Origin: Polytrichum commune
Taxonomy: Eukaryota > Streptophyta > Polytrichopsida > Polytrichales > Polytrichaceae
DNA: 64,000 nt
NCBI GenBank assembly: GCA_950295325.1
Contig: OX485804.1
Span: forward strand, 52,824,001-52,888,000
Reading direction: 5' to 3'
Each line of letters opens with the position of its first letter. Within the stretch, counting starts at the first letter, position 1. The position numbers and the translations under genes are program-made. Below, in pieces: positions 1 to 64,000 of the stretch. The notes under the pieces were generated by a model. That model was not told the DNA's origin. It made no database searches and saw only the letters and a program-made list of their open reading frames with translations.

Positions 1-1509
1 TTATTGAGCAGCTTAAGATGAAATTACTCGTTTCCTACGCTTGTCCATATCGTGAGGACCTATAATGCTTCAAGTTGACTGACTTGATCTACTCTAAAGC
101 AAATCAGACCATATCATCATTGTGGCCCATCTTCCAAAGTAGAAAATTGGTCCTCAAAAGAATGTTACCACATATACTTGTCCGCAAGAAAATTGAGTTC
201 CCTAGATATCACCAATTAGAATCTACTCAATCCAGACTAATTTTCTACAGAGCCAATACTTCAGAGTTAGAACTAAAGCACTAAAGTACTCTAGAATATC
301 AGCTTGAAACTGCCAAGACTTGATCTGGAGGAATTAAAGGCTGTTGTTTGCAGCTAAAACTAAGACCTGGAACTATGTCACTCACCCACTAATTAATGCA
401 TCAGTCCTGTGCCAATGGTTTGTGCCGGTAGCCCTGAGCAGCCAAGAGAGGTGCTAGCATTTAGACATTTAATAGCACATAGTGACAGCACTAAATCAAT
501 AGAAAGAGAAACATAATCTCATCACCGATTTGGTCCCAATGCTTTTCAACTAGAAAAAAACTATTGGACTGCAGAGAAATTCCCACACTAACCAGCTGAA
601 CTCACACATATTGCCTCAGTCCAGGTCAGACTTCGTCAAGCTCGAATAGAATGTGATTCTACCCTATTAAACATTGAGGTCTACTCATGTCAAATCTTTC
701 CAGCTGTGGATGTGAAAATAATGCCAGTTGGTAATTGATAGTCAAATTTCAAAAATTCTCTACAGAAAGTTGAAATATCATATAGAAGTAGTGTCCACTT
801 CTTCCAAACATTCATCTGTGACTTCATGTGGAATTACGACTTGAGAGACTCAGAGAGGTTCTTTCTTATATACTTGTAAAAGTTATTGGAGACAGACTTG
901 CACTTAGCAACTTATAAGTCCTAAGATATGCCCATTTTGTTTGAATAAAAGTATGATATTAGATCTCCACAAATACCATGACATACATGTGGCATTCCAC
1001 AACATCTTCACAGGAATAAGGCAAACTTTAAGAATGACTGTCAATACGTGCCAAAATCAGAATCTTCTTAGGTTAAATGTCAGCTGAACTCTCAGTCACA
1101 GTGAGAGATTTAAATTTGACACTCAACCTCAAAGGTCTAACCAAGACAAACATAACACAAAACTCTGGATATTTTTCAGTGCAAACTACCACTACCCCAC
1201 AAAACTGAAAGTACATTCAAATCCTGTTACCAATCCCATAGTTGCAAAGGATCATGGGCAGAGAGCTGCTGTTCCCAAGATTATCTTGCTCCAAGGAGTA
1301 CCGACACAACCACAGCTCTAGGCAACAATTTCAACAATGTGAAGACCTCTTCCAAATAAAAATTTCTCAATAATACAACTCGACATAAAACCATCCCCTG
1401 TCAATACCCAACTTCTGGGAGTGGACAGGACATGGTGAATTTTATGTCCAGGTCACTGTTTGTGACACTGCTGCTAGAGTGAAAGTAGACTATGTGTGTG
1501 TAGAATGAC
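1..1509. other. Left edge, no exon recognised
   Basis: No convincing coding exon was found here on either strand. It lies downstream of the last recognised exon of the minus-strand RRM gene, so it may be that gene's long intron, 3' UTR or further exons. I looked for a second RRM (RNP1 and RNP2 signatures) on the minus strand and did not see one. Sequence is AT-rich and without obvious repeats. Confidence 0.4.
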
Positions 1510-4211
1510 CTCAGTGCAGGGGGGAATCCAGGCATGTCGTTGAATATGGAGGCATGCACCATCCCAGGCATGTGTAAAGTGGCGCCAACCCCTGTGAGTG
1601 TGAACGCAAAAAACCGTGCCACGTGAGCTCTCTGTGTGTATCTGGACTATGAGTAAAGTGCACCAGCCTCAGAATCCACTCAAACAACTGGAACGCAATT
1701 ATTCTTATGCAGTCCACAAAAACAAATTTTCACAACCACAACTTTTATTAAACTTCTGTTCAAATAAAAGTTCACACAGGAATTAGTTCTCATCCTGAAT
1801 ATGCGCAACTCAAAGTGCAACCCTCGACAGCAGTGGAATAACAACTAGGTTAGTACATTGACAATTAGGTGCAGGTTTCAATAAAGCCCAAGTCCCACAT
1901 TGTCACCTTCGAAAAGAGGACAACAGTACCTCATTTCTAAAATCACTGAACCTCGTCCTACCTTGTGCTTGCTGACAATGAACAGCACTTGATGAAGTGA
2001 TTGACAAGGTTCACAACAAAAAGCAATAACCTTTGTCTAAGTGGTGCTGGACAGAGACTGTCACGAAATTCAAAAGCTTCTTATGGAGAAAAATTGTGAC
2101 ATAGTCCTAGACATTGTCCCCAAATCGGTTCTATTGCCAAGTTCAACCCATGAATTCAGTAGGCCTTTATCCAAGCCACTGCTATAGCATTAACCACGTG
2201 CAACATCACATCCTCAGATCAAAGCAGCACAATCCAAAACTCTTGTTGATATTAAGTAGCAAATCCCTTCTATGACCAAGCAAATCAAGTGGACCTTTAT
2301 TCTTGGCCAGGAGTCCTAGTATTGGGTGATAAAAAACTGCTGGCAAGTATGCTGACAAGAACCAAAAACATGGGTTCCAAGGTCCACTGACATGTGACAA
2401 TTAGTTTTAATGAGTACCCTTTGAGATCTCAAGAGACTTCTAAGAACAAATACTAAAAACAATATTGCAGTTGTGTGACAATAATTCAAGCTTGGCAGGT
2501 GGAGCAGATCACCTGGATCAGGATAAGCCCCTGGCACTCCAATTGGCCCTCTAATTCTCTTTTCCAGCACACCTGTTGCAGCATCCTCTGTAGAACAGCC
2601 CAGAAAAACAGTCCAGCTCTGTAAGCACAAGTTCATCTCGTAGTTTGCACATGACAACACAGGAATAGCATCATCACAAGAAAATTACTGAGCGGTGCCA
2701 ATTATTTATGTTAAGTCAACCAGGATCAAACATGTAGGATCGTTAAATTCAATTGATATCCAGAAGTTCTAGAAGACCACATACATATGCTTGTTCAGAT
2801 ATAACGCTGTATAATCTATAACCTTTGAACAAAAACTTCATTTGATCAGTTCATAGATTGCTTTGTACTTGCAAAATTTAGATCCAAGTAAAAAGTTATG
2901 AGTTGGAAAAATTGTTGCATGACAAAATGTCGTGTGCCTGCACTAAAAGCCTAGTTTCCTATGAGATTTGCATGATTGATGTTATCCGGGTGACTGGAGC
3001 AGGTAACGATCAGTGTGTCTCAAGTGGATAATGCCACTAAGCTTTATCAGTTGGTATCAGAATTCCAAACTTTGTCCGCTGCTTACAAACACAAAGCTAA
3101 TAGAATAAAACCAAGAGGTTCACAGCTATTTAAACTGACTCTAATCCATATGCGACAAAGAAATTTTTGTTTTAACGTGTCATCTGAGAATGAGCGCCAG
3201 CTGTACAATATGTTCTATCTCCCTTTAATTTCTCCAGATAAAAGACTTTGGAATTCTGCTCTCTATATGTCTTGGATCTTTCGTGTGCAGTTGTACACAA
3301 AACAAAGTAACCCTCACAGATATCGTCCTAAGGCAGCCACAAACCTGAACGAGATCGTTTGGTCCGAGAGTTGGCACGAGCAAGTTCGATATGTAACACG
3401 GCGCCTGTCTGTGGGTCAAATTTGAGGCCCTGAATAAAAAACTCAACATTGTTAAAGAAAGACATCTTGCATATGTCAAATTTGCAGGTTGCTGCATCTG
3501 CTGAATTCCAAGAAGCAGTTACAGGCCAGCATATAATATAAAATAATTAACCTGGATGCACACGAAAGAAGAGCAACCTCAGATCCCATGCTTCCAAAGA
3601 AAATAAGAAAAATGTGCATAGGGAGGGCTTTACATTGAGTTCCTCCTTAGCCTTTAAGGCTGTTGCCTGATCTGTAAAGACTGCAAATGCTACAATCTGC
3701 GGGACACAATAAAAATGTCAACCCTCAAGTAAGACACAAGAGAGTAAAATCCCTCATTCTAGTGTATCTTAAGAGTTTCTTGTTTGAATGTCTACTGTGA
3801 ATTGAAGAGGAGCCTTCTAATCTCGTAGGAAAGCGTGATTAGGGTCATAATAAGGATCACACGGTGGTGTGCTGAGAACTAAATGCATCAATATTTCCAT
3901 ACTTGCTTTTCACAGCAAGAATCACAAAAGCCATATGTATTGAATAAAGGTACCTTCTTGTTCCCCTCAACAGGATAAAGGTGCCCCATCATATTCTCAA
4001 AGTCTAGAATAAACGAACAAGCACTTCAAAATTACACCATTTCATTTCATTTTAATGAGTCAAGAAGGGACACCTGGTATCCACGTCCAGAGTATTTCAA
4101 CTGGCACGACTCGTAGCCTTCAAAATTCCGAAACAGATTGTATATTTCCCTCTCCTTTATGTCATCAGGCAGACCTGAAAGAAACAGTGTCTTCACCTCT
4201 TCCTCAGCCAT
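1510..4211 (-). CDS. RRM RNA-binding protein, partial (N-terminal five exons)
   Basis: Five minus-strand exons join in phase: 4211-4074, 3696-3634, 3429-3345, 2587-2513 and 1591-1510. The start is the ATG at 4211-4209, in a CT-rich leader. Residues 7-95 form one RNA recognition motif: RNP2 is LFLSGLP, the helix is [13 protein letters not shown]1 is [10 protein letters not shown] and the last strand is [16 protein letters not shown]. This arrangement, with GYES and FDPQTG, matches plant proteins related to RBPMS/Whi3 (At3g21215 and At2g42240 types), which bind RNA in nucleus or cytoplasm. Exons 4 and 5 encode a proline/glycine-rich linker containing [15 protein letters not shown]. Codon phases agree at all four junctions (0, 0, 1, 1). 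The donor of exon 5 (gtcatt) is weak, and no later exon was found, so the gene is incomplete here or runs off the left edge. Family members usually have a second C-terminal RRM, which I did not find. Confidence 0.82.
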
Positions 4212-5103
4212 TTCTGATGAAAATCAAAGACACGGTAGAGACATGTGTGAGTGACACACACAACAACAACAAAAACTCGCGCAAGTCACTACTAACTTCA
4301 AAAAACTCAAAACTCTCACCCACACAAACACACACCTTTCGCTCTATAGCAAAAACACACACACACACGCAAAATGCCGGCTCAACCTCCTCCGACACAA
4401 CAAAACCCAAACTTGCACCCAAACCCACCCCCAACATATCACTTTTGCAATCCAATAAATAAACTAACACTGAACACCAACAAACCTCCGCCTCCAATTC
4501 GTACCGCGGAAGAAGAAGAAGAGTTGGGGGGAACTAAGTTAACTTAGAGCACCTTTGGGGACGAAGAAACCCTAGTATCACCTCCGAGGACACATTCCCA
4601 CACCATTGCCATCGTTGACCACCGGCAGGCTGGAATTGGTGGGCGCCATCATCGTTAACTTAACTTAACTTAACTTGGTTACTCGCTCGCTCGCTCGCTC
4701 CCTCCCTCCCCCACTCACTCAATCACTCACTCACTTACTCCTCCATCATCAATCACTCAATCAATCAATCAACCATTGGTGGTTGTGTGTGACTCTCTCT
4801 GGTCCGCCTGATGAGTTGAGTGAGTCTTCTCTTCTTCTACCTCGGTTCTCTCTCTTTGCCAAGTGGTTGCATAAGTTATGGTGGTGGAATGGGGCAGGAG
4901 GAAAATAGCATGAAAGAAGAAAGTTTGCAGTGGAGTGGAGGAGTGGAGGAGTGGGCCTTGTTCCCTTGCAGACCGTTTGACACAGCAACCACCACTCCCT
5001 TCCTTTCCTTTCCTTTCCTTTCCTTTGCTTAACCTGGGTCCTAGCTCTTCTTCTTCCTCTGTTCCTGTGCCGCAGGAACAGTTTGGCATTGACTTAACGT
5101 TAA
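4212..5103 (-). promoter_or_regulatory. 5' leader and promoter region of the RRM gene
   Basis: This lies upstream of the RRM start codon. It is rich in simple sequence: CA runs near 4335-4370, a GAA run near 4510-4522, GCTC/CTCA runs at 4681-4760 and a TTTCC run at 4998-5026. On the minus strand the leader therefore contains CTTCTT tracts, common in plant 5' UTRs. Reading frames here are compositional. No TATA box was assigned. Confidence 0.35.
4998..5026. repeat. (TTTCC)n microsatellite
   Basis: About five to six tandem copies of a TTTCC pentamer. Confidence 0.9.
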
Positions 5104-5604
5104 GGGCCACTTCACACACGAGCCAAGAGCCGTGACCATCAAATTGTGAGAGCCCAAAAGAAAGTGTCCAAAGGCCGTCCCAACACACCTCCAAATTCAT
5201 GCCGTGTGGTCACCGGTCCCCAAGTGTAGTGTGAAGTCATATGTGACCTAGCCCTCAACCATATGCTATTTCAATGAATTTTTATTTATGTGAGGTCCTC
5301 ACGCATGATAAAATACACTAAATCAACACTGGTGAGATTTCAAAGTGCCTTGGTCTCCTGGTTTTGTGTTAGGCCTTCTCTCAAAGAGATGGTTTTTGAG
5401 AATAGTCCAAATGACCATGAAACATGATCCATTTGATACCATGTAAAAATTCATGGAGATTTTACAGCCATTTTCCATTCACTTACTTCATTGGTCCCTC
5501 AAGCGCAGTGTGAAGAGAACTTGGACCAACTCCAACTCTTCCACCAATGAGAGTGCTTGAAGTGCAATGGTCACGGACCCTTAGTCTTGTATGTGAAGTG
5601 GCCC
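5104..5604. mobile_element. Harbinger-like miniature element, 501 bp
   Basis: The left end starts GGGCCACTTCACACACGAG and the right end is its imperfect inverse, starting GGGCCACTTCACATACAAG when read on the minus strand. The terminal similarity runs about 40 bp, including GTGACCAT in both arms. Flanks are TAA on the left and TAC on the right, close to the 3-bp TNA duplication of the other GGGCC elements in this window. There is no coding capacity. A partial relative lies at 14095-14158. Confidence 0.7.
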
Positions 5605-7765
5605 TACGAACTATGGATGCACGTGGTAGCTTCACAAGGAACTAAAATATTTGGACAAATTTGGGAGACGAGACCGTTTCTTTAGCAATTGGTAGGAGTT
5701 TATGCATGGGATATTTGTTGAGGCTTTTATGTGTTAAAGATATGGCGGAGGCGTTTGACATTGCCTAAGGTACCTCCATGAAACCTGGTACATAACCAGT
5801 CGCTCATCCAAGTGGAAGGCACTTCCAACAATTCTTTTGTGCTTTTCTTTGTTCACGTAGAGGACATTCCGTCCATAACCTAGAGTCTACATTCATGAAC
5901 AAACCAATTATGTTACGTAACAGATGAGAGTCAATGGATGTCTTGTTGCTATCGCAGCTTGTCATCCAATCTCCTCTCATCCATTATGTAGTCCGTGATG
6001 GAACTCCACAAGGAACTAAAAGGCGAGTGATGTTCCATAACACCCTTATGGGGAAGGGTGAAAATGTAGAGAAACATTGTAAACCCTTGTGGTTTCAACA
6101 TTTATTTGTATACAATCAACAATTATTATTTTTGATATCCAAAAGAGTTTTATAAAGGATGTTTTTTTTCTTCTCGAATAACCAGCATGGCAGCTTATTT
6201 GTAAGGTATGTCCATTGGGTGAATCAATTTCCATAAGAACCCCTCAATGGTTGGGCATGTTTCCCAAAAGGTCCCAACAAATATTTAGCTAAAAGTCTAT
6301 TTTTGAATTTAAATTGGACTAAATTCAAAATAAATTAAAAATTTGTAGGGTTTTAAGTAGTAAATAAGTACCTTTAATTCATCAATAAATGAAATTAGCA
6401 AAGATAATTAACAATAATTATATAATGTAATATGGAGACAAAGCATGTATACATGGAGATTTCTTGGTGCCTTGTGGATTGGGAGATTTTCCCCATGTTA
6501 GCACAAAATATTTTGAGTGTACTAAATAATAGGATGGGGAGACCTCCCAGTCCAAAATTAAAAGACGTGTTGAAGCAAATTGTGAGCAAATCTCATGGCT
6601 TCATGGGGAGATCTCTTGATGTGCTCTAAAGGTCAATATTGAAAAGTCCACTGATATCACCTTTGGAGGCACAACATGAGATCTCTTGATATCATATGCA
6701 ATGCAAATTCAAATAAATAAATAAAACCACAAGATCATTTACAAGAATAAAAACTATTTCCCTTGATGTGGCCTTTAAGATACAAGCTATAAGAGTTTAG
6801 ACAACAATTTTAGACATATACCAAATGACGTAAAGACATGAAATCAAGGAATTTAAGATATCAAACTTTACAATATATGTTAGTATTCAAGAGAGTTAGA
6901 GCAAAAATCTATAAACATAAGACACTAAGGGTTAAGACATAAGGCATACTAGTTAGTGTGGACAACAACATGACATGGAAAAAATGATCTACACGTGGGC
7001 AATAAAATATCAAGAGCCCTCTCAATGTATGATCGGGAAAAATGCATTGACACATTTTGAAACTCCCATAACATCACTCATTGAAAAAAAGAAAAAAGAA
7101 AATGATATTGTTATCTACAAATAAAATGTTATAATTGTCAAATGATTACCATGTATTGGTATGACAGAAGAAGTATCCAACTTACAAGAAATTGTAATCC
7201 CAAAATGGCTCCATGAACTTCAACAATAATGTTTTTATGATCACATCATGAGCACTTTTGATGTTTCCCCTATGTTGGTCGGTTCGAAGATTTCGCCAAT
7301 TCTAAATTTTGTGGAGCATGTTCCTTCTTTGTTTTCCTATTTGCACAATAGAAGTGTTGTTTGTGTTTTTTATAGCTTTGTTGGAATACAACACATAACT
7401 ACATTTTATCCCCGTTACTTCCATGGAAGTTAGATCGCACTCTCACTTATCATCTCAAGCTCCTCTGTAACGTTTGAGGCCTTGCATTTTTTTTTTCCTT
7501 TGCTAGGTTTCCAATACTAAATCTGAAACTAACCATACTAAGATTGATTTATATATAGTTGCATAATTGTGAGTGTTTGGCCCATTCACACTTGGTAGAT
7601 CTTAATACATGAAGGATGGACAAAAACAAAATCACCAAAAAGAACAACTCTGAAAGGGTTGTAAGATACTCTGGGTTTGTTGGGTGCAAGTCCACAAAAA
7701 TGGATCACTAAAATCATCCTCTAGTGTCATATCATCTTCAATTATGTCCAATAGTTTGTCATGGT
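5605..7765. other. Intergenic, AT-rich
   Basis: No gene was recognised. It contains one dispersed repeat (5791-6010). The rest is AT-rich, and its short open frames show no family features. Confidence 0.5.
5791..6010 (+). repeat. Dispersed repeat, copy 1 (pair with 40761-40985)
   Basis: This stretch and 40761-40985 are diverged direct copies. Shared blocks include CTCATCCAAGTGGA, CATAGAGGACAT/CGTAGAGGACAT, a TCCATAACCTA/TCCACAACCTA block, and ATGTCTTGCTGCTAT/ATGTCTTGTTGCTAT. No reading frame is conserved, so this looks like an old dispersed non-coding repeat. Confidence 0.75.
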
Positions 7766-8602
7766 CACAGGTAGATCACTCTAAGGCATTTTTGTGCACC
7801 ACGTGCGGCTGGGATTTTTTTGTTTTGGGGCTATTTACCTTCAAGGGCTGAATTAAAGCCTCCCTATAATTACTTAAATTTCAAAAATGGCTCATTTGTT
7901 TGCACCCTTCCATTACTTATATTGTCCAAGTCACTGCAATTTTTTGTACTCTATATTCATTTTAAGTACTAAAAGCTAATCTACTTCCTAACGCAATTGA
8001 CGAGTGTTGAGGGAAAGCATGGAAACAAAAAAAAATGCAAACAATAATACCATTGCAAACAGAGTTATGAAGAAAACACATATATAGGAGACCATAGCAA
8101 AGTAATACCATTGCAAACAGTGTTATGATGAAAACACATAGGAGATGCCAACACAAATACTGTAGCGGTCATTGCAATGCAAGTGACCAAAAACACAAAG
8201 CATAGTAAAGCAGGTTTAGAATTTACAATTTGGGGTGGAGTCCACAATGTTACAGCGCGTACAAAATAACCCCAAGTACACCACAAATAGGGTAAGGGTG
8301 GAAACGGAAGAAAAATGTTTGTGTGTTCACAAACACAACATGCAATTTACAAAATACTGACCCATTTACATACCATACTAAACATACCTTCTAGGATCTT
8401 TATCTTCAGCCCCTATATTAATTTTACAAAAAATAATGGCCCATGTTTTATGTCCATCTAACTTACTTATAATGGGATTGTCTACATTTAATGGCCCCTT
8501 CATTATTTGGAATTCATTTATAATTTTTATTTCAAATGATTTTAATCCTCTCTATATTATGCCGCACGTCGTTTTTAAAATGCACTAAGTGATCTACCCG
8601 TG
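7766..8602. mobile_element. CACGGGTAGATCACT-type TIR element, 837 bp
   Basis: The left end reads CACAGGTAGATCACT and the right end, on the minus strand, reads CACGGGTAGATCACTT. Similarity continues inward through GCATTTT to CACGTGCGGC/GACGTGCGGC, about 45 bp. Flanking 8-mers are GTCATGGT (7758-7765) and GTTGTGGT (8603-8610), matching at six of eight positions, which suggests a decayed 8-bp target duplication. No transposase was recognised. It shares ends with the element at 55059-55467. Confidence 0.75.
8036..8155 (+). repeat. Two ~60-bp tandem copies inside the TIR element
   Basis: The block TAATACCATTGCAAACAG followed by GTTATGA and AAAACACAT occurs twice, about 60 bp apart. Confidence 0.8.
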
Positions 8603-9299
8603 GTTGTGGTACATGTTGTTGATGGGCAAAAACCAAGTTGTAGCTTGCAAGGCCCTGGGGGAAATGGATTAACTAATTCCTTTGCAACATCTTTCTTGTA
8701 GGTGACGTAATCCTTCATTTATTCATGGTAAGTTATATTCTCCAAACAACCACTCTCCGAAAATTCGACATGCTTCCTTGTACTGCCACAAATCCTTTTT
8801 TTTTGGCATCGTGAGCATCCACAACAATCGTTTCCTTGTCTTCATAATGTCCAACAAGACCATGCCCCCCATGAGGCCTAATTTGGAGAGCGGGTGGTCC
8901 TCCTTTGGGAATAAGTGAATGATTGCAACCATCATCTTTCCACATGCAAACCAATTTGTCATGCAGCAACCACTATGGATCAAGTGCAAAAAAAACTTGT
9001 ACTAAAAAACATACCATCCATTGTTGACCATGAAAAACATGAAAATATGCGTTTCCTTCAATCCCACAAGCTCTTCAGGATAGCCTTTAATGAAAGATTT
9101 GTAAAAAAAAAAAGGAATTGTGATTCCATGAAGTTTTTAATGAGGTCAACAAGAAGTTGTCACACCTACTTGTGAGGGTTACGAATACTAGGAGATGAGA
9201 ACAATGCACCGCAGAGCGCATTTTGTTTCCATTTCTTGGCAAGAGTTTAATTGAGTTCCATTTTTTGGCAACAAAAAATAAATCCGTAGGTCATTGTAA

Positions 9300-9301
<2 letters not shown>

Positions 9302-9356
<55 letters not shown>
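9302..9356. repeat. (GA)27 microsatellite
   Basis: An uninterrupted GA dinucleotide run of about 55 bp. Confidence 0.98.
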
Positions 9357-9358
<2 letters not shown>

Positions 9359-10303
9359 GGGCATTTGCTTGAACAGATTCTATGCTTACACTCCATCATA
9401 GTTCCTTCTTAGTACATCCTCTTGTTTAGAGGCCATATCATTCCATTACATATCTATAAACCTTCCAAAACCTGGGAGGGTGGGTAAGACCATCCCTCTT
9501 GATCATAACATTGCAAGATTACTTCTAAGTTTTTACAAAATGTCTGTACTTGGTATGTGTCTAAAGCTTACTAAAACCTTTGAGTATTCACACCACTAAG
9601 GTTGTAAGTTGTTCCACCCTTAAGTGAAATAATGCATAACATATCCGATACATATCAAGTCACTATCAAACGAGTAAATGCCTCTTATTCAAAAAACATA
9701 CTTCAAGTCTCATTCGCAAGTAAAATAGGCTTTCTAATAAGCCTTGCACACACAATATCTAAATCTTTGCATGAAGATGAAACACAAAACCTAAGATGGC
9801 CGTCCAAAATGTGAAGGGTCTGCCTCACCTGTGCCCATGCCACCAACCAAATCCAAAGAGAGGGTTAGTAACGTACACGAAGTGAATAACAACAAAACCC
9901 AATTGTTATCTATGTCACACACATGAGTACAGTAAGATCATAAGTTTTGTATCTAAGAATACTCAACAATACTAAGTACTCTACCTGTTCCTTGGCCATT
10001 TGAGCTTAGTGTGTAACAATACTGAGGCCGGTAGTGTACACCTTCCACAAGTCCTCACACACTTACACTAATCCGAGTAGTTACTTAGGGTAAAACTGCC
10101 TAAGCGGTTTTAACCTTTGAGAGGAAGGCTCAATGCTTTCCCCACCCTTCATATATGATTAGGTAAAAGCTCTCATCCGTAGATTCTTAGTGTGAGATCT
10201 ATGGTTGAAAACAGTTAGGTAAACCTCACTTAGCCCTAGAACACTAAGTTCATTAGGGCTATGTTTTTTTACTAAATATGTTCATCTATGGCACAGTAAG
10301 AAC

Positions 10304-10308
<5 letters not shown>

Positions 10309-10339
<31 letters not shown>
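10309..10339. repeat. (AG)15 microsatellite
   Basis: An uninterrupted AG dinucleotide run of about 31 bp. Confidence 0.97.
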
Positions 10340-10342
<3 letters not shown>

Positions 10343-11520
10343 TAATGGGATCAATGTGATTGAAATGCCCGTTTGACCCACCCTTGGTATAATGTCCACC
10401 AGACATAGTATCAGTGATGCAAGACTACTAACCGCTCTTAGGGTGGGCACTATAATAACCAGGGTGATCAAAGTGACCATGAGAATTGAGTGATTGGATG
10501 ATCTTTGTAGTGGTGGGGTTAGTGTGGTTGTGGTGTTATAGGGGTATATGATCATTTTTCTTTGTGAGGTGGCCGCCAAGTCACAAGACTTCTTGATGGT
10601 TCATTGTAGCATCACATGTTTAGTGGTCCGGGTTCAATCCTTGATGGCCTTGTATGAGCATTGTATTGTGATGTGAATGACTTGGCATTTGCTATGTGAG
10701 TTACTTGGCAGGAAAGTTGTATCCCATAGCCACCAACCCCTACCGTAAGTTGTGACAACTCCTTGCCCATTTATTATTTTGTAATCCTAATTATTTATTG
10801 GTTGGTGGATATTTGGGGTTGTTATGGTAGTTGTGTGTCTATTGGTAGTGGTTCATTGTTTTCTATCCTCTTTTTGTGTAGAATTATGGACATAGCATAT
10901 TGTATGACGATGACGTTGATTGCCTCAAATGTGTATTTGATGCTTAGCTTAGGAATTTTGAATGTTGTTTCAACACTTTCCATAAAAGGAATGTGTGTGG
11001 CTGCCCTAGCACCTGTTGTGATGATTATTAGTGGATATATCTTTCAGCCTCTATTGATAACATTGTTTATTAGTGATTTTTATTTTTATTTTTATATTGA
11101 ATTAGAAATTTATATGGTATTCTATCGTTATAATATTTATGTAAATTTAATGAATTGTATTATTAGGTTATCACTAGGTTCTGTTGGTGGTGGAGATTGA
11201 CATGATAGTCCTTTCACACAAAGAAGGTTTGGTTTGAATTTGGCATTGCAGTGGCATTTTTATTGGCCACACGTGCAAGGTAATAGCCATGGAGGGACAG
11301 TGTTTTATGCGGGGTCATTATTGAATGTGTTTGCATTCATGAGAACATAGCATCTTGACTAAGCATTGAGAGGACACATCTAATCCAAATAGAGGAAACT
11401 TCTAGCAGTGATACTAAAATACATAAGCTACATTGACAATGAAATGTAGAGGCCTCATAGTGTTGAGCGAAACTAAGAAGGAAAAGGGATAATTCACTTT
11501 GTATTTTTAATAGAAAATTT

Positions 11521-11832
11521 GTGTTAGCCATTGATGTGCGTAGAAATCCAAAGAATGATGATATTAGAGATCCACTAGAGGAGTTTTTAAATCGATTCAA
11601 GGAGATAGAAAACACAAAACATGAAACAAACAATGGAGATAATATAACAAATTATGAGGATTTAGACAAATTTGAATTCGATGAAGAGAAAAATAGCAAC
11701 ACAATCGATGATTGGAATGCAAGGTTTTACAATGACAATAGAAAATATGGTGTTGTGGACGATAAAGAACCAAAATTAAATTCAAATCACTGCACCGCTT
11801 CAACATCTTCTGATGCAACTAGTGTTGCATAG
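11521..11832 (+). CDS. Unrecognised acidic 103-aa reading frame
   Basis: I do not recognise this product. The frame is unusually rich in Asp, Glu and Asn, with IRDPLEEFLNRFKEIE near the N-terminus and a Ser/Thr-rich tail. Its composition differs from the hydrophobic, T-driven frames around it, so it may be a relic of a real protein. It could be the tail of a hAT-type transposase, but no catalytic motif supports that. There is no promoter or splice evidence. Confidence 0.2.
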   Translation: MLAIDVRRNPKNDDIRDPLEEFLNRFKEIENTKHETNNGDNITNYEDLDKFEFDEEKNSNTIDDWNARFYNDNRKYGVVDDKEPKLNSNHCTASTSSDATSVA

Positions 11833-14094
11833 AAGGGTCAATTGATTATGCAAAAAATGTTGTCTACAAGTTATTATAAACATCTTAGCAAATTTGTTTT
11901 GATGTATAATAAAAACAACTCAACAACTACTTTGGTGCAAGGTTTCTATGTTTATTTTAATGGTTGCCTTTGAATGGTTTACTCTCTTGACTTAAGAATC
12001 AAGGATGAAGTTGATAAGAAATAACCTAATAGAATCTTCCTAACTTCATGAACATCGGGAGGACCCCTGAAGTTTTGTGAATCAATGTTGACAACCACAA
12101 TATCCAATAAATATCCACTACAAATTCATGAAATAATTATGTATTATACAAACTAACCACATACATGTGGTCATGGATCTACAACCCAATCAAAGGTTAT
12201 GCAAATGATTTAGAAGGTTATGAAGCATATTAAAATTTTATTCAAAGTTCTATTTGCGTGTATGTAGAATGTGCTCTCATGATTCTCAAGGAAGTGTGAA
12301 GAATTATTATGAGAGAGATTGGTATACCACTGCAACATGTGACTAATTTAGTTTCTACATGTATTATGAAACATAATATGTATACAATTGAAAAGGATAA
12401 ATTTGATTTGAAATGAATAGAAGAAACAAAGACATGGTTGAAAATGTGTATAAATAATATATCAAAGGTTCCTAGAAAATAATTTTAAAAACCGAAAGAA
12501 GGACAAGAAATGGAGGCTAAAATAGCAGCTATAAGTGAAGTAAGAATTATCATTATAAAATAAATGTATGAAGAATATAAAAGATTCACAAAGTCATTGA
12601 ATTTTTTTAATTAAAAAATTAAAAATATTAGATTCATTATTATAGGCTAAAAAATGTATGAAACAATAACCAAATCATTGTGGCAAATGAAGCTTCAACC
12701 AAATTCAAAATTAGATATTGAAGATATGATTATTGAATCTGATATGAATGAATGATTACATTAATGTATCAAGGTTGTCATACAAGCATCCATATTTATT
12801 TAATAAAGTTGTCATAGCCTTGAAAGATGCAATCCAACCGAAAAAATTGCTTAGTATTTATTTCCAAAATACCTTCCATTTTGTTTTGAATTATTTCTTT
12901 ATATATTTTGTAGTGCTTAGAGGTGAATTATGTTATATGTCTAAAATATTGTCATATTCATCATTTTCTTGAGCACTTGCTAGCATTTGATTGACAACAC
13001 TTGTACGTTGTTCATTTCACATATCCACATGTTTATAATATTGACATTCACATCTATTATGACCTAAAATTGCATTTAACATTTGTCATTTTTGTACCTT
13101 GTATTTCTTTTTGTAGGCTAGTCAAATCCTTCAAAATCGTGCAAACTTTAAATCATATAAGTATGAAACTTAATTCAAACATTAATTCATATTCACATAC
13201 AAATATTGGAATTTTGAATATAGTATCATTGGATTAAATACAATATGTAATAAAATTTATTAACTTCATGGAAAATATCTTCATGGTCTAAAATATCTAT
13301 AAGGCGTTGGATTATAATCAAGAGGTGTAGTGTTCAATTCCCAATGCATGTCTAAAATACTAAGTCTTCAATGGAGAGAACTAGGGATGGGGGACCCATT
13401 GCAATTCGGAAAGACCAAAAACTTTAAAAATGCCCAACTGGCCTAATCTTAATACGATTTTTTGATATTTTCAACATCAATATATCAATTAAATTACTTG
13501 ATGCCTTTTTTCTTGTTGATTTTATAAAAAAAAATTCATGTCATTATGAAATGGCTAAGAGTGCTTTAATCTCATAATCTCGCCATTTAATAGGAGCCTC
13601 ATCTTCACCTTCCAAATCACCTAACTCAAGTTCATCAAATTTTGCCCTGAGTCTTCTTCGGTGTTTCTTTTTATTTCAAAATTGATGCCCTACCTCTCTT
13701 CTCGTGGTTGTATTTCTACTACCTTCAACATTTTGTGGCATTTGCAATCCAATCACTTCTAAATCTACATCATTAAACAACTAAAAATGATTGAAACTCC
13801 AATTTTCCAATGAGAGTATGTACAACCCAAATTGTGGTTGACTTCATGGCATCCAAGGAGACTTATGGCTCCATTGTTGGATTTTAGAACCATTCCCATC
13901 TTTTGAGAAACATGCCATTCACTGGGAAAAATTGTCAAATAAAATTCAATCAAAAGAATTGTCTACTATAGTCAGAAGAAGAAGAACTCCGGTTTCCGGA
14001 GGAGGCCGGAGTGACTAGAGTGTCTGTTCGTAGAACATCCTTACTACAGTCACATATACTAGCGAGCTCCAAACACTTGGACGGTCTCTGCCTT

Positions 14095-14158
14095 TTCGAC
14101 CAATGAGAGCTCTCACATTGCACTAGTCATGGGCTTTAGTCTCGTGTGTGAAGTGGCC
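14095..14158. mobile_element. Partial copy of the 5104-5604 element (right end)
   Basis: The block CCAATGAGAG, then TTGCACTAGTCATGG and TAGTCTCGTGTGTGAAGTGG matches the right 65-70 bp of the element ending at 5604. No matching left end was found, so the copy is truncated. Confidence 0.6.
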
Positions 14159-14160
14159 TT

Positions 14161-15669
14161 CTTTGTGATCCGGAAAACGAACTCGAGGAGATAAAGATGG
14201 CGGGTTTGGGGTTCAAATCCTTGTTAACAAATAGTCTCCTTCCTCATGCAATAGGAGTACGATTTAGATTGACATTGTAGTTGCCGAGATTACTACTTGG
14301 GACATCCAAACATAATGCTACCAAATGCATGGGCCCCCCAAACACACCTTGAAATCATGTTTGTGAGCCGCCACCCTATACGAGGAAACCTAAACTATTG
14401 CAACATTAATAACAAACCAAAATGCCACACCTCTAAGCTAACTATAGCTTGTTGAAGTTTATCCTCAATACGTTGGCTTGCATAGGCTATCCAATTAAGC
14501 TAAAATTCCAACCCTTAAAGGCACCATTATATGTTCTATGGCCCACACAATAGCTTATAGAAGCTCCCAACAAGTATTACATTCAATGTTCACTTGGTCT
14601 ATAGATAGGAACTATATTCCAACATAACATGCTACATATATGAGGTGAAAATACATTCACACATAACAACAATGATAAGATATGATTGGGATGTATTTAA
14701 GTAATACTACCTAAAACATCCCGTTTTAAAACTATTACATATATGTACTTTCCATTGGGAGAATACGACCAAATTTTTAGTTAGCTTAAGGTGGGGCCAC
14801 TTATGACATTTCAAGCTAAAAATAACAACACATAACTTCACACCTCCGTACGACGTCTTGAAGCTCACAATGGACCTCTTGTATATTTTGGAATTAACAT
14901 ACCTATGCCCTAACAATGTTTATGTTGACTTGGTGTTTAAAGACACTTGGATATTTTCCAAGAGGATGTCATCCATCACCTTTCAACTTTCATCACAGTA
15001 CAAGTGAAGGCTCGACTACATGTAGACTTGAGCTCAAGCTCAAGCTTGCAAGTTTGGTGGGCCAAGGTGAAAGAATATAGACCCTTACATGAGAAAGAAT
15101 AGGAACCTCTGCATGTGAAAGAATACAAACCCTTATGTGATTTGTTGTAGCTGCAAAAAAGGATATAAAAAGAAGATTTAATGCTCATAATATGATAACC
15201 ATTATTATTCAATATAAAACATAATGGTGAGGGGCACATGTACGACTATATAATGAACATGAGAATTTTCACTTTGATATTAAATAAGATATTCATACAA
15301 GCTCCAAAAATTATGAATGAGGTGGCTATGGCCTCGGTTTGGATTGCTAACCATCTTGTACTAATCCCATGTTTCATATCCTAGTAGAAATAGGCTAGTA
15401 GGAAAAAGTAACCATTTAAGACCCATCTACCTTAGGGCCTAGGAGCTTCTATTCCCCCTCCCCCCTACAAAGGAGGAGGCCTTTGTAACCTGGGTGGGTC
15501 CGGGTCTGGCCCGGCCCGGGCGGGCACCGGTCCTCCAAGTGGACCAGCTGAAGGAGAAGCTCCAGGGAGTCATTTTGCAAACCCTAAGAGCTCGCATTGC
15601 AAGGTTTTTTGCACCGAATCTTTGTAATCAAGTCGAGGTGCTCTTACGGTGCGAAGTGGTTGTAGCACT
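14161..15669 (+). promoter_or_regulatory. Upstream region of the Rab5-interacting protein gene
   Basis: The distal part is AT-rich with no gene. From about 15440 base composition turns GC-rich, including GGCCCGGCCCGGGCGGGCAC near 15507, and leads to the start codon at 15670. This is probably the promoter and 5' UTR. Confidence 0.4.
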
Positions 15670-18046
15670 ATGAGTATGCGGGAGAGGACAGGGTCAGGTG
15701 GCGGGAAGGCTTTGTCGAAACAGCTCGAACAGCCGAAGCAGGTGGATGGCGATGTCAGCCTCTTCACTTACAGCAAGCTTCTCGACCCGAACGCTGATTG
15801 GGATCGGGTGAGTTAGCCTCACATTATGGTGCTCTGGATTCGCTTATTGGATGCCCTAAGATGTGCGGAGGTCTGTAACTTTATATTTTCTTTTATTTTT
15901 TGGACTGTTGTGGCATTCGCGTGGAAGATGCGAGGATCCGTTGGATCGGATGGCATGGTCGTAGTCTAGAGTAGGGTTTTATGTCGTTGTTGGATGTGCA
16001 GGGTGAGTTAGTGGCTTGCTTTTTGAGAGCGAGTTCTTCGGGATGTGTATATTAAGATCGTTTGTGCAATGCTTGGAGGAGTGCAACCGATCATTGAGCG
16101 CGTAATACAAACGTGTTTTTGATCGGCACTGGATTTGCGTCTCCCTTCATTTGAGGTTGTTATAAGTATTGTATATTCTTTTCTTTATTGGCGTAGAGAC
16201 CGAGCTTCGTGAGCTTGGGGATGTGGAAATGTATGCATACGTAGTGGTCAGGCAAAGCCATTTTGCTGATGTGTATATTATTGATTGGGTACGAGGAGGA
16301 ACATTATCATCTGTAATTGATGACCATGTCATGACTTGACCACTACATCCAGTAATGGCTACGTGTTGCTTTGCCATAATCATCCAGTATCTACCTAGCT
16401 GCTACTGCAAGTCGGTAGGTTGGGTGCCTACAATAAACTGTGGTAGGGCTCCTTGCATCTATTACCTAGTTCACAAGAGGTGTAAAGGATGATGAAAAAC
16501 TTCTGATTATATAAGCAGAATGGACATATTTAGAGGTATTAAGAAGTCAGATGGCAGGCAGGCATCTCTTGCTATATGTGATTGGATATTGCTTCACTGC
16601 TAGGCAGTGCCTCTGTTGATTAGGTTTTAGAAAAACCATTTGGTATGGGGCTTGCCTGTTCTCATCCAGACCAATTGGTTGAGCTCACTAGAAGTACATT
16701 GCAGTGATTAAAAGGTTGAATCTTGCAGATTTCTTGCATGCCAGTGCCTTCAGATGAGGCCTTTTCATTCAAAAGTCAGCAAAGGGGGATCTTGTGGTTT
16801 ACAGTATTCAGGTTTGATTTGGAGGGGAATGGTATTGCAGAGCCCCAAGGCACTTCTCTATCAAAGTAATGTGAAAACAATGAAGTATTGCATTCTCATC
16901 AAAGAAAAGTCCGAAGACATAGTCAAGGTGTTCGCAGTATTTGGAACAGTTTAAATGTTCCTTATACTTCATAATTCTGGAGAATGAGATTTTAATTTAT
17001 GAAGGTTTGCATAAGCATGCCCAATTTGATCAGTGAAAGAATTTGCCTCTTACTATTTGCATATTTTTATGTACTGGATTATCAGGATCAACTGGGAGAT
17101 GTGTTGCACTGGATAAGGCAAGCTATTGCGGTGGTTTGTGGCATTGTGTGGGGTGCTATTCCATTAACTGGAGTGGTTTGGTTGATACTGTGAGTACTTC
17201 ATCTTTCTAGCCCTGCAAAGGTTGCTGAACTGGACAACATTTGTATTTGCCTCATGATGTCTTAAAGTCAATTGTATGCTTTGATATCCTAGATCATACA
17301 CTTATCTCATTGCACAATCCAATTGCTGAGCCTGTTTTGGGTGGGTTTAGAGCCTCAGTACCCACAGTCTGGATCAAATGATACTAAAAAAGTTTCTTTA
17401 GTTAAATTACTACACAACCTTTCTCTGCTGTTGTTATAAATTGCAACAGAGGTCTCTGAATTCAACTCTAGGATCAGAAGGATCTGTAGTTTGGAATTCC
17501 TTTCACTAGCGAGTGTTACGCAGTAGCAGCTTTTGGTATCATTCAAGTTTGCTGCATGAGGTTTTGAAACTACGCATATAGTAATTGGACTTAGTTGTTT
17601 GAATTTGACATAAAGTACAGGAAGGACTGGTTTCCTAAAAATGAGCTTCCTGCAGTTTATATAGCTTGGCAGAATATTCAAGCATTTAGTAGTTCACAAA
17701 ACTGAAATACTTTTGCAGTTTTATTGCACTGTCAACAGGTTTAGTGTATGGATATTATAGCCTGTATTTGAAGGTGGATCATGAGGAGTTTGGTGGTCAT
17801 GAAACATTGCTGCAAGAGGGCATGTTTGCATCGATGACACTCTTTTTGGTAAGCTTGCTATATTTAATGAAATTTCTTGGTTGCCTTGATTTCGCTCTGT
17901 GGATCTTGCCTAGTCTGCATTTGTGCTGAACCTGATTTTGTTGTGACTTGAGGCAATCCTGAGTTCAGAATTGGATGCTAATTTGATAAATATTGGGGTT
18001 TTGGCAGCTGGCATGGATATTGGTGTACAGTGTCTTCCATTTCTAA
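15670..18046 (+). CDS. Rab5-interacting family protein (RAB5IF/OPTI-like), 136 aa
   Basis: Four exons join in phase: 15670-15807, 17086-17189, 17719-17848 and 18008-18046, all with GT-AG borders. The product starts MSMRERTGSG, has a polar N-terminus to about residue 46 ending in NADWDR, then DQLGDVLHWIRQ. Hydrophobic segments lie at about 59-77, 80-98 and 118-136, separated by a loop containing VDHEEFGGHETLLQEGMFAS. This is the plant Rab5ip family (At5g59410/At2g29020 type), homologous to animal RAB5IF/OPTI. The animal protein belongs to an EMC6-like fold and partners TMCO1 in the ER multipass translocon; it has also been linked to respirasome assembly. Function in this plant is inferred from family. 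Length and intron positions look complete, and the start is the first ATG of the conserved N-terminus. Confidence 0.93.
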
Positions 18047-20347
18047 GTTGCCACAGCGCATGAAGGCAGCTTCTTTGTACTCAAAATTTTTAGGACTTTT
18101 ATTCTTGTACTTCAGATTCATATTTGCGTTGAGAAATGTGTAGCTTCTGCGGATGGATTAGGTTTTTGGTTTGATACCTCCTGTTTTTCACGAACTGCAA
18201 GAGTTTCCAAACTCCACCTGTTGTTGGCATTGGGTTACTTAGACAGGAGCCATTGGTTCCAAGAGTGGGTTATAACATTATCTTCACACATTCTTTCAGT
18301 AGGGATGAAGGAATTGCACTTGTAAGATGCAATTGGTGTACGGGCTTATCATTTAGGAATGTCCCATTTCATAATTTACCGAAGCTCTTGAATTTCCACA
18401 CCCCTGTAGTCTGTTCTATCATGACCTGTGACATATCTGTGTCATAGCTACAAATTGTTGCATCCTCTCTTGGAATGGTATATGAATGAACTCTTAAGAG
18501 TACATAATCCTTAGGAAGGAGGTCCCTACATCCGTTCTCAATGGATGGAGTTAATGAAAAGCTTATGAAATAAAGTGCCTTGTGGGTTGATGTTTTACCA
18601 GATTAAAGCATTCAACAATTTGATCTATATACTGATTGTACTATCTAATATACTGGTTCTATGTCATGTCCAGTTCTGACATACCTAAGGGTTTTGCTAA
18701 GCAAGGTACCCAAATTAGTGCATTGGATCTTATATGGTGACTCGTGTATCCTGTCGAAAGACGCAAACTTACACCGTTGAGAATTGAACTTGATATACTT
18801 ATATACCTGTACATAAGACCCATTGTGGAATTCATATTTCGAGGAAAGCTTTCTGACAGTGCCTGGCATTGGTTGAGAAGTAGACAACATTTCCTACAAG
18901 GGGTGCATCAGTAATAGCATCAAAACTTGCTTTTACACCCAGCTCTTCCACAGTGTCTACCACTTCAGCCAGGTAATTGACTAACTTACCTCATCTAAGG
19001 TAGAGAGTGCTTAAACCAGCACATTAAGCTATTGCACATACATATGGCTATGTGCTTGATATAAGAAATAAAAAATTCATATTAGCCTTTGGGTTAAACA
19101 TAGGTATAAAGGAAGAAAAAATGTTTGTAGTCTCAATTAACTTGGGAATAATGAAAGTGATATCAACTTGAAAATTCATAATTTTGACTAGGTTTTGTCA
19201 CATTGGTTCCCAACGAGGAAGAGTTCCCACACAGGTGCGGGAAGGGAGACCGGGCACTGCCCCCCTCCCCTTTTGCGTATAGAATGCTAGAATAGGCATT
19301 GACAAGCCACCTTATATCCACCTTACACCAACACGAGATAAAGTGGAGCTTGTTACCTACCCTACATGGAGGTAGTGGAGGCCGCTTTGATGTGGCACCT
19401 AAAACTGTCACTCCATGAGCCTGGACACTCCTACACGATGGGGAATGGTTCAAGATAATAGAGTGCTGACAATTGAGAGGTGTTTATAGGTGTTGGTTTT
19501 GGGTGGGGTGTTGGTTTTGCCACCCTCTACCTTCGTAAATACGCGAATGTGGCAAAGGAGACGGCTGCAAAACCTTCCACTGTTTTCAGGATGTTTTGAG
19601 CTTTCAGTTTTGGACCTTGTTTATTATAAGCATACCTGGAGTAGTGGTGATGGTGGTGAATTCCGGTGGTGAATTCCATTCTTTGTGAAGAAAAGAAGAT
19701 GAGGTTGTCTGTTGAATCCTAAATTTTCTGCAAATTGCGAGCTTCGCACCTCGTAGGAATGTCTCATACCTGAACATGGACTCATGTATCTGTGGCATAA
19801 CAAATTTTGTTGTGAATGTCAATTGCGCATGATTTCCAATTGCACTTCATAGACTAGAAACAGCCTGTTGCATTGACTTTGTGACGAGCTTCTTGTTCTC
19901 ATGTCTGTGGAAGCTGTGAATGCTTTCTCCAAGCTCCTTCATGAGCTTGAATACCTCCAACATTGCAGGCGTCATCTCTGTTCTGATCATCGCAGGGATT
20001 TGAGAAGGGTTGCATCTGTGATCCATATATTTTCCACGTAATCACTTCTGCTCGAATTGTCACAAATGAAGAAGATAGTATCATCTTCATAATGCAATCT
20101 ATCTGCTGCCAAGTTGTTTCTGGGATCCTACTTTTTAAATTGGAGTTTGTAACTGAAATATTTGCAACAATTATATCTACATTTTGGCAACCTGCAACAT
20201 GGGCAGGTGGGGCACCGACGCAGTCACCAGTCCAAGGTTCCAAAACAGCCAGCTATCAATGATAGCATGTTGAGGAGACCGCTCGGGGATGACCTAGGAC
20301 AGTAATTCATAAGCACCAGTGCAACAAGCCAAGACAACATGGGTCCA
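18047..20347. other. 3' UTR and intergenic DNA
   Basis: The 3' UTR of the Rab5-interacting gene probably occupies the first few hundred bases. The rest holds no recognised gene. Minus-strand frames at 19163-19453 and 19899-20243 show no family signature. Confidence 0.4.
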
Positions 20348-20579
20348 AACTACACTAAGATATGATATTTAGTGTCATTGACTCTTTGGAATCATGCAAT
20401 CTTATATCTATTTTTTATTATATACCTCGTATTTCACCGACAAATATTAAATTGATTGTTTGGACCTTATAGAACATTAACAACTCTACTTAATACAATA
20501 TTACATCAATGATAAAAAAGATATAGCATTGTGTGAATCCAAATAGTAAGTGACACTAAGTATCATATTTAGTGTAGTT
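20348..20579. mobile_element. Long-armed foldback MITE, 232 bp
   Basis: The ends are AACTACACTAAGATATGATA and, on the minus strand, AACTACACTAAATATGATAC. The inverted arms stay alignable for about 60 bp, with TTAGTGTCA then TTTGGA and TATATC in both, leaving a short AT-rich centre. No coding capacity, and no clear target duplication. A partial relative is at 38070-38105. Confidence 0.85.
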
Positions 20580-20929
20580 ATGATGCATATGGTGTGGAGT
20601 GAAGGGGCTCTCTTGCATTCCTTATAGAAGGCAATCATCTAGGGTCAACACTGTGAGTGCACAATGGTGCAATTTTGTGCCAAGCTTCATATATTCATGC
20701 CATGGATGATGGAACCTAAATTTACCATGAAAGGGTTCCCAGAGCGCCGCTTTTTCCTACAACCAAATTCATGCCAAAACTAAGCAAATTTGTGAAGGAT
20801 GAAATTTGGACTACATATCTATAGTTGGAACAAGTAACATTGTCATTGATCTACACCAAATAGTTCTTTGGAAGCCCTCTCTTATAAAATGATTATAATT
20901 CAAGAACTATACAGTAATCTCCCGCTTAA

Positions 20930-21319
20930 GGGCCGGTTCACACTATGCCCAAGTCGAGAGGAGAAGCGTTACTTTTCTGGAAACTATGTCGAGAGGAGAA
21001 GCCTTTGGGCTGAAAAAGTATATTAAAATAATCCGCTTGAAGCCTTTGTCAGATTTTGAATATTTTAAAGAAAAAAAGTTCGGCCTCTCGACGGAAGTTT
21101 GGGTCGAGCATTTTGCTTGACCCAAACTTTGCTCGAGAGGCCGAACTCTTGGCGCCATAACTTCCTAAAAGTGTTGCCACCTAGGCTCTTTTGGAGGCGA
21201 CGTCCTTTGGACTTCGGCCTCTAGTGTAAAGGCTGAGAGGACGGACTTTGGACATTTCTGCATTTTCATTGGTCCAAACGCTTCTCCTCTCGAAGTTTGG
21301 CCATAGTGTGAACCGGCCC
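20930..21319. mobile_element. Harbinger-like MITE, copy A, 390 bp, TAA duplication
   Basis: Both ends read GGGCCGGTTCACACTATG into the element, and the flanks are TAA on each side (20927-20929, 21320-21322). Arms remain similar for about 45 bp, including TCGAGAGGAGAAGCG. A second, central hairpin at about 21080-21145 has arms built on CGGCCTCTCGA and CAAACTT. There is no transposase. It is a close relative of copy B at 37366-37727, and it sits inside the end of a pogo-like element. Confidence 0.92.
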
Positions 21320-21654
21320 TAAGTACGCACCCGTTTAAGCATGCATCTTGCTTAAGTGCCCAAATATTTTAAGAAAAATTAGGAGTCATAGTTTATTGTT
21401 TGAACATGTCATGCAGAGTCATTTGCCGCGAATGCATGATTTTTTTATGCTTGATATCAAATGTTAGTTTGTTAATGCTTCGTTGAAACGTTTCAAACGA
21501 TCGTTGCAGTTCATCATACATATGTCCAACTTTCGTTTGAACATCGGAGCAAAGTAATCGGTTGTCGATGTCGAGGGTAATGTTGTGTAGAGCTTCAAAG
21601 CCTCTTAAGGCGGTAGCACTTTAAGATTTAGCAAATGTCTCGATAAGCTAGATT

Positions 21655-21813
21655 TCATTGTAGTATGTTCTCTTGAGTGTCGCGGACTTTCCTGATAGCG
21701 CCTTCACTGACTTCATACTCCCACCTCATCGCCTGCTTGCTCGGCATGTTCGGCTTGCTCAACTTTACAATGATTTCACATCGTTGGGCTTCATCGAATT
21801 GTGATTCATCGAA
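21655..21813 (-). pseudogene. Pogo/CENP-B-type HTH DNA-binding domain relic
   Basis: Reading leftward from 21813 the frame encodes about 52 residues, including FDEAQRCEIIVKLSKPNMPS and then WEYEVSEGAIRKVRDTQENI, before a stop at 21655. The pattern (Lys/Pro-rich turn, Met-Pro-Ser-Lys, then EVSEGAIRKV) is that of the helix-turn-helix at the N-terminus of pogo/Tigger transposases related to CENP-B. No start codon belongs to it, and the downstream catalytic part is not readable here. It is a broken transposase. Confidence 0.6.
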
Positions 21814-21860
21814 TCAAAGGGTCTAGAAGAGTATCCAACACTTCAAAATCTGACTAAAGT

Positions 21861-23007
21861 CAGGTGCAACATAGAACCCATCAAGGACCCAGAACCAAGT
21901 ATGCCCTTGAACTTCGTGACAATGCCATCCTTGATTGGAGTCTCCTCCAAATCATTTGGATTCAGAGATCTTTACACATATTCACTAAAGGTTGAGGCAT
22001 CTATAACCGATAAAACAAGAGAGTTTGCATTTCTTTAGGAAGAGTGATAGCAAAGGGACTATTTTTTCTTGTGAAGAGAAACAAATTATAAGGAGAATGT
22101 AATAACTAATTAATTGATTACATGAATATGGAAATTGCTCCAAATCTTGAAGCGGTGAAGTTAGGGTAACACATGGTTGATCTATAGGTTAACCTAAAAT
22201 CATTCATTTAAATTCTAATGCTTAGCTTCAACATTTGTCAAATCTCTTATGAGGGTAATCAATCACAAGCCACCACCACATAAACCTTAACTTTGTTCGC
22301 CTACAAAGTATGGATCTCATCCATGCCAACACTTACATGATCCTAGCGAGCAATTATATGGTCTTAGTTGACTATGGATGCCTCAACCTTACATATATTG
22401 CACGCCAACCCAAATATATTTAAACTAGCAAGTTGCATGTTGCACATGCAACAACAACAAACCACAAGTTGTACATGTGATTTATGGATGAAAACCTGTC
22501 ACATGAATGGTTTTGCATCATGCACATGACATGGATGAAGACTCGAGCACCAAATAGCATGATAGTTCTATGTTCAATTAATTTGACGGATGCATATTCT
22601 CATGTAGATTTCATAACATTACTCAACAACGTGTTTTTATTATAATTATTATGTTGAACCCTTAACTGTCAAGAAAAGTATTTGTCACTATTGAGAAGAA
22701 AATCAAACATGATGGTAGGATTTTTCCTTAGAGATTGGTGTTCTATCATATTGTGTGCATGTTTCAATGTGTCCACTTTGATATGTGCGAACGACTATCA
22801 TTCTACAACATGACCTCTTCCTCACTCAATGTTCTTCCTCACGCAAGGGTAGAGAGAACTTGCAAGACATTCCTTCATTGCCTTCCTATTCGAGGTGCTA
22901 GAAGCAAATGTTTTCTTTGCCTTTGCCTTAAATAAAAATTGGGTGTTATCATATGTTTGTTTAAAAGTTAGATAGCATAATTTAAGTTAATGCTTTCACA
23001 TTTGAAG
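21861..23007. other. Intergenic, nothing recognised
   Basis: AT-rich DNA with no recognised gene or element. The missing right end of the pogo-like element may lie within the first few hundred bases but could not be identified. Confidence 0.4.
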
Positions 23008-23594
23008 CCTTTGGAGACTTCACACTATGCCTGCCCAAAGGCTTCAATTCCTATATTTGATTGACTATTTTCAGCTCATTTCTTTGGGGTCAATATGGGG
23101 TCACCTTGTACATTTTTTCATTCCATAGTGGAACATGTAGAAGTGTTATTAAAGGTTGTTTTATTGACAAACAAAACAGAAATAAACAAGACATCATAAT
23201 TTCTCAATAGATAGAAATATTAAATAGAAATTTGTTTCATCTTAGATGCAATCTCAAGCTATGGAGAAGTCCAGTAATCGTTCAACCTACTCCAACACAT
23301 TGGACTCTTCTTTTGGGTGGGCAATCTCGGTTAGGTTTGATTAAAGACGGGTTATGAGGGTGGGAACGTCTTACTTTCATGCATTTACAAACAACTTCTG
23401 AAAATCCTCAATGGAAATAAGATTACCTATGTCTTTGAATTGAAGGTCGGCTTCACACTATGGCCGTCCAAGTCGAGAGGCCATGAGATTGAATGGCCAA
23501 ACTTTGTTGAGAGTTCAAAGAAATGAGCTGAAAATAATCAATAAAATATAGGAATTGAAGCCTTTGGGCAGGCATAGTGTGAAGTCTCCAAAGG
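23008..23594. repeat. ~80-bp inverted duplication flanking ~430 bp
   Basis: The block at 23008-23085 (CCTTTGGAGACTTCACACTA, then TGCCTGCCCAAAGGCTTCAA) recurs inverted at 23518-23594 with only a few changes. The right arm lies inside the next element (23444-24023), so the two structures overlap. Confidence 0.85.
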
Positions 23595-24023
23595 CCAAGC
23601 CTAAAGTCCAAACTATTGGCCATGAACTCTCACAACTTCTTGACTTGGACAGTCACAGTGTGAAGCCTCCAAAGGCCAAGCCGAGAGAGAGAGAGAAAGA
23701 GAGAGAGACCCACTTTATTCCCTACCCAAACCAACCCCTCCAATCTAACAACGAAGATCTTGTCAGTTTTTTTTTTCTTAAATGAAAAAATTCAACGGTC
23801 TCTCAACCATAATTTGAGTTTTCATTAATGTCTGACCCAAACTTCTTTTGGGAGTCCATCGCCTTGGTAAAAAATTATTGCCATGTAGACATTTTGGAGA
23901 ACGACAACCTTTGGACTTTGGCCTCTAGTGTGAAGGGTCGAGAGGTCAAATTCTTGGTTTCTTGCAATCTGATTGGTGGAAATTGACGGCCTCTCAACCC
24001 TCGGCCATAGTGTGAAGCGGCAC
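23444..24023. mobile_element. Harbinger-like element, diverged, 580 bp
   Basis: The left end is AGGTCGGCTTCACACTATGG. The right end, on the minus strand, is GTGCCGCTTCACACTATGG. Flanks are TGA and TAA, both fitting TNA. The interior repeats TCCAAAGGCCAAGCC twice and contains a short GA run at 23685-23708. It resembles the GGGCCGGTTCACACTATG family but is more diverged. Confidence 0.65.
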
Positions 24024-26664
24024 TAAGATCCACCTCTTCATGTAAGATTGCAAAATCAACAACATCTTAGTCTTACACCTTAGTAGCTGATACATCATGG
24101 AAAATCGTATATCAAACTTTAAGAGCATTGGAAATAGGGACCTTGCTCATCATGTTTCATCATACATATCTTATATTGTCACAAACTACAACATGTGATT
24201 TATGACCTCAAGCCTTGTGTTAGCCTCATGCACTTATTGCACATCATGCCGTTTCTTTTTGGCTAATAAAGTCTATTTCCTAGTGTATCCTATCTGAATG
24301 TTATCTTGAAGATTTATATAACCTTGTGCTATATATAGTTCTCTAGGTGGAAGGACTAATTGGTGTTCTCATTATGATTTGTTGTTGACATTCGGGGGGT
24401 GCATTCAATTGTTAGAATCGGGAACCACGCACGTGCATGACCTTGAAATTAATATCCTTAATATATAAGATTTTTCCCCTCTTAAGAATGATACATGTAC
24501 AATATGTAGTCCACGTTGGTCCCCATGACAATACAACTACCAACCAACCCCCCCCCCCAAATGACCCAAACTTAGAAACCTTCATCATCCAAGAAATCCA
24601 AAGTTTCAGAGATCTTAAAACCAAATTCCAATGGAATCACCAAATCCAGTACTATGTGTTTATGCCACTAATAAGGATACCCCAACTTGGAAGAAACCTG
24701 GAAAAATAGAACTAACATCTTCGACCATCATGACGATTGCAACCCAACACACAATGAACACCTCAATTCTAGCCCTTAACCACACCATCCAAGTTGACTT
24801 TTCCAAACAAATGAAAACACGCCCCGTCATCCTCTTCATACCAAGGAAACCCTCAAACAACCCTGCATGTTTCCCCGACCACTATTACACCCAAACCCCA
24901 CTCTAATTACCCACAACGGATTGTTACACAAATGGATCATCCACACCCCCATTCAACAAAGAAATGAAGGCACTATTGGAATGGACATCTACCATCCAAC
25001 ATGCAATACCCAAATATCCTCATAGAAAAATTAACAACTATATTTTCCAGCCTCTACCTCACTGAAACAACATGGCCCCCTCTCACATATTACAACTATT
25101 TTACTTTTTTTACGTCATCAAGAACCAAATCCAATGCCATTCCTTCAAGAACAATCACCATGACAAAGACTCATAAAAGCAATCACTCACCACCTTTCCC
25201 AACAAACCTAGCCAATCACCCTCCATGAAATCAGAGCCCACTCATGCATACTTAGCAATGATATGGCATATATACTAGCCAGATTTTACACCAACAAACC
25301 ATTCCCCACCTACCAACTCACAATACACACAACCCACACAACCCCTTTGTAGTACTCCAAAATAATAACAAAACACTCAAATAACACTCCCATGTGACAC
25401 CTTAAAGCATACATGCAACAAGAACACCAAAGGCAACTCACAACCACAAACCCATATGTTCAAAATGGCTCGATGTTAAGGTTGTGGTAAAATTGCATAT
25501 GAATTGTAAACACAAATCGAAACATCAACAGAGGCCAACGATTTGATGAACAAAGAAGCTCTATATTGATAAATTTGCACCAACAATGAGTTACAAGTGA
25601 TGAACACCATGAGTCTACTCAGTCGTCGATTTGTTCTATTAAAGAAACTGACTTAACTTAGACTACAAAGCCCTACACTTGATTAGAGTCATTTAGGTTG
25701 CCAAGCATTATCTCATGACCAAGCAAATCCTACCTTATCCCTTAGCCAAAATCTCCTAGAAATAACTATCATGATAAATAAATAAACACGATTACCACTA
25801 CCTAGCACAAATTTTGAATCATTTGGCTAACATTATATCCTATTGAGCAAAATCACTCCACCCTCGGAATGCCAACACAAATCTTGGGTTGTTTGGGGTG
25901 TTTCCCTTGGCGGAGCTGTCAAAATGATGTTGCCAATGCCTTTTGTCAATGGATTGAAGATCTCATGTTTTTGCAATGTTCGTCGAGGTGTACATTGTTG
26001 TTGATTTGCTTGATGATGCATAAAGGGGAGAAGATTGGAGTACCCATTGCACAATATAGGTCGATAATAACCAATGCGGTGTTGTCGTGTTTTTACATTT
26101 TTTGGTCTATCTTGGGTTGTGGACCATCGATTCATTCCCCAAATCGTTATTCATTTGTCTATGGCAAAGGCTGAATCATCCGGCATGTTGAGCTCCTTCA
26201 TCAATCGATGTAGGTGTCTCAGGTAAATCTCTCACTTTTTTCCTTGGAGATTGATTGCTTGAGTTGTCACTCAAGTGTTCAATCAATGGTACAATATTGG
26301 GTGTGCTTTGGTTTGTTGATGGCAAGAGAGGTTTCGGTGTTAATTACCTCGTCCTCGTGTCCCAAAGTTGGCAGTGTAGGTCGGGGAACGGTCTTAGTGA
26401 TGGGCTTCACCATGGTGAATCATTTAGATCGATTTTTGGTGGTGCGGCTTGGAGTTGCTCCAACACTTGCGAGACATGCCTTTTTCAATTGTTGGGTGTC
26501 TTTGTTAACCGCTCCATTTCGTCCCATGCCCCGATGATCAACCATGCTCGTTTGTTACGGTATTGAATCAATCCTTAGTATGTTTAAATTGAACATTCAC
26601 CTTGGTCTTTATTGCCAAAGCTTCATCAAGCTCTTAAATTTGTTTGTGGTTGGATCTATCCATG
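24024..26664. other. Intergenic, nothing recognised
   Basis: No recognised gene. A run of eleven or more C lies near 24550. The C-rich plus strand between 24400 and 25450 produces spurious open frames. Some of 25800-26660 may be 3' sequence of the degenerate gypsy element to the right, but I could not identify a domain or an LTR. Confidence 0.4.
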
Positions 26665-26986
26665 CACTAGTAGAAAACTATGTTCAAAAGAACTGCAGCC
26701 AAAACTAGCTACGATATTTCTCACCAACATGATTTGCAGTTGCTAAACAACTACAAAATTGGTTTTTATTGTTTTAGTGACTGAAATTTTAGGAATTAGA
26801 GGGCGTGTGATATATTTTTGGAAAATTCCTAAAAATACCTTTCCAATGGTATCTTACACACCCCTAAAATTTTAAAATTCTAATCGCAAAACAAAAAAGA
26901 AAAATCTATAGTTGTTTAGCAATTACAGGTCATGATGGTCAAGATAATCGTAGCCAATTTCGGCTTCATTTTTTTGCCTACTAGTG
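26665..26986. mobile_element. CACTA (En/Spm-like) miniature element, 322 bp
   Basis: The left end is CACTAGTAGAAAA; the right end on the minus strand is CACTAGTAGGCAAAAAAA. Both flanks are ATG (26662-26664 and 26987-26989), the 3-bp duplication expected for CACTA elements. Arms match inward for about 90 bp, including GCTACGAT and GCTAAACAACTA in both. The element is therefore largely a foldback with no coding sequence. Confidence 0.93.
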
Positions 26987-27539
26987 ATGTATTGGATATG
27001 TAATCACTAAAATTGTGTGGTAGCTTGCTCCAATGTTAAATCAAACTTCAACGGATTTGCTCGTTGTTCATATGCAATGTGATACATAGCCAATGCCTTC
27101 TTTTTTAACTCTAATTTATTTTGTTCAAAGAGTCTTACCTTATGTTTTCTTGCAGCAAGGAACCGGCGGACGTCTTGAAATCAAGTTTCTTGCTCCCTAC
27201 AAGTGAATCTCTCTTCCCAAAGTTGATTATGGAACTACTTAACATACATGACAATCTCAATTCGAGTGCGGATTAGGGTTTCAACCGATGTTTGCAGTCA
27301 TGTCAATTTCTTTTCTCCTTCTAACCCATGCATTTACCCCGCCACTTCCTATTGTGTTTGGAATGTGTTGACTTTGCCCAAGACTTGGTTGAGCTTTCGT
27401 TTTGAAGTGATTGTGGGTGTCGGAAGCATTGCTTGCGATGGCTGAGGTGAGTGCATAATGGGGTAGCCGACGTCATGATGAAAATGCTCCTATGCAATTC
27501 AAAGGGTGTGAATCCAATGGTAACTTTAAAGGTTGTGTG

Positions 27540-28620
27540 ATAGGCCCCTAGGGTTGATGTTAAACAATCGTCTCAATTGTCTTTGTTCCGTTGATCATAT
27601 TAATAACCATGGCAACCAACATTTTTTTTGTCAATTCGGCTTGGCCATTATCTTGTCAACATTATGGCGTGGATACCATATGTTTGATGAGGTAATTGTT
27701 CATCAATATATCAAGGACATCATTGATGAAGTGGGTTTTTGGGTCCAAAATGATTTCAAATGAGCATCTAAATCGTACAAATATCGATTCATATAGGATA
27801 TGAGCCATAACATTTGCGGTATCTGTGCGGACCGTTTTAGCCTCTGCACATTTAGTGACATAATTTATGGCGACCATAATATACTTGTTGTGAGTATATT
27901 TGGTGATAGTTGTGATGGGTCCTATGAAATCTATTCTCTAGTGTATAGAAGGTGACAAGGGCATGACGAGATATTAGGGCGTTTTGCCTATCTTGATGAA
28001 GTCAAATACATAAACATTTCAATACATTGTTTGCCAAGTGTACTTTGGTTGTAATATTTTACGCATTATTGATTTGATGTTGAGGTGACCATCGGCATTT
28101 CATGAGTGTATTTGTGTATGATGAGCAACACTTGGTCAAGGTCTAAATAACATCGGAATTTTGTGGTCGATACCTTGTTTAAACAACACACCGTTGATGA
28201 GTGTGAATGGTAAAGTTTGTTTTATGAAATTATGTTTATGAAATCGTGTATGTCGAGGAAGAATAATGCATGTTGTAAATATGTTTTGATGTTCTTAATT
28301 TTGGTTGTTGATTGCGTCCATTTGTGCTATATATATATATATGGATCCAAAAATGAATAGAGGTCCATTTGGTTGGATGTAGTTTTATCAGCTTGGAAAA
28401 AATGGTCAGCAACTACATGTTTGGTGCTAGAGTGAATATGATTTTGAAATTATATTTCACAATGAGCATGATCAACCTTGCGATTTAACCCACAAATATT
28501 GCTTGATTAACATATTAGGTGAGTGCATGAGAATTAATTATAAATTTAAATGAATTGCCTAGAAGATAATGATGGAATTTTTTGACCGGATATATCAGAG
28601 CTAACACTTCTCTTTCTATA
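27540..28620 (-). pseudogene. Ty3/gypsy pol relic: RNase H and integrase
   Basis: Read leftward from 28620, the frame begins IEREVLALIYPVKKFHHYLL and continues with HALT, then VNQA and IARLIMLIVKYNF, the RNase H pattern of Ty3/gypsy pol. It then passes HLNIKSIMRKIL near 28085, an integrase zinc-domain remnant. The integrase core starts near 27935 with RIDFIGPI, then MVAINYVTKCAEAKTVRTDT at 27877, ILDPKTHFIND, and after a shift NGQAELTKKMLVAM near 27640. These match the D,D-35-E region of gypsy integrases (ID/VTKW, D-THF, NGQAE). Several in-frame stops and at least two frame shifts make it a dead copy. Reverse transcriptase was not readable to the right, and LTRs were not identified. Confidence 0.88.
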
Positions 28621-28974
28621 ATAAAGTAATTTTGTTATTCTTGCATCATTCCAAGAATCCATAATTTTTTTTTGAAGATGGATAATTTTTGTTGTTATTT
28701 TCTTAGATAAATTTTAAATATCTTTTATTCTACATAGCCCACCATCATTGTTTGTGTTTATGTGATATAAGATTTCCATAGCTTGTATTGGCACAAACTT
28801 TCGGCTAGTAATTTATGTATTACTATGGCTTCACAAAGAAGGTTATTTGCATTTTTTCCAATAAAATAAAATAAAATTCCACATCATATACTTCATTTGT
28901 AATTATAGCAACTTCCTCAGTTAGGATTTTTGTTTTTATTTTTTTTAATAAAAATATTCCAACAAGTCCAACTC

Positions 28975-30130
28975 TTCCTCCTTGCAATTCACTAGTACTC
29001 TCCTTACTAACTTTTCTAGCTAATTTATTGTTTGCTTCAATGATCCATTAAACTTTAATTCTTTCGTTGTTCACAATGCACAAATTGTGCAATATTATGC
29101 AAATTGCTACAATATTGGACATGTTCCTTAAAAGTACTTCAGATTGCTTCATTATCAACATTCATTTACCCTTCAAAATTCCAAAATGTTATTTCCACAT
29201 ATATTGTGGTTGAAAATAGAATAAATTATAATTTGTCTCATTTTCGGATAATACAATCTTTCTATCATTAAATGAACGGTAAATTCAAGGCTCCATCGAA
29301 TATGCAACATCTCCTATAAATTTATATAGCTTAAACTTACTTCTATGCATCCACGTCTAATTTTTGTAACTTGAAAAACAATCCAAATGTGCAAACCCGA
29401 TGCCCAACCAAACTCATAATCTTGGAACATGCAGTCTAGTCTAACAATTCCATGCACATTTATTGAATGAAAAGACTTTACGTAGTAGTAATTTTTTCTA
29501 CCAACTACAATAACTAAAATAAGAATATGTGATACATCTATTGTCCCTATGATGTAAGGCATGTCATACAACTGTTAAAACCTTAAAGCTAAAACCCTAA
29601 ACTGCAATTCACTTGGAGTTTGTACAAAAATTGGTTAAAGATATTTCCTAACAACTTATTAAATTCCCTTATCATTTTTGACAATGTGCTCTTGTGGACT
29701 TCATACCACTCTCCTATGCTTTACAATCTATCACCACTACCCAACCTATGCAATGATATTGCTACATTTTTGTGCACCGACACAGTAACCTTAAAACCGA
29801 TATCATCTTTTTCAAATAGGAGTCAAACCTCGTACACAAAAATATGAATGTAATATATTTTATTTGAGTCCGCTTCCTAAATTCTTTCTCTATCTTTGAA
29901 CCCAACAACAAGCAGTCTACAAATCCGTACATTTGTTCTTGACTACATATGCTCCTCTCTCTATACCCTATACTCTCATAAACCAAGCTTAAAATCACAA
30001 ACTTCTCCCATTCTCCTTGCAAAAACAATGCTTGAATGTCCACAACATGCTTCACAAGCTTGTATAAAAACATGTATAATCCTAAGAGCAAAATAAATCT
30101 CCTCGTCCTCTCCTCCATCGCAACCATGCT
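28975..30130 (-). pseudogene. PIF/Harbinger transposase (HARBI1-like) relic
   Basis: Read leftward from about 30130 the order of a Harbinger nuclease is visible. First comes FIFLCTRFDSYLKK; then, after a one-base frame change near 29805, DDIGFKVTVSVHKNVAISLH and RLGSG. Next is a helix-turn-helix stretch, WYEVHKSTLSKMIREFNKLL, near 29700. The DDE core follows at 29571-29314: IIGTIDVSHI, then YYYVKSFHSINVHGIV and FQDYEFGWASGLH. The end carries NMSNIVAICIILHNLCIVNN near 29120-29060. In the family this reads GxIDGTH, YxNRKGxHSINVQ, GWPGSxHD and xxCCxLHN. Here G-to-V in the first motif and loss of the HD aspartate, plus stops and shifts, show the copy is inactive. Confidence 0.87.
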
Positions 30131-30379
30131 TGCTGAAACTCAATGTGAAAACAAGCCAAAACAAGAAGACAAACAAAGTGAAGCCAAGAGAAAACAAGAG
30201 AATGGTCAAACCTGACTACTTTCTTTTTTTCTTTTTTCTTTTCAAAACTACCCTTTTTGAGCATATGTTTAAAAAGACCCATCACATTCATTTCTTGGTG
30301 CATGGTCATTCCTCTTGGTCCACATTTGATTTACACTTAGCGGGGAGACCAAAAACTTTGTAAATTGATTTTTTAAAAG

Positions 30380-30460
30380 AAATCAGACCATGGAAGTCGG
30401 ACCATGAAAAAAGGCCATCTTCCATGGTCCGACTTCATGGTCCATGGTGTAAACCGGCCC
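30380..30460. mobile_element. Possible right terminus of a Harbinger-like element
   Basis: The end reads GGGCCGGTTTACACCATGG on the minus strand, close to the GGGCCGGTTCACACTATG termini elsewhere in the window, and is followed by TCA, which fits TNA. Just inside is an inverted repeat built on CCATGGAAGTCGGACCATG. It lies about 330 bp outside the Harbinger transposase relic and could be that element's end. No left partner was found. Confidence 0.45.
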
Positions 30461-30721
30461 TCATTTCCAAACATCCAAACCCATGAATTCTTATTTCATT
30501 CACTAGCTTAGAATGGGCGGCACATCATGCTAGAAGTGTACTTCCCGTAACCCTAAGTTGCCGCAATGCAAATAAATAATTGTGAGGTTGACTAGGGGAC
30601 CTACGCAGATTTGAAATAAAAACCAACAAAGACACTGACATGACGTGATGAACACCTGACGAATAAATGCGGATGAATGAAAAAGATGATGAGTATGGGC
30701 CCACACACCCATCCCTCCATC

Positions 30722-31045
30722 ATGAGCCGGCAGCAGACAACACAGGACAACCTCCGAGCTCTGAGGCAGTGGAGGACAAGTTTCCCGTCGTCACCTGAAC
30801 GCAGCCCGATGTTGGCTTTGGGTCGAGCTTCCGATCATCGCTCCCTCGCCTGCTCGCCATCGCGAGCATCGAGTCCTCCTCACCGCCACCCTCGTAATGC
30901 GGCGCTCCCGAGCTTCCCAACGACCCCTTACAAGCCTAGGTCGCTCGCAGATCCAGCTGACGACCTCTCGCAGAATGAGCCTGCGGGAGTCAGCGAACGA
31001 ATGATGAGCAACTTGCCTAGTTTAGGGTTAGAGGGCGGGCATTAG
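30722..31045 (+). CDS. GC-rich 107-aa open frame upstream of the ELMO gene, doubtful
   Basis: An open frame in a locally GC-rich block about 830 bp before the ELMO start. The predicted peptide is rich in Ser, Pro and Arg with no recognised domain. GC-rich leaders of plant genes often stay open by chance, so it may be promoter or 5' UTR of the ELMO gene, with the frame as an upstream ORF. I do not recognise a function. Confidence 0.2.
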   Translation: MSRQQTTQDNLRALRQWRTSFPSSPERSPMLALGRASDHRSLACSPSRASSPPHRHPRNAALPSFPTTPYKPRSLADPADDLSQNEPAGVSERMMSNLPSLGLEGGH

Positions 31046-31878
31046 GTAGGGCTTCAGGTTTGGGTTTTCGAATGTGTGGCCAATGTAGGGGCGCACCGTT
31101 TCTGACGGTTCTGGTTCGGGGGGAGTAGTATTGGGTTTGGTGTCTGAATTCTCATTCTCCTGTGCAGCTGTTGGCTGCCTTGGTAGAGATTGCGGAGTGT
31201 GGTATGTGCAGAATGTGGTTTTGTGGTAAAAGGTTTGGTAGGTTTTTGGATGTGAGGTTTCGAACACCGCTCGGCATGACGTTATAGCCGCTTGTGCGAG
31301 GTTTGTACTATAATAGACAGTTTAAGGTCTAGAAGAATACAAATGACGCAGTTTTAGCTTCTTTTTTTCTTAAATTTTAATCTTTGTGTGGCGGGTATGG
31401 TTTCTGGAGAGGCTGTTTGTGGTGGAAATTGCTACTCGTTGGTAACTTAGTATTCTTGTAGTGACCGGTTGATTAGGAGAGAGATTTTCGTGCACTTGTG
31501 CGGGGGTATTGCGGACAGGAAGAGAGGTTAGGCAGGTTGGATTGTGGCAAAGGTTTAAGCGACCGGACCATATGAGCGTTGTATCTTCATTGATGTTGGG
31601 GCATTGAGGTGGTTGTGTATCATTGAGCAATGGCATTTGGGGCTCCTGATTATTAGGGCGTTTTGTATTTTTGGTTGGTATTGGATCGGCAAAGGGGGGG
31701 GGGGCTATTAGGTCTCAATTGGTGAATTGAGTTCTGGATGGGGAGTGGTTTGGTGTGATGGTGAACTTGAGCCTACCTGTGGGGTCATGGTCGTAGTGAA
31801 ACGTCATTGGCGTCTCTTGTTTCTCTCCCGTATACACTTTGGTGCTTCTGTAGAAAGGTTAGATTCCAGGGTCTAACG
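31046..31878 (+). promoter_or_regulatory. Probable 5' leader of the ELMO gene
   Basis: No gene was recognised here. A run of ten G lies at about 31695. An in-frame ATG at 31807 would add 24 residues to the ELMO protein, but those residues are unlike the conserved N-terminus, so the 31879 start was preferred. Confidence 0.35.
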
Positions 31879-34800
31879 ATGAGCTCTGGGGTAGTGAGAA
31901 GGAGAGTCCACCATGAAGATGTTGGAGGAAGGAAGTTTGAGAAGATTGACGCAGCTGGAGAAGATGGTTCAGATGAGCCTCTTCTTTTGAACGACGTTCG
32001 TCAACCGCCCCGCCCATCTTATGTGAGTACAACAACAATGCGTATCATATTCAGCATATCTTTCAGAGTATGTTTCTGATTATGCTACACAGTAGCAGAA
32101 GTTATCCAAATCAGCCTTGTGAGGTTCGAAGCTGAATGAGCGTCAAAGAGAGGTTTATGTTCTTTTTCCTCAATTCATAACTAGATACACGTGGTGTCAC
32201 AATCACTGAATGAGTCTAGTTTGTGATTTAGGGTTCCTTCCTGTATGGTGCCCTTCGCCAAAATTGAAATCTCCATTCACTGTGTGGAGGACGGCAAACA
32301 TTCTTCAAGTTGATTTACACTTAAACCTGCCCATCTAGGTTTGGGGCATTGATATTGACAGTTGGAGAGAATGGTGCATTTCTGTTATCATGGTGTCTGC
32401 ACTGAGCTGTGCTTCAAGTATTCTACTCGTTAACAACATTGATTGTGGACTGTGTTTATCGCTTCAGGTTGATGATAGTGATGATGATTGGAGGGAGAAG
32501 AGGAGAAGGGAAGAACAAGCATGGACACAGATCTTCTCTCGTTTGGTTGTGCAATGGGCTCAGTGGTTCAGTAAGCTTCTTCTACTTGGACGGAGGCTGT
32601 ATATTCATCTGTTTAATTTATGACTGTACACTGCACACAGTGTTGTGCGATATTTGTCAGTCAAATTCATTTTCTGATACCCTCGAAATTCAGTTCTGGA
32701 TGCAGCAAGTTTTTTGGTATTTTCTTAGCAAGCACATTGGAATGAAACGATTGGGCTTTTACAAAAATGTCAGTTGCACTTTTTTAATGACTCGGAAAAT
32801 ACTCCGGAGTATGTGTTGCCTTCCGTTTCAATTAAGGCTGGAGTAGGTCTTGTGAAATGTGCAGCAAATGTGGTAGTGGGCAGTGGGGCATGGGTGGGAA
32901 ACACGCTCTCCCGGGTTCTGCTGCGACGTCAGCCTAATGGCACAGAGAAAGTGAATACTTATCTGTCGCCAATTCAAGTAAGTCTCTTTAGCATCAGTGA
33001 ATACTACTAGGTCTATCTGTTACCACTATCTTCTATCCAGAATCCACAGGTCTTTTCCTTTTGGAGAACTTTAATTAAACAAGCATGAGTGAGCATCAGG
33101 TGGCCAAATTCAGTTGTTGTTGAATGACATGATTGCATGTCCATTGATCCTGGCAGGAGGAGAGACTTGCAAAGCTACAACTGCGTTTGGCTGTCCCCTT
33201 CGATGGCTCTCGTGAGGAGCATCAGGTATTCTCTTCTGCTTGGCAAGAATGTTTGAAAATTCCTCTACACTTAGATTCCGTTAAATTCCTGAATACAGGG
33301 TGCTTGCTTAGCACGAAATCATATGGCACATGACCCTCAAACAGGTAGTTAATGTAGAGATACCCTTATGAAAGAGGAAGTATGTTCAAAGCATGACAGG
33401 TTCCATGATTAATGTTTTGATTTATGGCAGGATGCCTTGAGGGCCCTCTGGCATGCGGCCTATCCAGAGCGTTCTCTTCCTGGCCTTGTATCAGATCAGT
33501 GGAAAGAGATGGGGTGGCAGGGCACTGACCCCTCGACAGACTTCAGGTTTCTGATACATGATCATCTTTCTTATTCTTTAACTCCTGTTGGTACCATAGA
33601 GGGCTCTTTTTTCAGATGAAACAGATTATTCTCGCAACAAATTTGGCACATGTCAATCTTACATGGTTTAGACACACTTGAATCCTATGTGGGAACCAAA
33701 CTCTGGCACTAGTAAAGGTGAAATAGAGCGCCCGCTATGGTAGTCTAGTTGACTTAGAGATGTCCATTCATGCATTCTTTTCCTGTTATGAAGATGGGGT
33801 GATTCTTCCTCTCTTCATTCAATTTCTTATCAGTAGGTAATCCTCCTGTATGGGGTTAGGATGCATGTTGTATGTGGTTAATCCAGGGTGTTCCATTCTA
33901 TGCTTTCTGCCTATCTTATATTTCTAGTGTTTTTAATCTATTTATATTCATAAATCTCATGCATTGACTCTGGCCTTGGATTGCAGGGGAGGTGGTTTTG
34001 TCTCGCTACAGAATTTACTTTTCTTTGCTCATAAATTTCCAGTATGCCATCCATCTCTGAGCTATTTCTCGGGTACTAATAGTTGATATTTCTCTTACTC
34101 TGAATATTTCCCAGCACTGTGTATGACATTGTCTTGTAGATTGTGTGTCCAGTGGCTGAGATTGTTGAGTAGGCTTTCAAGGAAAATGGATTCGAGTGGC
34201 ATTAAAATATTGTTAGTATCAGGTAGATGAAGAATGGGCTATTTAATGAAAGTGTTTGAGATACTTATGGAGATCGGGGAGTATTGCAGGAATCATTTTG
34301 TAGATTGTTATACAAGCAAGAGGGAAAGAGGGCCACATGGGAATATCCGTTTGCTGTGGCTGGTCTCAATATTTCGTTCATGCTCATCCAAATGCTTGAT
34401 CTTAAAGCAGGTCAATCTCTTCAAACCTTTTTCTTTCTTCCATGTTAAGTCTCCCTTCAGTGCTCAGTTTTATATCATGTGTGATAGACTGGAGCTAATA
34501 TAGTTTGTGAGTTTTGCAGCAAGACCAAGTTCACGTGCTGGAGTTACATTCCTGAAGATATTAGCTGGTATGTTCATTTTCACGAACTGATCCAACTTTT
34601 TCTACAAGTTCCAGCAGGTTGCAGGTCAAATGCCCTTATTTACCTTGGTAGCTCCAGATGATGTGTAAGCATGTTTCCATAGGTAAAAATTCCCTTTTAA
34701 TGGCATAGTGTGGCACAGAATAGAAGAAAATAAGAAAATAATGCAGTTATCACGACATTAATTGGGAGTCTATGATCTTATTTCAACTTTTATGATCTTA

Positions 34801-35355
34801 TATCAACTGTTCATCGTTTTAACATGATGAATGTGTCTCCACAAAGTTGTGGTGATGTATACACATGGGTATTAATCCACCTTGTGCCCAAGTTTCAGAT
34901 ACTAACTCCCCATTGTATTCTGTTGACAGAGGACGAGATGGCATTTGACATGCTATATTGTGTTGCATTTGAGATGATGGATGCCCACTGGCTTGCAATG
35001 AGGGCCTCATACATGGAGTTCAATGTAACTATCTCTCCCTAACTCTATATATAGTGGTATGCAAATAGCAATGTATCAGTTCGATTTATTTGAAGTTTGT
35101 GAATTATTCTGGATTTTACAGCTGCAAATATCATTTGTTCTCGGTGGATGTGCCTGGAACTGGAATATCAAGTTTGAGGTCTCTACTCCTTGATGGAGTG
35201 GTCATGTTGATGGACTAATTTAAATCTTCCCTTTTTCAATGCAGGCTGTGTTGAAAGCGACTCGGACTCAAATTGAAAGAGAGCTGATGTTGGAAGATGT
35301 TCACCATGTGCAAGATCTCCCAGCGTATAATCTGTTGTGCCCTTTAAGGAACTGA
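31879..35355 (+). CDS. ELMO/CED-12 domain protein, 324 aa
   Basis: Ten GT-AG exons join in phase: 31879-32022, 32468-32570, 32865-32977, 33157-33225, 33431-33546, 33987-34041, 34290-34410, 34520-34567, 34930-35024 and 35245-35355. The protein starts MSSGVVRRRVHH, followed by an acidic stretch and a hydrophobic VVQWAQWF region near residue 75. The ELMO domain covers roughly 120-300: WQGTDPSTDF at 172-181, then GGG; WEYPFAVAGLNISF at 217-230; and EDEMAFDMLYCVAFEMMD from 257. The C-terminus ends DLPAYNLLCPLRN. This layout is that of the plant ELMO family (At2g44770 type). In animals ELMO proteins regulate small GTPases, as DOCK partners or as Arf-family GAPs; the plant role is inferred only. The protein looks complete. 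Intron 8 carries a dispersed repeat (34697-34805). Confidence 0.93.
34697..34805 (+). repeat. Dispersed repeat in ELMO intron 8 (pair with 44424-44520)
   Basis: GGCATAGTGTGGCACA, then TAGAAGAAAATAAGAAA, then TTATTTCAAC and TTTTATG are shared in the same order with the intron 1 sequence of the PPR gene at 44424-44520. Both copies lie shortly upstream of an exon. No coding content. Confidence 0.75.
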
Positions 35356-35814
35356 AGACTCTGCGGACTAGAATTTTATGGTGGAGGTAATGTTGTAGTA
35401 TATGATTTGGTTGCTGGAAGCTGCCAGTGGGCAGTGTTGTACATCCTACTTGATTCAATCTCATGGCTTGTCAAGTGACTCGACATTTCTTTTGTCGAAC
35501 AGACAGTGAGGTTTCACATCAAGGGTGCTCTTTGTGCTTTATTTCCATCTTAGGGGCACTTCATACTTAGTTCTTGAGGGCCTAATGGACCGAGGATGTC
35601 TGAGTGGTTGAAAGTACTACATAGAGTCCTACACGGCATGCAACGGATTTCACTCAAGCCTGCCTCAAAATAAGTGGGGTCTATCACAAACCTGGGAGAC
35701 CCATGACAAGTCAAACCCCACAACCCTTGGCCAAACAAGGATTTGACACCTGGCACAAATCAGCAACCATGTGGAAGACGTTGTGGTGTCTATCTCATTG
35801 GGAAACCCATGACA

Positions 35815-36170
35815 ACTCAACCACACCAAAAATAGCATATGGTGATATTGAGAAGGCTTTTCTTGCTGAAGAGTGGAACTCTTTCCATCTCACAAGGGAG
35901 AAACAAGATTACTTGCATCTCAAGGATTTTCTCCAATATGAAAGTGAATTGTACTTGAAGCAGGCATTGACACCTACACAATGCAAGATCATTACTGACT
36001 TTTGCACCTTGAACCAGACTTGCCAATGAAATTGGACAATGGATGATTATTCTTATCTCTAGAGATACTAGACTATGCCACTTTTGCTCTTATAATGCAG
36101 AATGTCCCCAATTTAACCCCATTGAAGATAAGTTTCCATCACAATTTGAAAAAGTAGGTCGAAAGGGCCA
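35815..36170 (+). pseudogene. LINE 3' end, reverse-transcriptase zinc-knuckle region
   Basis: The open frame to 36029 includes LKQALTPTQCKIITDFCT. After a frame shift near 36005 it continues RLANEIGQW, then ISRDTRLCHFCSYN, and after a small deletion ECPQFNPIEDKFPSQFEKV. This order (LTPxQRKII, a GRW motif, RxCxxC, then ECPxY and a DKF block) is the C-terminal zinc-knuckle region of plant non-LTR retrotransposon proteins. The usual NEAHFVL segment between the cysteines and ECP is missing. It is a truncated, shifted remnant just past the ELMO gene. Upstream reverse transcriptase was not found, as expected of a 5'-truncated insertion. Confidence 0.7.
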
Positions 36171-36314
36171 CATTGCATGGGCCACATTAATTGGTTTTTT
36201 TTTTTGAGAATTAACATGGGTGATAATTTGATTTTGTCCTACTTTTGTCCTATATGTTGGTCGGAAGTCTTCATGAAGACTTAAGGGGAAGACCCCGGGT
36301 CTTAGACCCACGTG

Positions 36315-36404
36315 AATTCCACCTTAACTAGAAAATTAGTGTGGCCCATGCCAATTAATTCCATGCTAATTTTCCACCCACACTAATAGGATTATTTAGT
36401 GTAC
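36315..36404 (+). mobile_element. Small repeat, copy 1 (pair with 47717-47817)
   Basis: ATTCCACCTTAACTAGA, TTAGTGTGGCC, TAATTTTCCACCCACACTAA and TATTTAGTGTAC recur in the same order at 47717-47817. The inner ATTAGTGTGG and CCACACTAAT are inverted repeats, so this may be a very short miniature element. Confidence 0.75.
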
Positions 36405-36663
36405 ATTTGATCTATGCATTGTCCCCATCACTTTTTTTTGCTTTACTTTGACTGGAGCTTAACAACAGCCCTGAATAGATCCATGAGGTTTTAGGGCATG
36501 AAATGGGTGGAATATTTGGACACGCATTTGTTCATGCTGCCTAGGTTACCTTAATGGAAACATAGAACAACTTGCACTCAAATACCTACAACTTATAGAA
36601 TGGACCAGTACACCATCTATAGATTTGTTCCACACTTTTTGCACGCCGTTGTGTACAAGGAAA

Positions 36664-36984
36664 TTATATCCTTTTGATGCAACTTGGACACACGTAATTC
36701 TTGAAAACAATTCTTCGAATCTGCACAGGGTAAGAGTCGAGATTCACACATTTTGCGTGATAGACTTGGTTGCACTTGGTACAGGGAATCTTCTCGTCTT
36801 CACAAGTCTGGAATAAATCTTGTGCACAAACAACACAGTATCGATCATTGAAAACTACAATCCGTCCATGCTTTGTTCTGCTCATTGTGTTCTTCAAGAA
36901 ACTGCAAACTCGAAACTTTTGTGAAGATTGGGAAGCCCTGGGTTTGTGGAATTTTGCTTGACACGTTAAGTTTGAACTTCGCAC
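36664..36984 (-). CDS. PHD-like zinc finger reading frame, copy 1 (gene fragment)
   Basis: The frame encodes a C4HC3 zinc finger: CVVC, then CTKC, HAKC and CPSC with spacing typical of PHD fingers. It is preceded by a basic stretch containing FRVCSFLKN and KHGRIVVFNDRY. The second cysteine pair lies in CTKCNQVYHAKCVNLDSYP. A paralogue at 51959-52270 has the same architecture. No other exon was identified. It may be one exon of a larger gene, a domain captured by a transposon, or a decayed pseudogene. PHD fingers bind histone tails in chromatin proteins; that role is not shown here. Confidence 0.45.
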   Translation of the reverse strand: MRSSNLTCQAKFHKPRASQSSQKFRVCSFLKNTMSRTKHGRIVVFNDRYCVVCAQDLFQTCEDEKIPCTKCNQVYHAKCVNLDSYPVQIRRIVFKNYVCPSCIKRI

Positions 36985-37365
36985 AGCTTGGCTCCAGGCT
37001 GTACTATTGTATAGCCTGAAGTTTTACTATTTTAAGACAAGGGAAGCCAAGCTGTTTGGGTAGATTTCGTTTAGTTTCTATTTTGTGATGTACTACTTTT
37101 ATTTTAAGGCTCGAGGCTTTTAAAAATCTAACTTTTTCTTGAGTTCCTGAATAGAAATTTATGAACTTTTACTTTTAACTCAACCGACTTCACCAGGAGC
37201 GTGAACAAAATTTACTATGCAGGCTCCGTGGCATGTTGGAGAGAGGGAATTCTTGCACATGAGTGTACTCCTCATCCATCCAACATTTAGAAACTGCATT
37301 GAAGCTTATTACTTAATGTGCATGCATTGAGAATGCGTTATTAGAATGACATCAAGTATAACTGA

Positions 37366-37727
37366 GGGCCGGTTCACACTATGCCCAAGTTGAGAGGAGA
37401 AGCGTCACTTTTCTAGACCAAACTATGTCGAGAGGAGAAGCCTTTGGGTTGAAAAAGTATATTAAAATAATCCACGGCTCAAAATGTTCGGCCTCTCTAC
37501 GGAAGTTTGGGTCGAGCATTTTGCTCCACCCAAACTTGGCTCGAGAGGCCGAACTCTTCCCGCCATATTTTCCTAAAAGTGTTGCCACCTAGGCTCTTTT
37601 GGAGGCGACGTCTTTTGGACTTCGGCCTCTAGTGTGAAGGCCGAGAGGACGAACTTTGGACATTTCTACATTTTCATTGGTCGAAACGCTTCTCCTCTCG
37701 AAGTTTGGCCATAGTGTGAACCGGCCC
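37366..37727. mobile_element. Harbinger-like MITE, copy B, 362 bp, TGA duplication
   Basis: Termini are GGGCCGGTTCACACTATG at both ends, with flanks TGA on each side (37363-37365, 37728-37730). It is nearly collinear with copy A (20930-21319) but lacks about 28 bp of its interior. The central hairpin on CGGCCTCTC is conserved. No coding sequence. Confidence 0.93.
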
Positions 37728-38069
37728 TGAGTTCTCATATGTGTTCATGAAAATTGCATACTTATATATAGCATTTGATAACCTTGGTGCAAATTTCCAA
37801 ATGTTCCTATTGCAGGCTCTAATAATACATTTTGGAACTTGATTATGAGGAAACATGATTGATCCACTTTTTTGGACACAACATTTGACACAAAAATGGC
37901 AGAAATATTGAAATATGACACATGTCAGGAGATTTGTGTGAAGTGTCAGATTTGTGTTTGGGTCATGGACCGCCTTTATTTATTTATTTATTTATTTGTA
38001 TATTCCTTAGACAAAGTTGTGACAAAATGGGAGATGTGAAAGTGTTGTCAAATCAGTTCCACCTTGCTG

Positions 38070-38105
38070 AACTCCAAATAATAAGTGACACTAAATACCA
38101 TAAAC
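38070..38105 (-). mobile_element. Fragment of the 20348-20579 MITE family
   Basis: TCCAAATAATAAGTGACACT followed by AAATACCAT matches the right arm of the foldback element ending at 20579. Only one arm is present. Confidence 0.5.
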
Positions 38106-38646
38106 AATGTACTTTGATTGACAATCTTGGGAATTCCACATGTACATGTGAAGACCATGTAGGTGATGGATTCTCAGGTCAAAAATCTAGTCCGCAAAGG
38201 AATCAAGTGCAAAAAGGAAATTTTGGGTAAACCCCAAGTGCAAAGACACATGGAAGTAGTAGTAAGGATGGCATAGTGCAGGCTATTGCCTTGATTAATT
38301 TGCCTACATGTTACAAATTTTTTGCCATGACATTTTAAACTTGAGGAGTTTAAAGTAGGGTCCAAGGTACGGAAAAGAAAATGTAGTGCTTCTAATGTGG
38401 CAGTCCCAACTCAAGAAAAATACTTCTCCTAGTTTGAGAAACCGATCTTCAACATTGGGTCTAGAAGTAAGGTCCATTAGGGAGTGTTTTGGACCCCAAG
38501 TTCTTTGGACCTCAACCCTTAAACGAGCCCTTAAATGTGAACCCACCCTGAAGTATTGTGGGAGAATGGAAGCACAATGTAAGCCCTAGGGTTTGGTGAA
38601 AAGGTTGTCCATGGAAGAGCTCTTAGAAAGGTCCCATGTGCACAAA

Positions 38647-38992
38647 TACACTCTAAACTCCGTAATATCAACCTCCTTAATGTCCCTCCTACTCTTATAT
38701 CCTGAAACCCTAGGGAACGGATATTCTCTATCTAAATCTCACTCCTTATTGTCACATTTCCCTCCCATACATCACCAGTTTTGACATTAAAATGAACCAC
38801 ACATTCACACACATCACGTCGTCATCATTGTAATTATTGCCATTATTGCAATGTTGACTTTGTGATATTCCATGTTGTCACATGATACAAGACTTCTCTT
38901 TTCTCAAGTATCCATGTTAACACTACAGAACTCCTCAATATCACAAGCACTTGGGTTGCCACAAGCGTGATATTACGGGGGTTTAGAGTGTA
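38647..38992. mobile_element. TIR element, 346 bp
   Basis: The left end is TACACTCTAAACTCCGTAAT and the right end on the minus strand is TACACTCTAAACCCCCGTAA; both continue ATATCA. A sequence at 51425-51475 resembles the right terminus. No coding capacity, and the flanks show no clear target duplication. Confidence 0.7.
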
Positions 38993-40760
38993 CTTTGCTG
39001 ATGTACCAAGAAGGATACACATATATAACATATATCAGCACTGATATTTTTCACAGCGATTACATTTGCAGAAGCCTTTAGAAAAATCTAAGATGGTCCT
39101 GCTCATGTTGCCACACACTCGCCTCAAAGTCAAAATTCCACACTCATTTTTGTGAAGACGAACCATTGTGCATGGACCTCACGAATGAAAGGATGCACTG
39201 CTGAAAGGTAAAGCACTGCTGAAAGGTAAAGCATTGCTTTCCTTGTCTGTCCATCTATTCTTGAGGCTTTGCTCATCCTACTACATGTGTAGACAGTGAA
39301 TCATCTTACATTATTATCTCAATTTCTAGTACTATTTGGGAGACAAATTCTTGGCTATGATAGCTAAGTACATTCAAGGTTGAATTTCTGTGTTTTTGCA
39401 CTTTCAATAGTGCACAAACACATTGAATTCAAGGGCTGAACACTGGACTCTTCATATGAAGTCTACAATTCTATTCTATGTTTGTGAGTTTGAAGGGGAT
39501 CGGTGATAATCAAGCATCAACTACTTCTGCTGTGAATGGTGAACTAGGTATGAGTTAGCTTTCATGTTCTTGCATTTGTGCACCTTTTGAGTTGTGGTGG
39601 AAGTGCTACATTTTTCTTTTTAAAAGATACACTTTTGAAGAAGTGTCAATTTTAGCTGTGATTGATGTGGATGTCTGCTGCTCATCCTATCTAGCAAGAA
39701 TGGAATATTGAATCTGTCATCAAGAATCTAGTTTGGCACGCTTTTTCTTCATGAATAGCACAGTTATGGTAGACATTCCACCCCACCTACCTTGTGACAA
39801 TGGCTTCATGAAGTAGAAAACTGAGGGTTTAACTATGAACCCCCTCAAAATACACTACAATATGCATTTTATTTAGTGCCCACAATACTCATCATCAACC
39901 CATGCAAATGCTCTTGCAATCATTGGGTCGTCGTGTAAATAATGATCGTGTGTCACTGCAGCTCGAGTACCAACCACCACTAACAAATACAACTAAAACA
40001 TGGCAAAAGTACACATAAACAACACACCTCCACAAAGAAGGAAGAAAGTCAAACCCTTGCAAGAGTTTTAATTCTCTCTTCAAATGCATACAATGAGTCA
40101 AAGTTATCTCTCACTCCACCACAGGAGAATCCAAGAGTGTAAGTAGGGGGAAAAAGAACTCAAGATTTATTGCAAAAATATGCAATCTTCACCTCACATA
40201 AGCTCTCTTCACACACTCACTCACTCACAAGGCGTGACTTGGCAAGAATGCTAAGCCAAGAAGAAGGCTCCTCACTTAAGAACATCTCTCTAACTTCTAA
40301 GATTCATCCATCCAAATGTAAATGGATGAAATCCCACGGATAAGGTGCAGCCGCCGACGCCGCATACCATGGCAGGGTGGCAACCACAATTGGTTGTTGG
40401 CGATGTCTCTCTTGGTTGTTTTGAGTCGATTGAGAGCAGGGTGGGTCATGTCCCATAAGCAAGGAGTTCCCTGCCCTAGTCTACAACCCTATTGCCCAAG
40501 TTGTTCGCCTCGTTTGTAGATCCTACGACACTAGTTCAATTGACTTAACAATGGATAGTAGTTCGACTTTGAAAAGTTGTGTAGGGAACGAGCTGCATAG
40601 AGTCACTTGGCTCGAAGCATCGGCAAATTTGGCATCCTCATAACATGAGTAGTGTTGGTAACCACCGTGGAGATAACTGCTATTAGTTGGTAGCTTCAAC
40701 ACCCTGGACCGGGCTTGGTCACCCAACCAACCTACCGATGATGCTGTGATTAGGTTCCAA

Positions 40761-40985
40761 CCATAGCTAGTTGCTCATCCAAGTGGAGACGACTTTTAAC
40801 AAATCTCTTGCGCTTTTCTATCCACATAGAGGACATCTCATCCACAACCTATAGTTTACATCTAGGAATAAACAAGTTAAGTATGTCCCATAACTTACAA
40901 TAGTAGATGAATGTCTTGCTGCTATTGCAACCTATCATCTACTCTCTTCTCGCCGGTTGTGTAGTAGATATTGAACATAAGGAGT
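40761..40985 (+). repeat. Dispersed repeat, copy 2 (pair with 5791-6010)
   Basis: Diverged direct copy of 5791-6010, sharing TTGCTCATCCAAGTGGA and the blocks listed there, in the same order. Confidence 0.75.
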
Positions 40986-41392
40986 CGTGCTACAGACTAT
41001 AGCAAAACGTCCTCGTGATACTGCCATGTGACGGGAACATTGAGATAGATACACGAGGATGGCTTGCTACAACCCGTAGTATAGCTCCTCGTCTACGATA
41101 TCATGCGTACCACTGATCATCTCACGAAGACTATATGCAGTAGTCTATATTCAATGTGTTGTGGCCAATGAGGCGGTGACACGTCAGCAAGATCTTACAG
41201 GGTCAACTCCACGTAGACCATAACTGGTGCCCCAAAAGGATAACCCGATTCGTTGAGTGTATGTTCTTGTCGAAAGATGGCGCTAAGATGACATCAGCAT
41301 TCTGGTTGGGCTTGTAATTGGAAAGGCACTCAGTGTTCATTTTCTGTGTGTGATGAGGAGTAGGCACCTAGGCTGTATTGGATGAAAAAGAG

Positions 41393-41418
41393 GGAGAGAG
41401 AGAGAGAGAGAGAGAGAG
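41393..41418. repeat. (GA)13 microsatellite in the PPR promoter
   Basis: A GA run about 220 bp before the PPR start codon. Confidence 0.95.
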
Positions 41419-41639
41419 GAGAGGGATGAGATAAGAGCAGCATTCATATGGATAAAGTTCATCCAACTGGAGACAGAGGCTAATCTCAATCGCTGCATCC
41501 GGAACTTTTCCTCTGCCTCTTCCTCTCCTTCGTTGCATTGCATTTGTGGCTATGGCGGATTCCCTCGCTCTCCACCCTTAACAAACATCGAAGGTCCTTT
41601 TCTCCTCGCACACTGACATCGCCAAATCCACAGCCAGCC

Positions 41640-44600
41640 ATGGCGGCTCACAGCATGGCCGCTTTATCATACAAGGAGCTGGCGTCCCCTCTCTCCCTCA
41701 CCACACTCACGCAGTGCTCTGTCTCTATGTCGGCGCCCCCGGCCTGCTGCTTCGCCTACGCTCCGGCGACGGGACGACTCGGAGACGCCAGCGTGTCAGG
41801 TTCCACGACCAGGAGCGTCCTGTGGGGCTCGGGGGACGCCAAGAGGGATGCCTGTGTCTGGGGGTTGGGCTCCTCTTTCGGTGGCCAGGGGTTTAAGAAT
41901 GGAGAGGGAAGCGTCGTTGCCAAGGCCAACCCCTTGGATGAGATGCAAGGCTATGTCGAAAAGGAGCTCAGGAGCTACACGTCGGAGTTGCACAAACGGA
42001 CTGTTGCTGGAGACAACTCACTTGATTCTTCTTCTTTCACTCAAGTATGTGTAAATTCTGGCGCCATTTGGATGCATTCTGCACTCATTGTGGTGCTTTC
42101 ATCTGTGTGTTGGAATTTCTGCATGTGAATGGGAGCATTGGGTTCAAGTATGGGCTCAAAACGTCTTGGCAATTTGTTGAAGAAAGTGCTTGTCCGTCAG
42201 TGTATATATTCCCACGAATTTCGGAATGAGTGAGGAGTAGATAGGAGCTTAGAATGCGACATAACAAAGCGAGGTTATGGGAAGGAGATAAGAAAAATGT
42301 AATTGATTAATTTTATTACATAGTCCAATGTAAAATTCTTCTTTCACTCAAGTAAGTGTTTTTGGCGCCATTTGTATGACTTTTGTAGTCATATGTGGTG
42401 GTTTCATGATTTGCCTTGGAAATTCAGCATGTGAATTGGAGCACTGGGTTTAAGCATGGGTTCAAAATTATCTTAAATGAAATGCTTGTCCGTCAGTGTA
42501 TATATGCAAATGAATTTTGAAATGGGTTACTGGAGCTGTAGAGAGTGAGGAGTAGATAGGAGCTTGGCATTTGATGTAGTAATGAGAAGCTATGGGAAGG
42601 AGGTGAGGATACATGAAATTGATTAATTTTGGTGTCCAGTGTAAGATTCTTTTTCCACTCAAGTATGAATTCTGGCGCCATTTGGTGTGAATTCTGTAGT
42701 CATGCCTTTCTGAATTTGAGTTGCTTCTGGTAATTTTATCCTGTGTCTTGGAAATTCAGCACGTGAATGGGAACGCTGGGTTTAAGAATGCGAATCAAAA
42801 TTTGCTTCGCAATCTGTCGAAGGAATCCACTTCTCTGTCGGTGTATACCAATGAACTTCGAAATTTCTGATGGATCTCTAGAGAGTGAGGAGTAGATAGG
42901 ACTTTGGCATTTGACGAAGAGCAGATGTATGAAGGAGGTGAGGGATATTGAAATTGATCAAATTTAATATGGTGTGTATTGCGTTGAGAGGGTTTGACTC
43001 ACTTAGAGACATTCACAATGACCAGAGTGTGTCGAAATTAAGGTTGGAAAGGTGACCAAAAACCTCAAATGAATGGAAGACAGTAGATATGGGTTCAGAC
43101 CTTCAGGCTTCCAATACAAACAAAGCTTTCAACGCACAACCTTGTTCCCATTCTAGGAGGATGCGTCTGAGTGCTAGAAGGGAAAAGAAAAATCTTGGAC
43201 GACGAGAAACCTCAGTGTTTTCACGAATAATTCCTTGGCCATTTTAGCTTGCAACAGTGTTTGTGTACGCATCAAATACTAGATTCTGTACAGCCATTGA
43301 GGTCTTGACATCCTGCAGGAAGATTGGCCAGTTAACGAACTTAAGGTGCTAGTTGTTAAAAAAGTTCATGTATTAGGGACAGTATGTCAAAAACACATAT
43401 ATGTTAGGAAGAAAGTATAATTAACAAAGTGCAAGTAATATGTCTTCCTTACTAGAGGAGTTTCATTTTTCACAAAAAACCTATACGACCAACAATGAAA
43501 TTCTGATCAATGCCTGTCAGAAATAAATACTGGGTAGTTAACATTCCGAGGTTGCTACCCTTCAATGTTAAGACACCCTAACAATCCTGTCTGCTGGAAC
43601 TTCCCCATCTAAATCCTAAAGCTTCAATGACCCATCTTCAATTAACAACACCAGATATTGACCTGAAATTTCCTAAACCAAGACTTGTAGGTGTACCCCC
43701 ATTTAGGCATGTCTCTAATGCTATTGACCATAACTTAGATAGCTTGAGACAGCATGTTTACCATGTCTATTTGCTCTGTGCTTCTCGGGCATTCTAATGA
43801 AAAGCATTCAATTAGAAGGACCAATACAAATATACATATCTGCACAGGAGCAACCTTTCCGAAATTTTCAGTGTACTTGGCAATACTGATTGTACACATA
43901 ATTGTTTCTTCATCCTGAAATGCTTACTATCAGCTTCTGTGAGCACTTGGGAGCTTCGCTATAGGATGGTACAAGTTACAAAGTTGAGATGATGCAAAGG
44001 GAATGCCCTAACTAAATGAAAGTATCTTAAAAAGGTTGTAGTCTCAACAAATTATTAACTTTTGTCTGCTTGCCCCTAAGATGTATGGTCTTCAGTCCAG
44101 CAGTTGTAGGATGTTTATTAAAGTTATCAATGTGCTCACAATGCATATCCTGGGGTATTTCTATCTGTCTATGATCGGGGTTTCTCTAACTATCTCTGAT
44201 ACCTAGAAGAACTTTTTTGAGTTCTATAAACTAGGTTCTCCCTTTTGCACATTGATCTTCTGGTGTAAATTGTTAAAAAAAAAAGTTCTCATTGAAATGC
44301 ACCTCTAGAGTTTAAATCACAAATTTCTCAAAGGGCTGTGTATTATGTAATTATCACGTAATGGAGGTGTATAATCTAATTATCTTATAATATTTGTATA
44401 ATTTTTATGTAACAATTTTCTTCGTAGTAGCATAATGTGGCACATGTTAGAAGAAAATAAGAAAGTCGGGCAATTATGATGCATTATTCATGAATTTAGT
44501 ATGTTATTTCAACATTTTATGGCTTCTACATGATTATACTGCCCATGGAAGTTTTGGATGTTTGGAATGTAGTAGACCATGCTGACCTTGTTGACATGGA

Positions 44601-47600
44601 ATTTCAGGAACCTAGAAGGTCGATACCCAGGTCTGAAGAACCGACAAGTGGGCAGAGTCTATACACAAGGAATGAGAGATTTTTAGGTTCAGAGAGGAAA
44701 AGATTCACTTCGTCTGAATATGATAGAGATCATTCAGGTGCACCTGAAGATGATGAAGAGAATGGGGTCTCAGGCTGGAGATATAGTCCTAAAAGGGAAT
44801 CAAATATGAAAAGAGATGTTTGGGTAAACCCCAGTGGCTCTTTTGCCAGAGATCCTAGGAGGCAGTCCGAAAGAAGGGGATCTGTAAATCAAGTCAACAA
44901 GTTTGTCTGGGTGAGCCCTGACCGAAAGAGCGAAAATGGCAATGCTACATGGCCGGAGCGAAGAGCTGCCATGATTGCCCTCCAAACTGGAGTGGATGTT
45001 GCCACTACTCTTTCCATGTAAGTCATTTAGTGTTTAGAGTGTATCTATGTTTATCTATCTATCTATCTATCTATCTATATTTAATAAATAATACTTGTGC
45101 ATGCATGGATAATAAATTATGCACATTATTCATTCACAATGACCATGCAAAGCAATAATTGGCATAAGGTAGATGGACCTTATTTGGTTATTTTCTGTTG
45201 TTTTGCTTATACTATCTGGATTCACAAGGTTTAAAATTATGTGCCCCCGCAAATGTATCTGAGGAAGCCAGATCAAGTCCATAAATTTCTAGGTCCATTT
45301 GTTATAAATTATCAAGGTCCACTGATAGTGAGCCATAAGAAGGCCACGTAGGTCCTCCAATTATGTTGACTGTTGAGCCTAGAATAATTAACAAATTTTG
45401 AGCACTTAAAATTTGAACACATTCTTGTTTGATGTCCGTTCTTAACAGGGTTTTGACCCTTCAGTGACATAAACTGAGTCCCAAAAGCAGGTGTCCAAAT
45501 ATTTTGCAGTAACCGAATTAGGCCTATCTACAGATTAGAGAGGTATCTAGGTGACACTGATGTCTATTTCTTTTGGATATTTTACAAAGTGCACCAGAGG
45601 TCCAGCTTAAGTTTAGAGACCAATTTACTGAATGCATCTCTTGAACTAAACCCTTGTGGGCTAGGAACTGGGAGAATTGCACCATGGTGTGTGCAATAAT
45701 TTTAATATATTTTGTCATATATGCTGAAGGCTACAAATCTTGTTGAAGACTTGTGGGTATGATTTTTTTTTGTGGTCCCTGATGACCTTTTAACCCATTG
45801 TGATGAACATCTACGATGTACTCACTAGACATTGAAAGTGACAAATCATCTTGTGCATGATTATCTTGCAGACATGGTGACAGATTGGAGACAATGGACC
45901 TGAATGCTGTGTTGAGGAGATACGGACGGATGAAAAAGTGGCAAGAAGCACTGACGGTAATCTACAGAGACCAAATCTGAGGTCTCACGAGGAGTTGTCC
46001 TCTAACTCACCATGACTTCTGGTCAGGATTTGCTTGTTTTGCATACACCTCCTTCCATGTACGGCAAAGATATGGTGCATTCTTGGAGGTATTGTGGAGG
46101 TTTGAACGAAGAACATTCTATATTGGTTCATTGAGGGTCAAACTCATTTTAGCATGCCAAGAGGTGCTAAAATGAATATAGTCCTCAATGAACCGAAATA
46201 GGTCGCACTTCATTCACATCAAAACACTACCTCAGAGCATCTACCACGAGTGGAAAGAATTCATTAATACTGTATGCAAAACAACCCATGGAAAAACATA
46301 GGGGACCAAATCCCGATGAAAAGTCCCATTGAGTTAAAGGACGACTTAATTGTTGTTCCGCTATTTCAAAATGATGATGTGCTGGCTGATAAGGGGAGGA
46401 GGAGACTGGGGGTTCTAAACAAGTTATTTTTTGTTTTATTTGCAGCTTTTTGAGTGGATGAAGGATAATGACAAGCTGTCAGCACCAACATACACAAGCT
46501 TTTTCTCAGTTCTAGGCAAAGGGGGGCGGGTCGAGAAGGCATTGCACGTGTTCAATGATCTGCCATTGGACAGTGATATTCGCAGGAATGTCTATGTGTG
46601 CAACTCGGTACTGAGTACATTAGTCTATAATGGCAAGGTGGACAAAGCGTTTCGCCTTTTTGAGCAGCTTAAACAAGAGGGCCTTAAACCTGACATTATC
46701 ACGTACAGTACGGTAAATCATGGAATCTCTTTCCCAGCCCTTTTAGCAAACAGTATTTCTCTGAGCATGTTGTTACCAGTGTTTGACTGATATCACCTTT
46801 TGTTGATCCATTCGGGTATGTATCTTGAGGATATTATATTAATACCGTTAGGTTACGAGTATTAGAGGAGGGTTTTGATGCAGTTCAGGTTTAGATACCA
46901 TGCAAGGGCCTTTATACCCAGGTAAAATCACCTTAGTATCAACATGGTATGAGGATGGTATTGACCCAAATAACAACTCTGGTACACAAAGATTCTCTCA
47001 TCTTGTGATACCCACACAGTATCAATGTCTGATTAGTATTACAATTTGGATACTGATTGGGTAGGTTCTTTGATACCAGCATTGATATTATGTATTTTTA
47101 CCATGCAATTACCTTGATACTAGTCCAACATTGGTTGTCTCCGATTGTAATTGCCAGTGGTATTATCATCCTACTTGTGGCTCAGATTTGTTGTAAATCA
47201 ATTATTTCTGGTCAAAGCAGTTCCACATGTTATCACGTGTTGGTTGTCACCTTTAAAAGGTGCCGTGGAAATGCGCCCAATCAGACCTGAATGTACGATT
47301 TTCACCACAGGGGGCTATAATTAAAAGAAGTTATGGGGATGGGCCAGGTGATTGCTGGGTGTGCTAAGACCCGAGATGGTTTTGCAAAGGCCAAGGATTT
47401 TGTGGAACAAATGCAAGCACAAAGTCTCACACAAGACGCAGTCATATATGGGGCACTTATAAATGTGTGTGCATCACATGGATTAGAAGAGGAGGCCAAA
47501 GAGACTTTTCAAGAAATGGTAGAGGCTGGGTTGACTCCCAATCTCTTTCACTATAGCGCTTTACTCAACACTTTTGCTAGCAAAGGCAAGCATGTAGAGG

Positions 47601-50600
47601 CTGAACGCGTGGTGGATCAAATTCGATCTGCAGGGCTAATTCCAAATTTGGTACTTCTCTCCAACTATATCCTGAATTACTCATGTCCTGGAAGGCCCTG
47701 GAGCTTGGACTTCCAATATTTCCACCTTGACTAGACAATTAGTGTGGCCTGTATTAATCATTTCGACAGTAATTTTCCACCCACACTAATAGGACTATTT
47801 AGTGTACTTGTACGCCTACACTAATTTCAGTTGTTTAGTATAATGAGGTTCTGTATGTGACAAGGGAGTTCTGTGTCCTTTCATGCAGGTGGTGTATAAC
47901 TCATTAATGAACGCCTACTCCAATAGCAGAATGCCAGATGAGGCACGGAAGATTTTTGAGGATATTCAAGCTGAGGGCTTACAACCTGACATGGTTTGTG
48001 TTGATCCACCCAATTAGACAGTTCCCAAGAAAGTTGTATTTTATTCTTTGATCTTTCGTGGACTTTGTTCTTTGATTCACAATTGGGTAATCAAATGCTT
48101 TGGCCATATCCTGACACTTTTGGACCTTGCTAAATACTGGGTCTGTGCATTGCAATATCTGCAAGATGATCTGGCCCAAGAAGCACTGCCCTAATCTCAG
48201 CATAAGTGAATTTGTGAGATTTCATTGTGAACCAGTTTTGACATTTGATTGCTTTTGCTATTTCAGGTCTCATATTGCTCTATGATGGATGCTTATGCAA
48301 AATCAGAGAGAGTGCAGGAGGCGCATGAAATATTCCACATGATGCGAGCCAATGGCATAGACCCAGGTTAGTCTTGAGGAAAAAATTCATGGATCTATTC
48401 AGAGGCACATTAGTAGGCGAATTATGCACTTGCCATGGGTTAAACTATCTTAACCTTCACTTTCCCACCATGCCACACATCTCCTACGTCACACCCTACT
48501 CACATCTTCAATCATCCTCCTTTTTTGGCTGCAAATTTTTGACCTTAAATATGCATCCCCACAGTTGAAAAGTCTGTTTTCCTGTCAAAGATTAATTTGC
48601 TGTTTGAAAGGTCGTTAGCAGTTACTATGAGACATATTTGCCAATCTTGAATAGAGTTCTATGTCTATACCATTTCCCCTGTTGGTACAAAGAGTGGCGC
48701 TTTATTTATTTTTCTCCATTGAGGGAGTTGATAAGCTCTGGAGGTTAGCGGTGTATGATATGTGCTGGTATTGTCACTGCTAATAAGGCATGTATTTTCA
48801 CCTTTTGTGTGCAGGTAGCATAGGTTATAGCATATTGATTCTAGCCTATGCCAAAGTTGGACAATTAGATGGAGTTGAAAGACTGGTTGCTGAGCTTGAC
48901 CAGAATAAGAAAGGACAATGTGACATTCTTTTGTTCAATACCTTGCTCAAGGCCTACTGCAACGCGGGTTACATGGATGGGGTTATGGCAACGCTTAAAA
49001 AAATGGATGCTGAAGGTTGTACCCCTGACCGGGGTACTTTCAACATTCTTATTGGATATTTTGCCAAGGAAGACCTTGTTGATTTAGCCCTTCGGACACT
49101 GCAAGATATGGAAGCAAGGGGTCACCGGCCAAATGAGGTTTGTGACTGTTCATATTGAACATGTGTTATTTTGTTCTGCAGTTGTTATTATTGCATGCCC
49201 AGTTACTTAATTTTATAGGGTCTATTGGACAGTATGACAGTTCACTATGTGGGGTAGTAGTAGTTTCAGGCCTCAAATTGATATTTTTTGTTTTTTAGTT
49301 GAGAATCTGGTCACGAGCATTTTAAAGGGTTTTCAATGAGGTGCCAGAAATCTGAGGATTTGGTCGTAATCTGGGTTGTTCTTTGATGGCAAATAGGCTA
49401 CATACAATGCACTATTACAAGGACTCATGAAAGTGGGCAAAGTGGAGGACATGTGGGATACATTTTTGGTAATGAAGAAACGGGGCATCGTGCCTACCAA
49501 CCTATCTTTGCACACTGTCATCACAGGACTTCTAAATGATGATCGAATTGACGATGTTCTCACCACTTTTGAGGAGTTAAAGGTAAATGATGCAGAAGTA
49601 TTGGGTAACTTTTATATTTGATGTGTTGGTCTAACTGGAGTCTAGAAAAGACTCTGGTCATCATAAGTGCATATCAGTAAGTTGATAGAAGCCACTGTAT
49701 TTAATTGCTGCTATTCGGGCCCTTTTCATGGGTGTTTGACATCCTTCATATAGTACTTCAAACTCTTGCACTAAAAGCCAGAGTATCCTTTTCATTATAT
49801 TTTTGCCATGCTGTTTCCTTATAGATTCCACATTTGTAATTTACATCAATAATTCAAACCACAGTTTTGGCATACCTTTAGTTCACAATTTCATATCTGG
49901 TCAGTGATCAATCATATGACGTAAAAGGCCCTTGCTTGACCTATGCAAGATTGAATAGCAGTTTGTTGATAGGCATTTCATCATAGAAGCTCCTTGTCTA
50001 CTCGATCAAGTCTTACAAGAGCCTTACAAATCAATTGTTATTTATCCCTGTGCAGGGGAGAGGGCGAGCATTGGTACCTGGCACAATGGAGAGACTTATA
50101 GAAGCTTTTGTAAAAGCAGGAAACATGTCCGAGGTAAAGGCCGCACTAATTTTGATGAAGGACTCAGGACATATCCCTTCACAAGTAAGTGGACAACCAA
50201 TTATCTGCAGTAGGCTACCATATCCTGAATAGTAGGGGAAAAATTGGACAATTTTACTTGAGATTTGTTCTACCTATGTGATCAGCGCAAATGCTCATTC
50301 ATTCCTTCCTTCATTTGCACAGCAGTTTTTATTTTTTATTTTAAAATTTTGTTATTGAAAAAAATAAAATCAAGGAACCAAACCCAACAGTCTGACATGT
50401 CTGACATGAGAGCTTTTCTTCTATGCAGGGCACGTGGGATATCATTCTACTTAAGTATGCAGAGCTTGGGCTGTACCCAGAGTTATTACAATTGTTAGAG
50501 GAGTTAAAAGTGGCAGGCGTTAATGCCAGCCCTAGTACCTACTCGGAGCTCATGAAGCAAGTCTCCAATTCTACTGAAACAGTCAAGATAATTAGTGATT

Positions 50601-50626
50601 TGACCAGCCCAGCACCTGTGCCATAG
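41640..50626 (+). CDS. P-class pentatricopeptide repeat protein, At1g10910-like, 836 aa
   Basis: Eleven exons join in phase: 41640-42044, 44608-45017, 45872-45956, 46446-46712, 47348-47650, 47889-47993, 48267-48366, 48815-49137, 49397-49582, 50056-50184 and 50429-50626. The N-terminus (MAAHSMAALSYKELASPLSL) is rich in Ala and Ser with few acids, consistent with a plastid transit peptide. Residues 136-270 are a charged linker with VWVNP and VWVSP. From about 275 to 830 there are some twelve to thirteen 35-residue PPR motifs, such as NVYVCNSVLSTLVYNGKVDK and VVYNSLMNAYSNSRMPDEAR. There is no E, DYW or SMR domain, so it is P class. Such proteins bind organelle RNA and aid its processing, stability or translation. 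The family match is to the intron-rich At1g10910 (EMB3103) type. Most introns are phase 0 and fall near PPR borders. Confidence 0.92.
42027..42970 (+). repeat. Three ~310-bp tandem copies spanning the exon 1 donor of the PPR gene
   Basis: The anchor CACTCAAGTA occurs at 42038, 42345 and 42656, spacings of 307 and 311 bp. Each unit runs through GGCGCCATTTG, TGTGAAT(T)GGGA, GTCCGTCAGTGTATA or a variant, GAGTGAGGAGTAGATAGGA, and ends near AAATTGAT. The first copy begins inside exon 1, so the last 12-15 coding bases and the donor are triplicated: CAA|GTATGT, CAA|GTAAGT and CAA|GTATGA. Confidence 0.9.
44424..44520 (+). repeat. Dispersed repeat in PPR intron 1 (pair with 34697-34805)
   Basis: TAGCATAATGTGGCACA, TAGAAGAAAATAAGAAA and TTATTTCAACATTTTATGG match the ELMO intron 8 repeat in order and orientation. 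Confidence 0.75.
45052..45078. repeat. (TATC)n microsatellite in PPR intron 2
   Basis: About six tandem tetranucleotides, 35 bp after the intron donor. Confidence 0.95.
46105..46230. mobile_element. Foldback element in PPR intron 3
   Basis: The arms 46121-46154 and 46166-46200 are inverted: TTGGTTCATTGAGG and TCATTTTAGCA recur as TGCTAAAATGA and CCTCAATGAACC. Weaker arm similarity extends outward about 20 bp on each side. No coding sequence. Confidence 0.8.
46830..47085 (-). repeat. Dispersed repeat in PPR intron 4 (inverted pair with 54460-54700)
   Basis: Read on the minus strand this stretch aligns over about 240 bp to 54460-54700, sharing ATTTGGGTCAATAC, CAAATTGTAATA/CAAAATTGTAATA, GAGAGAAACTTTGTATACC or variants, and ATGGTATC-type motifs. 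Similarity is moderate. No reading frame is conserved. Confidence 0.7.
47717..47817 (+). mobile_element. Small repeat, copy 2, in PPR intron 5 (pair with 36315-36404)
   Basis: TTTCCACCTTGACTAGA, AATTAGTGTGGCC, TAATTTTCCACCCACACTAA and TATTTAGTGTAC match the copy near 36.3 kb. It begins about 65 bp after the exon 5 donor. Confidence 0.75.
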
Positions 50627-51424
50627 AAAATTTGGTCTCCTTATAACATTCAGATTCATGTAATTTTTTTAGCTCCAGACATATGATTGGATCCTTGAAT
50701 CTTTGTGAACTGGCTTGGTGCTGTTGGATTGTCAATGCAGGGGTTCATATTGTGTTCTGAACAGTTCAGAGATTCATGACTTGAGTGCGGACTGCTGGAG
50801 ATTATACAATGTGAGACTAGCCGCATGATCTTGATGGAAACAACATCATCAATGGTTCCTATTTAAAGAATTTTGGCCACAACATTTAATATCATGGTCA
50901 TGATATTCCCAATTTGCTTACGGATGGGGCTTATTGTGAGAAAATAGATATGTTCCAGTTTGTCCAGTAGCTGCAGAATTACTAGCTTGATCAAATTCTT
51001 TTTGTCATGTCTATCTGTTGGTGTGTGGTGCTTCAGTATAGTATCGAAGGGTATGTATACTCTCACTCAGCAAGGTAGTATGATAGAATTAATCCTTAAA
51101 TGCTCATGCAACCCAAAGTGGGTTGCCACCTCATATTTTGATGGTTTGCGACTCCCTAGATGGCAATCTACGTGGATAGAAGACATCTATTGGTGTACGG
51201 TGGTGCCCGATATCATGGTCATGATATCATCTTGCAACCAACCATTGCAACCTAAGTTGGCATTTATGTATGAGGCGACTAGAGGTGCTTGTGTGACATG
51301 CTTAAATTCCTTGCCGGATATACTACTATATGGCATGCAATTGGATAATTCACAACCATATTTAGTGAAGAGGACATAATTTCTTTGGGTAGCCTCAAGG
51401 GAGCCTCCCCACATAAAATCTAAA

Positions 51425-51475
51425 ACTACACCCTAAACTCCGTAACACCATGCTTGTCGTAACCAAATTGCATGG
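51425..51475. repeat. Single terminus resembling the 38647-38992 element
   Basis: CTACACCCTAAACTCCGTAA, then CACCATGCTTGT and AACCAAATTGC, resembles the right terminus of the 38647-38992 element read inward. No partner end was found. Confidence 0.45.
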
Positions 51476-51958
51476 GATGCTGTAACCCAATGGTATAATA
51501 ATTTTCTTAACATGAGTGGCATGATAACTTCTTTTTTTTTGGAAAATTTACACAAGCAACTTGGTTGTTTAGAAACAAATAAAAGAGTGAAAAAAACACA
51601 CACCTACATAAATTTGTATGTAGAAATTTTGTAGAATATTTCAGCCCAATCACTCTATTTTGTCCTACAAATTAAACATATTCTTAAAGTAAGAATGTGT
51701 TGTAGCCTCCAAGTGTTTTAAGTGTAAGAGAAAGTTTATTAAAAATACAAAAGAAAAACTTCAGAGAATTCTATATGTAATGTGTGCAACAACTCCCAAA
51801 ATCAATTGATCTTCCTTGAGTTGTTCTTACGACTTGAAGAGGAATCTAGTAAGATTGGAAGTTAAAGAAGAATTCCCTCATTTCAACTCTCTCTAGTGCC
51901 ACCTTACATGATACTTCATTGTGTAAACTTTAAAATCATTTCAAGTTTTTCTTTTACT

Positions 51959-52270
51959 TCACCACCGTGTGTCCTTCGAAGTCCCTGAACCGTTGGCCAT
52001 GTTTTGACAAAAAGTGCATGTGTATGTTGGTTGATTGGGATAATGACCAAGGTTCACACAATTATTGTGGTAAACCTGCTTGCAAGTATCACAAGCTACT
52101 TTTTCGCTATCCTTAAAGTTGGTTACATTGTGCCCACAAACTATGCAGTTGTTTGGATCCGTAGTGAGTGCGATTTGCTTTTTCTTGAGCTTGAAGAATT
52201 TGAGTGAGGGTGGACATGTGAAGACCTTAGGCTCAGGTTCTCTGGCGTCAAAGTTCCAAGTAATGTACAT
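51959..52270 (-). CDS. PHD-like zinc finger reading frame, copy 2 (gene fragment)
   Basis: A C4HC3 pattern: CIVC, CDTC, HNNC and CTFC, with VYHNNCVNLGHYP between the last pairs. It is preceded by VFTCPPSLKFFKLKKKQIAL and DPNN. The arrangement matches the frame at 36664-36984, including an upstream Cys-containing basic stretch. A consensus-like acceptor (GACGCCAG before AGAACCTGAG) lies inside the frame near residue 9, so it may be an internal or last exon. I cannot name the gene. Confidence 0.45.
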   Translation of the reverse strand: MYITWNFDAREPEPKVFTCPPSLKFFKLKKKQIALTTDPNNCIVCGHNVTNFKDSEKVACDTCKQVYHNNCVNLGHYPNQPTYTCTFCQNMANGSGTSKDTRW

Positions 52271-54459
52271 TCTTCGTCAATATCATGAACCCAATATCAA
52301 AATTAACTTAAAATATATAAAACACGATCCACTTAAAGACACAATCAACTTAGAGCAAGAGGTTGGGATATCAAACCTCTACTTGTGATCACCTACATGT
52401 AACATTATTCAATAGCCTTGGGAATTGCTACCTATTGTGCTCAAATATGTCCCTTTGTGATGCTAAAACTCCATCAATCCCAATATAAATCTAAAATACC
52501 CAAATCTTGCTTCGATTGGGAATAGTTAGATGACAATGAACCTCAAGTGAATAATGTGCTAGACTGGAGTAAGAGGTAAAATCTATGAGCATGCCAATTA
52601 AAAAGCATTTGACCATTAAAAGCTCAAAACCTACACAATTTAAACTCATAAGTGACAAAATCAAGGAAGCACATTTACCAAATTCCTATCAAATATCTTA
52701 CACACCTCATTCTCAATTGAAAAAAAAACCTAGACAAAAATCAAGCCATGCACTTCCATGTATGTTTGTATGGTTTAGGTGTTTTCTCACACTTAGAAAC
52801 ATGTTGCCTCTTGGCAACATGCACCTTCCAAGAGGAAGGCACTATACCATACATGGTCACATGAAAAAACCCACGAGTAAATATAATATGGTTTGAAGAT
52901 ACCCTCCTTCACATCAATGCAAAGCCCTATAATTGTTTCTTCAACTAATCAATTTAAAATGCATGTTGACAAATTGAGGTTATGATGCATCTTTGTGCGT
53001 GTAGGCCTGATCATTATAAAGAATGAGCTAAGTGTCGTTCCCTCTACATAGCATTGTTACAAACCCTATATGTGTTCCCCTTGCAAGGAATAATTAACCG
53101 CCTTCCCAAGAACAATGGGTCATTCCTAAATCCACAATGAGGTAAAACCTAAATGTTAGCCAACTCATTTATGCCTTTTTAAAAACCTAGTCATGCCTAG
53201 CGACTCATTTCAAGGGCGAGCTCGCTACCATCTTGAAATGTTATGTACATTCTAAAGGTTGTCAATGGAAAAAATGAAACAGAAAACAAAGAATGCAAGT
53301 ACTTCTTATCACCTGCATGAAAAACAACATTTGTCGTTGAAGAGCTTACCCATGCATTGCATGGGTTGTCTCCTCGATAGTGTAGTAGTTACTACTACTT
53401 GGAAGGTAGACATGCGTAATTCAGATACTGAACACCTAAATTTGAGTGAAGTATGCTTGAGTGAATCTAAAAATGAACACCAAAAAAACATGTTTTGCAA
53501 ATAGATTGGATCACATGCTCAAAATTCAGTAATCATCCTGGACGTGTCAGTCAACACAATTGGGGAGGGGACTTGGATGATCAGTTATCTATTCATCGAA
53601 TCTTCACTTTGACATTGAATAAAACATTCATATGACCTCTGAAAATTATGAGGAAAGTGGCTACTTGCACGATTCGGATACGGTATTCATCTCACACTAA
53701 TTTGGTTTTTCATATCCTACAAAAAGCGGATGTAGAGAGAAAAGCGTTTATTCAAGACGCACTGATCTTAGGTCTCAATGGTGTCAACTACGTAAATTAT
53801 AATATTATGAGGATGAGGATCACCACTTCAAGTTATACCTGAGAATACCTGCTCTTAAAGAAGCCCAACCCCATTCGAGCTGAGCGGATGGTGAACTTAG
53901 AGTCGCCTCTTCAAAAGATTTGCAATAATCTCATTCCCTCCATTCGATTGCCTACCCTGCAACTTTGACCTGTTGTTGTGAGCCGTTGTTGCATTTGGCA
54001 ACAAATTACGTGTACGAAAACTCATACTACCGAGGTTTTGCATCCAATCTTGACGATTTGGCGCACTGAAGTTTTTATAATCTGTTTCTCCGAGAGCTTC
54101 ATGGTACACATGTTTGATTTGGGGTCAATCTGCAAGTCTTTGAATGTTCAGAGACACGTGTGTAAGTAGGATAAATTTGTGCTTTTTGTGGTGTGAGAGG
54201 TTGAGTTTGGGCTGGAAAGATTCTTGGGGCTGCTCAACATTCATGAGAATGTACTGCACTCCCGATCAAAAGTAGTGAAGAGTTGCAATGCAGGTGTTGA
54301 AGAGTCATGGCTCCTCACAAATATTGTCGAGTGAATGTGACTTTTGAAGCCACTCCAACATGTTGTCATCTTATTGGCGTTTTTGTGGTTAGATAAACAC
54401 ATAGTCTAGAGACGTCATGATCAATGTGGAGCTAGTATATAGGTGAATCATGGAATCCA

Positions 54460-54700
54460 TACCCAACATCATTAATAGTCTCAAAGAACTTACTCGTGGG
54501 TATCAAAATTGTAATATCAGTCAAATAGTGATATTTGATAGGGATCTCAAGGTGAGAGAAACTTTGTATACCCAAGTTAGTATTTGGGTCAATACTACTA
54601 TACCAAGCCAGATTGATGCCAAGGAGATTTTTATCTAGGTATGAAGGCTCTTACATGGTTACATGGGGTTATGTCTAGTATCCAAATGGTATCAAAAACA
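54460..54700 (+). repeat. Dispersed repeat (inverted pair with 46830-47085)
   Basis: Aligns in the opposite orientation to the repeat within PPR intron 4; see that entry for shared blocks. Confidence 0.7.
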
Positions 54701-55058
54701 AAAATACTTTCAAATACCCATTTCCTATGGATATATAAAAAAAAAAGTGAAATCCACATTATGGATACTTGAATGGTATAAAAATAAACAGAAAGACGAT
54801 GCCAAACCAACACTGCTCCTAACATAACGAAACATTGGCGTCGGGAATAAGATGGAGTTTGTTCCAACATAATTTGTTTGGGATTCTCTCCCACCAATAT
54901 TCAACATTGAATCTAACATGCCCAAAGTTTATTGTAAAGGGGCACATGTCCACTCACTTAAGCATGCAAACAAGTGCATCATTAATGCACTATGTCAATT
55001 TGATAGTGGATGATAAAGTAGGGCCAGTGAGTTGGGTTATAACTTGTAGGCTCTCTAC

Positions 55059-55467
55059 CACGGGGAGGTCACTTCATTGTCAAGTTGACACCATGTGAGG
55101 ACAAAGTTTGCTACCCCTATATTACATGCCATATATAATTTTAAAATTTATGATATTTTTTCTACATATACATAACCATTGATAGTATCTTTTGTATACT
55201 TTTTTGAAATTTTTAGTCATCTTTGTTTTTTTAGTAATTGTTTTAGTGCAATTTTGTGTCATTCTAGTTAGAAATGGTATGTTTTATGAAAAAAACAAAT
55301 CATCAAATTTAGTTACCACTTTTGCCTATGTCATAGATACTGTGTATATCTACTCATGAAAAAAATTTGATAAAATTTTGACCCATTTTGGTGGTGCAAC
55401 TTACCAAAAGAAGATTTTTTTTGGTCGCACATGGTGTTCAACTTGACAATGGAGTGATCTACCCGTG
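55059..55467. mobile_element. CACGGGTAGATCACT-type TIR element, 409 bp, perfect 8-bp duplication
   Basis: The left end is CACGGGGAGGTCACTTCATT; the right end on the minus strand is CACGGGTAGATCACTCCATT. Both continue GTCAAGTTGA and CACCATGTG, about 40 bp in all. CTCTCTAC lies immediately outside both ends (55051-55058 and 55468-55475), a perfect 8-bp target duplication. The interior has no coding sequence. It is a relative of the 7766-8602 element. Confidence 0.93.
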
Positions 55468-56915
55468 CTCTCTACTCATAAAGCAAGGCAAAGTGATTTA
55501 GGTTAGTTGCCAACTCTACTATATTGGGCTATGCGTGCACAATTGCGTGATGGGTGGTGACCAGGCCTGATTTTTCACAAAGTTTTTGCCCGTCCACGTC
55601 CAAAAACCTTGAATTGAAAGGCCAAAAAAAATTGCAACCCGCCCCAAAACCGGTAATTTTCTAAACCAACCCGTCCATGGAAAGGTTAAAGAAAAAACAA
55701 CCCGTCCCAAAACCGGTTTGAAAATGAAAATACCTGTCCCGCAAGAGGTATAAATAAGTCTCTTATAATGTTAGTAAAAAATTAGAAAAAAAGAACAAAA
55801 AACAAAAAAAACTGAAAGATGTTGACATGTGACTGGTTGCACTTGGAAACAATAGGATCTTGACAAATTATGCCTTTAATGTTCGTCAGTTATCTGTCTT
55901 TTGCTGTCGATTCTCATCTTTCCAGTACACCCCATTCTAAATTTTGTGGTTGATGAATTAGTGTATGCATGTGAATCAAGCACTTCAAGATTGATATTGT
56001 GATTGGGTATTAGCGGTTTGATCGCATTATGCTTATATTCACATGTCATATATGACATAATGTAACTGATATTTGTATCATTTATTTTTTTGGAAATAAT
56101 TATCAAACAAATTGTTACTTTTAGAACCCGTCCAAAGTGAATTTGACACGTCCAAAAACAGGTTCATTTTCTAAGAACCCGTCCACTGGAAATGTTTTTT
56201 TTTTTATGAACATGTCCCTGGACATGTTAGGGACCTTGTGAAAAATCACCACTGGTGGTGACCATCACTGGGATGGTCACAGTAGGTCCAACCCCTACTT
56301 GAAAACTTCTACACTAATATGTAGAATTAGGTCGCCCCACACTAATTTATTGACATTCCACACTATTTCACAATATTTACTATCATATATATTAACAAAT
56401 ATACAATAGTTTTTATATTGTAGTTGCTATACAAATGAGTACACAATGTTCTTTGGGGGGCACTCAATGTTCTTTGGGGGTGCACTCAATGTGGCCTACA
56501 TTGAACCACATGGGTGCACAAAAAGGGTATTTTTTGTGCCTAGGGATTACAAAATATACATAACATAATTTTTTATTTTTTTTGTTTCAGCTTTGTAAGT
56601 ATACTAGGCGTATTATTCATATAATTCTAGTAATATTTCTACCTTTAGGCCCATAGTCAATTACAATGAAGTGGGTAATCTACAAGAGGTCCAAATGAAG
56701 TCATTGCATTGCAAATTTAGCTACAATGACTTCTATTGTAAAATCAAATTTGTATGAGTTACATCAAATGGATGAATGAGTGTTCAATGAATATATCTTG
56801 CTAAGAGTATTACAAATCAAAGATCCTTTTGGTGTATACATATCATTGGGGTTTGTATGATTTATTTATTTAGTTATTTTACTTGTGTATGTATTTGAGG
56901 AAATTTCCTAGCTAC

Positions 56916-56953
<38 letters not shown>

Positions 56954-57866
56954 TATGTATATTATTTTTAGGAGGGAAAATCTTGGATATTAGGAGTATT
57001 TGTTTCATGGTCATGCACTCATGTGGTTCCTGGTTCTAACAATGAGTGCACCCCTTGAGACAATGTTATAAGTTTATCACATTTTTTTAACCCCAAGGTA
57101 ATTTTCATGGGTAAAGAGGCAACGACAATCTATTTGCACATATCAATGAAGATAACCATGGGTTTGTTTGGGAGTGGGTTTTGAAGGTTGACAAAGAACG
57201 TGTTGACATTGTATGATGGGAAATGGCATTAGAGATTCCAATGATCCAAAACTTTGAGGAGGTATGTATTGTTCATGATAATGAACTTGCATCTTGACTC
57301 AATTTTGTGTGTGTCTATTCACATGTCTATTCACATGACTTGTAATGTCTATTCATATGTCCTTAGAAACATTTATTAAAAAAACCCCTTGGGTCGACTG
57401 AAACATAATTACTACTAAGCGATCAAAGTGTACATTAGAGAATCCTAAAAAAACCAAAGTAGGCCAAAATTAGAGAATCCTAATGAACCAAAGTAACCCT
57501 AAAATCCACCTTGCGTGATCAAATCTTAAGTCACCAACTACACCTACCCAAGGATATACTATGGGAAATTGTATGTGTCATTCACCGATCGAGAAATTAT
57601 TTCTCATCCTAGTTGTCTTGCAATAGGCTGTTCAATCACCAAATAAGGAGGGAGGAAGACATACTCTTCCTTCCTAGAGGGAAAAACAATCAACCTATGA
57701 AATAGCTCCATGTTAGTTGACTGCATTGACTAGGTTACAAAAGAAAAAGAAAAAAGAAGAATGAGTTGACCAAATTTATTTAGTTGATTGAAGAATCAAC
57801 TAACTTGATATTCAAAAAAGAAAAAAAGTAAGATATAAGAAATGATAACAACACTTTGACTAATAA
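55468..57866. other. Intergenic, AT-rich, nothing recognised
   Basis: No gene recognised. It contains an AT microsatellite at 56922-56949 and three phrases on AACCCGTCC/CCCGTCCA between 55580 and 56210, perhaps a degenerate repeat. Confidence 0.4.
56922..56949. repeat. (AT)14 microsatellite
   Basis: An uninterrupted AT run. Confidence 0.95.
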
Positions 57867-58022
57867 CATAACATTATTTAGATTCATAACAATGTTCTGT
57901 GGGACTGACAATATTTCACAAAATATTTCACACATTCATATTGCATGTGGGAAAATCCAGGAATATTCTATAAAATCTTGTCAGTCCCACATAACATTGT
58001 TATGAATTTGAATAATGTTATG
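57867..58022. mobile_element. Long-armed foldback MITE, 156 bp
   Basis: CATAACATTATT starts the left arm and AATAATGTTATG ends the right. The arms of about 50 bp share ATTCATAACAATGTT and GTGGGACTGACA, leaving a centre of about 50 bp. TTGACTA occurs just outside each end (3 bp away on the left, 4 bp on the right), a possible target duplication with slippage. Confidence 0.88.
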
Positions 58023-58506
58023 AAAGTTGACTATCAAGTATTGAAGTTGGCCATATTTGTATGGGTTTTAGGCATTGACCGATTTTGAAATTCTCATTTT
58101 CCACTAGGGTGGCAACCTTGTTGGCATCATGAAATAAAGTGTCTAATGAGAACACTTCCCTCATCCAACTCTTTTCCTCCCTCCCCGTTTCTAAGAATTC
58201 TAGGCACTACACTAATTATCTCAATTAGTGCGAGTTACTATTTGGAGTTACATGGTGCTATGACTATTTAATGAGATTGTAATATTTTACCATGCAAAGT
58301 CATTATGTTTCATAATGTCCGAACAACCTATTGAACTTCCGTTAGTAAAATATTGAACTCTTTAGTAAGAAACTAGGAATTAAGTGTATTTGGAATTATG
58401 CATGAATTTGGACAATTCCAACCGCCAATATGACGTACATTAGATAGCATAACTACACAAATATGATGGTTGGCGAACATGGAATACAAACATTTGAAGT
58501 TGTGAT

Positions 58507-58548
58507 TGTTGTGTTGTTGTGTTGTTGTGTTGTTGCTTTTGTTGTTGT
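58507..58548. repeat. TTGTTGTG-rich microsatellite
   Basis: Several tandem copies of GTTGTTGTGT with minor variation. Confidence 0.85.
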
Positions 58549-58995
58549 CGTTTGATGTTTTTGTCCCCACAAATGCACATCCCTTATTAGTTTGGGACAA
58601 GTGGTTTGTCCAAAGATACTTAAATGCCAATTGAGACGTTATTGCACTATGTAACTTCAAATAATAACACACACTAATTGGGATAATTGGTGTAGTACCT
58701 TGAAATTCACTAATGCCAAGTGTTTCCTTTACCACGTCATTTGTCTTTTTAGCACATGAGATTTCTGAACCTAAAACCAAGCATAAAAATAATTGATGAG
58801 TCATCGAAGCCACGCCATTGCCCTTCCTCCCTTTGAAAGACTTTTGGTTATGTAGTTTGGGCCCGAGATACAGACATTTTGCAAACTAATGTTTTCTAGA
58901 ATCTCTAGCCCCACCGAACAAATGGGAAGGGCTGAGGGACTGTTATGAAACTTTAGTGTTCATAACATTGCTCAACGACGTGGGCCTTTGGAATA

Positions 58996-59770
58996 CAGTC
59001 TAACCTTGATAATGTCACCCTTGTTAATAGAACACCTTGATATTGTCACTTAAAAGTTTGAAACCAATTTTCTTAGTGTAAAACTCCCTCGTTATTATCC
59101 CTATCACCCTTGATAATGTCACTATTTTTTCCAAAATCCATAGTGTAAATGTGATGATATCAAATATGAATGGATTGTATGTGATGGTGAGTACATAAAC
59201 ATGGAAGGTGAAGATGATTTTTAGGTGGAATATTCTACTGAGGAGCTTGTGCAATTAGTGCAAGATGGCGAACATGTACTTGATTCCATGGAAGAAGACC
59301 CATTGATTGTTGATAGCAGTGATGATGAGTCTAAAGTAGTGAAGGTAAGCGATGCACAAAAATATGCTAAAAATGTTTTGAATTTTATGGCTAGCCAAGG
59401 TTCTCAGATTTTCAACACTCAGGAGTTGTTAGGAAAGGAAAAAATCCATGACAAACTCATTAGAATTGGTGTTGGACATTTAACATCACTAAAACAATGT
59501 GACATTGGAAGCTTCCTTGTCTCTAGTGAGAGGTCTTTACCTGATCTCAATGACACATTATGATGTGCTCTTGTTGTTATTGACAATTTTGAATTATATT
59601 TTACATTCAAAAACATTGAAGTCTTGTATTTGTTATATTTCTACCTGTTTTTTTGATAATATCACATTATGCACAAATCTTCAAAATGTGACATTATCAA
59701 ATATGTCACACCTTGTTTATATCATACTTTATGGTGAAACGGATGGTGTGATATTATCAAGGTTAGACTG
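58996..59770 (+). mobile_element. Pogo-like deletion derivative, 775 bp, TA duplication
   Basis: Both termini read CAGTCTAACCTTGATAAT inward, each preceded by a TA dinucleotide (58994-58995 and 59771-59772). The motif CCTTGATAATGTCAC recurs inside both ends: near 59034 and 59108 on the left, and inverted near 59650, 59684 and 59750 on the right, like subterminal transposase-binding repeats. A single open frame at 59225-59563 is the only coding sequence. TA targets with CAGT termini are the pogo branch of Tc1/mariner, known in plants from Lemi1-type elements. Confidence 0.88.
59225..59563 (+). pseudogene. C-terminal remnant of a pogo/Tigger transposase, 112 aa
   Basis: The frame encodes an acidic stretch (EELVQLVQDGEHVLDSMEED, then DSSDDESK). 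This is followed by a helical region, QKYAKNVLNFMASQGSQIF, and KLIRIGVGHLTSLKQCDI. Acidic C-terminal tails followed by such a helical pair are usual after the DDE domain in pogo/Tigger transposases, and the frame is bounded by the element's own TIRs. DNA-binding and DDE domains are absent, so it is not active. The assignment rests mainly on position in the element. Confidence 0.6.
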
Positions 59771-59772
59771 TA

Positions 59773-61617
59773 TGACAATCAGATGTTGGGAGTTGTATTG
59801 AAATCTAAACCTCCTTAAGTAACTTTTTGAGTATCCGACTATTCTATTCCAAGGGCCCACTGAACGAGCACTAAGTGCTGAGTCACGTTTTGTCAAAGGA
59901 AATTATGAAAAGGAGGCCACAAGTGTCGGAAGGAACTGGGAGAGGAGAGAGAAGAGGGTGAGGAATCAGAAGAAGAATCAGAAGAAGAATCAAAGGAATC
60001 CGAAAGAAGTCCGGATGACGAAGGAGGGAGGAAGTAGAAGCCTTGACCTGCAAAAGTGCCACCTTTGCACTGCAAATGCGAAGGAGTCCAGTCACCGGGC
60101 AGTCCCCCAAGTTTGACTGCCTTTCACAGAACCTCAAGTTGGGGAAGTCTTCCGACGATCCTAACGTGCCGGCTAACTTGCTTGGAATCGTGGGCCAGAT
60201 GAAGAATTAGTTGAAGCCATAGCCGGAAGAGGCAGCAGTGGAAGGAAGGACTCAGCTCATTCTTCTTCCTCCTCCTTCTTGGTCACTCCGTGCTTCAGTT
60301 GCAGCTGACAAAGTACTTACATGCTGGAGGTGAGTTGGAATTAGGATCTCCTCGCCCCATGTGTTTCCAGGGTTGCGTGTTGTTTGTGTTTCGCAGTTTT
60401 TGTTGGAATGTGAAGTAATTTTTTTTTTTTTGGATAGCTCATTGGTGCCGTGAAGTTGTCGTTGTTGTTCTTAGAGACGGTTGGTCAGTGGGAGGTCAAT
60501 TGAACTGGGAACTTTTGAAGGCTCTTGTAGCCTTTGCAATCTACACATCTTAGACCTGAGCGGTGAAGTGGTCCAAGGAACCGAGAGAGAAGAGATCGGT
60601 GAATTGGGTTCCAGAAAATTGGGATTTTTGAGGTCAACTGGGTCGCAAATTTGGTCAGAGGTTCAATTGGCAGTGCATAGCTCAATCTTCTCCGTGTTTT
60701 TTTTTGGGTGAAGTAGACTATGATGTGAGCGACAACAACTCTTTGATCAACCCTGCTGTTTCTGTACTCCTATTTTAGTGCGTCAATCGGCAATGAAGGA
60801 GGCATCCGTCCATACAGCTTGGAAGTTAGGGTTCCAGATTTTCTTGTGATTCATTAGCACTTTTTGTTGGAGTATGAAGTGAGAATTTTGGGAGAAACAG
60901 GGTAATCATCCTATTCCTCAAAGATAGGTCGCCGAGTTTGGGAGTGGTGACGAAGAGGTTCTCTTTTGGAGACGGTCGGCCAGGTGTAGATCGATGGAAT
61001 TTTGAAACATGCACGGTGAAGTGGGTCAAGAAATTTAATGAGAGCAATTGGTGAATTTTGTTTGAGAAACTGGCTTACGTAAGGTCATCTACGTTGCAAA
61101 CTTGGTCAGAGTTTCAATTGACCTTGGATAGATTGATATTCTCCGTGTTCTTGTGTGTTAATAATAGTGAACTATGATGTGATCGAAAGCAGCAAATTTC
61201 TCATCGACCCTGCTTTTTCTGTTTTCTGTGTCCACAATGAAGGAGGCATCCGCCCATATAATTTGGAAGTTAGGGTTGGTCCATCGGTCAGGTGTAGGTC
61301 GATAGAATTTTGAACCTGCATGGAGAATCTGTTCAAGAAATCGAAAGAGAGGAATTGGTGAATTTTGTTCGAGAAACTGGCTTACTTGAGGTCATCGGCG
61401 TTGCAAACTTGGTCAGAGTTTCAATTGGCAGTGCATAGCTCAATCTTCTCCGTGTTTTTGTGTGTGAATGATCATAAACTATGATATAATCGACACCAGC
61501 TGCTCTCTGATCGACCCTGCTGTTTCTGTTGTCTTATTTCAGCGTATAAGAAAATCCGCAACGAAGGAGGCATCTCCTCAGACAGGTTGAAGATTAGGGC
61601 TGACAAAGTTTTGAGCT
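59773..61617 (+). promoter_or_regulatory. Promoter and 5' leader of the BTB gene
   Basis: The stretch 59925-60020 is GA-rich with repeated AATCAGAAGA. From about 60478 to the start codon the sequence consists of the tandem units listed separately. An acceptor-like TCTTATTTCAG ends near 61542, suggesting a 5' UTR intron. No gene was recognised. Confidence 0.5.
60478..61605 (+). repeat. Three tandem leader units before the BTB gene
   Basis: Units start near 60478, 60972 and 61285 with CGGTTGGTCAG/CGGTCGGCCAGG/CATCGGTCAGG. Each passes CAAACTTGGTCAGAGTTTCA or a variant, TTCTCCGTGTT, AACTATGAT, CGACCCTGCT and TTTCTGT. Each ends with GAAGGAGGCATC and a TTGGAAGTTAGGGTT-like stretch. The last two units are about 313 bp; the first is longer (about 494 bp) with extra sequence. 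The last ends directly at the start codon. Confidence 0.88.
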
Positions 61618-62985
61618 ATGGCGATGATGGGAAGGGCACGCATTGAAGTCGGGGGAAGGACATTCATAACCACGTTGCAAACATTGGAGAAGGGAGGCAA
61701 GGGCTCCAATTTGTATCAAACAGTTTACCCAACCGGCCAAGGATTCTTCGATCGGGACTGCGACATGTTCAACATCCTTCTCAACATGCTCAGAACGGGG
61801 GTGGTGCATCCGAAGCCCGACAACTCCACGATGGACAGGCTGATTGACGAAGCAGAATACTATGGGATTGCAGAGTTTCTGAAATCTGCAGATGGCAGGG
61901 CACCTCTGGACGGATTAGACCTCGAGAAGGCAAAGCCAATCACCACGAGTGGCATCGACATACCCTCTGCAATTGCAGCTGGAGCAGATGGATCCCTCTG
62001 GGTAGGCCATGGCAGCAAAATCACGGCATACAACTGGGCACTTCGGAAGGAAAAAACAACTCTCACAGAGTTCACCTCCATCGAAGCATTCCACCGAATT
62101 TCTGACAATTTGGCTGCATGTGGAGCCTCAGACCTACCCGGCCTTCATCTTTACGATGTTGTCAACGGTGTGCACACGAAGCGTATTGTGTGGACAGACG
62201 CGAACGATCCTAGGGTTTACAATCCTGTGGTTAAGGCAATCTCATCTAATGAGTCTTCCATCTTTGCGAGCTTCGAAAGTGGACAGAGGCTTGACAACAC
62301 GGTGTCGATTGTCGACAAGGAAACCTCACAGATTACAATGGAATTAGGGAGACAGAATGGCTCTTCTTCTCACACCAAAGCTGCAACGAAGCTTCAATGG
62401 CTGCCTCAGAGGGGACTGCTTCTTGTAGGATCTGTGCAAGGAGGTTCGTTTGGGTTCAGTGGTTACATGCGGCTATGGGATGTGCGAACTGAGAAAGTGG
62501 TTTGGGATTGGAAGGAACCGAATTTTCAGAAAGGTGGGCGAGTTGCGGAGCAGGATATGTTTTCTGATATGGTGGTGGATGAAGATCTCGGTGCCATTTT
62601 TAAGGTAAGCGTTTTGTCTGGGGCTCTCTCCCTCGCAGATCTTCGCCACCTTGACACACAAGACCCGTGGTTGGAGCTTGTGGAGAATTCTGAAATTCCC
62701 GAGAAGCCTACGGTGCCCGGAGCAAACAAGAAACTGGTCACTTACAACAGGCAGGTTTATGTCAGCCGCGGTGCAGATGTGGAGGTTTGGGCAGAGGTCC
62801 CCTTGGCTGAGAGCTTCAAGAAGCAAGAGGAAAAAGAGTATTGGGAAACTTCCTTCGGAAGAAGCACCCTCGAGCACCCTCGGTATAGTGGCCAGGAGGT
62901 GACATGCATGCGGACCGGTGGCAACAGACTGTTTGTCATTCGCAAAGATTTTCAAGGGGTTGAGGTTTGGGAAACTCACCGATGA
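61618..62985 (+). CDS. BTB/POZ (T1-type) domain protein with WD-like C-terminus, 455 aa
   Basis: A single uninterrupted exon from ATG 61618 to TGA 62985, flanked by repeat-rich leader DNA. Residues 8-90 are a T1-type BTB domain as in KCTD proteins: RIEVGGRTFITTLQTL, then FFDRDCDMFNILLNMLRTG and AEYYGIAEFLK. The remainder (100-455) has weak WD-like blades, including GYMRLWDVRTEKVVWDW near 281-297, and ends FQGVEVWETHR. This is the At2g24240/At4g30940 family, with length close to the usual ~440 aa. BTB-T1 proteins commonly oligomerise and often act as cullin-3 adaptors, but for the plant family that is inferred. Codon use is GC-richer than the flanks, and no defect was seen. Confidence 0.95.
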   Translation: MAMMGRARIEVGGRTFITTLQTLEKGGKGSNLYQTVYPTGQGFFDRDCDMFNILLNMLRTGVVHPKPDNSTMDRLIDEAEYYGIAEFLKSADGRAPLDGLDLEKAKPITTSGIDIPSAIAAGADGSLWVGHGSKITAYNWALRKEKTTLTEFTSIEAFHRISDNLAACGASDLPGLHLYDVVNGVHTKRIVWTDANDPRVYNPVVKAISSNESSIFASFESGQRLDNTVSIVDKETSQITMELGRQNGSSSHTKAATKLQWLPQRGLLLVGSVQGGSFGFSGYMRLWDVRTEKVVWDWKEPNFQKGGRVAEQDMFSDMVVDEDLGAIFKVSVLSGALSLADLRHLDTQDPWLELVENSEIPEKPTVPGANKKLVTYNRQVYVSRGADVEVWAEVPLAESFKKQEEKEYWETSFGRSTLEHPRYSGQEVTCMRTGGNRLFVIRKDFQGVEVWETHR

Positions 62986-63514
62986 CCTTAACCCCTGTGG
63001 AATTTCGACACCAATCTCCTAACATCATCACCGAACACAAGAAGAAGAAGAAGAAGCCATATGTAAACCCTAAGTGGCAGGCATGATGCAGATGTGAGGA
63101 GCAGGATGGTAGGGCATGCCATTCCGACACGATCGGAGATCCAAGCACAGCAGAGTGATTATCCATGCTCCTCGAGATGTGTTCTGGAATTTAACATATC
63201 ACATATGTGATCTGCATCTTCAAGCCTGTCGTGATAGATATGTAGTCACTTCGATAAAGTGTCTGCAATTGATGCGGTGGTGTATGCAATCAGTGGGGCG
63301 GGCTGCTTGTGGAGATTCTCTCGAAGGAGCTGAACCGTTACCGAAAGAAAGATAGAGCAATTTTGGATTGCATATGAGCTAGTTGGGATGTTTACGACAG
63401 CTTACTACTGTACATTTGTGAAGAGGGATTCACATCCTTTTACTTGTCAAGCTTCTTCTCCATACTCATACAAGCTTGGAAGGATCTTGTAAACATTCTT
63501 TGCACACCTGTATG
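62986..63514 (+). other. 3' UTR of the BTB gene
   Basis: Downstream of the stop with a GAA run at 63040-63056. No further gene on the plus strand. Confidence 0.4.
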
Positions 63515-63695
63515 TCACAATCCTAAATTTCTTCACAAGCTCCAGTGAATTGTCATTTAGTAGAAATTTCATGCCTTGGCAAATCAATTTGGTGCACATC
63601 TGCATAGTTTTACACACAATGAAATCCATGGAACTAAACAGAATGCTTTGAGTTTGAAACGAAACATTAATGTCATTGTTAGGACTTGCAACCAC
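63447..63695 (-). CDS. Doubtful minus-strand frame in a repeated block
   Basis: The frame encodes 82 residues including MCTKLICQGMKFLLNDNSLE and LVKKFRIVTYRCAKNVYKIL, compositionally plausible but unrecognised. Its first half lies in a block repeated at 63901-64000, where the same frame contains stops. It may be a transposon fragment or the last exon of a gene beyond the right edge. Confidence 0.2.
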   Translation of the reverse strand: MVASPNNDINVSFQTQSILFSSMDFIVCKTMQMCTKLICQGMKFLLNDNSLELVKKFRIVTYRCAKNVYKILPSLYEYGEEA

Positions 63696-64000
63696 GATGG
63701 TAGTTTTGCAAGCTTTCAGTGCCCCAGAATCTCAGTATTACATTCATATTTTAAAAAAATTGCACCAAAACAAAACCATTTCGCAGTCACTGTGACAGGC
63801 AGGAGAGTAGGCTTAGTTGCACGAACTTTACAGGCAGAAGCTCCGAAATTTCAGTTTCATCTGTGAAATGAAGAGTTTGTTGAGCACCTGGATAGCGAGT
63901 CTTAAATCTCTTCACAAGCTGCACTATCATTTAGGTGCGTGGCGGAACGATTCGGTGCACACCTTAAGAGTAACACAGACAATGCAGCCAAACAGAATGG
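63515..64000 (-). repeat. Direct repeat pair at the right edge
   Basis: The blocks 63515-63650 and 63901-64000 are diverged direct copies. Shared pieces include CTTCACAAGCT, TGTCATTTAG/TATCATTTAG, GGTGCACA, ACACA.ACAAT and AAACAGAATG. The second copy runs to the window edge, so the array may continue. Confidence 0.75.

Follow-up and report, generated by a model that had tools for sequence, protein, structure and literature searches.

Does a repeated segment that carries the 5' splice site of a gene's first exon provide that gene with additional working donors, or with the relics of one? The question is posed by a locus in a stretch of 64,000 nucleotides of the Polytrichum commune genome (C2:52824001-52888000, hereafter the window), in which the border between exon 1 and intron 1 of a predicted PPR gene is part of a tandem triplication. 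The original prediction had been that the triplication sets three competing donors ahead of exon 2 and makes the gene a candidate for regulated or noisy splicing. We consider the gene, the array, the donors and the repeat background of the genome in turn, and then weigh the explanations.

The host gene and its triplicated segment

Conceptual splicing predicts a PPR gene of 11 exons on the + strand (41640-50626), the joined frame of which comprises 836 codons plus a stop, is free of internal stops and has GT...AG borders at all ten predicted introns (Table 1). The start codon at 41640 is our choice; donor 1 and the acceptor before 44608 are in the same phase. Eight Pfam families match the predicted protein at E up to 0.001, six of them above their cut-offs: the PPR models PF13041, PF01535, PF13812, PF12854 and PF17177, which uphold the gene identity originally proposed and supply the tandem PPR motifs that characterize a P-class protein, and the related repeat model TPR_24. 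The eight include neither an SMR domain nor a C-terminal E/DYW domain. Judged by its predicted sequence, the product is thus a P-class PPR protein, a family for which targeting to the chloroplast or mitochondrion is expected. It matches 41 sequences of solved structure, the best of which include a designed PPR, PPR10 and PAP2/pTAC2. When used as a probe against the genome (407.8 Mb in 64 contigs, seven of which, 42-78 Mb in size, add up to about 406 Mb), exon 2 matched only itself; since this exon represents a linker and not the PPR repeats, a diverged paralogue could escape such a probe.

Table 1. Coordinates of the predicted gene, the repeat copies and the donor-like sites within the window
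Feature	Position	Strand	Details
Exon 1 of PPR gene, coding part	41640..42044	+	Inferred from its open frame and a phase that agrees with exon 2
Intron 1 of PPR gene	42045..44607	+	2563 bp; inferred
Exons 2-11 of PPR gene, with introns	44608..50626	+	836 aa including exon 1; conceptual splicing and PPR families
Repeat copy 1	42029..42335	+	Crosses exon 1/intron 1 border; local alignment, self-BLAST, MAFFT
Repeat copy 2	42336..42646	+	Local alignment, self-BLAST, MAFFT
Repeat copy 3	42647..42969	+	End at 42965 by self-BLAST, at 42969 by local alignment
Donor 1, GTATGT	42045..42050	+	Inferred working donor; only frame-keeper of the three CAA/GT sites
Copy 2 donor-like site, GTAAGT	42352..42357	+	U1 pairing -7.5 kcal/mol versus -4.0 at donor 1
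Copy 3 donor-like site, GTATGA	42663..42668	+	U1 pairing -4.0 kcal/mol
Donor-like site near end of copy 2, GTGAGG	42603..42608	+	U1 pairing -10.2 kcal/mol
Donor-like site near end of copy 3, GTGAGG	42938..42943	+	U1 pairing -10.2 kcal/mol
In-frame TGA reached when donor 1 is skipped	42126..42128	+	Conceptual translation

The array consists of three head-to-tail units spaced 307 and 311 bp apart and starts 16 bp before the end of exon 1. Pairwise local alignment of the units scores 215 (copies 1 and 2), 225 (2 and 3) and 120 (1 and 3), compared to a maximum of 31 among 200 shuffles per pair, and self-BLAST of the window aligns 42029-42630 to 42336-42965 with 70.3% identity including gaps (E = 1.3e-81). 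Three direct copies of about 310 bp, the first of which begins inside exon 1, are therefore present much as originally described; the span then given, 42027-42970, is about right in position, with a left edge that moves to 42029 and a right edge that moves to 42965 or 42969. Tandem Repeats Finder, run at its default threshold, does not list an array at 42029-42969. A fourth copy was sought on both sides: there is none upstream, in 41000-42028, and the sole score above the shuffles downstream (40, at 42966-42985) is a self-match of a copy 3 query that reached to 42985. Searched against the genome at the DNA level, neither the full stretch nor copy 3 matched anything outside this locus; we accordingly rejected a dispersed element as the source, noting that the search passes over very common words.

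A MAFFT alignment of the three copies, for which copy 3 was taken to 42985 and hence past its supported end, has 354 columns, 277 of them ungapped and 186 of the latter invariant. Over ungapped columns, identity is 79% between copies 1 and 2, 76% between 2 and 3, and 74% between 1 and 3; the corresponding K80 distances are 0.245, 0.299 and 0.329, and each pair has 40-60 gapped columns. Distances and identities of this order indicate that the duplications are old. Copies 1 and 2 form the closest pair, and three sequences are insufficient to order the duplication events.

Repeats of other kinds lie nearby. The 3' part of intron 1 (44308-44568), which stops some 40 bp short of the acceptor, aligns to a roughly 250-bp dispersed repeat with at least 41 other matches in the genome, where the best 40 of 191 candidates were scored. 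Open frames on either side of the gene (36664-36984 and 51959-52276, both on the - strand) contain similar Cys/His-rich fragments, PHD-finger-like by eye, which are perhaps pieces of a mobile element. Elsewhere in the window, at 23007-23086 and 23516-23595, two 80-bp arms about 430 bp apart form an inverted repeat with 97.5% identity.

Strength and retention of the donor copies

The repeated splice context reads CAA/GTATGT at 42045, CAA/GTAAGT at 42352 and CAA/GTATGA at 42663, exactly as first reported. Among these three sites, donor 1 alone gives the full PPR protein. Splicing from donor 2 would retain an extra 307 nt and splicing from donor 3 an extra 618 nt, and both would bring in the TGA at 42126, the first of the in-frame stops that the original prediction expected beyond donor 1.

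How do the sites compare in strength? On a donor matrix weighted by plant frequencies, donor 1 scores 3.55, the copy 2 site 4.36 and the copy 3 site, which has lost the T at +6, 2.24; the ten inferred donors of the gene range from 0.0 to 6.0, with donor 1 ranking sixth. Predicted U1 pairing for the same ten donors runs from -4.0 to -8.2 kcal/mol, donor 1 being the weakest. Copy 2 does, as claimed, have the best consensus of the three on either measure, and because it outscores donor 1 while donor 1 pairs least well with U1 among the ten, leakage is plausible. Further sites have to be considered, however, if the array is to be read as three donors in competition. GAG/GTGAGG, at 42603 and 42938 and absent from the original list, as is an exact 19-bp block in each copy, outpairs all three CAA/GT sites with U1, and of the 166 GTs from 42046 to 44559, 44 equal or exceed donor 1 in U1 pairing. 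The matrix is more selective: only four of the 166 intronic GTs (42352, 42603, 42730 and 42938) reach donor 1, all of them within the triplicated part and none in 42971-44560. The density here is 4.3 per kb; two other parts of the window, read on the + strand, have 0.71 and 0.93. Two of the four, though, are copies of each other, so that they do not represent four independent events.

To ask whether the extra donors are under selection, we simulated neutral evolution along branches of 0.12 and 0.17 substitutions per site from an ancestral GTATGT or GTAAGT. Starting from GTATGT, the two extra GTs survive together in 57% of runs, and the two extra sites are both at least as strong as the copy 3 donor in 20%; starting from GTAAGT, the figures are 56% and 27%. 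CAAGTAAGT emerges in 49% of runs with GTAAGT as the ancestor and in only 2.1% with GTATGT. Retention of the GTs is what neutral decay predicts, and other sites pair with U1 as well or better, so that the three competing donors originally proposed are left unsupported. In the donor block, invariant columns number 17 of 19 (hypergeometric P = 0.023, with no correction for having picked this block), and clumping of conserved columns across the units is mild: the longest run of conserved ungapped columns is 22 (permutation P = 0.010), the longest gap-free run is 19 (P = 0.036), and the second-longest run is unexceptional (P = 0.14). The strength of the copy 2 donor, the rarity of CAAGTAAGT in runs from GTATGT, the invariance of the donor block and this clumping point weakly the other way, against reading the sites as relics, but fall short of demonstrating a function.

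Conserved blocks and the repeat background

The longest conserved block is the exact 19-mer GAGTGAGGAGTAGATAGGA, which is distinct from the donor block and occurs in every copy (42228, 42543 and 42883). Another block, TGGCGCCATTTG, is likewise identical across the three. A GGCGCC palindrome lies within a 12-bp block that is unchanged between copies (42059-42070, 42363-42374 and 42673-42684); allowing one mismatch, this block has three matches in the window, all in the array, where 0.23 are expected. An E2F site in each copy was considered and dismissed, as was a structured RNA in the units. Fold z-scores are -1.26, -2.07 and -0.03 for copies 1, 2 and 3, with 13, 4 and 46 of 100 shuffles folding as well; folding is therefore inconsistent across copies, though copy 2 alone beats 96 of 100 shuffles, and two-sided changes affect four of 63 consensus pairs. 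An Rfam scan of 41300-45100 returned three weak matches, none at gathering level, which we read as chance; the best (MIR533, 41398-41531, - strand, 25.4 bits against a cut-off of 80) partly overlaps an AG repeat.

Local direct repeats are common in this genome. Counting direct repeats that span 100 bp or more, lie within 1.5 kb and have E of 1e-5 or lower, we find one or more in ten of 14 arbitrary 10-kb stretches, all of which were examined, and a hand count from the resulting table gives head-to-tail arrays with a base period of at least 150 bp in three (L003, L010 and L011). Genome probing covered the arrays of these three stretches. The large L010 array recurs near full length at 39 or more other places (best 40 of 1124 candidates scored); for the L003 array, one third has three further occurrences at 92-94% identity, the remainder being found in short pieces only; of the L011 arrays, the second is dispersed, whereas the first is matched elsewhere in short pieces only (best 40 of 10440 candidates). 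Several local arrays are thus dispersed repeats, unlike the array in PPR intron 1.

The window itself contains a second tandem triplication, at 60561-61599 (71-82% identity, units spaced about 453 and 308 bp apart), which lies shortly before the start codon (ATG, 61618) of a gene encoding a BTB_2/At2g24240-like beta-propeller protein (61618-62985). It has nine further matches of 45-159 bp in the genome, all to one part of it, and shares no match longer than 20 bp with the array in PPR intron 1. The BTB_2 family was also tried as a sample of gene 5' ends and abandoned, since its three places in the genome are too few; L017-L019 were left out.

Explanations and known systems

The most probable account, in our view, is an old internal tandem duplication in which donor 1 dominates and any use of donors 2 and 3 is unproductive noise. 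A segment of about 310 bp, made up of the last 16 bp of exon 1 and the adjoining part of intron 1, would have been duplicated twice, by unequal exchange or replication slippage. Donor 42045, the sole frame-preserving site of the three, would yield the working mRNA and remain the working site because the PPR protein needs it, leaving the downstream CAA/GT sites as decaying relics in a long first intron. Splicing from such relics would produce early-stop messages, probably removed by nonsense-mediated decay, at the level of noise rather than regulation. Of the original alternative between regulated and noisy splicing, the noisy half is plausible for copy 2, given that donor 1 has the weakest U1 pairing; the regulated half is left unsupported, in view of the neutral expectation for the GTs, the other sites that pair with U1 as well or better, and the commonness of local direct repeats in this genome.

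Imagine, instead, that donor choice were regulated or served to set dose, with donors 2 and/or 3 or GAG/GTGAGG diverting part of the transcripts to early-stop messages that are destroyed, so that less PPR protein is made. Such a model of regulated decay is mechanistically reasonable and makes a sharp prediction; the copy 2 donor is stronger than donor 1, donor-like sites are concentrated within the array, the premature TGA at 42126 lies well upstream of later exon junctions, and the donor block is mildly conserved. Yet survival of the GTs and strength at the level of copy 3 both fall within neutral expectation, the +6 T is gone from copy 3, and the conservation P values, which are uncorrected, reflect small effects. 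We regard regulated choice as unlikely, and very unlikely the narrower claim that successive duplication built a small array of donors, of which the downstream ones, above all CAA/GTAAGT in copy 2, are maintained by selection to divert a share of the transcripts of this RNA-binding protein gene into decay and thereby set its dose. It is likewise very unlikely that the triplication multiplied a regulatory DNA element of the intron, for example TGGCGCCATTTG or the 19-mer GAGTGAGGAGTAGATAGGA, with the donor copies as passengers. Both blocks are the same in all three copies, the longest conserved run beats most column permutations (P = 0.010-0.036), and the 19-mer, at up to one mismatch, is confined genome-wide to the three copies, its reversed control pattern occurring once; against this, the second-longest run does not stand out from permutations, and an E2F-type pattern fits copy 2 only, its three matches in the window lying at chance level.

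That copies 2 and 3 are cryptic (poison) exons or new introns, with the pyrimidine-rich TTCTTCTTTCACTCAAG as acceptor at the start and GAG/GTGAGG at the end, strikes us as highly improbable. There is a pyrimidine tract before the AG, and a strong donor-like site follows 251 bp (copy 2) or 275 bp (copy 3) downstream, but the AAG/T acceptor scores just -2.02 on a weight matrix, which places it 67th among the 159 AGs of the intron and lower than every one of the ten inferred acceptors (-0.17 to 8.25). Scarcely credible, finally, is an assembly artefact: tandem repeats can be misassembled, but the copies diverge by 21-26% over ungapped columns, with many indels besides, and so are distinct sequences, in a window without a single N. 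If the extra donors were used, the locus would offer a compact natural experiment in how cells select one of several duplicated 5' splice sites, and would exemplify dose control that arose by duplication. On present evidence, it is a further example of internal tandem duplication, from a plant genome rich in local direct repeats.

Among the top-ranked open-licence PMC titles and abstract openings, we found no report of this intron 1 locus or of duplicated donors in any PPR gene. Internal gene duplication, or tandem genomic duplication, around splice sites has reportedly been treated by Rogers (1989), Gao & Lynch (2009) and Hellsten (2011). Alternative 5' splice site choice can be coupled to nonsense-mediated decay, and the array bears a predicted likeness to such systems in that donor-like sites downstream in intron 1 would add a premature stop, the TGA at 42126 in our frame analysis. 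The model of intron gain through AGGT fits less well: the units carry CAAGTA instead of AGGT, and the lack of an AGGT pair combined with a weak acceptor-like sequence gives no sign of a new intron.

A parallel comes from potato RdRp (PMC4974935), where splice signals are likewise repeated by tandem duplication within a gene; the same paper notes that an 83-bp tandem duplication within a first intron left gene structure unchanged. What the PPR array shares with these internal duplications is a splice signal repeated within a gene; unlike the potato case, it copies a 5' splice site along with 16 bp of exon and lacks a good acceptor. With the inferred end of exon 1 (42044) inside copy 1, the array is an internal tandem duplication spanning a splice site and, as far as its sequence indicates, belongs to the broad class of internal duplications.
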